Both the position numbers and the translations under genes were made by a program. Under the pieces are notes generated by a model that did not search any database, was not told the DNA's origin, and saw nothing but the letters and a program-made list of their open reading frames with translations. A DNA stretch of 64,000 bases from Thunnus maccoyii. Taxonomy: Eukaryota > Chordata > Actinopteri > Scombriformes > Scombridae. The stretch is from positions 27,720,957 through 27,784,956 of the forward strand of contig NC_056542.1 in assembly GCF_910596095.1 (NCBI RefSeq), written 5' to 3'. Positions 1-64,000 of this stretch are shown here, in pieces (the stretch's first letter is position 1; every line of letters starts with the position of its first letter).

Positions 1-1
1 C

Positions 2-3000
2 TTGGCCCCCATGGCCATGAACCAGTTTGATTATCAGGTATGCAGATGCTACAGTAGAAACTGTTGAAGCGTTTGGGTTTTAGTGTGACAAGAAGGAGCA
101 ATCCATAGAAACTGTGCCGGGTCCAAGCATCTAGGTGTATCAGTCATTGCTTTCTTGATGCGGTGCAGAGGAAAGTGTTGGCTTGTTGTGGATCCAGCAT
201 GGTTTGGTTTTATTTTATTAGCTGATTTTTGTTTTCTTTTTTTAAATGAAGCAAACTTTCTAGCCCAGTCAGGAGTCATGGATGAATGTCAAGACAACAA
301 CACACCCACGCCCAGTCAGTGCCCCTTAGTGGCAGTAACAGAGGACCTTCTGTACTTTGAACTACTTTTAATTTTGATTTTGTGCTGTCTCTCCACAGCA
401 TGGAGCTGCTTCATCCTTCGCTCCCACACCTACAGGCTTCCACTCCCCATACTGGCAGGGTCCTCCTCAGAACAGACGAGATACCAGACCGCCTGGTTTC
501 AGGGACCGGCCTCGATCACCTATCCAGCTCCCTGTCAAACAGGAGGCCCCAGCAACACTAGGTAAGTGTGTGTTAAGTTATTGGGCTAATTGCTTGAGGT
601 GCATGAATGTACTAGACAGTTTATGTGCTACACAGGTACCTCAAAGAGGATGATGCCTCTTTATATTTGTGCATAATTAAATAGTTTTGATGTTATTGTC
701 TAAGTTGTAAAATAGCCTTGCAGCTAGACAACACATAAAAAGTTTATTTTTAGATACAGTTTACTATTGAGTACCGTTTAAAATCTTTACCATGATGTAT
801 CAGTTATTAAGCCTTCCCTGTTTTCACTGTGTGAAAGACATGACTTCAGACAGTAGCATAACGTGAAAGCACTCTGTATCCTTTAAATCACAGTATTGCA
901 ACATGATAGTAAGTTCATGTTAAATTTTAACTTCTTCAGATCATAAACTGGAATCCTACCATCGGAAAAGTTGGTTGAAACTAGGGCTGCAAATAACTAT
1001 TTTTATTAGTGATGCATCTGTTAATTGTTTGGTCGTCCAAGTCCAAACTGATTTCTTCTCTCCAAACCCAAAGATATTCAACATACCTACTGTATACAGT
1101 GGATTAAGAAAAGCAAATGTAAAACATTTTAGAAGTCAGAACCAGTGAATTTATGGCACCTTTGCTTAAAAAAATTATGTAAACGGTTATCAATATAGAA
1201 TGTAATTAATTATCTGTCTGTCGACTGATGGATTAATTAATCATGTCAGCTCTAGCTGTAACTGATGTTTACAGTTGAATTAAGAATTGATATGGAAAAA
1301 GAGAGTTAATATAACGCAAAGCACAGTGCAGCTCTTGAAACTGTCAGCAGGGTAAAAAAAAATCAAAACAAGTCATCATACAAACTAATGTAAACAAAGA
1401 TGTAAAATGTAAACAAACAGATGGAAAACTCATCTTGATCTTGGATTTCACCTTCAGATGCTGTAAAACGGCGCACACTACCTGCATGGATCCGAGAGGG
1501 CCTTGAAAAGATGGACAGAGAGAAGCAGAAGAAGCTGGAGCGAGAACGAATGGAGAAGGAGCGTGCAGAAATGGCAAAAGACGATGGCAAAGAACACGAG
1601 ACAGATGAGGGAGGTGATGGGCCTCGCATACCCCGCAAGAGTAAATTTGTAAGCAACCCATTTCCGGTCTTGACTGCAGAGTGTTTTCTTTTGAACAGAT
1701 GACATTATGTGTGTTGTGTTGTTGATGAAAGGACTTCCAAGGCTCTGAACTGCTCTCCCTGGCACATGTATCAGGACTGTAGCCATCACTAATCACACTT
1801 TGCTGTTTTGTTGATTGAAGCTCAGTCTCTGCTTTTGTCTGCATCAGGACAGTGATGATGAGGGGAACGATGACAATGACGACAATGAAGAAAAGACTTC
1901 CATAAAGAAGGAATTTTCTGTCCGGAGTCCATCGCCTCCTGCAGAGGACAGCGAACCTGAAATGACTGAAGAGGAAAAGGAATTCCAGCTGGTCTGTTTA
2001 ACCCATCAGATGATCTTTTCTGCATGCAGCCTGTTTCAGTTGATGTGACTATTGTCGGATAGGAATTCATGAAAGTAATGGATTTCCCTCGTTTTTAGAT
2101 GATCATCACAAAAACACTTCTGACAGAGATCCTTCTAGAGGTCACTAATGAAGAGATCCTGCACGTAGCCAAAGAGACCCACCGGAAAGCCACTCGAGGT
2201 CTGCTCTTTTTTTTTCCCAGTTTACACATCATCTTTGCTTGTCACCAAGACATTATGTTAAAGTCTGAAGAGAATCCATTATATGCATAATAGTCTCTTT
2301 TAAATTAGACTCAAGTATGCCCTGTAAACAAGGGTGGTTGAGCAGCAGACATGGGAGTATGATATGGTATGCATTTTCAACCATTCTCTGCTAATGTATC
2401 AGAAGGAGAGAGAGCAGTATTTGCAAACCTGTTCCTGTGGTTCATGGTATTGAAGGTCTGCTGAATGACTGTAACTGAATAAAGTCTCAGCATTGAGTCT
2501 GACCGGCACCCACCTATAGATACAAATGAGGTCCTCCATTGAAGTGACTGTGCATTAGTACAGATTGGTTCTTTCCCTCCTGTCCGACTGTTTGACTTGG
2601 ATTGTGTGACAGAAGATTGTTTGTTAACCCTCTCTCTTTTCTCCATTTTCTTTTTTTTTTTGTTTTTGTTATTTTATTTTTCTCTTGTTACCAATGGCAG
2701 CTCTTGTGAATAGTGCTTTATCTGTGACCCCCCTTCTCTAGCGACTCTCTTGCCTTTGAGAAAATGGCAGTATGTGTTTTAACATGTTGTTCCTGTTGTT
2801 GATGTGAATCAAAGCTCCTGCAAAACAGCTGGCACAGTCAAGTGCACTGGCTTCTCTGACTGGTCTCAGTGAGTATCCCTTCTTCTGTTACGGGGGGAGG
2901 GAAGGAAAATATTTTTAATTTTATTTTTAATTTATGGCGGGGTGTTAGCAATGTGGGAAAAGCTGCTATCGCAAGACACATCGACCCAAATATTTCCTAC

Positions 3001-4893
3001 GTTTTAACATTTAAGACAATTGGCATCTTAGTGATTGATAAAGGTTTAGTTTTCACTTTTAATAATAGAAGCATGCTCTTTAATACAAAGTATTTATATT
3101 AGTTTTTTTAAGGGCTATATGTGTTACGTTCTCCTTAAGGGCCTTATTGGATTGAAATATAAACCTATAGAGGATTAAGTGCCTTTCACCTTGGGTTTAG
3201 TTTGAGTGTTTCACAAGTGGAACCTAATTGTGAGAAAGAATGTCGGTCTTTTTCCAACACTCAACATTCTCGGGGCTTTGTTGTGGCAGGTGGGCTTGGT
3301 GACTATGGTTCTGATGAGAGTGGGGATGAGGACGATCGCAGCGTCCACGGGTCTGAATCCTCCGACACCGATGAGGAGGAGCTGCGCCACCGCATCAGGG
3401 AGAAGCAGGACGCCTTCCGCCGCAAAGAGCGGGAGATACAGCAGCTACAAGAAAAACAAGCACAAGAGGCTCTGCTTGCACGTGGTAAGACTTGTAGTTT
3501 GTATATGCATGAAGGAGGAACACACTGCATCTCTTTGGAGTACATGGAAACCTCAAAAGTCTAAGAATCTGGTGAAAGCAGCAGTTCTACAACACTGAAT
3601 CTAAATAAATATAATGGTAAAACAAAGGAGGATGTTGAGAATTGTGTTTAAAACCATAACATCACTCGAGAAAACGGCTATAATTGATGTGAAAAGGTGT
3701 GTGTTCTTGTCTAACCAGCACCTCATGTTTCCCTGTTTTAAAATGAGACTTTATTGTTTGTTTCTACAGAAGAGCTGGTGAAGGAAAGATTGAGCAGAGA
3801 AAGGGGGGAATATGATGAGGGCCAATCAGAGAATCTACACAAACAGGAAGTAAAAGAGAGGGAGGTGGAGCCCTTGGTAGAAAGGCGTAGGTCCCGTAGT
3901 GAGATAGAGAGTAGTGAGGGCAGGCACTCGGGCAGAGGGAAGGAGCGATCAGGGAGAGGGGGCAGCGATTCCCCAGCCAACGGTCACAGCAGCAGCTCCC
4001 GCTCTACCTCCAGCCACAGCAGCAGTCGTTCCTCCTCCTCCTCTTCTTCAACAGCATCTTCCCGCAGTTCCTCTCGATCCTCCTCCCCACGAAGGAAGAG
4101 GAGGCGTAGCCGCTCTTCATCCTACAAGGCTCGGCGGCGTAGCCGCAGCCACAGCTCCCACAGACATCGCAGTGATCGTAGTGAGAAGGTCAGGGACAGG
4201 AGGAGGAGCAGCACAGACCGGTCAGGCCACCACAAGAGAGACCGCAGTGATTCCAGAGAGCGCAGGAGCCGCAGGAGTAGATCCAGGTCTAGAGATAGAG
4301 ACAGGGCTAGAGCCAGGGCCAGAGACAGCCGCAGTCGCAGCAGAGACAGAGAGAAGGAGAAAGACAAGGATAAGGAGAGGAAAAGGAGCAGGGAGCGCAG
4401 AGACAGCAGTCATAACCGCAGCAGCAAACACAAGCAGAAGGCCTCCAGCAAAGAGAGAGAGAGGAGGAGAGAAAGAAGCCGTAGCCATGAGAAAGACAAG
4501 AAAAAGAAGGATAAAGATAGGGATAGGGATAAGGAGTCTGATAAAAAGAAAGAAAAACCAAAGACCAAAGAGAAAGAAAAGGAGAAGGAAAAAGAGAAGG
4601 GCAGCTCTGTAGTTACAGAGGAGAATGGCAAATTGAAGAAAAGGAAAGAGCGTGACTCTGACTCACAGAGCGACAGGCACTCCCGGCAAGATAGTAAAGC
4701 CAGCAAAAAGGGCTCCGCCAAAGCTAGCAAGAGACGCTCAGACTCTGAATCAAGTAGATCCCCTACACCTGAAGTTAGCAAGGAAAAAAAATCTAAGAAA
4801 TCCAAACGTAGTCGCTCAAGGTCGACGGAAAAATCTCACAAGTCTGGTAAGAAGGCAAGCCGCAAACACAAGTCTAAGTCGCGATCAAGGTAG
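2..4893 (+). CDS. pnisr: PNISR, PNN-interacting serine/arginine-rich protein (3' part; 5' end outside window)
   Basis: Nuclear SR-related protein that binds pinin and is linked to pre-mRNA splicing (family knowledge). Coding exons by GT-AG sites and phase: 2-37, 399-561, 1458-1648, 1848-1991, 2099-2198, 2815-2868, 3290-3484, 3770-4893. They join without a frame break into 668 residues plus TAG. Exon 1 ends MNQFDYQ, exon 3 reads DAVKRRTLPAWIREGLEK, exon 4 ends EPEMTEEEKEFQL, and exon 7 has the acidic SDTDEEELRHRIREKQ segment, all closely like mammalian PNISR. The last exon is a huge SR/RS, KD/KE-rich low-complexity tail ending KSKSRSR. The N-terminal residues lie upstream of the window. Introns are 0.1-0.9 kb; the one at 562-1457 carries a dispersed repeat. 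The donor at 2199 (GTCTGC) is weak but phase supports it. A second C-terminus is possible (see 5458-5491). Confidence 0.95.
965..1262. repeat. Dispersed repeat family 1, copy in pnisr intron
   Basis: Begins AGGGCTGCAAATAACTA and ends GATTAATTAATCATGTCAGC. The ends are rough inverted counterparts, which suggests a non-autonomous element. It occupies part of the intron at 562-1457. Confidence 0.65.
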
Positions 4894-5065
4894 TATTCGT
4901 TTTTTCTCTCTTTTATTCCTATTACATGTTCTCATTGTATGTGTCATTGTGATTTCTCTGGAGTCCTCTTAATATAGCTCAATAACTAAAGGAAAATGAT
5001 GACAATTGTTTACTGAATGTTTTGAAAAATTTCTGTCAAATGCAGTCACAACTGCTTAACTGTGC

Positions 5066-5071
5066 AATAAA
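5066..5071 (+). promoter_or_regulatory. AATAAA, possible intronic polyadenylation signal of pnisr
   Basis: Canonical AATAAA about 175 bases after the TAG at 4891-4893 and inside the alternative last intron (4890-5457). It could serve transcripts that keep the intron and end KSKSRSR. Confidence 0.4.
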
Positions 5072-5457
5072 GGGTTTTAATGCTTCATGACGGTCTTATC
5101 CATCAAATGCAAATGTGCCATTTCTGGATTTCTAACAGTTACATGAAGTTTTCATATTTCCCCCTTTTTGAAAGAAGAGCATAGGCCTCTGTTTCTGTTT
5201 AGTGCCTTGTTAAAATGTGAATCTGGCCATTGAAAAAAAAAAAGTAGAGGGGGAAAATGTAAATAAGGTCCTAGTAATACCAAAGTGAATGGTCCTGCAC
5301 TATTTACTTCTCTAGAGTTTGCTGAACATTAGCTTTTTGTGCTCTGGGAGTGTGGCTGGTGGGAGGGGGGGGTGTTTATGCTTGTCTATATTTTGTAGTC
5401 TACATGGGTAAATGTGATTGGTGCAGTATTAATTTTGTGTCCACGCCTCTCTTTCAG

Positions 5458-5491
5458 GTCAGCTTCACCCTCCCGTCGTAGCAGACGCTGA
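5458..5491 (+). CDS. pnisr: Alternative terminal coding exon of pnisr
   Basis: A donor at 4890 (AAG|GTAGTA) lies one base before the TAG stop of the long exon. A strong acceptor (pyrimidine tract, TTTCAG) precedes 5458. Joining 4889 to 5458 keeps the frame and replaces the TAG with SASPSRRSRR and a TGA at 5489-5491, extending the RS tail by ten residues. The in-frame RS-type sequence is hard to explain by chance. The mammalian protein as I recall it ends at KSKSRSR, which matches the unspliced form, so both endings may be real. Confidence 0.6.
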
Positions 5492-5815
5492 GGAGCACAG
5501 TTAACTCCCTGATCTGTGCATTTTACCATTTTAAATTCCATGAGTTGAACAGGCTTGTCTCATTATAGAGGCAGTTGTGTAGGTGAACCCCCCTCATATA
5601 TTTCTTTCATCTTTGTAAATATGTTGTTATTTTTCAAGTGTGACTGAAGAACAAGACATTTTGAATGGTAGGAATTTTCACTTGTATCATTATGCAATGC
5701 TTAATAAGACCTGGTGGACACTAAAAACTCAAGTATCATTTTAAACCATAACAGGATTCACTTTTTTGCAAACATTATTGTAAGATGTCCAATAAAACTG
5801 TTTGTTCCTTGTCTT
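5492..5815 (+). other. pnisr 3' UTR with distal poly(A) signal
   Basis: Non-coding sequence after the TGA of the alternative last exon. A canonical AATAAA lies at 5791-5796, followed by a T/G-rich downstream element (GTTTGTTCCTTG), so cleavage is expected near 5812. The next gene begins only about 0.6 kb further on. Confidence 0.7.
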
Positions 5816-6339
5816 ACCTCTCTGGTTCCTTTTTTTTTAATACCACAATTAACAGCAAATAATATTTCTTAATGCTTCAAGTACATAATGTTACATGTGT
5901 TAGTAAATAGAATCACAAAGGACAGAAGACTGCTATTGCTCTGTTGGATCATAATGGCTCATACTTGATATGGTTAAGGACTACATGACTGAGAAAACAG
6001 CTGAAGGTCAGGAGGGATACATGGCTGAAAATGTCCTCCCATTCATATCTGTAGCTAAAAGGTTTAAACTGCTTGAAATAGTGTGGTTAGAAGAGATTAG
6101 ATGTCAGGAAAGAAGATATTGTCACAAACCTGATGTAAGTGGCGTAAACTCAAAGGATGGATGTGAATAGTAGGGTGGCAAAATGTACCATACAACATGA
6201 CTGCAACAAAAAAAACCTAGCAGCAATGACTGTATGGAAATGACATTAAAATGATCTAATAATCTTATCACTAACACTCAAATAACTAGTAGAAATCAAT
6301 TAAATTACAATTAAACAATTAAATCGCTGTATGCATTTC
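5816..6339. other. pnisr-coq3 intergenic spacer
   Basis: AT-rich DNA without a recognisable gene. The longest open frame (5970-6170, plus strand) has no recognised similarity and an ordinary composition. Confidence 0.5.
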
Positions 6340-6513
6340 TTCCAGTGTTTGGTGTTGAGCAACTTGTTTCCCGTCGGTACTAGCGACGTCAAGTGTTCCG
6401 ACCGGTAGGAACTAAAGTGTGTTGTTCCTACCCGAGCAGTAAAGACTTCAGCACTGACGGTCACTGACAACAGTCACGGTGTTGTGGATTAACTAGTGTT
6501 TTATGATATTACC
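6340..6513 (+). promoter_or_regulatory. coq3 promoter / 5' UTR
   Basis: GC- and CpG-richer than its surroundings and directly upstream of the coq3 ATG. It holds a CRE-like GACGTCA at 6385-6391 and a short inverted repeat (GGTAGGAAC near 6404-6412 and GTTCCTACC soon after). No TATA box is evident, as is common for housekeeping genes. The transcription start cannot be fixed from sequence alone. Confidence 0.5.
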
Positions 6514-9500
6514 ATGTACTCGAATAAGTTGAGCCGCCTCGTGTTAGGGCTTTACAGGCGTAAAGCAGTAGCTGTGTGCGGTGTGGTGGTGCACAGTCCC
6601 GCGGGCCGGAGCACATTCAGCTGGGCTGCGGTGTGTAAACAGCGGACACTGTGGCTACAGAGGAGTGCCAGTCTGGAGCTCCGTCTAACCAGGTACTGGA
6701 GTGAACGGTTGATGGGACCTATACCTGTATCAGTGTCGTAATATCTGAGGAAAATAGATGTAGCTAGTGAGTAACAAATAATTTAGCTAACCAAAAATGG
6801 TCAAGTTGGCAAACCAAATAGAGTGGAGCTGTTAGCACCAATATTTCTTTCTAAAAGTACAATTTAATATTAATTTGGTAACACAGTATTTAACTATTGG
6901 CGCATAGGGGTGAGTCATTTTCCTCCAGACATGTACTAAGTCCAAAAATACTTTGCTTGGAACAATATTGTGTGTTTGATTTGGTTTTTCCACAAAAAAG
7001 TATAATTACCATATTAAAAGTTACACTACTTTACACAAGGTGTCTCCTACTTCACTGTAAAGTCATTCTCATTGTATGTGCACCGGACGCTTCACGTCTC
7101 CATATCACACTTGTGTAAGTTGAATACTGGACCAGGATTGGCTTCCAAACTAGTTGTGAAACCATATATCATGCTCACAGGCCCAATATTATATTGGGTT
7201 TTCAGTGAGCTCAGAGAAACTTTCCACTTTCAGCAGATAGATGTGAAAACAGCCTCCTAGTGTCAAACTGCACCTACATCACTTTACACAGTGAAGCTCA
7301 CACATTCAACTCTAGGAACAAGAAGAAAAACATATTTTTGAGTGAAGGGGGACTTTAAATATCCCGTTTATGTATAAAAAATACTCTGTTTTGATTAATT
7401 GTTTGTGTCTAATATGGTTTTTCCACAAACAAAAAAAAAAAAAAAATAGTATCTCCTCCTTCTCATTAAAAATTCCAGTATCTATGAATATGTAAATATT
7501 TTAAATTTCTAAAGTTTTGTTACTGGATACAAGATGTCTCCACCATAAAGCCTATTCTCAGTGTTTGTGCACTATGTTTCCATATCACACTGGACTGATT
7601 GGCTCCAAGCCAGTTGTGATGTCACAAAACCTCATGGTAAGTACACACACCTCAAACTCAGATTTAAGGTGAGCTCAGACAAACTTTCCACTTTCAGCAG
7701 ATTCATGTGAAAACAGCCTTCTAGTGTCAAACCCTACACATACATCATTCTGTGAAGCTCATACATCCAATTGTAGGAACAAGAAGAGAAACACATTTTT
7801 GAGTGGAGGGGGACTTTAAACTAAATGTAAAGATGGTTTTATGACTGCAACAAATTATTTTATATATTGATAGATCTGACAATGATTATCTTTGATTTTT
7901 CTGTTTGATTAACCATCTAGTTCCTGAAAAGTCAGAAAGTGGTGAAAAATCTAGTGACTGCTTCAGATTTCTTCCTTTAAAATGATATGAAACAGAAAAG
8001 CAGCATATCCTCACATGCAGCAGCAGCTAATGTTCAGTGTTTTTGCTTGTTAAATGACTAAAACGCTTAACTAATCATCTAGCTGTTGATTACTTTTCCG
8101 TGATACTAATTGAATAATCAACCGATCATTTCAGCACTAATAGGAAGATTATTTGGCATCATTATAGAGGCAGAAAATTGTCCCAAGACATTTTTCCAGT
8201 TTTTTTTTATTGGCTCTCTTTTTAAAATGTGATGTTTAGACACACACAGTATTGATGTGCTCCTGTTCATTTTTTCACATGCAGCACTCGATCAGCCTCC
8301 CAAACCACAGTGGACCCTGATGAGGTGAAGAAGTTCCAGTCACTGGCCAGCAAGTGGTGGGATGAACAGGGAGAATTTGGCGCTCTTCATGCCATGAATG
8401 ACCTGAGGGTGCCTTTCATACGGTGTGTGTGTTTGTATAGGATATGCATTTCAACATTCATCACATTTTTTTTTGTAACACCATGATGTCACGCCTAAGT
8501 CGCTGTCTATAGAGGAAGGTGATTGGCCGACAAACAATTGTGTCAAAACATAACCTGAAGGAGATCCAGCCTTGTGGCATTTGGGAGCCAAGAACACATC
8601 AGGGATAATACTGAAGTAGCAGAAATCGAAAGTGACAGAATTCCTCCACACATCAGCACATTTTCAGCCAATAGCGTGTCAGCCGCCCCAGCGCTACATA
8701 TGTGCATGTTTTGGGGGGCTGACTGGGGCTGTTTTGATTGATAAGATCTGCTGTTGGGGCGCTGCATGATAAACATTGTATTACTCATCCGACTGAGAGC
8801 CTAGTCCTGCTCCCCCCCCTTCCCCCTCTGTGGTCCTGTTGGTGGTGATGATGATGTGTGTTTGTGGTGACAGTATGACAGATTCAATGCCAATGTATGT
8901 CTTGAGCGTGGCTGATTTGCCTGATGCAGCTCTGGCCTCAGGGTGCGTCTAAATGAGACGCAGCACCAATGCTACTGTTGCTGCTGTTTCTTCTAGACTC
9001 TGACATTCTTACTGTGATACAGGAAACGCCATTTGTTTCCTTTGTTTCAATAATCCTGTCTAAATGCAAACGTTTAAATGTGTTACACAAATGTTTGATT
9101 TTTTTTTTTCCCATTGCTTCTTCATTTGAGGAACGTGCACATGTTACAATGTTTTATGGTTGCTTTGGCTCAATTTTTACGTTTCAGTTTAAGTTTTTAA
9201 GTTTTAAGTTTTTAATGTAGTGTAAGAATGACTCTGGAAAATGTTAAATTGTATTTACTGAATATGGTGTACCACTGTAAATATAGAGTCTGACCTTACA
9301 CTACACTAAGTCCTGTGTTCATAAAAGGCAGAATGATAATTGTGATAATTGTATCAAAAACGTTTGTGATTTTATTCATTTATTCAAACTAAACCTGAAA
9401 AACTATAATCAGTCATCTAATAATCAGTAAAATACAGTAACACTGCGATGCTGAAAAGCATATAATATTAAAGCACAATGTACACTACTAAGGACTAAAG

Positions 9501-12500
9501 CTGCATTTTCCTGTTTCTTTCTCTCCACTACACCGCTACCACATATGTGAAATGTAAGGCAGCAGTGATGAAGTGATATGCAGTTATGTTGCCCTGCTGC
9601 TCATTGAATTGAGTGAACTGTATGTTTAGTAATAAGCATTGGAACTTAGATAGTGTTGTATTATTATAGTTGTATTAGAGCATTTTGTCAGTTTGTATTT
9701 TTTGTAATAAGAGTTGTGCATTTTTTTGACCCAAGTCAATCAAAAACACCGTAGTACATTTAATTTGCTGTCAGAAATTTGTGTTTGTTTTAGCTAAATA
9801 TGATTTTAAATGAAAGAGGATAGAGTGTAGAGGTAAATAAAATAAAACTCTTTCTGGGAGTGGAAATTTAAATTTAAATTTAAAGGTAAATACCTTGAAA
9901 TTGGCTTCAACATTCAATGGAAATGGAATTAGTAATGGATCATTTTAACTTCAGTTTAACAGTAATCTACATTAGTCAGACTATATATTTTTTTATCAGG
10001 AGCATAATAGTTCTTATGTGAATATTTCATCATATAGCTTGACATTCATTCCACTCAGTCTGGGGCTTTGTAGCTTTTGTCAGCATCTCTGTGTGTTGTG
10101 TTGTGTTGTGGTGCAGTTTGGAGCTAGTTAGGTGCATGTCTGTCAACACCTAATCTTTTTTTTCCTTCATTGTTTGCACGAATGCTCTTGCACCCCAGCA
10201 GAGCTTTAATGAGGATGATGCATGCCCAGACCTCGGCCTGTTCTGCATGCTTCATGCCTGAGGCAGACAGTCATCAGACAGTGTGTGAGGGAAGGAAGGA
10301 GGAAGGTAGGGAGGACAGAAGGAACACAGGAGCGAGGTAGGGATGAATCTGTAGCTGTGATTTAGCCAGAGAGGATAACTTGAGGTTATTGGGCTGGCTG
10401 ATTGTGTAGCTCAGGGCGATGTGGGGGGGGAGGAGGGGGGGGGGGTCCTTTACATAAGCAGCATTATGTACTGTAGGCTGTGGAGGATTAAGATGCACAC
10501 ATGGCTCCTTATCATGACAGATTTGACTCTCCTGTTTTTGAAGGAGGAGGATGTATGTGGTGATGGGGTTGGGAGCAGTCTTTTGATTTGAAAATGTGAA
10601 CTATTGCTTATTTTCCTATTCAGGGATAATCTGCTGAATGTGCACAGAGCACGTCATCCAGGGAAACCACTTGCTGGACTCAGAATACTGGATGTCGGCT
10701 GTGGAGGCGGCCTGCTCACAGAGGTAAAAAATGTGTGTGTGTGTGTGTGTGTTTTGACTCTTGTGAGAAAGACAGAGTCAGTGCTAAAATGAAATGCAGA
10801 CAGAAATATACAACTGTCCCCCTACACAATCTCTCCAACCTCAATTGTTTCAATTGCAACCTTTCACGTCAGATTTTCTTGTCTTTCCAGATAAAAGACT
10901 GTTTCGGTGAGAGAATCTGCTTTCAGTGCAGTCAGTCCTATCACATACATACATACCAGTACTCAAGAAAACATTTAAACGTCAGCCCGATTCTTGTTCT
11001 CTGTTGATTTGACTGGTCTCAGCTTGGTGGAGTGGACAGTCGGTCGTTTACAGTTGTTTATCTGTTTGTTAGTGTTGATAGCTGGGCAGCGAGGACAGAG
11101 CTCCTGTCTTAGCTTTCATTTGAAGTGAGGGCATACCAGCTGTGCTGTGTGATCTGGAACGACAAAATCAGGTCCTGTATTTATGTGGCTCTGTCACACG
11201 GGCTGTCATATTCAGATACAGACACATGAGGAAAAACCAAAAAGTGTCTGTTGAGATTGCAACTATGAAAGCATCTCTGGATGTCTTGTCACTGTTAAGC
11301 CTTCCTATCAGAAGGGATCAGATGTGGCAGGATGGAGATCAGCCTCTGGGCACACAGGGCTGTATGTTTAGCGTTTGTCCACAAGAGGGCGCTGAAGTTC
11401 ACATCCGACCACCGTTAATGCTTATTATCAGCTCTAACATGCTGTTGAATGAATACTGGTGCATAAAACTGTAAAAGTGTGATGAGAACATAATATTTAG
11501 CATGTTTGGAGTATTATATAGCAGTTGCAGGCACCTGTTCTTATAGTGAAACGCCAGTAAATCTTCATCTGGGGCACACTGTGGATGTGAGGACTGTAAA
11601 GATATGATTCAGCTGCTGTCAGGGACCTGGAGGAGGGTGTTCAGAGGTGCTAGAGTGATAAAGAGCAAAGAGATAGTGAACACATCCCATACCATATTTT
11701 GTAGGTCAGGTGCAGCACAGCAAATGAAATGAGGGAAAAGAGAGTCCGCACACTGGATTGTAGCTCCCAAAGTCTTTTTATTACGTATTTTATTACTTCT
11801 CACTTTACTGGGCCTCATCAGACAAACTGCCAACATGACAAAGAGCAAGGCATCGGCATGATGTAACTAATTATGTGTCTATATACTGTATGCCTCACTT
11901 TTTGTCATGTTGAAAGATCTGGTGAGGTTGAACCGTTGGCTTTTTCAGTTGGAAGTAAAGAGACTTTGGGAGCTACAATCCAGAGTGACAAAAAGCAACA
12001 TCATCTTTAGGAGGCCATCTAGTGCTAATATTCCTCATTGATTGATCCGCTGCTTATTTTCTCAGTTAATTGCTTAGTCTGTAAATTGTCAGAAAATAAA
12101 CCCCAGATAAAGTCATTAAAATCAACACTCCAAAACCTAAAACGATTTTTTTTTTTTACTATCAAATAAGACAAAGGAAAGCTGCAAATTCTGACAATTG
12201 ATTTTGCCATTTTTGCTTGAAAAATGACTATCAAAATAGTTTTCTCCCTCCCTCTTCTTCCTCCCCCAGCCCCTTGGTCGCCTGGGAGCTGATGTGGTGG
12301 GTATAGATCCAGTAGAGAACAGCATCGGCACGGCACAGCTGCATGCGTCCTATGACCCGGATCTTCGTGAGCGGGTCTGCTACCGGGTCTGCACCCTGGA
12401 GGAGCTCTCAGCAGAGGAGGAGGAGGGAGGAGAGGAGGAGGAGGAGCAGAGATCGGGCCAGTTCGATGCAGTTGTAGCGTCCGAGGTGGTGGAACATCTG

Positions 12501-12890
12501 GCCGACTTGGAAACGTTCGCCTTCTGCTGCAGCCACGTGCTGAAGGTGTGTCTCTTAACACTGTGTGCTTTCTTCCAGCTGTGATTTCATGTCAGATATT
12601 TCTGCATCAACATACAGTGTGTGTCTGTGTGCTCATGTGAGCGTATGTTAATGTGCATATGGTGATTTTACCTTGTTTGCATCTGTTGTGCGTCAGTGGG
12701 AATAGGTTAGGATGTGTTTTTATGTGTGTAGTTTGCATTGAACCTCCACAAGCTTTAGTGAAAGCTGTACATCAATACTGAAGGCAGATGATCATAATCT
12801 CCTGGGTTAGCGGGCCAGAGGAGTTGAGAGGAGGAAATGACAGCCTAATCTTCACTTAATGCTTCCTCATTTGGTGAAGGCACGACTAGA

Positions 12891-12930
<40 letters not shown>

Positions 12931-14150
12931 CCAATTCTCTCACTCACTTCTGCTCTTTTGGATAAAAAAACCCTTAAAATGTGTCTCACCTCAGGGCAGC
13001 TTTGTAGAGATGCTTTAGTAAGAAATCCTATATTGTTCGGATTCATTTTCTAGAAGAACCGCACTCATGCTTTTATTTTCTATCTCTTCCTCTCTCACTC
13101 CCTCCCCTCCTGTTTAATTGTTAATCTTGACCGAGGTTGAACCTTGAGGTTTGGCACCGTTACTTTGTGGTCATGAGACTGTCCACTGAAAGCCCTTAAA
13201 TCTATCCTATAAATACCCTCCTGCCTCAGGCAGCAGTGCACCTCGTTTGTGTGTTGCAGGAATGTCTCTTTGTAAAACATGTTTTCTAAAGCAGCATCAC
13301 CACCAGTACAAAAACTACAAATATTTTATACTTTATAAACTAAAACTGTCCTTTTTGTGTGCTTTGTGCAGCCAGGCGGCTCTCTCTTCATCACTACTAT
13401 TAATAAGACCAACCTGTCATACGCGCTGGGTATTGTTGTAGCTGAGCAGCTGCTGCGTATCGTTCCCAGTGGGACACACGACTGGGAAAAGTTCATCAGC
13501 CCTGTGGAACTGGAGCGCCTCCTGGAGTCCAGTGAGTCCTTCTCATTCAGAGAGTCACATAGTTTCCCTTGTGAATAAAAAAAAACACCAGAAACACTTG
13601 ACTTTAAGTCACTCTATTTAGCATTATATAAACATTACTAAATAGTTTATAACACTATAATGTGGTTGTAAGCAGTTATAAGGACATTTGTAAGTGTCTA
13701 TCAATGTACAGTATTTGTCAACAATTATAACTTCTCATGTGAAGACATATTTTATATTATTACAACTGTGTATTTACCATAATGTCATTCATTATCTGTT
13801 AATACACCAGCCTCCGCCTATGAGTGCCCACAGGAGGAGTTATATTTGACGAACACATTAACACTTATATCTGCTAACAACAAAATACTACTCCCCAAAA
13901 ACGTTGATCTCATTTGTGCTGCTCTCTTCTCCGGCCTCTAAACCCACAACCCGCCCCCTTCATCCTTTTATCAGATGGTTTCTCAGTGCAGTCTGTCCAA
14001 GGAATGCTGTACAACCCAATATCTGGAGCCTGGAGCTGGACTGACAGCACAGCCATCAACTACGCCCTCCACGCTGTCAAACTGACAGAAGATCCCCAGC
14101 CAGACCCCCACCCAGAGGACCCAGCCCACACTGCTGCCACACACAGCTGA
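6514..14150 (+). CDS. coq3: COQ3, ubiquinone biosynthesis O-methyltransferase, mitochondrial
   Basis: S-adenosylmethionine-dependent enzyme that does both O-methylations of ubiquinone synthesis in the CoQ complex on the mitochondrial inner membrane (family knowledge). Exons 6514-6692, 8285-8422, 10624-10723, 12270-12545, 13372-13531, 13975-14150 join to 342 aa plus TGA; human COQ3 is about 369. The start ATG (TTACCATGT) opens an Arg-rich leader with almost no acidic residues, as in a mitochondrial presequence. Residues 60-105 carry TTVDPDEVKKFQSLASKWWD. SAM motif I is LRILDVGCGGG (125-135), the post-I acidic loop is VVGIDPVENS (148-157), and motif II is FDAVVASEVVEHL (204-216), followed by PGGSLFITTINKT. 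Residues 184-202 contain a Glu-rich insert from a GAG-type repeat, absent in mammals as I recall them. Introns hold several repeats. Confidence 0.96.
6960..7355 (+). repeat. Dispersed repeat family 2, copy 1 (tandem with next)
   Basis: In coq3 intron 1. Shares an ordered series of blocks (GGTTTTTCCACAAA; CATATCACAC; CTTTCCACTTTCAGCAG; TAGTGTCAAAC; GGGGGACTTTAAA) with 7405-7815 and, less well, with 25105-25490. Not assigned to a known transposon; no coding capacity. Confidence 0.75.
7405..7815 (+). repeat. Dispersed repeat family 2, copy 2
   Basis: Second unit, same orientation as 6960-7355 and separated by about 50 bases, so the two form a diverged head-to-tail pair. An A-run of about 16 lies near its start. 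Confidence 0.75.
7830..8150. repeat. Dispersed repeat family 1 (ATTAATCG-type), copy in coq3 intron 1
   Basis: Diverged copy of a repeat marked by ACTAATCATCTAGCTGTTGA-like ends and an internal GTTTTTGCTTGTTAAATGAC. It ends about 135 bases before coq3 exon 2. Related copies: 965-1262, 12030-12235, 20700-20960 and 26035-26160. I recognise the type as very common in teleosts but cannot name its class. Confidence 0.6.
11379..11393 (+). promoter_or_regulatory. CTCF-like core motif
   Basis: CCACAAGAGGGCGCT fits the vertebrate CTCF core CCASYAGRKGGCRSY at 14 of 15 positions. In coq3 intron 3. Motif evidence only. Confidence 0.35.
11745..11992. mobile_element. Fold-back / MITE-like element in coq3 intron 3
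   Basis: A perfect 23-bp inverted repeat pairs 11753-11775 with 11961-11983 (CTGGATTGTAGCTCCCAAAG at the left end). Inside it a second weaker pair (CCAACATGACAAAG and TTTTTGTCATGTTG) continues the symmetry. No coding capacity, no clear target-site duplication. Could be a non-autonomous DNA transposon. Confidence 0.65.
12030..12235. repeat. Dispersed repeat family 1, copy in coq3 intron 3
   Basis: Inverse orientation to the copy at 26035: the block CATTTTTGCTTGAAAAATGA is the reverse complement of the family's TCATTTTTCAAGCAAAAATG. It ends only about 35 bases before the acceptor of coq3 exon 4. Confidence 0.6.
12894..12928 (+). repeat. (CT)n microsatellite
   Basis: About 17 uninterrupted CT units in coq3 intron 4. 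Confidence 0.95.
13615..13815. repeat. TTATAA-rich degenerate repeat in coq3 intron 5
   Basis: Repeating phrases such as GTTTATAACACTATAATG, GTAAGCAGTTATAAGGACA and CAATTATAACTTC also occur in the larger block at 47650-48680. Confidence 0.6.
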
Positions 14151-14650
14151 GCCACGAGTCTGGAGAAGAAGTCAGAAAATGGAGGCAAAAAAAAAAAAAA
14201 CAGATGTGCGGAGTCCCAAACTTTCCTGAAGCCAGCTGTGATACAGCATATGAGACTTATTCAAGGAAAGAGACAAAGACATGTACTACAGTTGCTGGTT
14301 TTGCAGGATTAGGATTGATGTTCATATCACTCTTTTTCCAATATATTTAACTGAATCAGTTTGGTCATTTCAGCTGAATTTTATGTGATTTGCTTTATCT
14401 TCTATTAAAACGATGCTTTCATCAGTTGCGTTTCTTAACGGTGGACATATGACAGTAGAAAATGGAATTGGTTTTGCCCTGGCCACTAATAATAAATATT
14501 ATTTCATGTAGTTTAATAGCATTTTTAGCTTCCAAAGCCTTTCGAAGGTTTGTGTCCACACACGAGAGAGCACAGTCACATTCTCTGGGATTATAATGGG
14601 TCTCATGTGGAAGTATTATATAATACAAATAAAGCCTGTGGTGGAGAATA
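14151..14650 (+). other. coq3 3' UTR
   Basis: Follows the TGA at 14148-14150. An ATTAAA variant is near 14404 and a canonical AATAAA at 14628-14633, with GT-rich sequence downstream; the mRNA probably ends near 14650. Confidence 0.65.
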
Positions 14651-15226
14651 AGTCATGCTTGTATGATGTTCTTAAAGAGACCAATACTCAAGCTTCAGGA
14701 GTTGTGCAAAGATGGTGTTTTCCTGTAGTGCAGCAGCAGTTAACAGAATAGATTCTGGGGACTACAGGGGTTCTTGAGGGGTTAAAGGAGACCCAGCAAA
14801 ACAAAGAATATTACTGGATAGAACTGATCACAATGCATGTGATGTGTAACACTGATGATCTAATAAGGAAAGAACTCCCCACATATCCACATGTCCAGTT
14901 TAGTCTCTGCGGTTGTTCCCTCACTATTTCAGCTGTCTGTAACAACAAACTCTCCTGCTCTAATGCGCGCTCATTAAAGCCGCGGGAGCGCGCGTTTAAC
15001 TTGCAGTAGCCATGGCTGCAGTGAGGACTGATGTACAGCAGCGTCATAGATTAAATGCACACAGTTCATTTTCTGCTTAAATGCTCTTGATGTCATTGAT
15101 GTGGACAGATTGTCAGCAGTTGACGGAGAGGAGCCGGTGTTTCAACGGCATCGGGGTGATGTAACCTAAAGGAAGGATCTTTACCAAGTCTTCTTTTCTA
15201 GAAGTTGTCCTCATCCATCTCTAGGC
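14651..15226. promoter_or_regulatory. coq3-faxc spacer with small CpG-rich island
   Basis: Around 14960-15160 CpG density rises sharply (AATGCGCGCTC, GCCGCGGGAGCGCGCG). An ATG in good context (GCCATGG, 15011-15017) opens only a 22-codon frame. Looks like a promoter, but no gene is known to me here in other vertebrates. Confidence 0.35.
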
Positions 15227-15311
15227 ATGCCCGAGAAACAGATCCAAAACACACCCGATGGATTCATTCGTCAAGATGAATTTCTTCTTACACTTCCGAA
15301 ATTGCTCCAGA
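15227..15311 (+). CDS. Possible orphan first coding exon
   Basis: ATG at 15227 opens 28 codons (MPEKQIQNTPDGF, then QDEFLLTLPKLLQ) with a protein-like mix of residues, ending at a perfect GTGAGT donor (15312), just downstream of the CpG-rich island. An in-frame stop lies upstream near 15160. Its phase (one base left over) does not fit faxc exon 2, so it is not an alternative faxc start. No partner exon found; chance is quite possible. Confidence 0.2.
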
Positions 15312-16480
15312 GTGAGTAGACTTTACAATCTGCCTGCAGTGTGTCAGACATTTATTCTGGTTTGTTTACATAGCTCATACATCAGATGGTTATTAGCGCA
15401 GCTTAACGTTAGACCTGCAGTAACGTTACAGCTGATCTGAAACAATGCAGGCTACAGTTATTACTTAACAGTCTCTTCTGCACAGGCTGTTTGTACTTAC
15501 AGTATGTGTAGTAACCTACTGTTGGTTGCTATGAGAATTTTATATTTTATTTCATGAGGACAGTTTACAAAGAGTTAATTTTATTTGCGGGTTTTAAGCC
15601 AACAAAGATAAACAAATAAACTCTACAGGCAACAACAGTGGTCACTAACTCTGTTCATTATGGTTACCATGGATACAGTTTAACTTATATGAACGTCAGA
15701 AGGATGTCGTCACCCAGTGTTGTTGCCCAATAGACTGTGTGTTCGCTATGGTGAGCCACTGGTTTCACTGGGATGCAGGGGCTCGTCAGGGCGGGGTGGC
15801 TCCTCTACTGAAGCAGACAATAGGCCCGCTGCGTCAAGACACCGGAGTTTGACGCATCAACACCGGATGTTGGACGAGTTTGCTTTTAAAATAAAAATAT
15901 GAAAAAACATATTTTGAAACTGCCAACATCTTTATATCTTGATTAGTTGGCTATTGATATGAATATATGTGAGTGCAACAATAAGATATGACACAAAGTA
16001 AGAACAAAACCTTTTCAGAACTTTCAGCAGGCCTCTCCATTCTCCTTCATTTCCATCACACTTTCATTTCCATGTCCAAGAATTAACAATAACGCTTTTA
16101 ACACTAAAGCGACAGAAAAAAAAAGAAGTATGAAAGAACTAAATATAAACTGCATAATGTAAATATATACATGACCAAAAATGTGTTAACAACTTTACAG
16201 CACTGAGCCTGTTTGGAAAAGGTGAAATAAAGGTGCTGTGCTGTGCAACTCAGCGAGAAAAGATGGACATCAAGAATGAAAATCAGAAAAATTATATTTG
16301 AAAATATTAAACAATTAACTATTGAAATAAAGGGTATATGCAGGAAAACCGGTAGGGACTGTTACAGTGGAGGACTTACTCTGATAAGAGAGGTAAAAGA
16401 TTTCACATAAGCCAGTCCTCATAATCTACTTAACACGCCAATGAAGCTCTGTAACATGCCAGTGGTCTAGTGTTAGTATT
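15312..16480. other. coq3-faxc spacer, remainder
   Basis: AT-rich, no recognisable gene. A slightly GC-rich patch lies near 15760-15870. Confidence 0.5.
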
Positions 16481-16488
16481 GCCTAGAG

Positions 16489-16728
16489 CAGTGGTTCTCA
16501 AACTTTTTTTTTGTCCAAGGGTCTCCCACATCATAAGATTTTTGCTTTTAGATGTTTTATTACAGAAAGTGTATGAAACCTATGACCAAAATAGTCATAC
16601 ACTCTGTCATTGTGTTATTTATTGATGCAATTATAGTGAAAATACATTATTCTCCTTTTTTATGCTGATCCCTTTGAACCCCCTCAAGGACCCCTGGGGG
16701 TCCCTGGACCCCACTCTAAGAACCACTG
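16489..16728. mobile_element. hAT-type MITE (non-autonomous)
   Basis: Ends CAGTGGTTCTCAAACTTTTT and AAGAACCACTG are inverted and match the terminal consensus of hAT/Charlie-like elements. The flanking 8-mers 16481-16488 (GCCTAGAG) and 16729-16736 (CTCTAGAG) agree at 6 of 8 bases, as expected for a decayed 8-bp target-site duplication. 240 bp, no coding capacity. It lies about 300 bases upstream of the faxc ATG. Confidence 0.85.
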
Positions 16729-16789
16729 CTCTAGAGAACAGTGCACTAGCCAGCAAAATAACACTTTATTTTGAAAAGCGTGACCGGAA

Positions 16790-29286
<12,497 letters not shown>

Positions 29287-32200
29287 CCTGAGATTGGTTG
29301 ACAGATTGAGACTGACGGGAGGTTGGAACAGCTGCTGTGTGTGGAACAGCCTGTCCAGACAACAGCTCTTACAGCTGAAGAAAGTAATCCAGCTCCTCCA
29401 CCTCCTATACCCCAAACATTATAACTTCCTAATGGACAGAGTGGGTATTTATATGCAGAGCATTAAAACTGAATCCCATAATTCACATGCTACTGTACGG
29501 TTTGTCCCCTCCCGAAACGTCAGAACTGTCCCTGCGGCAGTTTCTCTTTGCCTTATTTGTCTCATCCTACGATACAGAAGACAGTGTGAGGGGTTAGCAG
29601 AGAGGAAACATCTCATGAAGGTGCAGAGACGACAGAAAAGCGTTGAAGACAAGACAGGTGGCACTTCACTTGCTATGAAACGATGCAACTAATCACCACA
29701 CTGCCACATGTCTTACCGCAAAAACCCGTTCAAACAGGTGGAGATCGATCATGTGGCTAAAAGGAACAGCTGCTATGTCTCAGCTGTTAACCATCCATGT
29801 GCTGAAGAGGAAACACAGCTGACTTTGAGTGCCAGTTCATGCCCTAGATTGATCCCCATGTCATTTCCTTTATGCTACTGTATGTGGGAATCTGTATCAG
29901 AAAATTATGTCTCCATCAGACCACAACCTCAGTGATATTATCACCTGTAGGCCTGTGGAATAAGAAGTCAGGTGGAAGGATGAGCAGATTTGTGCCTGTT
30001 TCATTTACTAGTTATCTTCCTTATTTCTCTCCATTAAGTAGATATTTGCTTAATTTTCTTATCTGGGAAGTTGGAGCATTTGGTCATTAATGTCCTCTCA
30101 GTATCTGTGAGGCTGCAGCTCTTATATTTGACCACTAGATGGAGTTAGCAGACAGCCTCCTTCATTCTGTAACATCAAGGTCATTCCACCCTGAGGAGCT
30201 GCAGTCGCTTTAACACAGCAGATCATTTCTCCTTCAGCCCTAAACTTCAATATTCTGGTTCCCATTCATACATGACATGTCTTGTGCACAATTAGGAACA
30301 AAAAAGTGTTTAGTGTGTGTGATGTGTGTCTGCATACTTGCATAGTGCGACAGAGCTCTGCTACAGATCAGCCTTAGTGCTTAGACTAAAGAAAAGGGTA
30401 AATGTGAACACAGTTTGCTTTTATCCTGCAACAGTTTTAGTTTTTAACATAATTTAATATCAGTGCCACTTTATTTTTCTTTCTATATGATCGTATGTGT
30501 CAAATATATATATTTTGTTAGTCTTTCTTTTCTTATTGCTCTCAAAGAGAGACATTATTTTGCACTAGTGGAAATTAATTTTCACCTTATTTCAGTGTGA
30601 GCAGTCTGCTGTGGAGGTATATAGGTGGGGAACAGGCCAAACTAATGGGAAATGTGTAGTGCAGGACGCTGAGTGTTCTGATAATGATTGTGCTGTGAGG
30701 GGACTGTGCTGCTTATGTTGGCTGTGTGTATGTGAATGTTACTGGGTGTGAATGTCATCAACGAAGCAGTTGATGAAAAAGTCTTTGTAGAGACGGTCAG
30801 AATACCAAATCAAACAGGAGTGAACATCACCAGTTTAAAAAAAGTGGACCAAAATGTCAGAGGAAATGTTCACATTTGTTTGTCACGTTAAGCTTGGTGG
30901 AAGTGCTCGTAATATGATGGATGTAAAAAGATTGTGGTGCATATAGAATAGATGTAATGTAAGTTAAAGGGTCAGTTTACTCAAGTTGCACAAACATATT
31001 TTCTCTCTTATCTCTTGTGATGTTGAGCCATAGTTTTACTTTTATTTGCCCAGGCTTTGATATGTCTGTCTCTGAAATTTGGAATCTGGAATTTAGTTTG
31101 TGGTGCTCACAACACTGAAATGTTCAACATCAGTTTCCACTTCCTGTTACTCTAGACAGAACGCACTGTCATCAGTTTTACTATGGACTATTTCTTTGGT
31201 AGACAGTGTATCCAATGTTCATAATAGGTATGTCACTTTTTCAAAAAAAATCAAGTTTGAATGAATGATAACTAACATGTGATTAATAATTCATATAATT
31301 GTTCTAATTCATTTGAATGCAAACGTGGCATCATCCTAAATTATCCTGTAGTTCATTTGCGTTCTTTCCATTTGCGTTCTCCGCTGCCTCACAGTACAAG
31401 ACATGGTCTGTTGTTGCAAAAAAAAGTTCCAAAAAGCGAGAAAGTTGAGGTTAATGTCACACATACTGTGAATTTTAAATTTGAACAGATTGTTCCAGAT
31501 TAAATATTTAATTTTTCCACTTGTTTGAACAGTAGTTTGAATTTCAAATAAAAAGTGACATCTCTAGTTCCCAATGAGATCTGGGATTATTCAGACTAAC
31601 AAGGGCACAGGTTCTGGAAAGAGATGTATCTGTTGAATTATTTAAAGCTGCCATAATCAGTATTTTTTATAGTAACAATGGATCAAATGGGTACATGTAA
31701 TGTGAAGGCAGTTGCTTGTAGTCATGAACCTACAGAGAATTATCAACCATCTCTGCAGTTCCCCAGCGCTACAGAGTATTTTAGCATCTTCTAATTCCTT
31801 GTTTTAGTTTTACAGCCCCACAACTGATTTGGTTCAGTATCACCACTGCCATCACATCATTTCCATATGCAGCAGGCAGCTTTTTTCAGTAAAACAAAAA
31901 CACAAAAAGCCACTATACATGCTCAGCACCAACAAAGTTAGCTAGCTAGCTAACTAGCTGGTGAAAGTAGTGGAGCATGTAGCAGCTAAAAAGAGTCTCA
32001 GTACATAGTGGAAACCAAAACAGAACTAAAAGGAGAGTGAATTATGGATTTACCTTCATCAGGTGGTCAGAAACACTGCTAATGCTAATGTTGCTGCGTA
32101 ACTGCTGGATGTGTAAATAAGCAACTTTTTGCTAACATTCGTCATATCAAGTTAACGGTCAGTGTTGCTTACAGCTTGTTTCCACTGCGTCCAAGTGGAC

Positions 32201-32812
32201 AAAAAATCACTTAAAGTCATTTTAAATGTCATTTTTAATGCTGTGAGCACCACAAACAAAATTCCATTCACCCTCATTTCATCGGGGTGGAGATAGAAAT
32301 CTCAAAGACAGATATTTCAAAACCTGGACACATAAAACCAAAATCATCTGCATGGCCGAATACCACTGGAAGTAAAGAGAAGATATGATCTGTTTGTAAT
32401 ATGGGTAACCGGACCCTTTAATGATTGAAACCTGGATGGGTGAGTTGGTGACAGAAGGCCAGACTTTGATCCGGTCTCTGGAACTCTAGAAACAACCTTC
32501 TTCCATCATGTCGTCCGGTGGTTTGCACCCCGACCCCCCGCCTGGCCTGGGTTGTGTGCTTTTCAGTCGCCTCATCCAGTCTGGACATCATTATATACAG
32601 TTGGACTGATTTTAATCAAGCCATATTAAAACTAGATGTCTTGTTATTGGAACCATGTCATAGCATTACTGCTGGGGTAATGTAAATATTGTATGTGTGA
32701 CAAACTGTACCATAATGTATGTAGAGCAGACTGATTGATCAAACTACCTATGGATGTGCAGTCATAAACTGGAGCGACTGGATGATTTCAATAAAGAATA
32801 GCTGTGACAATT
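29287..32812 (+). other. faxc 3' UTR (about 3.5 kb)
   Basis: No further coding exon is seen after the TGA at 29284-29286. The first strong poly(A) signal with suitable context is AATAAA at 32790-32795. It includes a family 3 repeat (31640-32110). The open frames at 29294-29692 and nearby have no recognised similarity. The exact mRNA end is inferred. Confidence 0.55.
31640..32110 (+). repeat. Dispersed repeat family 3, copy in faxc 3' UTR
   Basis: Contains TTAAAGCTGCCATAATCAG, GAGAATTATCAACCATC, a palindromic GCTAGCTAGC cluster and GTGGAGCATGTAGCAGCTAA, matching 22790-23110 in order. Confidence 0.65.
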
Positions 32813-32829
32813 TTAAACACAGTTGTAAT

Positions 32830-33009
32830 GAGTTTAATTTGCATCCTTATCATGTGTCTCTGCGTTAATAAAAAGGTGATGATGTCATGACACTGCTTTA
32901 TTGAGCTGCACACTGTGTTTTAGTAATCATAATAGCCAGCAGATATGTCTGACTGTATTTTATGTGTAAGGTTGTGTGTTTTCAATCAGACTACAAGTCA
33001 CAATCATTC
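32830..33009. other. Spacer downstream of faxc
   Basis: AT-rich with no recognised feature. Confidence 0.4.
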
Positions 33010-33039
33010 AGGTGCGGAGGGGGGCTGATTAAGACTCTG

Positions 33040-33500
33040 CCTGCCGCTGGAGGCAGAAGGAGAGGAGGGAGGAGGAGGAGAAAAGAGGAGCAGGAACTGG
33101 AAGAGGCAAAGTTGAAAAGGGGGGGGTTGAGGAGAAAGTTGAGCCAGAGGTGAAGGGGGAAAACAAAAGGTGGAGGTAACCCAGAGGAAGAGGAGAAGGA
33201 GGGATGAGGAGGAGGAGAGGAGCAGGTGGTGGAGAGGAGAGAAGAGGTGAAGAGGCCAGGACTGAGGAGTGAAGAGATAGAGGGAAGTCACTGGGGAGGA
33301 GTAGAGACGAAAGGAGCATCAGGAGTTTTTGGAGAAGAGAGATGGAAGGTTTAACTATAAGGGAAGGAGGAGTGTAGAGGAAGAGGAAGGAGGCTGTAGA
33401 AGCGAAAGCAAGAGGAAGGAAGTCGGTGGGGAGGAGAAAAAGCAGAGAAGAAAAGCAGGAGGAGGAATGAGAGGAGAGGAGAGGAGAGGAGGCGGCTGAG
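33040..33500 (+). repeat. Polypurine (GA/GGA-rich) tract of about 450 bp
   Basis: Most bases on the plus strand are G or A, with repeated GGAGGA, GAAGAG and AGGAGAG units and few pyrimidine interruptions. Long open frames on the minus strand here (Ser/Leu/Pro-rich) are composition artefacts. Confidence 0.85.
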
Positions 33501-35080
33501 CTGGGGGCCAGGGAGGAGAAGCGAGGGCCACGGATCAGGAACCAGGCTCCCGGGGGAAGGAGCAGGTGCAGGCTGCAAGCGAGGCCTTTGGGCCTGAAGG
33601 GGCTGCCAGAGCTTAAAACAATCTGCACTGCTCCTTTTTTAATTTGGCTCTCTGAACAGCCCACCCTCCACACTGACTGTCTCTCTCTCTCTCTATGCTT
33701 AACAGATCAGCGATCCACAAAGAGGGGTAAACACACACAGAGCAAAATTAAAATCGGAACTCCCCTGGCACAGCAAAACAAATTAGAGCAAACAAATTAC
33801 AGAGAGTCAACACACAAACAGTGGAGCATCTGTGGCTCTCTGGACTACTGGAGCCGGTGGCTACCTCCCACACCACCACCACCACCACCTCCTATATGTG
33901 CACAATAAACTCTGTGTCAATCCCACATGCTAAAACATATTCCCTTTAAATCACTGTGACTCTCTATCTTTAAAACAGTCCTACACATGGTATTGTTTTG
34001 CATGATTTTCAAGTTTTTAGCAAAAATTCTAGCATGTTTTTGTTTTTTATATTTTGCTTAGTTTTTTGGATGTATGTGTATGTGCATCAGTGTATTTCAT
34101 ACATACATACATATATGTATAGTATCTTTTCTTTCTGTTGTTCTTTGGTGCTCATTCATTTAATTCTTGAAAGGAACATCCACTCTAAAGATGTTGTTTA
34201 GGTATTCTACATTTGTGGAACCATTCTGGTGTTCAGTGGTGCATTTTTCTTCCCATTACATATCTTGACAAATGTAGATGATGTGACATCATATTAAGAT
34301 ATTTTCAGTGCAGCTACAATTCTGTGTTGTCACAGAAAAAAACATAATTGATGAACATCTGGTTTGGGATCCAGTGTGAGAAGAATAAAAAGCAAGGTTT
34401 TCCTTTCAGAGCTAGTACAGGGAAGGAAAAAAACTGGCATGTCTCATGTCCTGATGAAGGCCTGTGCGACCAAAACAATAAATTGAGCACTTGCAATAGA
34501 GATAAGTGTGAAGATGTTTGGATCTGTTTCCATTTGTTTGTTTTTTCTGGACACTTTCAAAAAGCATTGTTGAAGATATAAAAATAATAAGGATAAAGGA
34601 TATTTTCATAAGTTTGCCCAACATTAGTTATGCTAACGCTGTACTCAACATTTTGTAAAAGAAGTCAAGAAGTCAAGAAACATGAGCCATGTCTCACTTC
34701 TTTTTGACAATGTTATGTTCTGACTTCTCAGCAGTTTCTTTGGTAAATACAAAGTTATCATAACTTATCATAACAGGATTGTCAAACCTATGAAAACAAG
34801 AGCCAAGTTGTAATAACAGAATGATCCTTTAAGGGTTAGTAGAGAGTAGAGCAACTTAAAATGTAAATCATAACATCTGATCACGAAATAACTTGAAATG
34901 CAGTGAATATCACAGCTTGATGATGTGTAACAATGCAACAAACCAACTAAAGAATTTTAAAAAATCATATATGAGGTATCTAAGGATCAGTATAAATTCT
35001 ATTTGAGTTTTGTATTTCACATGTCTTTCATGTGTTACTGTGTTTGTCTGTTCTTTTCTTTTTTTCTGTGTGTGGTTGAG
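33501..35080. other. Intergenic, no gene seen
   Basis: Contains a short (CT)n run near 33680 and a plus-strand CCTGATGAAGGCCTGTG block near 34450 that resembles the inverse of CCTTGTGGCCTTCATCAGGG near 44896; these may be two copies of a short SINE-like repeat. Confidence 0.4.
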
Positions 35081-35084
35081 CTCA

Positions 35085-35330
35085 GTTGGTCTTGGCTGGC
35101 CCTCTCCCTCGGCCCTGTGGCCCCTCTGGCCCTCTGGCAGTGGCTGTGGCCTGTCCATCTGCCTCCCACTGTCTGGGTCTGGTGGGAAAGGGGCCATGGA
35201 AGACCCCCCACACCTCTCTCAAACCTCCTCCCCACCAAACACCCTCACCAGCCCCCAGGCCAGCTGCTCAGGCCCCAGAATCTGCACAACGCTGCCAGGT
35301 GGGCCCCAGGACACGCAGTTACACGAAGGA
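35085..35330. other. GC-rich island in AT-rich spacer
   Basis: Clearly GC-rich (runs such as GGCCCTGTGGCCCCTCTGGC) with few CpG. Open frames overlap on both strands (largest 35003-35632 plus), which points to composition and not coding. No similarity recognised. Confidence 0.4.
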
Positions 35331-35559
35331 GCTCACAAACACACACTCGCACACTCACAATACCAACACATATGCTCAGTAAGCCTCTTTACAAATGGAA
35401 GCCCTGCAACACACATGGTTACATGGGTGGCCCACATGAAAAAACTTCCTCTCATACACACACATCATGCATGTTTGCCAACCCTTTAACACACAGCCTT
35501 TGCAGGCTCAGGTGTTTCTCACAGCTCCCTATAACGTCTGAGTTCACAGGGGTGGGACA

Positions 35560-35574
35560 CCAACAGGTGGCGCT
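35560..35574 (+). promoter_or_regulatory. CTCF-like core motif
   Basis: CCAACAGGTGGCGCT fits the CTCF core at 14 of 15 positions. Intergenic, downstream of faxc. Confidence 0.3.
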
Positions 35575-35989
35575 GTTTTCTTTACTAATTACAGCTTTAT
35601 TTATTCATTGGCATGTAGAAGCTTCCAGATGACTTTGGCTGGCCTGCTCATTGGCAGGATAGGAGCCAGTGTGGTTGTGTGTGTGTGTGTGTATGTGTGT
35701 TTTCCAGGATGGTTTCTTCTGTCCTGTGGGACACAAGCATCACCTGCCTTTTAGTACTTTTATACTTTGCAGTATTTTTATCTTTTGATACATTCTTACG
35801 GTGAGTAGAACAAAATTAAATATGTTAGATGAGATATTATGTAATCCATAACTTTGTCTACCAGTGCCCACAGTAGCAGCGTGATGCTCATGTAGCCCAT
35901 GAGCCAATGATAAATGAGTAAACTTGCAGGTAAACAGATCTGTATTCAATAACACTTTTCTTCTTCTTCTTTCTACTTCTCTGTTCCAC

Positions 35990-36900
35990 AGGGATGACTA
36001 CTTGGACCACTTTTGTTCTGTGTATACATGCTCCAACAAAACTACAGCATAAATTATCACTGCCATTCCAATGACACCCAAATCTATATTCCTGTAACAG
36101 CCAATGTCCCCTCCCAGCATGTGAAAGTAGAGAACTGCTTGTCAGAGTTCCATCACTGGATGTGTCACAACCTTCTGCATTTGTATTAGCAGAGGGTCGA
36201 AATGTTGATGTTGAAATGATCCAGCAAGACATAGATCTGTTTTCATGGATGTTTCCATTAATCTTGACGGCTGCACAATTACTCAAACAGTCAAGAATTT
36301 GGGAATAGTTTTGATCTCTCTCTTACTTTTATGCCATATATCATAAATGTCACAAAATCTGCCTTTTTTCATTCATGTATTAAACAAGATACGCCCCATT
36401 TTATCAAATTCAGGCACCCAAGTCCTTGTACATGCTTTAAAAACACCCAGAACTGGTTACTGCCATGCACTTTTTTCTGGCCTACCCATGACAGCAACAG
36501 AAGGTTTTCATTTTGTTCAAAATGTTCTTACAAGATCTAAGAAGTTTGATCATTTAACACCTGTCCTGATGTCTTTGCATTGGCTACCGATACCAGCCAG
36601 AGCTGATTTCAAAATCCTTCTGACTTAAAAAGCTTTAAATGGATTTGCTCCTACGTCTCTAGTCGTATTACTCCATATGCTCCATCACATTGTTTATGCT
36701 CCATAGATCCTTGGTATTTAATGATTCCTAGAATTAATCAAAATATTTACGGAGATAGAGCCTTTACTCATCAGTCTCTCCTTCTTTGGAATAAACTGAA
36801 TTTGGGAGGCAGGCTCAATTGAGATTTTCAAATCTCAGCTTAAAATGCTCTTTTTTTCTCTATGCTATGGCCATATATGGTCACTTGTCATTTCACTGGT
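35990..36900 (+). mobile_element. L2-like non-LTR retrotransposon, degenerate 3' end
   Basis: Broken plus-strand frames read the end of a reverse-transcriptase ORF: a decayed Y-A-D-D block followed by DTQIYIPV near 36050-36100, then ENCLSEFHHWM, VKNLGIVFD, MPYIINVTKSAFFHS, KFDHLTPVLMSLHWLPIPAR and a closing GDRAFTHQSLLLWNKL-type segment near 36760. The order and spacing are those of the L2/CR1 clade C-terminus. Frameshifts and stops show it is dead and 5'-truncated. Confidence 0.8.
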
Positions 36901-37630
36901 TGGGTAAACATTCAATAGTTTTCTACTTCAATAACTAGTGACCTAAAGTCCGTTATCACTGTTGTTTTAACTTTTTTTATTACCAGGCAGTGACAGGTTA
37001 AGAAGTAGTTTCCGGCTAAGAAGTAGTCCAGGACATAACCCCCCTATAAAAACAACAAATTATCATTTCTACTCTTCTGTGTTTTGTACGATTCAAACAA
37101 ACAAGTCTCTTTGGGGTGATGTGCATTGTGAGTAAACAGAAGTTGAAATATTCTGTTGTGGATTTAGTAACTTTTCTGCTCTCCTTCACTTTCTCTGATT
37201 TCTGTCAATCCGTAAACTGTCATACTTTAAAAACTTTTTTCCTTGTCAAGTTTCCTTTATTCTTCAAGCTCCTTGGAGACAGAGTGAGTCAGTGAGTCTC
37301 CTGATACTGTGGTGTGTTGTAGCAGAGAGACAGAGACACTGCCATGGACCAGACCCTATCATAGCTCCCCTTCTGTCGACCCATTATCTCTCTCCCAGTG
37401 CTCCGCTTCCCTTTTCTCTCTATTCCCTCCCCTCGCCTTCCTATGGATGTTATCTCCAGCCGCTTATGCCCTAATACCCCAATTGTTGTGCTCTAAAAAC
37501 AATAATTAGCAATCCCAAACGAGACTGAGGGGCAAATTTAACAGCTTTCTTCTGATGTGTTTTTCCATCCTTTTTTCTCTTTATCTCCCCCTCCTTTTTT
37601 CATAAGAGCAAAGAGAGGTGGTGGTGGTGG
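36901..37630. other. Intergenic, no gene seen
   Basis: Unique-looking sequence between the LINE remnant and the G/C homopolymer runs. No feature recognised. Confidence 0.4.
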
Positions 37631-37631
37631 T

Positions 37632-37667
<36 letters not shown>

Positions 37668-37770
37668 TGGGGAGGTGTTGGCAAAGCCTCTTTAAACTCT
37701 CTGGTATTATGGAGGATTATTTTGTGCCGAGATCCTGGCTTGTGTGTCTGCACCCCCCCCCCCCCCCCCC
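37632..37770. repeat. G34 run followed by C18 run
   Basis: 34 consecutive G (37632-37665), then about 87 bases, then 18 consecutive C (37753-37770). Overlapping glycine/proline-rich open frames on both strands are artefacts of the runs. Homopolymer lengths are prone to assembly error. Confidence 0.85.
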
Positions 37771-38159
37771 TTCTCTTCCTGGTTGTGGCAGACACGCTAG
37801 GTAAACAGTTTGTGTCACACTTGATTGCGTTTGAGAAATTAAAAAACAGAAATGACAATAGGCCAGGGTTGGGGATGAGGACTGGCGGGACACTGACACC
37901 ATAAGACCCTAGCTCTTTGGGGACCCCTGGTACGCTGTGTGACAGAGCGGCCCTTGCAGCCACAACAATACAAAACCTCGTCCTTCAGAGAACACTCCTC
38001 GCTCGCAGTCTCTGAGTCTATCTGCACTGGGCCATCTGTCTCTCCCTCTCTCCTCTTCCTCCTCCTCCTCCTCTTCCATGACTCCTTTTGGAAAGAAGGT
38101 GTGTTTGAATCAGGCTCAATTATTCAAGTGTTTACAAGCATAAACACTCTGCCAGGTTG

Positions 38160-38199
38160 GAGGTGTGTGTTTTTGTGTGTGTGTGTGTGTGTGTGTGTT
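38160..38199 (+). repeat. (GT)n microsatellite
   Basis: Interrupted GT run in intergenic DNA. Confidence 0.85.
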
Positions 38200-38785
38200 T
38201 TCTAGACATATTCCCCTTGTGATTCACATACAGTCTGTGTATATACACATAGAGAGAGCAACATCTGTGCCTGTCACCGAAATCAGTGCAAAGGTTATAA
38301 ACAGCAAGCCTTTTACAGTTTACACTGAATAAAGCTCAGCTGAGGAGAATGTTGCTAAAAAGCTTCTGGGAAAATGTAATTCTCTCTTTGTTGAAATGTA
38401 GATCTGTAGAGTGCTGTGAAAACAGCTGGGTTTATGACTGAAACACACATCTCAGTCTGTGCTGAGGATGAATCTGGTGCTGTTAGGAGCCAGCTCTATA
38501 GAGGGCAGTGTTATACTACAAAAGAAAACTGATACTGGACTTCATGATTTTATGGTGAACACTGAGCACTGGAGCCACAGGAAGGTGTAACTAACAGTGT
38601 TCAGTAGTCTATTGAAGGCATATTAATATTTCTACAGTGCTGTTTGTTGTTAATGATTTCAGCTTTAAAGTGATCTTGTGGTAAATAAAAGGAGGTTAAA
38701 CTATAACAAGGCTACAATGAGCAGATTCAAGTTTAAATTTGAGGTCATATTTCAGTTGTGTTCTGTTTTTGTAAAGCATTTATGT

Positions 38786-38822
38786 CCCATTATTATTATT
38801 ATTATCATTATTATTATTATTA
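38786..38822 (+). repeat. (ATT)n microsatellite
   Basis: About 12 ATT units with one ATC interruption. Confidence 0.9.
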
Positions 38823-38929
38823 GTTACTTTTTGTGCATGTAGCCAGACCAAAATTTGAAACCTAAAGTGATGTTCCAATTTTAAATCAATCTAAACAAGG
38901 AAAATACTGTTAAGTCAAAGTTATACAGC

Positions 38930-39255
38930 TACAGCTTAAGTAAAAGCCAAAGGTTAATGTAATGTAAGTTAATATTTTATCTTAAATCTGAAACATCTTA
39001 ACCTACAACAACGCTAAAATCTAGTTACATCTAAACTTTCAACACTAAACCTGAACTTTAACTTCAGTTAAATCTAAAATTCAAGCTAATTCAAGCTAAA
39101 GTGTAACCAAGCTAATTCTAAACTTAAAACCTAACTTACAGCTAAAGATAAATCTATAGCCTAAGTCATGTGTAAATGAAACTAAATTGGAAACTTGATG
39201 CTAAAGCTAAAGCTAAAAGTAAATTGAAAGCTATTTATAACAATAAGGGTAAAGT
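38930..39255 (+). repeat. Degenerate CTAAA-rich low-complexity tract
   Basis: More than twenty CTAAA, CTAAT or CTAAC words at irregular spacing (for example GCTAAAGCTAAAGCTAAAAG near 39200). Reads as a decayed short tandem repeat. Confidence 0.6.
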
Positions 39256-39879
39256 GAAACATAATTTACAGCTTTAGGCAGAGAGCATAAACCAGGTCAC
39301 CAGTATTTTTTTAAATGAGCTGTCTTATACTCCACCTGTGAAAACTGAGAGACAATTACTGTCTGCCTCCACCACATGAAGGTACTGAGTAGACTTTCTG
39401 CAAACAGGCGGCCATGTGACACTGAAATGCTGAGGAAAGCAAAAACATGTCTGGGTGGAGGAGAGGTGAATACAGTTTAACCTTTACCATGGGATTAACT
39501 CTTCTAATGTTCATCCTCACTGAAAATTGTGTCAGTTGTCTGACCTAACAAGTCATATCTGGCTTGAAACCCAACATTGTTCTTATCCAGTGTACTGGAT
39601 TAGAGCTGTTCCTGTGTGAAATGTATCAATATTTCATGTTCATGTACTAAACTTGGAATTGTTTGAGTTTCAAGTGGAACCTTCATATTATTCATGTAGT
39701 ATCTCTGTTTCAGTAATCATCCTCATTTCACTAAATTTAATGAGGCAGTGTTGATATGACAGTTGCAGGCAGCTGAAGACCAGTTTATGTCAGGCTCAGA
39801 GACCCATGCCTGCTTTATTCCCTTTAGTCTTTACTTTGTGTGGAAGCATTTACTTGTGGCCAGCTAAAGCCACAGAGAC

Positions 39880-40560
39880 TAGCTTAAAGCCAAACACGGG
39901 CACTAACCCATTTATCACCCGGGTCTCCCCTGCCTCTGTTTGTGTTCTCCCTGTGTTACAATCAATCATGTTTAATTCAATAACAGGCCTCACTTTGCTA
40001 AATCAAATCTGGAGTTTTGGATAAGAGTTTGTGTTTACTCGTGCAGCACCTTTGCTTATGATTATTTGCATTTGACAATTTAGCAGGAGTAAACCTGACA
40101 CAGGTTCCACCCAAACTGTCACACGTCGTGCCTCTGTCGAGGGACCAACCTACACCGGCCTGCCTGCAGCTTGCAGGCCTCCCCTAATATATAATCTGTT
40201 GTTATACTGTCACCGCAAGGAGCACAACCAACCCCACGGAGACACCACCGAAATTCATTAATCTAATTAAATATGTCGTATTGCCCAAATGAGACGCTGG
40301 TATGGCTTTGCTGCAGGATAAGTGCAAAGTAAGGCTGGGTCCCACAAGAGTAGCATACAGCCGACGTGCGCTAACGCTACTGCGCTTCATTACACTCTTA
40401 ATTACCTATTGTTTCTAACTAGTTGGTGGCGTTTTAATGAGAATCTACAAGCAGCTAAATGTAATCTAAATTTTCTAATCTACTGGTCCATTACCAAGGA
40501 GTCAAAATGTTATTGGTTTTGTGAGTAATCAGACTTTTAAATGGTGCTGATATCACTCCC
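39880..40560. promoter_or_regulatory. Candidate conserved non-coding element(s)
   Basis: Unique, repeat-poor sequence with clustered homeodomain-type cores (ATTA/TAAT), for example TTCATTAATCTAATTAAATA near 40254 and CTCTTAATTACC near 40396, plus TTATTTGCATTTG near 40063. Between faxc and the presumed fbxl4, in a region leading to pou3f2 in other vertebrates. Composition only; conservation not tested. Confidence 0.25.
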
Positions 40561-40845
40561 GGAGGGCAAGGAGTGGGTTTCGACTGTGTAATTGAATTCT
40601 GTTTTTTTTTTCTCTTCCTTCTTCTTCTTCCTCTTCTTTTCGGAGAGCTGAGAGGAAGATTTTTCTGTTGCGGCTGATCGCTCAGGTCGAGGAGCATGTC
40701 TTCGGTTCCAGTTGGATCACAAGGTTTTTCCGCTCATGGGTCACCATGGCGACCCCTTCAAGAAAGTGTGTGTGTTTCTCTACACAGCATATATGTGTAC
40801 GTGTTTATGTGGAATGTGAATATGTATGTGTGCAAGCATTTTCGT

Positions 40846-40848
<3 letters not shown>

Positions 40849-40926
<78 letters not shown>

Positions 40927-40930
40927 TGTG
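40849..40930 (+). repeat. (GT)n microsatellite
   Basis: About 35 GT units, then imperfect GT/GC repeats to about 40948. Overlapping Cys/Val and His/Thr open frames are artefacts. Confidence 0.95.
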
Positions 40931-41049
40931 CGTGCGTGTGTGTGTTTGTGCCCCAGTCAGCCTCGGTGCTCTGCTGTGCTGTCACCTGCAGCCAGATAAG
41001 CCAAAGGATTTATCACCCAGTGAATTGCCTTTGAGTGGTGGATAAAATG

Positions 41050-41480
41050 GCTCCAATACATTCTCATATGAAAACGCTGCGAGGTTAATGAGAGCCAAAT
41101 TCACAGAGGGCTAAATCTATTAGGTTTTCATGGATGGAATCAATCAACATGCACCACACCGGCTGATTTGTCATATTGAAGCATTGCCCGTTTGAATTCC
41201 AAAACACAATCCTCCTCACGGAATGATTCACTTTGATTTTGATTGCCTCTTCATCAAGAAGATGACAGCTATGAACTAATTTTCTTTTCTATCATGTTAC
41301 ACACTTATTAGCTCCGGCTGTCCTTGGCAAATGACTGATTCTCTCCTTTTATAGAGCTACAGCTGGATTTTCCTCAGGTCTGTTCAAACAATCACAGTGT
41401 ATTCCTGTATTCTTTTTAAAATCAAATTATTTTTCACGATTTTCATTTGCATAAAGGATTATCCCCTCACTAATTAAATT
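41050..41480. promoter_or_regulatory. Candidate conserved non-coding element
   Basis: Unique AT-rich sequence with several POU/homeodomain-like words (TTCATTTGCATAAAGGATTA near 41441, CACTAATTAAAT near 41468, GGTTAATGAGAG near 41082). Judged from composition only. Confidence 0.25.
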
Positions 41481-41569
41481 CTTTTAGAGATCTGCTCATA
41501 TACATTCTTACAGATGGATTCACCTGACACTATGAGTTGCTGCTTATAGTGCTCATATACCTTTACATT

Positions 41570-42175
41570 CCCAATGGTTCAATGTTTAAAATAGAATAGA
41601 CATTTGATATTTTATGAAATACGCAAGTCCAGCAGCCAGTTAGCTTAGCTTAGCATAAAGACCAGAAACAGCGGGAAACAGCTAGCTCGCTAGTTAACAT
41701 GACTCATATCTCATGCGTCTAATCCATACAAGAATCACAAGTTGTGGTTTCATGGAGGGTTTTGTGCTGGAACTATTTCTTGGCCAGGTGCAATAATTTC
41801 CTGGAGTCTCCACTGGTTGCCTGACAACCTCCCAGTGACAACAAAACTACAGGAAAATACTGCACAAAGCCAAAACAGGCACATAATCCAAAAAACCACA
41901 CTTCTGTTATGTTTTTTTACAGATTACATAAACAAGATATAACGTATTAATTAGTGAGCTTTGGAGGTCCTGGTAGGGGGTTTTTGTTATATTCAGACAG
42001 AGCCAGGGTAGCCGTTTCTCTATTTTCAGTCTTTGTTCTAAGCTGAGCAGCTTCTGACTGTAGCTTCGTATTCATACCTATGACATGAGAGTGGTGTCAA
42101 TCTTCTTATCTAACTCTCATTAAGAAAGGAAGTACATGTATTTCTCAAAATGTCAAATTATTCCTTTAACAAAAT
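41570..42175. repeat. Common teleost dispersed repeat (TTAGCTTAGCATAAAGAC type)
   Basis: Contains GTTAGCTTAGCTTAGCATAA, GGAAACAGCTAGC, AACGTATTAATTAGTGAGCT, GACAGAGCCAGGGTAGCCGT and AAATGTCAAATTATTCCTTT in the order I associate with a very abundant percomorph repeat. No coding capacity. Confidence 0.75.
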
Positions 42176-42179
42176 AAAG

Positions 42180-45100
42180 AAAGCCTAACAGACATATTAT
42201 TAAGATACTGTACCTGAGCGTCTAGTATCTCTCTAGGAACATCCTGTTTGGATGCCAAATTGCACCGATGACGAGTACTTTTGTGTCTGGTGAGTCGGTT
42301 CATTATTGTCTGGTGTGCTGATACTGGAGTTAATATTGTGCTTTCCAGCAGCTCAGGTCTTGTCTAGATTTTCAGATCTGTCTTCAATAGCTCTCTTCAG
42401 TTGGCACCATGTACAGTACGAGAGAGCTGGCATCACTTTATTCTCTTTGTGTGGATGCTGTGAAACTCCACAAGAGAAAATGTCTAATCATTGCGGAGGA
42501 AATAAAAAACAGAAAGACGCATTTGTCTTGGGCAGCTCGTACCTTTCTCTCAGCGCGGTGATGGATGACAACCTTGGTGTTGAGTGTGTGTGTTTGTCTA
42601 TCGCAGCGGTGCAAAGTGACCAGGGACAGGCGCCAACAGAAAAAGGCCCTGTCCCCCAACTAATGAGCAGCATTATTCAAATGGAGTCTTTGTTGTCAGT
42701 ACACTGCGCTCTAGTCCACACACTGCTGTCACAGGCAGCATCGCCTGATGCACCACTTCCTCATTTTGATGCTCTATCAGTTTATCGCCTATTGAAATGC
42801 ATGTAGGAAAATAAGGCACCTTCAAACTGATGGTAAGTTCAGATTTTGCTCCCTGTCCTGTATGTGCAGCACCCTGCAGGTGATCATCTAATAGTGATCA
42901 TCTAATAAATATTCTCGTCCTCTAAAAACAAAAAAATGAACCATTTTGTTGCACCGTAGCCTCAAAGGAGTCAGATGAAAGCTGTTACATTGGAGGATTA
43001 CCCTCTGTGCTGCCAATACATGGTGTCAGCACAGGATCAAACAGTAGGTGGGCACTGAGCAAAAGGCACAAAAAAGACAGCAAACACAAAATGTCAACAA
43101 ATAGAGGAATATCACCCAGTTTGTCTATCACACTGTGGAGTCGCATGAAAAAAACGAGGAGAGGAGCTTTCAAGGCCTGCACCAGCTGACAGGAGGAGCA
43201 ACGGAGAATAAAGGAATAGGAAAAAAAGACAGGAGTCGAAAGAGAAAAATCGGCCTTTCTACAAAGAAGGACGGGGGAAAAAAAGAAGGCCGGGTGTTGG
43301 AGGAAGCTCCTCCGACCGAGCCCATCTCCAGCTGTCACAAATCATTTCTGCTCGGGAAGTGAGGGGAGTCGAAATGTCAAAATATTTGAATAAATTCCAC
43401 AGAAGCCTGTTGAGAGTGGGGCGGTGCGGTGAGAGGGGTATTGTTGGCGCCAATGGGGTGGAGAGGGGATGAGAGGGTTGGGGAATAAAAAGGGGGGTTG
43501 GGGGGCAGTAGCAGAGAGGGGGCTTGCATGTGAAATAGCCTTCACAGGCCTCAGGAGGAACACAAGCTAAATGGAAATCAAAGGTTTGACCACTGCAGTG
43601 AAATTTTGGCTCATTTTAAACAATTTCCTCCCTTGACTTAGATTACTGATAATGACACTGACAACACACAACAGTGTAAATATGCTTTGCATTTTCACTG
43701 CTCCTGTGTACTGTTCACAACATCCATATCACAGTCTGTACATACAGTATGTGATCTGCTTCTGTAAAATGAACATGTCTGTATGTACAATCATACATAC
43801 AGTAGGGTATGCTGGGCTCTTGTATTTGATGCTTTGCACGATCTCATAAGTCAATACTGTGTACTTTTTTCACATTTTCTCACATATTTTTAAATATTTA
43901 AACGTCTTTAATAATGACATTGTTCACTGAATATTTACATTATTCTGATTTGTCCTATTGTTAGTACATTCTGTCAAAATGTATCCTATTTCTACATGTA
44001 TTTATATTTGCAAAGGTGTCATGTTATCTTGATGTATATTCAATATGATTGTAATGCTTCTACAGTACTAGAAGTTTTTGTCTCACTGTTGCTGTATCAT
44101 ATTCTGTATTACTTTCTGGTGTCTATCCTCTTAAGCAGCAGAGAAACTTTTTCAACCCTACAACACTGTAGGGAAGCAACTTGTTGTGAGGGTTGTAGTT
44201 TTACATGAGGGTGCGTGACTGTGTCAGCGGTGTACTGCTTGGCCATTGAGACTGTCATAATCCTGCAGTGTGCCTACTCTTACAGAGATGTTAGAGGGTG
44301 AAAAAGGTGCCTCAGACCTGATGCATCTCACCGGTTTCTCAACTACTGCATCAGAGAGGTTTTCCTCTTTGTCTGTCTTTGACTGACAAGCAGCTGTGAT
44401 TGTGAAGCAGTGGAGGAGTTCACAACTCCATGGACTGAGCCAGATACTGAATACTGCAGGTCAAGAACTCTCTTCTATAGGAGCTTTCTTGTCTCCATTT
44501 ATCTGATTTAGATCTTGATCGTTTGCCTAGTATTTACTCACTCATCATTACAGGTATACAGTGAAAATGTCATGACTCTTGTACTGGTGACTTTCAGGAT
44601 TTATTCATTGAAAGATTATTAAAGGAGGCGAGCCTGTGCAAAGAAAACATTCAGCTATTTGAGATGGCATGAAGAATAGGCTGTTCCTTCTCTGTATAGG
44701 TAACTTTTTCAAAACCAAATATAAACTCCAAAATGCATGCTAACAAGCTGATGTCAGGGCTTATTTTTCTGTAGAAGCAGAGTACTTTACATATTTCCAA
44801 TGTGCACGGAGAAGGGAAAAAAGTCTAAAGAAGTCAAAACTACTACAACAATTGTAGTATATGGAACAACTATATTGTTAGACCAACAGGTTTTGCCTTG
44901 TGGCCTTCATCAGGGTCATCCAGGGCTTAGTTTTCTGAAAGTGAACATTTTCATTGTGAAGTTTTTACGTGACACCTGCTTTCTATTTCTTCTCCACCTG
45001 TTACTGCAAACAACTGAGTCAACCCTACCTCCTAGTAATTACGTTCATATACTGCTCATTTGCAACAGCAAATGTGTTTTTAGAGAAACATAATGCCGCC

Positions 45101-45680
45101 TCAATTACATTTTTTATCAGCATAATGAGAGGTTTTTAGTTACCCTATCTGCCAAGTGACAAAATGTTCTCACTGAAAGAAACACAAAGTCATCTGACAA
45201 CATATTTATTTTCCTTTCCTTCAGTATCCGTTCTTGAAATACTATAATCTCTCATTGTAATTGAAGTATGATAAAAAATTTAATGATTATGTTCAGGCAC
45301 TCAAAGCTCTTAGTTAAAGTTAGAGAAAATCGTGGTCTTTGAGACTATTGAGAAAGTCTGCAGTGACTTGAAATATGAGATGTGTATACTTTATTAACAT
45401 TTAGCCAAAATCACAATCATTCCCTAACCTTAATCAAAGTGCTTTTGTTGCCCAAACCAAATGCAAGACTCTTGCGCTTTGTACATGACCATCTGAGCCA
45501 CCTGCCTTCCTCCCAGCACTGGAACATAGTTCTTAGCTCCCTAAAAGAAAGGTTTTTTCATTGCGGGCAGGGATCACGTTTCCTGCAAAACTTCACTGGC
45601 AGAACAAATTAGTAGCATTTAAATGTAATGGTACCACTTTGTGATAAGTAACCCCTTAAAAAGGATTTAGCAGGTGTAAC
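42180..45680. other. Intergenic, no gene supported
   Basis: Mostly unique sequence. The open frame at 42306-42806 has no internal ATG until about 42481 and no recognised similarity. G-rich patches lie at 43420-43520. Near 44896 is the inverse copy of the short block noted at 34450. Confidence 0.45.
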
Positions 45681-45689
45681 TAATGGTTT

Positions 45690-46170
45690 TGTTACTGGAC
45701 CTGTTAAGGGGACCTATCATGCTTTTCCTTATTTTCAGTCATCTATATAATTTTACAATGTGGGAGAAGTAATCCCTGTGAGCAAAAAGCACCAGTTTCA
45801 AACTACTCTGAACGCTCGGTTTCCAACAGTATTTTTCTACTTTCAGCCTGAGCTGACATCAGCTCGTGAAAGATTTCTTTATATGGTCATCTTCTCCTCA
45901 CACAGAGCACGAGTTCACTGCTTCGCTCTACTAACATTATGGCATTTTTTCATTGTTTTGGAGTTAGTCAGGCTGAGCCATGACTCGAGTTGAGCTGGCG
46001 CGTTGTGAATGTTTTTCCATTACACAGCACTGCAAAGTAAAAGAAGTAGTTTACCTGTTGAAGGTGTGCTGGTTGTCTGCAGCTCTTCATCAAACATCAT
46101 CATCACTGTGGCTGTTTGTACTTGTACTATTCTTCCCTGCATTATTTCTAACTGACAACTTTTGGGTTTT
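45690..46170. repeat. Common teleost dispersed repeat (GGGGACCTATCATGC type)
   Basis: Starts GGGGACCTATCATGCTTTTC and continues with TTTACAATGTGGGAGAAGTA and ATTACACAGCACTGCAAAGT, a pattern I recognise as frequent in fish genomes. Short overlapping frames are not genes. Confidence 0.6.
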
Positions 46171-46179
46171 GGGTTACCA

Positions 46180-47640
46180 GGTTGTGTCTTGGACTTTTTG
46201 AGTCATTAATAGTGAAGTCATTAATAAAAAATCATCTGTTGGCTTATTAGAAAGTTACTAGAAAGTCACTACTGAAGAGAAATAAACATCAAGTCAACAG
46301 TTATACCATATATGTTAATAAGTCATTAATAATGAGTCATGAGTTTTGAGCTTTCTAATGAGCTAATAGCAAAGGTAAGTCACACAGTCACACTGAAAAA
46401 AGCAATAAAATCACATCAGAGTTACAGTATCATGAGAGCACATCCTCCAAGTGATTTTTGGGTTGTCCATTTTGCAATTGCTAGGCAGAACTTGCAAAAT
46501 TACAATCTTCACAATAACAAGAGAAGACTCCAGACTATGACTTTCATCTTATGACTGTAATGAATCAAGTACTCCAATATGTTAAAATACCTAGCTTGGC
46601 TGTAGATTAACCACTCACATATGAGTGTGATTAGCTGTTGATGACAGCAGAAATTTCAGTTACTGAAATTATTCAATTACCATCTACATAGTTCTTGAAG
46701 AAACGAATAGACATCCAATGACTTTTAGATTGTAGCTTGCACCATGAGCACAGTTAGTTTTGGTTATATGGCAAGGTTGTGACATTTTTAAGCTCATATA
46801 TTGTTTGCTGTGTTTTACCCTGCAGGTCTGAACTGAAGTCAACATTATCATGAGCGAATGTTTAGTTTTGCTTAATTTCCCCCTGCCTACCTATTAATAT
46901 TTATCATGCAAGGTGAAGAGTGAATTAAGGACAGGTTCTGGTGATAAAGGTCTGATGATGCTTGTTTGTTCAAAGTCTCTGAATTCATGTTCTCTATCAG
47001 ACTGTGTGCATCTACTCTCTTTGTTCAGATGATCCCCAGGGTGCATTAGAAGTCGCAGGGTCAGTGTCTCCTCTGTTTGCCTCTGAACTCACTAACACTG
47101 TATTTAATTAGGCCTCTAATCAGCCACTAAACACACAATAAAATGAGACAATCTGTATCTGTTTACCTCCCCCTCAACTCCCTAACACACATACACACAC
47201 ACACTGGATATTTGCATGTATAGTTGGTAAAAAAAAAAAAAATCATTTATCAGGGAGAAAGATCAAGGTCATGACTCCTCTTCACACCCGATTCCCTGAA
47301 ACCAATTAAACTGTCGGTCGGTGAAGTTCAGTTGGAGGACACGCATTGGAAAACAATAGCAGATGACAGCTTCTCTCCGCTATCTCTGGCTGGTTTTTCT
47401 TGCAGCAGTAATTATATTTGCAGATTCATGTCATTAACACTGAAAAGCCAGAGAAGTTTTGCAATCAGTTGGAAATATTCAAAATGCACTGTGAAATGGC
47501 GTTATCAGAATTTGGAAACACAGTCAGATGTCAAAGATGCTGACTGGAGGTCAGACCTCTGTGACGACTCAAATGATGAATAGATGTAATCGGAAATGTA
47601 AAATCAATCAAGTGGACTTTCATGAAAGCTTGGGAACATT
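46180..47640. other. Intergenic, no gene supported
   Basis: AT-rich and mostly unique. 47330-47580 is unusually balanced in composition with an 83-codon plus-strand open frame of no recognised similarity; it could be another conserved non-coding block. Confidence 0.4.
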
Positions 47641-47649
47641 TGACTTTAA

Positions 47650-48680
47650 CCCCCTCCCCCAATGTCGCATTTATAAGCAGTATATGGAAATTTGATAAAT
47701 GGTTTATAATACACTATAATGCAGTTGTACACAGATATAATACATTTGTATACCTGTCAGAATTATAACTGCTATGACACATCCATAACTGGTGTATAAT
47801 GAATAATGAATGACACATATAATCATGACAATTATATACACGTACAAGTCATTCAAAGGCAGATTTAAAACTGTTTAAAAACTAATGAAGACATGTCGAA
47901 CTTAAAGGTTCATTCTTGACCTTGGAAATGGTACTTGGTTGTTTGACAAACAACTGTATAAACACATAATGAATGGTTTATAACACACTATATCACAATA
48001 TAATGTAGGTGTAAGCAGATACATGAATATTTTAGTTTTCAGTTTATTAATATATTTGTTACATAATAAATACATTACACAATAAATAATTTACAGTATA
48101 ACACAACACAGTTGCTGTCATTGAAAATGTATCTTTATATTTCTAGAAATATAAATTTCTATTAAATGCTGTATATTCATTATATTTTTGATTATATTAA
48201 TTCTAACTATAATAACTATAATTATTTATATATTTGTTGATTATATTCATTGACAAAACACTTATTCTAATTATCAAATTTATTCATGATTTATTTATTC
48301 ATAAACACTTCTTGACTCTCATTAAAGGCCACAAGATGTAGCTAAAAGATTTTTCCAAACTCATATTTCCATTGTCAAAAATGAACCATCAAACTCTTCA
48401 TGAGTCTTAAACATGTAAAAACACCTGTGAATGATTTGTATGTGTGTATGTGCAGTTAATAGAAGCTTTATAACACACTCTAACACTTCATGTGTGTTAG
48501 CATGTATCTTTAAATATGATGCTATGTTACACTGTTATCAATCATCAGTTAACTGTTTATAGATCAGTTGAGGATGCTTATAATTGTTGACAGATACATT
48601 AATAAACACTTAAATGTCTTTATAAATTTTAAACACATTTGTAAGTGTTCTGCTTATAAATGTATATATATACAGTATAT
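47650..48680. repeat. TTATAA-rich degenerate tandem repeat block
   Basis: Repeated, diverged phrases such as GGTTTATAACACACTATATC, GTAAGCAGATACATGAATAT and CTTTATAAATTTTAAACACA over about 1 kb; related to 13615-13815. Confidence 0.6.
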
Positions 48681-49619
48681 ATTGTCTCTCTCTATATATA
48701 CACATTCCTAAACACTTGAACTTAGACTACATTATAGTTTGTTGAAAACTTTGTATCAGTTGTTTGTACTTCTTATATAGGATCATTTAAATTAGAGCCA
48801 TTGTCCTTATTGACTTTTGACTTTGACATATCTTCAAAGCAAAACTACAACATATATCATTTACATAGTTTGATTATTCACTCTTATACTTTTATATGTG
48901 CACTCAAACCTGTCATCCATACTGACTGATTAACAACAAAGTAAATCTTTACCTGAAGACAACAGTACTGCTCTGCAGCCTGTGTGCCAACTCTACCTTG
49001 TTGTCAATCTTCTGCAGCCCTCTTAGCTCCAGGTACTTCACATTTTAACTGCCCATGCAGGGTTTGCACTGCTGACATGCCAAAATGCATAAAACATGTT
49101 AGCCTGTCAGTTATATTTAAATGCATGTGAATAATAAATGTCCTGCCACCTGGATGTCATGTTTATAATGGCACTGACCACAGACCTGTCTGGAGTAAAT
49201 TATGCTGCACTAAAACATATGAAGATCCATTTATAAATCACAAGATTCTACAACTCCTCACTGTTGGCTCAGTCCCACAGTGCATAAACTAGGACAATAC
49301 CATATGATGCATTGCTATATAACTGGTGTTTTTTCCTCTTGGAAATGTGTTAAAATAGGAGGTTAGCTACAGTGCAAGGCTGCCTATCACTGCCTCAATC
49401 TAAACAAGGATGGGCAGGCTTGCCTGGATATTCTCAGAGCCTCATGAGACATTTCCCCATGTGGGTTGACCGTGCAGCAGCTGGGAGAAAAGCACACATA
49501 CTGTATACTGCTCTATACAAGCAATAACCAGCTTCTCAGCCTCTATGCAAAAAAGAAGGAGAGCAGCAGACTCGTTATTTAACTGGCTTTTGACAGCTGG
49601 GGCATAGCAGAGGGACAGA

Positions 49620-49621
<2 letters not shown>
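48681..49621. other. Intergenic, nothing recognised
   Basis: AT-rich sequence without a gene, RNA or clear repeat signal. Confidence 0.4.
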
Positions 49622-49692
<71 letters not shown>

Positions 49693-49702
49693 TGTGTGTG
49701 TG
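49622..49702 (+). repeat. (GT)n microsatellite
   Basis: About 33 GT units followed by GCGCGTGTGTG. Confidence 0.95.
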
Positions 49703-50005
49703 AGACACAGAAAGAAAGAGAGTGTGTGTTTTTGTGTGTGTGCGTACACATGTACTGTAATGCGCTTATGTGTGTGTCCATCCCCCATTTGCATTTGTGT
49801 GTGCTCGGCCATGTGCATATGTATGTGTGGCACAGTGGACCAGAACAGAGCTCTGACAGTAGCAGGACTGCTGCTCGCTGATGCCTGCCTGGAGGAGCTG
49901 ACAGCGGCCCGGCCTGTCAGTCACCGACCATGCCCACTAGCCCCCTATTCACATCATCCTATCTTGTTAACTCTAAATCTGGCTTGGTACTGTTTATATA
50001 TTTCC

Positions 50006-50007
<2 letters not shown>

Positions 50008-50038
<31 letters not shown>

Positions 50039-50041
50039 GTG
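50008..50041 (+). repeat. (GT)n microsatellite
   Basis: Short GT run with one GC interruption. Confidence 0.9.
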
Positions 50042-50379
50042 TCGAGTGGGGTGATGGGGTGATGCATCCTTTTCTCTGATGTGCCTCTGTGTTACTGTTT
50101 AAGCTGTGTGGGTCAGTTTTGGACAGAGATCAATCAAGACAAAGTGATAGAAAACTGTTACAAGCCAGGGATTGCTAAGAATCACACCATGCTGCGAGAG
50201 TTAATTCATTTTTGCAGAAACATGTCCAATCAGTAGATATAATGCATTGATGCCAAGGTGAAGCTGATTATTCAACATATTCAAGAACTATTAAGTATTA
50301 CAATCAAAGCACCTTGCGAGGCAAAGACTTGTCCCCTATCAAAGCGATTTAGTCACACTGGGTCTATTTTTATCTCTAA

Positions 50380-50690
50380 AGTGGTCCACAGTCTCTATGA
50401 TAGGCCAGGCATTGTTGCCATTGGGAGAAAAGGAGCAAGAGCTCTTTAGTCAAAGGTAATTATCTCCTCTTATCACCCACAATGGATGTCTGCTAATGAG
50501 AGCTGGACTCGTGATTTGTTGCCCGCGGGTCTGTGGAGACGCTCAGCTCTTTTGGTTTTGACAATAGAGCCTCGGTGCACTGCAGAGACAGAGTGACTGG
50601 ACAAGTCATTCATCTATGCAAATGCCAGCCAAAATGTGACCACCGCTGTACACAAGATCCATTAGGCTCTTAATTATCAAGGGATGCAGG
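50380..50690. promoter_or_regulatory. Candidate conserved non-coding element with octamer motif
   Basis: Unique sequence bounded by microsatellites, with an exact octamer ATGCAAAT near 50616 (the site bound by POU factors), GGTAATTATC near 50456 and CTTAATTATC near 50670. Conservation not tested. Confidence 0.3.
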
Positions 50691-50694
50691 GGGA

Positions 50695-50745
<51 letters not shown>
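50695..50745 (+). repeat. (GT)n-(GA)n compound microsatellite
   Basis: About 11 GT units pass directly into about 13 GA units; a (GAAA)n run follows at 50815-50841. Confidence 0.95.
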
Positions 50746-50748
<3 letters not shown>

Positions 50749-51552
50749 AATCTGTGAATTTGAGATTGTGTGCATGTGTCTGAGTATATTTTGGAATACT
50801 TTCACTGAAGATTAAGAGAAAGAAAGAAAGAAAGAAAGAACATGTGCAGAGCAATGAAAACTGTAACTCAGCAAGTCTAAGTTTAGAATAATGTCGTATT
50901 TTGATTATGATCAATTAATTTAGTGATAGGAAATCAGAATGCATGTCAAAATAAATCTAGGTTAGATTAAAAAATATATATAGAGTAATTGTCTGGAAAT
51001 GATCTGACAGTAAATTGGTGTCCAGACTCCACAGTCTGTCTGATTTTGTCTATTTGTTACTGCCTTGAGGCCTGAAATGAAACCCAATTAAATCTTGTTC
51101 TCGCTTTAATTTGAATTTAGTAATCAGTAAATCAAGGTAAAAAGCTTCTAATTTCTGGCACAGTCTTTTTTTAATAATGGAAAGTTAAAGTTCAGTGGTT
51201 GTATATTATCACCAGACTGTATATAGATTCAGTGTCTATATGAAGCTTTATACTAATAAAAATATGGGAATGTTTATTATGCGATTCATCTACTTTTAAA
51301 ATAAAAAGCAAGTTGAGTCATTTTGTAATTATTTCAGATGAGCAACCATGTTTCACCCTGATTAAAACATGTAATACTGAATGATGTAAATTGTTGAGCA
51401 GTTCTTTATACATACAGTATTGATCAAAATTAAAGGACAATACCTGTGTTTTTCATATTTTTCTCATTTACATTTGACATTACTGCTCACATCTTCTTAG
51501 GCACAATATAGGTTTCTTAAATGTATTTTTATATTTTTTTTATGTGTTTTTA

Positions 51553-51556
<4 letters not shown>

Positions 51557-51590
<34 letters not shown>
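51557..51590 (+). repeat. (CA)n microsatellite
   Basis: About 17 CA units in AT-rich DNA. Confidence 0.95.
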
Positions 51591-51594
<4 letters not shown>

Positions 51595-51599
51595 AAACA

Positions 51600-54355
51600 C
51601 TTTGAAGCTTCCATTTACATGTGAGTTAATGTGGTACATAACTTTCAAGTCAAACATCCAGCAATCTAAAGGAAAAGAGAGCTCAAGTGATGACTTCACG
51701 TCCGGGCTAGCCACTGTTCCACTAGCTTCTGTAGCTCACTTTTCTAAGAAAACTCTACATCCACTGCAGACCTTACTATTAGAAGTCCACAATTCTTAAA
51801 AGTGAAGTGACGATAACTTTGATAGTATACAACAAACTCTAGTTTCCATGAAAATTTACCATCACAGGTTCTTACATCATCGTAGCCTGGTTTCATCCAT
51901 ATTCATGAAATTCACCAACTCTCTCTTTTAATGTTGTTTTCTTTTACATTTTAGCCGAAATCTCTGCTGACAAAAAACACCCACACTATTCAGTCCTCTT
52001 TGTCTAACTGTTACTACAGACATGTCTACAGCTGGATTATCCTCTAAATAAAATACTCAGTTAAAAGAAAGGTGGTGTGGTTCAAGTGCTTAGAGATCTG
52101 AGGACACAACAGGTGTTCAAGCAAACTGGGGAAAAAGTGGAAAACAAAATGGTGGAAGCATACATCTCTGAAGCAGGAGACATGCACAAATCCAGATCCA
52201 GCCACCGTTGTGGGTATATGACTTATTATACAGAAAAGCAGGAAAAAAAAAAGTTTTGGCACCTTCATTCTTTAGGATGTTCAAACTAGGAGTGGAGCCA
52301 AAATACAAACACGGCATTCAGAAAAGCACAAATAGTGGGTTTTTACAAATATTTTAAAAATGATTTGTTTTTTGAGAAGAAAAAAAAAAGACAAGTCAAA
52401 TAACAGCGTGCAGGTCGGGACTCGGTTACATTGCTGTCTCTGTCTCTCTCCTCTGCTCCGCTCTGCTGTCTGTCTCTGTGTCAAGAATGTATAAATAGCT
52501 GCAGGTCTGTGGAAGGTTTTATGTAGGTCTTACTCTCCAGTGGTGTATGTTTCCACTATTTTGTTCTCCAATGAAATACTCAGTCGTTCTTTTTCTACGG
52601 TCTCCTTCTGAAGAAATTCAAACATTCAGGAAGACTAGAGAAAGCGATTTATATTAATGATCCCTGCTACACGTCTTTTCAAATGGAACTAGCAGTTGAT
52701 ACATCAACCCTCACAGCTGGTGCCTCCAAATCCAGCAAACAATATGATACCAAGAAATAGTTCTTAATGGGTCCAACAAGATTTTGAAGTTTAAAATTTA
52801 TAAAAGCTCAGATCTGTGTGCTTTTGTAAAGGCTGTTATGGTAACTTGGTGATACAATATGAGCCCACAGGAAAACACAATACTTCACAAAGCTCACCAT
52901 AAATTGCTTTAATCTTAGCAGGACACAGCTGTGACTGTGGCGCTTTGTATTTATGGGCATTGGAGTATTTCCCAGACAGTGAAGATGTTGCCATCTCCTC
53001 TCTAGACAACAGAGCGTCCATCACTTTGCACACAGTCTTCTGTGTTTTTTGTTTTGTTGAAAGTTGCTCATGGAGTCTTCATGAGCACTTGAAAGGTTTT
53101 TGTATGAAAACTACACCAGCTTGAAAGACAGTTGGAGTTACTGTCTCCTTTTATCATATCAGGACATCTTTGTCTGCTGTGGCTGAAGGGTTTAGCTGGG
53201 ATGAAGTCACAGTGGAGAATAGAGGCTTCACTTCAGCTGAGAGGAGGCTTTTAGCACATGGAAATCTGTCAGAGATGGCTAGTTCCAAAATAAACATACT
53301 TAACATACTTATTTTAATATCTTGAAATGTTAATATTACATCCATTAAATTTAATGAGCCATTTGCAAGTATGTTATATTGTGCACATTCAGATTTCATT
53401 AGCAATATTTGTTGGTTTATAACTGCACTGTATCTGCATTTTCAGCTATTTGTTAAAAAACAAAGTGGCATCACAAAAAAAGAAGAGCACTGTGAAAATT
53501 GGCAAAAATATTTGCTGTTAGTTTGGCAAGTAAAAAATTCTTTCCAATATTTGTCATATTTGTGTATGAAATAAATCGAGTGCAGACAATGGTGCTGAAT
53601 TCCTCCACACCTCTGTATGGATGCAGAAATTTGAAAAGAACGCTAAATACTGTACTTCTGAAATAAAAGTCTTTGGAGGTTTTATACATATCAGGACAAG
53701 ATAATTGTACAAAAAATCCTTTAATTTTTGAAATGCTTGCTTTTCTTCAGTAAGCGCTGAGCAAAATCATGCTGAGGCAAAAGCTTCACTACACATAAAA
53801 TTAATTTATGTCAATTTTAATGATCGATAATTAACACTGTTAACACAGAAAATATACTAAACACTTTCCACTGGATCGTTTATTTTGACTTGTTAAAGCA
53901 GGAAAAGCCCAGGTGTAATTAATAACATTAACAATAGTCCAGTTCCATTCAGTGTCCCACAGAGGCAGCTAGCTGTCTCATTAGCTGGAGAGCTAATATC
54001 TGCAGGTTGTTTCTAGTCGGATAGCACCACTTTTGTTGTGTTGTTGTGCCATTATGCCGATCATTTGTTGATGTTAGCGGTAGACAGGAAAGGCATTCAG
54101 AAGCGTGCAAAAACATCACATCCACTGGATTTTTGCAGAAAATCTGTCCTCAGTCTTTCACATAGAAATCAGTCCACAGGCTTTTACAGACAACAGAGAA
54201 AATTGGGGAAGGTCTTATTTTTTACGTTACATTAGCACCCGTTTACTCATTGGCAATAAAAAACAATTTTTTTTTTTTACAATACATGTCAATTGCTTCA
54301 CAATTCTACATATAGAACCTTTAATACATTACTGATGTGCCATTACTTACATGGA
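51600..54355. other. Intergenic, no gene supported
   Basis: AT-rich; short frames on both strands with no recognised similarity. Confidence 0.45.
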
Positions 54356-54359
54356 AATG

Positions 54360-54700
54360 GGCCTTAGGGCCCTCTCACACCTACCTCGTTTGGTCTGGAC
54401 TTTTGGACTTTTCAGTTTGATCTGAACCAAAGTTACAGGTGTGAAACCTCACCTGGACCATGGCCCGGACCAAATAGCCGAACCTGTTTGAACAACCTGT
54501 CTGAAGAAAAGAGGTGGTCTAGGTCCGGTTCAAACTGAACCATGGTTTGGTTTGTTTCTAGTGTGAAAATTTTTTTGGATGGTTCAGACTTTCGAACCAA
54601 TAACAGGAAGTTCCGGCTGTCTATCATCAGAAGTGGAAAAAGGAAAAATGGCAGCAGTAGTGCATGGCATGCATGACTGGCAGTGAGAACTGACATCCAA
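54360..54700. repeat. DNA-transposon-like repeat end (GGGCCCTCTCACACC type)
   Basis: Opens GGGCCCTCTCACACCTACCT and GTTTGGTCTGGACTTTTGGA with internal self-complementary TGAACCAAAG / GGTTTGGTTTG-type pairs. I associate this start with teleost DNA transposon remnants; the right boundary was not found. Confidence 0.45.
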
Positions 54701-55925
54701 CTACAATCTTAGGTACAGAACTAGTTTGTGATTATTTGATACTGTTGTGGACGTTTATTGTAACGAAATTTTATAATTTCATTTGGTTGGTCTGAATTAA
54801 CATGTAATATTTGGTCTGTTAAATATTGTATCTGTGAAAAGCAAAAAATAAACACATCATAATGCTGATTCTGTATCAAGACTTCAACTGATAATCATTG
54901 CAATAAATTGCATGGACATCATGGAGGGATTGCCTACGGTACGTGTACGGTTATTAGCTGCTTGGTTTTAGCTCATTTAAAGGGCTGTATCTTGGCTAGC
55001 TGTCACATTAAGCACTTGACTCAGGTCCGTTTTTCCAATCTGCCAAGACCAAATGAATGCTGTACCCACCATGGGGAGACCAAGATTTCAAGAGATTAAT
55101 CTGGAACTGCATGTTGCATGCATCAACTGACAATTTGTCACGTTTGTTTTTGCTTGAGATGTATTCCTTTTGTTCATTTCCAAGCACTATCGGGTTTGCT
55201 TCAGACCAACAACCTTTAAAAGTCTTAACTCAAACATTTTGTTGATGTTTTCAGAATGTCAGACCAAAGAACAAACCAGAAACTGTGTTCCTGCATTTGT
55301 TGAGGAGTTGCCGGCAAGTTGCTTTTGTGTCTGTGTAGCCAGCTGGGTTGCACCTGTGATGTTCCGCATTGTGTCCTCGGTGTTTTCAATTAAGAGGCAT
55401 GAGGCAGCATTGGGTCTCAGGTCTTTAGTAGTGATCCTATATAATATATACAAAGTAACAAAAACACCAGCTGATGGTGTTTGTGTGCGTCTGCTTGGCT
55501 CCCCTGACTGTCACTGGAAAAAGTTTTGACCCAGTGCACGCACGCACACACACCTACGTAACTATGTTGAACACATACACACACACAAACCCCAAATGAC
55601 ACACAGGTAGGAGATGCAGCCCCAGTAGAACAAAAATAATAAACGGGAATGATTTAATGAAATTTATAAGCTATGCCTACATTAATCTGTTACATCTGCA
55701 ATGTTAACAAATTAATTGAGTACTCTGAAAATTTCACCTCTTCCTTCAGTCTTTGATTAAACAGCTTCTCTTTACATTAACAAGACCCAGGATGCAGAGT
55801 GACGTGATGGTCACAGAAATCCTTCAAATATTTGTTGAGGTATTTCAGTATTTCAGGTATTTCATCATTTATCCAATCCAATTCAAAAAGCTTAAAGTCT
55901 GTGCTTCGTTGATCTGACAGCTCCC

Positions 55926-56506
55926 TCAGCTGATCATGCAGGACTGGTAGGTGGGCACCATGTATTTGATGTTTATGAAGGTGTCCTTCCCTCCGAAACG
56001 CTCAAACATCTCCAGAGTCTCCTGGATCAGGTCACCAATGTTCTCCCTTTTACGCTGGCTGTATTCAATGCCATCTCCACAGTTTATATTCATGTTCTTG
56101 AAGATGTTGAAAACGAGGAGGATCTGTCTCTAGTAGGGCACCAGAGCCTCTCCCACCTTGTCTGCAGACATTACCAGATGCTGCAGGACTTTCAGGGTGG
56201 TGGCCATCACCTGACGGTTCCTTGTGTTCAGGGCAATCCAGATGGGAACGATGAGCTGCGGGATGACAGGCAGGATCTTGAGGCCTCCGTGCTTCAGCAG
56301 GTCATGGACTCCCTGGCGTGCAAAGAACTAATATGGATGAACAGTCTCACATAAGCCATCAAAGAAGAGAGGCAAGTAGTGGTGGTAGTCCAGCTTCTCA
56401 ATCTCGACCTTCCATACAATGCGGTTGCGTGCTGGTTTATGCTGCAGTGCCAGAGACAGCTCTCCACGCTCATAGAATGAGCGAAAGGTTGTTGGTTTGG
56501 AAGGGC
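55926..56506 (-). pseudogene. PACRG-like intronless pseudogene (copy A)
   Basis: Same minus-strand PACRG-like sequence as copy B, ending with a TGA at 55926-55928. Two in-frame stops break it: 56130-56132 (Tyr of VPYYRQ to TAG) and 56328-56330 (Glu of PYEFFARQG to TAG). No frameshift lies between them; both are in register with the C-terminal stop. The N-terminal part present in B (58654 to about 58825) is deleted and replaced by AT-rich sequence after 56506. The AATAAA downstream of copy B's stop is GATAAA here. It cannot make a full PACRG-like protein. Confidence 0.88.
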
Positions 56507-56793
56507 AATGCTGATAATAAATAAATAATATAAATAAATAATATTTGTGTGACTCTCAAAATGTGATGCCTGTTGTTTTTTTGTAATGGTTGCTATCACC
56601 GGTGTCAAGGTGGTCTTGTTCTCCTATGAAGCAAAACATAAAAAGACTGTTTGGGGACATCAAGGCATATAAAGGTTTTATTTGAATCCGGTTGCTATGC
56701 CCCACCCCCTTGGTTACTGTTGCTATGCTGGTTAAGTTGTTTATTTTTCTGTATCTCAAGAACAAGAGCATGTACTGTTTGCTTTGTACTCTC

Positions 56794-56864
56794 AGAGGTG
56801 TTTCTAATATTTTGTCCATCCCATTTATATGAATTAGGGTAGGCTAAATATTAGAAACACCTCT
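56794..56864. repeat. 19-bp inverted repeat inside repeat family 4
   Basis: 56794-56812 (AGAGGTGTTTCTAATATTT) is the exact reverse complement of 56846-56864; loop 33 bases. The unit B equivalent near 59096-59166 has one mismatch. Confidence 0.9.
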
Positions 56865-57329
56865 CAGTATAACCTAATACATTTCAACAGCACCACATAC
56901 TACCCCCCAAAATGACCATAACATCAAGCAAAACCTCTCTAAAAAAGATGAAATAAAAACTTAACATTATAACCTTTATGTATGTAGGATTTATTGCAGG
57001 GCTATTGTATTATTCTGCATTAGTTTTATCTAAGTGTATCTAATAAACTGGCAATATAATACAGTAGAAAACGTTTTTAACACTGCTAAGCAGTGATGAG
57101 GACTAATACTGTAAGAAATAAAACTAATGAATTTTTTTTTTCAGAAATTTACTCTTTAGATTAATTGTCCGACCACCAATGTGATGTTTCTTTTATCAAC
57201 ATTCTTTATTCACACTGTATTGACATAACTAATACCTTTCCCACTAGCACCTTTATGTTTTAAAAAAGTAAAAGTAATGAAGATATTCATATGATATTTA
57301 TGATGCGGGCACCAGAGAAAAATTCAGGG

Positions 57330-57630
57330 AATCACCAAAGTGATTACAATTCACCCTGTAGGGAGCATGAACATCTGTACTGAGTTTCATTCCAATTCAT
57401 CCAGTAGTTGTTAAGACATTTCACTCAGAAACACAAAGGCCAGCGTCATTGTGATGCCAGTGAAAAGTCAGGGGATAACTATTCATGGGATTCATCCTCA
57501 GCAGACCATGAATATCTGCACAAAATTTCAAAGAAATCCTCCAAATATTTGTTGAGGTATTTCAGTTTGGACCAAAGTGGTGAACCAACCAAGCCGTTGC
57601 CAAGCCCACAACCAGGCTGCTAGTGACTGA
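57330..57630 (+). repeat. Common teleost dispersed repeat (GGACCAAAGTGGTGAACC type)
   Basis: Contains CATTCCAATTCATCCAGTAG, AAAAGTCAGGGGATAACTAT, AAATATTTGTTGAGGTATTT and TTTGGACCAAAGTGGTGAAC, a consensus I recognise as very abundant in teleosts. A fragment of the same repeat (AATATTTGTTGAGGTATTTC, from about 55826) sits just before unit A. Confidence 0.75.
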
Positions 57631-58004
57631 AATGAATGTATCAAAAGGGCTACTACCCCTCTCTGTTCAACCAGTTTACAGCTGAAAGTCAGAACTTAAC
57701 CTTGTTTACTGTTTAAGTATAAGCTTAATGTAACAAACCACTCATTATCTGTCCTAATGACTTCAGATGGCTGCAGGAAGTGAATCAATGTAAGGAGAAG
57801 GCTTTCAGACAGCCTAAATGAAGCTGTTTATTAAATTAATAAATAATGCATGGAACAGAAATTCTTTAAATAAGTGATGGGTAACGTGAGCTGTGGATTT
57901 GTTTGTATACTGAAATGGCTTCATTGTGACAGTTACAGACATCTTACGAATGCTCTTGCATAATAGTTTTACAAAATAATTAAGTTCTCAGTTCTTAAAT
58001 GCAA

Positions 58005-59425
58005 CATTTCATCATTTATTCAATCCAACTGAAAAAGCTTAAAGTCTGTGCTTCGTTGATCTGACAGCTCCCTCAGCTGATCATGCAGGACTGGTAGGTG
58101 GGCACCATGTATTTAATGTTTATGAAGGCATCCTTCCCTCCGAAACGCTCAAACATCTCCAGAGTCTCCTGGATCAGGTCACCAATGTTCTCCCTTTTAC
58201 GCTGGCTGTATTCAATGCCATCTCCACAGTTTATATTCATGTTCTTGAAGATGTTGAAAATGGGGAGGATCTGTCTGTAGTATGGCACCAGAGCCTCTCC
58301 CACCTTGTCTGCAGACATTACCAGATGCTGCAAGACTTTCAGGGTGGTGGCCATCACCTGACGGTTCCTTGTGTTCAAAGCATTCCTGAGGGGAACGATG
58401 AGCTGCGGGATGACAGGCAGGATCTTGAGGCCTCCGTGCTCCAGCAGGTCATGGACTCCCTGGCGTGCAAAGAACTCATATGGATGAACAGTCTCACATA
58501 AGCCATCAAAGAAGAGAGGCAAGTAGTGGTGGTAGTCCAGCTTCTCAATCTCGACCTTCCATACAACGCGGTTGCGTGCTGGTTTATGCTGCAGTGCCAG
58601 TGGCAGCTCTCCACGCTCATAGAACGAGCGAAAGGTTGTTGGTTTGGAAGGGCGCTCCCAAAAAGCCCCTGCAGCCGGGGGACCTTCAACCACGGTGTTC
58701 TTCATGGTGGCCTTCATGGTGAAGCCTTGGGCTTTTAGCTTCTTCTTCTCAACTTCTCTTCTTCTCAACATATTCACAGGCCTTCTCTTGTTAAACAATG
58801 TGGCAAATCCAAACCGAAAACAAAGAGCAATATTGATAATTAATATTTGTGTGACTCTCAAAACGTGATGCCTGTTGTTTTTTGTAATGGTTGCTATCAC
58901 TGGTGTCAAGGTGTTCTTGTTTTCCTATGAACCAAAAAACATAAAAAGGCTGTTTGGGGACATCAAGGCATATAAAGATTTATTTGAATCCTGTTGCTAG
59001 GCCCTGCCCCTTGGTTACTGTTGCTGTGCTGGTTAAGTTGTTTATTTTTCTGTATCTCAAGAACAAGAGCATGTACTGTTTGCTTTGTACTCTCAGAGGT
59101 GTTTCCAATATTTTGTCCATCCCATTTATATGAATTAGGGTAGGCTAAATATTAGAAACACCTCTCAGTATAACCTAATACAGTTCAACAGCATCAAATA
59201 CTACAACCTCCAAAATGACCATAACATCAAGCAATACCTCTCTAAAAAAGATGAAATAAAAACTGAATATCATAACCTTTATGTATGTAGGATTTATTGC
59301 AGGTATTGCATTGTATTGTTCTGCATTAGTTTTATCTAAGTGTACCTAATAAACTGGCAATATAATACAGTAGAACATGTTTTTACACTACCGAGCAGTG
59401 ATGAGGACTTATAAGAAAAAAAAAC
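58005..59425. repeat. Tandem duplication, unit B
   Basis: Partner of unit A (55855-57120). Includes the intact PACRG-like ORF and the family 4 repeat upstream of it. Confidence 0.9.
58073..58771 (-). CDS. PACRG-like intronless retrogene candidate (copy B)
   Basis: PACRG is a ciliary/flagellar inner-junction protein that binds tubulin with FAP20; its normal vertebrate gene, divergent with parkin, has several introns (family knowledge). Here one uninterrupted minus-strand frame gives 232 aa from the Met of [12 protein letters not shown]; the frame stays open for 46 more codons upstream without similarity. From [20 protein letters not shown] onward it follows PACRG closely: [58 protein letters not shown] and the terminal [12 protein letters not shown]. 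Full-length for the conserved domain and without introns, which points to retroposition. An AATAAA (minus strand, 58015-58020) follows the stop. No poly(A) tract or target-site duplication found. Expression unknown. Confidence 0.85.
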
Positions 59426-59429
59426 TAAT

Positions 59430-60320
59430 GAATAATTACAGAGAAAATAAGAATAAATAATTAAAATAAATAAACATAAATAACTAGAAGTTTGTGATTG
59501 TAACCCGGGGGTGACACAAAGTTAAAATGTTATATTCAAATATGCTGTTTGTTTTGTTCTGTGCTCTATAGACATTTCTCCATCACAAAAGCTTCATTCT
59601 TTACAGACATCAGGAAAATATTTGGGGACAACTTCATCACAGGAGTATCATGTGCTCAGTGAAGGATACCTTTATTGGTGACAGTGGTGTCTGCACTCCT
59701 TATATATGCAGCATCAGTGGGCCCCCTCCCCTATTAATACATTCATTGTCACACCTGTAAAAATAAATGAATCAACAAGTATTGTAAATACATGAATCTG
59801 TAGTGGTTATTAGAGTTGTCAGTAATTAAGTGTTTATAACACATTGAAGAAAGTCTGCACAATCTGCAATCTCAGTATATTTCAACCCTTTTCTCTCATC
59901 ATTCTGTAATTGCTGTATCAAGTTTTCACAATGAGGTTTCAGAATAATATCAAACATTACAGGGAGTAATAATCAATAATTCTATTATGAGATAATTATA
60001 AGGACTGGCTCTAATATTGTTTTAGAAACAGTCTGTCTATTTAATTCAGCTGGGAGTAATAGTTTACTTGTACAGAAATTTAAACTTTTGATTCCAGGCT
60101 GTTTAAGGGCCCTCCTCATGTTTGGGACCTGGGTACTTACGGTTCCCCTCACTACTACACCCCTGATTGGTGAGAAAAAACACTCCAGATCCCTCCTCAG
60201 TTTCAGTGGTTCAATTTGACAGACATGTATTATCAGTTACAGTACAGAGGTTATGATGTCTCTGTGGTGTCCTGAAGTGTTTTTAAAAGAAACTACAGAC
60301 ATCCCACGATCATCAGCCAG
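59430..60320. other. Intergenic, no gene supported
   Basis: AT-rich start (AAATAA-rich near 59440-59480). Short exon-like pieces near 59570-59690 have AG borders but no supported frame. Confidence 0.35.
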
Positions 60321-61066
60321 GCTCACAAATACACCAGGAGCCTGATGGAGCAGCAGCAGGGGGCCCCAGGCTCCAAGCTGCTCGGCCTACAGGAGGTGGT
60401 GATGGAGGTGCTGCAAGCCTTCTGGTTGCCTCCGCCTCCATGGCTGTTGGAGTAACACATGCTATTGAGGACCGGGTCTCCACTACTCTGTACACCATGC
60501 TGCATAAGATCACCTTCTCCCTCTCCATCAGAGATATCATGGTCCTGTCTATCCAAGAGAAGGTTAGACACTGAAGATCTCCTGGTGAACAGGTTTGCAG
60601 CAGAGGTGCTGAACAGACAGAGATCTGTGTGCTGTTTCAGCCTCAGACTGACAGACACTCTGCTGCTGTCTCAGCTCCTCCACCTCCTGTGATGCCCCCA
60701 GCTGAACCTCCAGTTGCTTCAGTCCTGAATGGTGAGAATTTGAAAGAAGGGCCTGACAGAGAACTACTGCTGTGGTTTCAGCTCAACTCTTCTCAGCCCA
60801 CCAAATGAAGCTCATGTCATCACTGTAGAGCAGGATGTCCCGACCATCAGCCAGGGTGAGACCAAAAGGAAGAAGAGGAGTGAAATCAGGTGCTTCTTCA
60901 ACTGGTTCAAAAAAACACTCTGCTGCTGCTGCCTGAAGACACAGAATGAGACTGTTCCTCTGTTTCATTATTGCTGTGTTCCAATTGTTAATGTTTCTGT
61001 TCAAATAAATTCATCATTGTACTGCAGTCAGTCCACATCAGTCATTTATTGTGAACTAATGCAACA
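60321..61066 (+). pseudogene. Decayed coding remnant of unrecognised gene
   Basis: Plus-strand protein-like segments run on in changing frames: 60321-60455 (AHKYTRSLMEQQQG, LLGLQEVVMEVLQAFW), about 60428-60574 (EDRVSTTLYTMLHKITFSLS), 60567-60692 (DTEDLLVNRFAAEVLNRQ), a Pro-rich piece to about 60808 (PPVMPPAEPPVASVLN) and 60782-61066 (TKRKKRSEIRCFFNWFKKTL then CCCC). AATAAA at 61004-61009 overlaps the end of the last frame. The pattern fits a gene broken by several indels, or its last exon with some errors. I do not recognise the family. Confidence 0.4.
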
Positions 61067-61320
61067 TTAGATGAAGACATCATCAAAGGTGCAAGTTGGA
61101 TTTACTGTATTTTACAATATAGCTTGGTCTTTATAAAGGTGTGAGGTGTAATTTAAATGTCAGAGATGTATGAAAATTTTGATTACAAAGCAATTATTTT
61201 TCAGATGGGCAGAAATGAAACAACATGACATCAAGGAGTTCAACTGTTACTGGATTTTTTTAGGTTAATACGGACATTGATGTTTGAGAGTTCCAGAAAT
61301 ACACCAGTGTGTTGACTTAT

Positions 61321-61366
61321 ACACAGACACAGACACAGACACACACACACACACACACACACACAC
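61321..61366 (+). repeat. (CA)n microsatellite
   Basis: Three ACAGAC units followed by about 14 CA units. Confidence 0.95.
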
Positions 61367-61682
61367 CACTTTGAACCAGAAACACACACATGTATAAATG
61401 TAGCAAGTAATCAACTGTCAGTATTCTGTATTGTTTATTTATTGTTAATTAATAAAACTGTAAAATGAACCCATGATACAGTCTTGCACATATTGTACCT
61501 ATAGTACTGCACAGATGTCATTTTCTATATTGAGAAAATAGTCAATTTTATAAACCAAACAAAACGACTCAATGTCTGCTACACCCTATGTGATATCATG
61601 TATTGTGAGTGAAAGCAGAAGAAGGCGAAGAAAGTGATATCCAACATCTATGTGAAGTGAAAAAATCCCAGGTTATATTAAG
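61367..61682. other. Intergenic, nothing recognised
   Basis: AT-rich spacer between two microsatellites. Confidence 0.4.

Positions 61683-61739
<57 letters not shown>
61683..61739 (+). repeat. (ATCT)n microsatellite
   Basis: About 14 uninterrupted ATCT units. Confidence 0.97.
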
Positions 61740-61989
61740 ATTTACTTATAAGAAACTAAGTAGCAAACGCCCAAAGAACTACTCCCCCCAGAATGCTTTG
61801 CTTTAAAAGGACGTTCTCTGACCGGATGTTGATTATTTGTTGTGCCGGACTCATGTGGCTTTTAATGTTCCTACGTAGCTCTATCCAATTCCAGACGTCT
61901 TACGATCCGCATATTCAGTTAACCCTTTTGAACCAAACAGTGTGGAAATGGACATTTCATAGTTTCTCTTCTATCTAATCTTTTGAAAA

Positions 61990-62231
61990 TTAAGTCACAT
62001 TTAGCTGTTTAGTGCGGTAGCGGTGTAATGAAGAGGAGAAATAAGCAGTTCTACAGAACATATCGTTTTAACCTCAATTCATTACACGACCTTTATTGAT
62101 TTCACTTTTGGTTTAAACCCAACGTCTAAAAAACGTGGACATCATACAAATTTCCGATATTCCTACCATTATTTTCCCATTATTAGGGTTGGTTCTAGTG
62201 TGCGCTTGGCGTGGAAATGCATTGTCCGACT
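61990..62231 (+). other. Probable non-coding first exon/promoter of the next gene (fbxl4 by synteny)
   Basis: Sequence here is richer in CpG than the spacer before it and ends at a full donor consensus GTAAGT (62232); a second donor (AAGGTAAAT) lies about 20 bases on. No ATG-initiated frame crosses it. In vertebrates the gene after FAXC on the same strand is FBXL4, which has non-coding 5' exons. Identity is inferred from gene order only. Confidence 0.35.
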
Positions 62232-63906
62232 GTAAGTGAAGGCATCGTAAGGTAAATGTCAGGAATGTGGTTTGGTGGTTGAAATATCCTGAAAGAGGAA
62301 AGAAGAGGACTTATCCTTATGAATGGATATATCGACCTACGTTTACCGTAATTTTAACTTCTGCTCCGTCCTCTTTGATTGCTCAGTTTTGGAAAGCTGG
62401 CTACGGAAGCTAACAGTCTGTGACAGCTCAGCTAGTCTTTAGGCTAGCTAGCTAACGTTGGCTAACTAACACCAGCTATTGAACATAAACACTAACAGCA
62501 CAGACTGAGGCAGCTCGCCTTTTGTTTTGGTTTTTGTTTGGTTTGTTATTCGCAAGTAGTCAATATTGTCTTCAGAAAAGCGTTTTTCAGTGACAGCTAG
62601 CTTATATTAATGTTAATGTCATGTAAAATTAGAAATGCTTGTAAAGTTAGTCAAGGTTTTAGGATAATTTAGCTAACGTTAACAGCTACATTTATAAGTT
62701 ACAATGTAGTGTCCTCGGCACATAAAGAAAGCCAGATGACAGACAACATTTAACAAAACAGACTTAATGCTAAACTCTGTAGCAGTTTCTCAGTAGCACT
62801 GATAGACCGACTAACGTTACCCCGAATGGCTACGTGCAGTTTGTACCGTATGTCTAGAGCTTATGTTTTATATCAATGCATAGAAAAACACTGATGCTAC
62901 AGCATTAGTAACAACCTAGTTTTAATTGCTCTCTGGTTTTAGTTCAGTGTTTAAAAGACCTTCCAACTAATTTTTGATTGATAGCAATGGTTCCAGTCCT
63001 GCTTTGTACATAGATGGTGGGACTGCCCTTTTGTTTACATTTGGATAACAAATTGAAGTTTGCATTGCTTACTGCAGGCTGCAGGTGTATAGCTACTTCA
63101 TTTGAAGTGTGAATAACTGGTGAACTTTGACATATTTCAATGAAGTGATGCTAATTATGGAATTCTGCAGAATTGAAAAATGCATACCAGCATTTTTTTA
63201 TTTGTTTTTTGTTTTTGAAGGTTTTTAATTTTTTTAGCGGTGTACCAGTTATGTACCTGTGCTGATTGCTGTAGACTTGTGGTGAAGGTGTGTAACATGT
63301 GGGATCATACTGACCTTTAAGTTCTGGCATCCTGCAGGTTTTGTTCAATCCTGCCAGTTAATGAGCCACTCTTGGTTTGTGTGTGTGATGTGGAGTAACT
63401 GTCAGTGAGTCACAAAACCTGCAGGGTACAAGCTATTAGGGAGTGGAGGGAGTATTCAGATTAAAGTGTGCTAACACGCTTCCTTACTAGCAGCAGTACA
63501 TTGCTACCTTTTGATGATGGGTAGCTGTGGCAACTGTAGATATGCAGTGTCACCATGAGTCACATTAATGCTAGGTGTGGTTGCTCAGTAAGACAGTATT
63601 CAATTGATAGCATTATATGATGTTCCCAAAAATAAGCTTTAAAAGCTACACTCCCAAATTTATAAGTATAGTATTTACACTCAGACTCCCTAAGCTTTTG
63701 TCTTCTGAAAGTGTTCCTGTAAGTGCTCAAAGTACACAAGGAGCTGTTGATTAACATTCGTTTTTAACTAAACGAGACTTGTATATTAATATATTTTAGG
63801 AATCGCACTTTACATTCAGCTAAAAAATATAGTTGACACAAATTCCTCCCTGCTGTGTTGCTGTTCTCACTCTCACTGTGTGTGTTTGTCTCTGCCTAAC
63901 CTACAG
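62232..63906. other. Probable 5' UTR intron of the next gene
   Basis: No coding signal; GCTAGCTAACG-type repeats near 62440-62470. It ends with CTAACCTACAG, a good acceptor. Confidence 0.35.
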
Positions 63907-64000
63907 GTCATGCATGCAGCCGGGCCGCTAGCCTGCGCTTTGTACACCGCAGCCATTGAGGCAGTGTGCATCCAGTAGGTGGAGGCTCTTCCTCCCTCTA
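63907..64000 (+). other. Probable second 5' UTR exon with a 22-codon uORF (fbxl4 by synteny)
   Basis: After the acceptor at 63905-63906 the sequence turns GC-rich. The ATG at 63910 opens 22 codons (MHAAGPLACALYTAAIEAVC...) closed by TAG at 63976-63978, so the main start must lie beyond the window or in another frame. Read as an upstream ORF. Confidence 0.35.

Follow-up and report, generated by a model that had tools for sequence, protein, structure and literature searches.

An intact processed copy of pacrg in Thunnus maccoyii, probably retained as a working retrogene

PACRG, a protein of motile cilia, shows strong conservation and, to our knowledge, is usually taken to be the product of a single gene in vertebrates, save for the more distant PACRGL. 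In doublet microtubules, PACRG is described as alternating with FAP20/CFAP20 along the inner junction (PMC6994238). More than one PACRG protein per genome, as predicted here, is described for the trypanosomatids, whose PACRGA and PACRGB occupy alternating positions in the inner junction and have distinct N-termini (PMC7617938); nothing in our data ties the gene studied here to these paralogues by descent. According to the VGP Phase I preprint, ray-finned fishes actively recruit retrogenes, and a high share of their retrocopies is under selection (PMC13320880), so that the gene considered here represents a known kind. We found no report of a PACRG retrogene or retrocopy in the open-licence PubMed Central literature; papers there that mention processed pseudogenes do not name PACRG in their titles or abstracts, and papers on teleost pacrg duplication contain no mention of a retrogene in the excerpts available. 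As far as the available text of one report goes, pacrg is listed among the genes on Asian seabass B chromosomes, with parent or processed copy left unstated (PMC6211105).

Here we describe copy B, an intronless PACRG frame within a window (the whole stretch of DNA that was analysed) of 64,000 nucleotides on contig C10 of the Thunnus maccoyii genome; other contigs are numbered in the same way. Like the retained fish retrogenes described in PMC13320880, copy B is intronless, has an open frame and shows a dN/dS below 0.5. It differs from that class in that most of its related copies appear to descend from a single insertion that was amplified at the DNA level, two of the copies being intact. We consider it likely (probability of roughly 0.8) that copy B is a working retrogene that originated from a spliced pacrg mRNA, was copied at the DNA level, has been held by purifying selection and has a PACRG-like role in the axoneme. 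The spliced-mRNA origin, the shared flanks and the selection are read from sequence comparisons; we infer the role of the protein and the involvement of a LINE in its insertion.

Parental pacrg and its processed copies

A protein search of the host genome (782 Mb in 54 contigs, with 20 of 20 candidates scored) returned at least 21 matches to PACRG. Four of these make up the parental gene on C16 and the other 17 belong to at least nine processed copies. Parental pacrg comprises five coding exons (C16:13355081-13500426), which encode 228 amino acids and have GT/AG borders as judged by eye. All four introns of the parental coding region are missing from copy B, in which every exon border is closed, and the parental leader and exon 1 match copy B positions 58897-58689 at 72%; leader homology further upstream than 58897 is weak. 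The absence of introns, together with the presence of part of the parental 5' leader, identifies copy B as a processed copy, and we regard its origin by retroposition as settled by the closed exon borders and the leader homology.

The frame of copy B opens with an ATG at 58771, ends with a TGA at 58075-58073 and contains no internal stop. The stop-to-stop frame extends to 58924 (283 amino acids), with 58771 as its first in-frame ATG. The Pfam ParcG model (PF10274) matches over profile positions 1-183 of 183 (E 9.7e-82) and solved PACRG chains match with a best E of 1.1e-121, mammalian chains being closest and those of sea urchin next. Chance comes nowhere near explaining an open frame this long that is homologous over its full extent. 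Near the N-terminus, copy B has an insertion of 12 bases (four residues) that is missing from the parent and from all other copies that cover the site. Copy B thus has the same full-length domain as parental pacrg and a homologous leader, but differs in having no introns instead of four, four extra residues, a more basic product and flanks of its own. These results agree with the preliminary description, which had proposed that an open minus-strand frame with the whole PACRG domain arose by retroposition from a multi-exonic parent; that parent lies on another contig. A faxc neighbour had also been proposed, and is supported by one GST_N_4 match at window positions 21189-21374, which holds one TAA inside; a second GST_N_4 match occurs on C17.

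Beyond the first bases of the 3' part (Table 1), the match to the parental 3' untranslated region is at best weak. AATAAA occurs there at 58020-58015 and 57832-57827. We recognised no poly(A) tract by eye in 58072-57823, which we do not count against assignment to the retrogenes because such tracts erode with age in retrocopies. The candidate target-site duplication is only seven bases long and, taken alone, weak.

Table 1. Positions of copy B, its surroundings and related copies (window coordinates unless a contig is named)
Feature	Position	Strand	Basis or remarks
Copy B, PACRG retrogene with intact frame (232 aa)	58073..58771	-	ORF reading, Pfam, solved-chain matches
Leader of copy B	58772..58948	-	58897-58772 homologous to 5' leader of parental exon 1
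3' part of copy B insertion	57830..58072	-	initial ~30 bases match parental 3' UTR
Left candidate target-site duplication, AAACAGC	58949..58955	-	by eye and junction alignment
Right candidate target-site duplication, AAACAGC	57823..57829	-	by eye and junction alignment
Upstream flank, outside mRNA-derived part	58949..59433	-	shared with other carriers to differing lengths
Fold-back MITE-like repeat, one arm	59092..59360		inside shared flank; inverted self-match
Downstream flank	57139..57829	-	shared to differing lengths with C14, C15, C17, C18a, C18b and the C18c/d region
Copy A, degenerate twin in tandem	55926..56506	-	TAG at codon 99 (56330-56328) and codon 165 (56132-56130); no start codon, first ~36 codons missing
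Second intact PACRG retrogene, 228 aa	C14:27848832-27849506		omega 0.29-0.37

In addition to copies B and A on C10, processed copies are found on C14, C15 and C21 (one each) and on C18 (four). The copies on C18 lie at 7.71 Mb (C18a), 9.21 Mb (C18b) and near 12.52 Mb, where C18c and C18d are 3 kb apart on opposite strands. Those of C15 and C18c are fragments, and overall, stops, frameshifts or truncation disrupt seven of the nine copies identified. The preliminary description had pictured a tandem pair; the pair of B and A is real, but accounts for only two of the nine processed copies identified, and C14 carries the second intact one. Amino acid identity to the parent is 190/228 for copy B and 189/228 for C14, and the two share 199/228 with each other.

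The silent divergence of copy B from the parent (dS 0.356) indicates that it is not young, and copy B may be a long-established intronless pacrg gene that many fishes share rather than one particular to this lineage, which we regard as possible, if doubtful. Even so, copy B would remain a retrogene of the C16 parent; this alternative concerns age only and does not compete with the reading of copy B as a working retrogene.

Two family searches for parkin beside parental pacrg gave nothing on C16. Parkin-type domains match only on C50, an unplaced contig of 23 kb, where the exons (C50:3068-4409) adjoin long low-complexity stretches. The placement of parkin away from pacrg may be an assembly matter.

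Protein changes and predicted role

Of 165 sites at which human, mouse and sea urchin PACRG do not vary, copy B is altered at 18, at all of which the parent is unchanged. Nine of these 18 changes are shared with C14. The parent itself is altered at 12 of the 165 sites. The changes at invariant sites suggest that the function of copy B may have shifted. The computed isoelectric point (pI) is 9.45 for copy B, 8.97 for C14 and 7.74 for the parent, and lies at 8.3-8.5 for the human and sea urchin fragments, so that part of the gap between copy B and the parent is the parent's own. We speculate that a basic copy B might grip acidic tubulin surfaces better. A putative CFAP20-binding stretch, which we placed by eye from the description in PMC6994238, is present in copy B. 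The substitutions L172F, S182C, D187E and Q191R lie in or near this stretch, each at an otherwise invariant site.

As the whole domain is under strong constraint (see below), the simplest reading is that copy B does the work of PACRG as an extra subunit. Most likely, to judge from these comparisons, copy B encodes an additional PACRG paralogue of ciliary or sperm doublet microtubules, a possibility also raised in the preliminary description. By homology, the protein would, with CFAP20, form part of the inner-junction filament by which the B-tubule of these doublets is closed. It would be a somewhat more basic paralogue, perhaps limited to certain tissues (e.g., testis) by a promoter of its own. 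The parental leader contains two X-box-like sites (L030 8205 and 8231), neither of which is kept in copy B. A scan with a pattern that we take to be the RFX X-box consensus gave three hits for copy B, versus 0.86 expected from shuffled sequences, and three for C14. No canonical site was seen by eye among the hits of copy B, and we do not claim that an RFX X-box promoter was carried along with it.

Alternatively, copy B may be a working retrogene that has left the axoneme and taken on a different function, such as one in the manchette or in the cytoplasmic transport of spermatids. The altered invariant sites and the high pI relative to the parent would fit such a role, and mouse PACRG is described as also working with MEIG1 in the manchette (PMC4352978, PMC8592874, PMC4698733). 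However, the complete ParcG domain and the strong constraint fit the old fold and partners equally well, and the human and sea urchin values make the pI gap partly parental. On balance we consider a role outside the axoneme unlikely.

Sharing of the inner junction by paralogues is possible, as the description of the trypanosomatid proteins indicates (PMC7617938). By analogy, we tentatively suggest that a retroposed pacrg that spread as DNA may have left two copies as lasting subunits, so that doublets in sperm or certain ciliated tissues would contain two or three PACRG proteins instead of one. That the copies formed a family of which two members were retained is the more interesting part of the finding. 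A second and a third PACRG under selection would constitute a natural experiment on the tolerance of the inner junction for paralogues, as well as a testable candidate for tissue-specific axonemes.

Shared flanks and the spread of the copies

Sharing of the upstream flank of copy B begins at 59433 for A, 59385 for C21, 59364 for C14, 59276 for C18d and 59030 for C18a, and is in pieces for C18b. Seven of the nine copies (B, A, C14, C18a, C18b, C21 and C18d) therefore have in common upstream sequence that is not derived from the mRNA, amounting to about 80 bases in C18a and to hundreds in the other six carriers. The flank is also found at C17, which holds no PACRG. The MITE-like arm (904 first-look candidates genome-wide, 40 of which were scored) is present, in full or in part, in six of the seven flank-sharing copies, C18a being the one without it. 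The downstream flank was not seen with C21, and a highly abundant repeat takes up its positions 57590-57310 (40 of 2135 first-look candidates scored). C15 shares the downstream flank only, and the C18c fragment is adjoined by neither flank.

Separate insertions would not share upstream sequence from outside the mRNA, and the common flank indicates that most of the copies stem from one retroposition followed by copying at the DNA level. We rejected a separate retroposition for each copy in the case of the seven that share this flank. That the nine copies represent several separate retropositions of pacrg would fit the lack of the shared upstream flank at C15 and of either flank at C18c, as well as a LINE-like piece on C17 whose target point almost coincides with that of PACRG, but the upstream sequence common to seven copies, six of them with the same MITE arm in whole or in part, makes this quite improbable. 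Instead, we propose reverse transcription of a spliced pacrg mRNA and its insertion, for the majority of copies most likely in a single event, with a LINE as the most likely source of the machinery. Copies of the insertion and its flanking sequence would then have reached other chromosomes, and a single tandem duplication would have given A and B. Most copies would have died, while B and, separately, C14 would have stayed under purifying selection. In trees of the copies, the inner branches are short, support ranges from 34 to 100, and the position of C14 varies by region, a pattern compatible with rapid spread.

The LINE-like piece on C17 (L036 1928-2449) matches the Pfam model ALKBH8_N (E 6.4e-9), a model that presumably gives frequent hits to the terminal part of LINE reading frames in fish. 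We considered C17 as an empty site that predates the insertion. It has both flanks, yet unrooted flank trees do not separate it from the PACRG carriers, and this interpretation was rejected; loss or replacement of PACRG fits at least as well. The flanks of B and C17 diverge by 14% upstream and 6% downstream, and the nodes of C17 have support of 51 and 60. Movement of the PACRG unit within a transposon is not supported: parts of the flanks consist of repeats, we found no ends common to the copies, and three open frames located upstream of copy B lack Pfam matches. Six short matches to window positions 59420-60200 lie within 30 kb on C3 (C3:30088535-30118256), as if in a tandem cluster.

Selection on copy B and its intact relative

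Codon models were fitted to seven of ten aligned sequences (C15, C18c and C18d, being either incomplete or too degenerate, were excluded), with stops and gapped codons treated as missing data and p values unadjusted for the number of tests. In the branch models, copy B plus the A/B stem has an omega of 0.114 (2dlnL 34.2, p 4.9e-9 versus 1) and the B tip alone 0.129 (p 0.0012). The seven-sequence model gave 0.30 for C14 (p 0.002). The parent branch, including the stem of the copies, has an omega of 0.45 (p 0.023), the inner branches 0.42 (p 0.09) and the dead copies C18a, C18b and C21 jointly 0.61 (p 0.017). For copy A, omega is at the upper bound (p 0.046). As the dead copies also fall below 1, some of the constraint is ancestral, and part of the low value of copy B may reflect older history.

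With only the parent, C14 and B included, omega is 0.138 for B (p 3.3e-8), 0.365 for C14 (p 0.038) and 0.35 for the parent (p 0.002). The same three sequences over codons 41-232 give 0.134 (p 7.6e-8), 0.30 (p 0.02) and 0.46 (p 0.058), respectively. Under the flank topology, B is at 0.111 (p 3.8e-9) and C14 at 0.286 (p 0.001), and the omega of B differs from that of the dead copies (p 6.4e-5). Across the four set-ups, the whole B lineage thus has an omega of 0.11-0.14 (p 8e-8 to 4e-9); the significance for C14 is weak in the three-sequence test.

The frame contains 27 CpGs in the parent, 18 in B and 16 in C14. As loss of CpGs may inflate silent divergence, we also scaled nonsynonymous differences by the flanks. 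Between B and C14 we counted 31.5 nonsynonymous differences versus 52 to 81 expected at divergences of 0.10 to 0.155, a deficit with p 0.001 to 2e-10. The uncorrected flank divergences of 0.142 (B-C17) and 0.155 (B-C14 upstream) give 74-81 expected, and 0.10 is a low value set by choice.

Copy A is the best control for selection on copy B. Its positions 55859-56506 align to 58006-58653 of B at 96.6%, and 56527-57132 to 58829-59433 at 91.5%. As the start of A is a broken junction (codons 37-40), we compared only codons 41-232, which hold 19 of the 26 differences in the frame. Since the two copies split, B has accumulated seven silent and two amino acid changes in these codons, versus one and nine in A (Fisher p 0.005). 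The nine in A include the two TAG stops. Adding an amino acid change of B at codon 38 gives seven and three versus one and nine (p 0.02). The pairwise omega of B and A is 0.52. The pair provides a clean case of one duplicate kept and the other lost from the same start.

In neutral simulations from the parental frame at 10% divergence, a fraction of 0.14 of the runs were free of stops. When one indel per ten substitutions was assumed, 0.001 were free of both stops and frameshifts. Together these analyses constitute strong evidence, at the level of sequence, that copy B has been kept by purifying selection. They uphold the earlier suggestions that selection maintains B, whose dN/dS lies far from 1, and that its tandem twin has decayed. 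That copy B is a processed pseudogene, open by luck or through recent duplication, is very improbable: seven of the nine copies are broken, about 45-90% of retrocopies across vertebrate lineages are described as lacking intact frames (PMC13320880) and 14% of the neutral runs are stop-free when indels are ignored, but the low omega of the B lineage in all four set-ups and the different kind of change in A and B, which have the same age and place, argue against it. A TAG at codon 165 is common to A, C18a and C18b and absent from B, the sister of A; it may reflect recurrent change or gene conversion.
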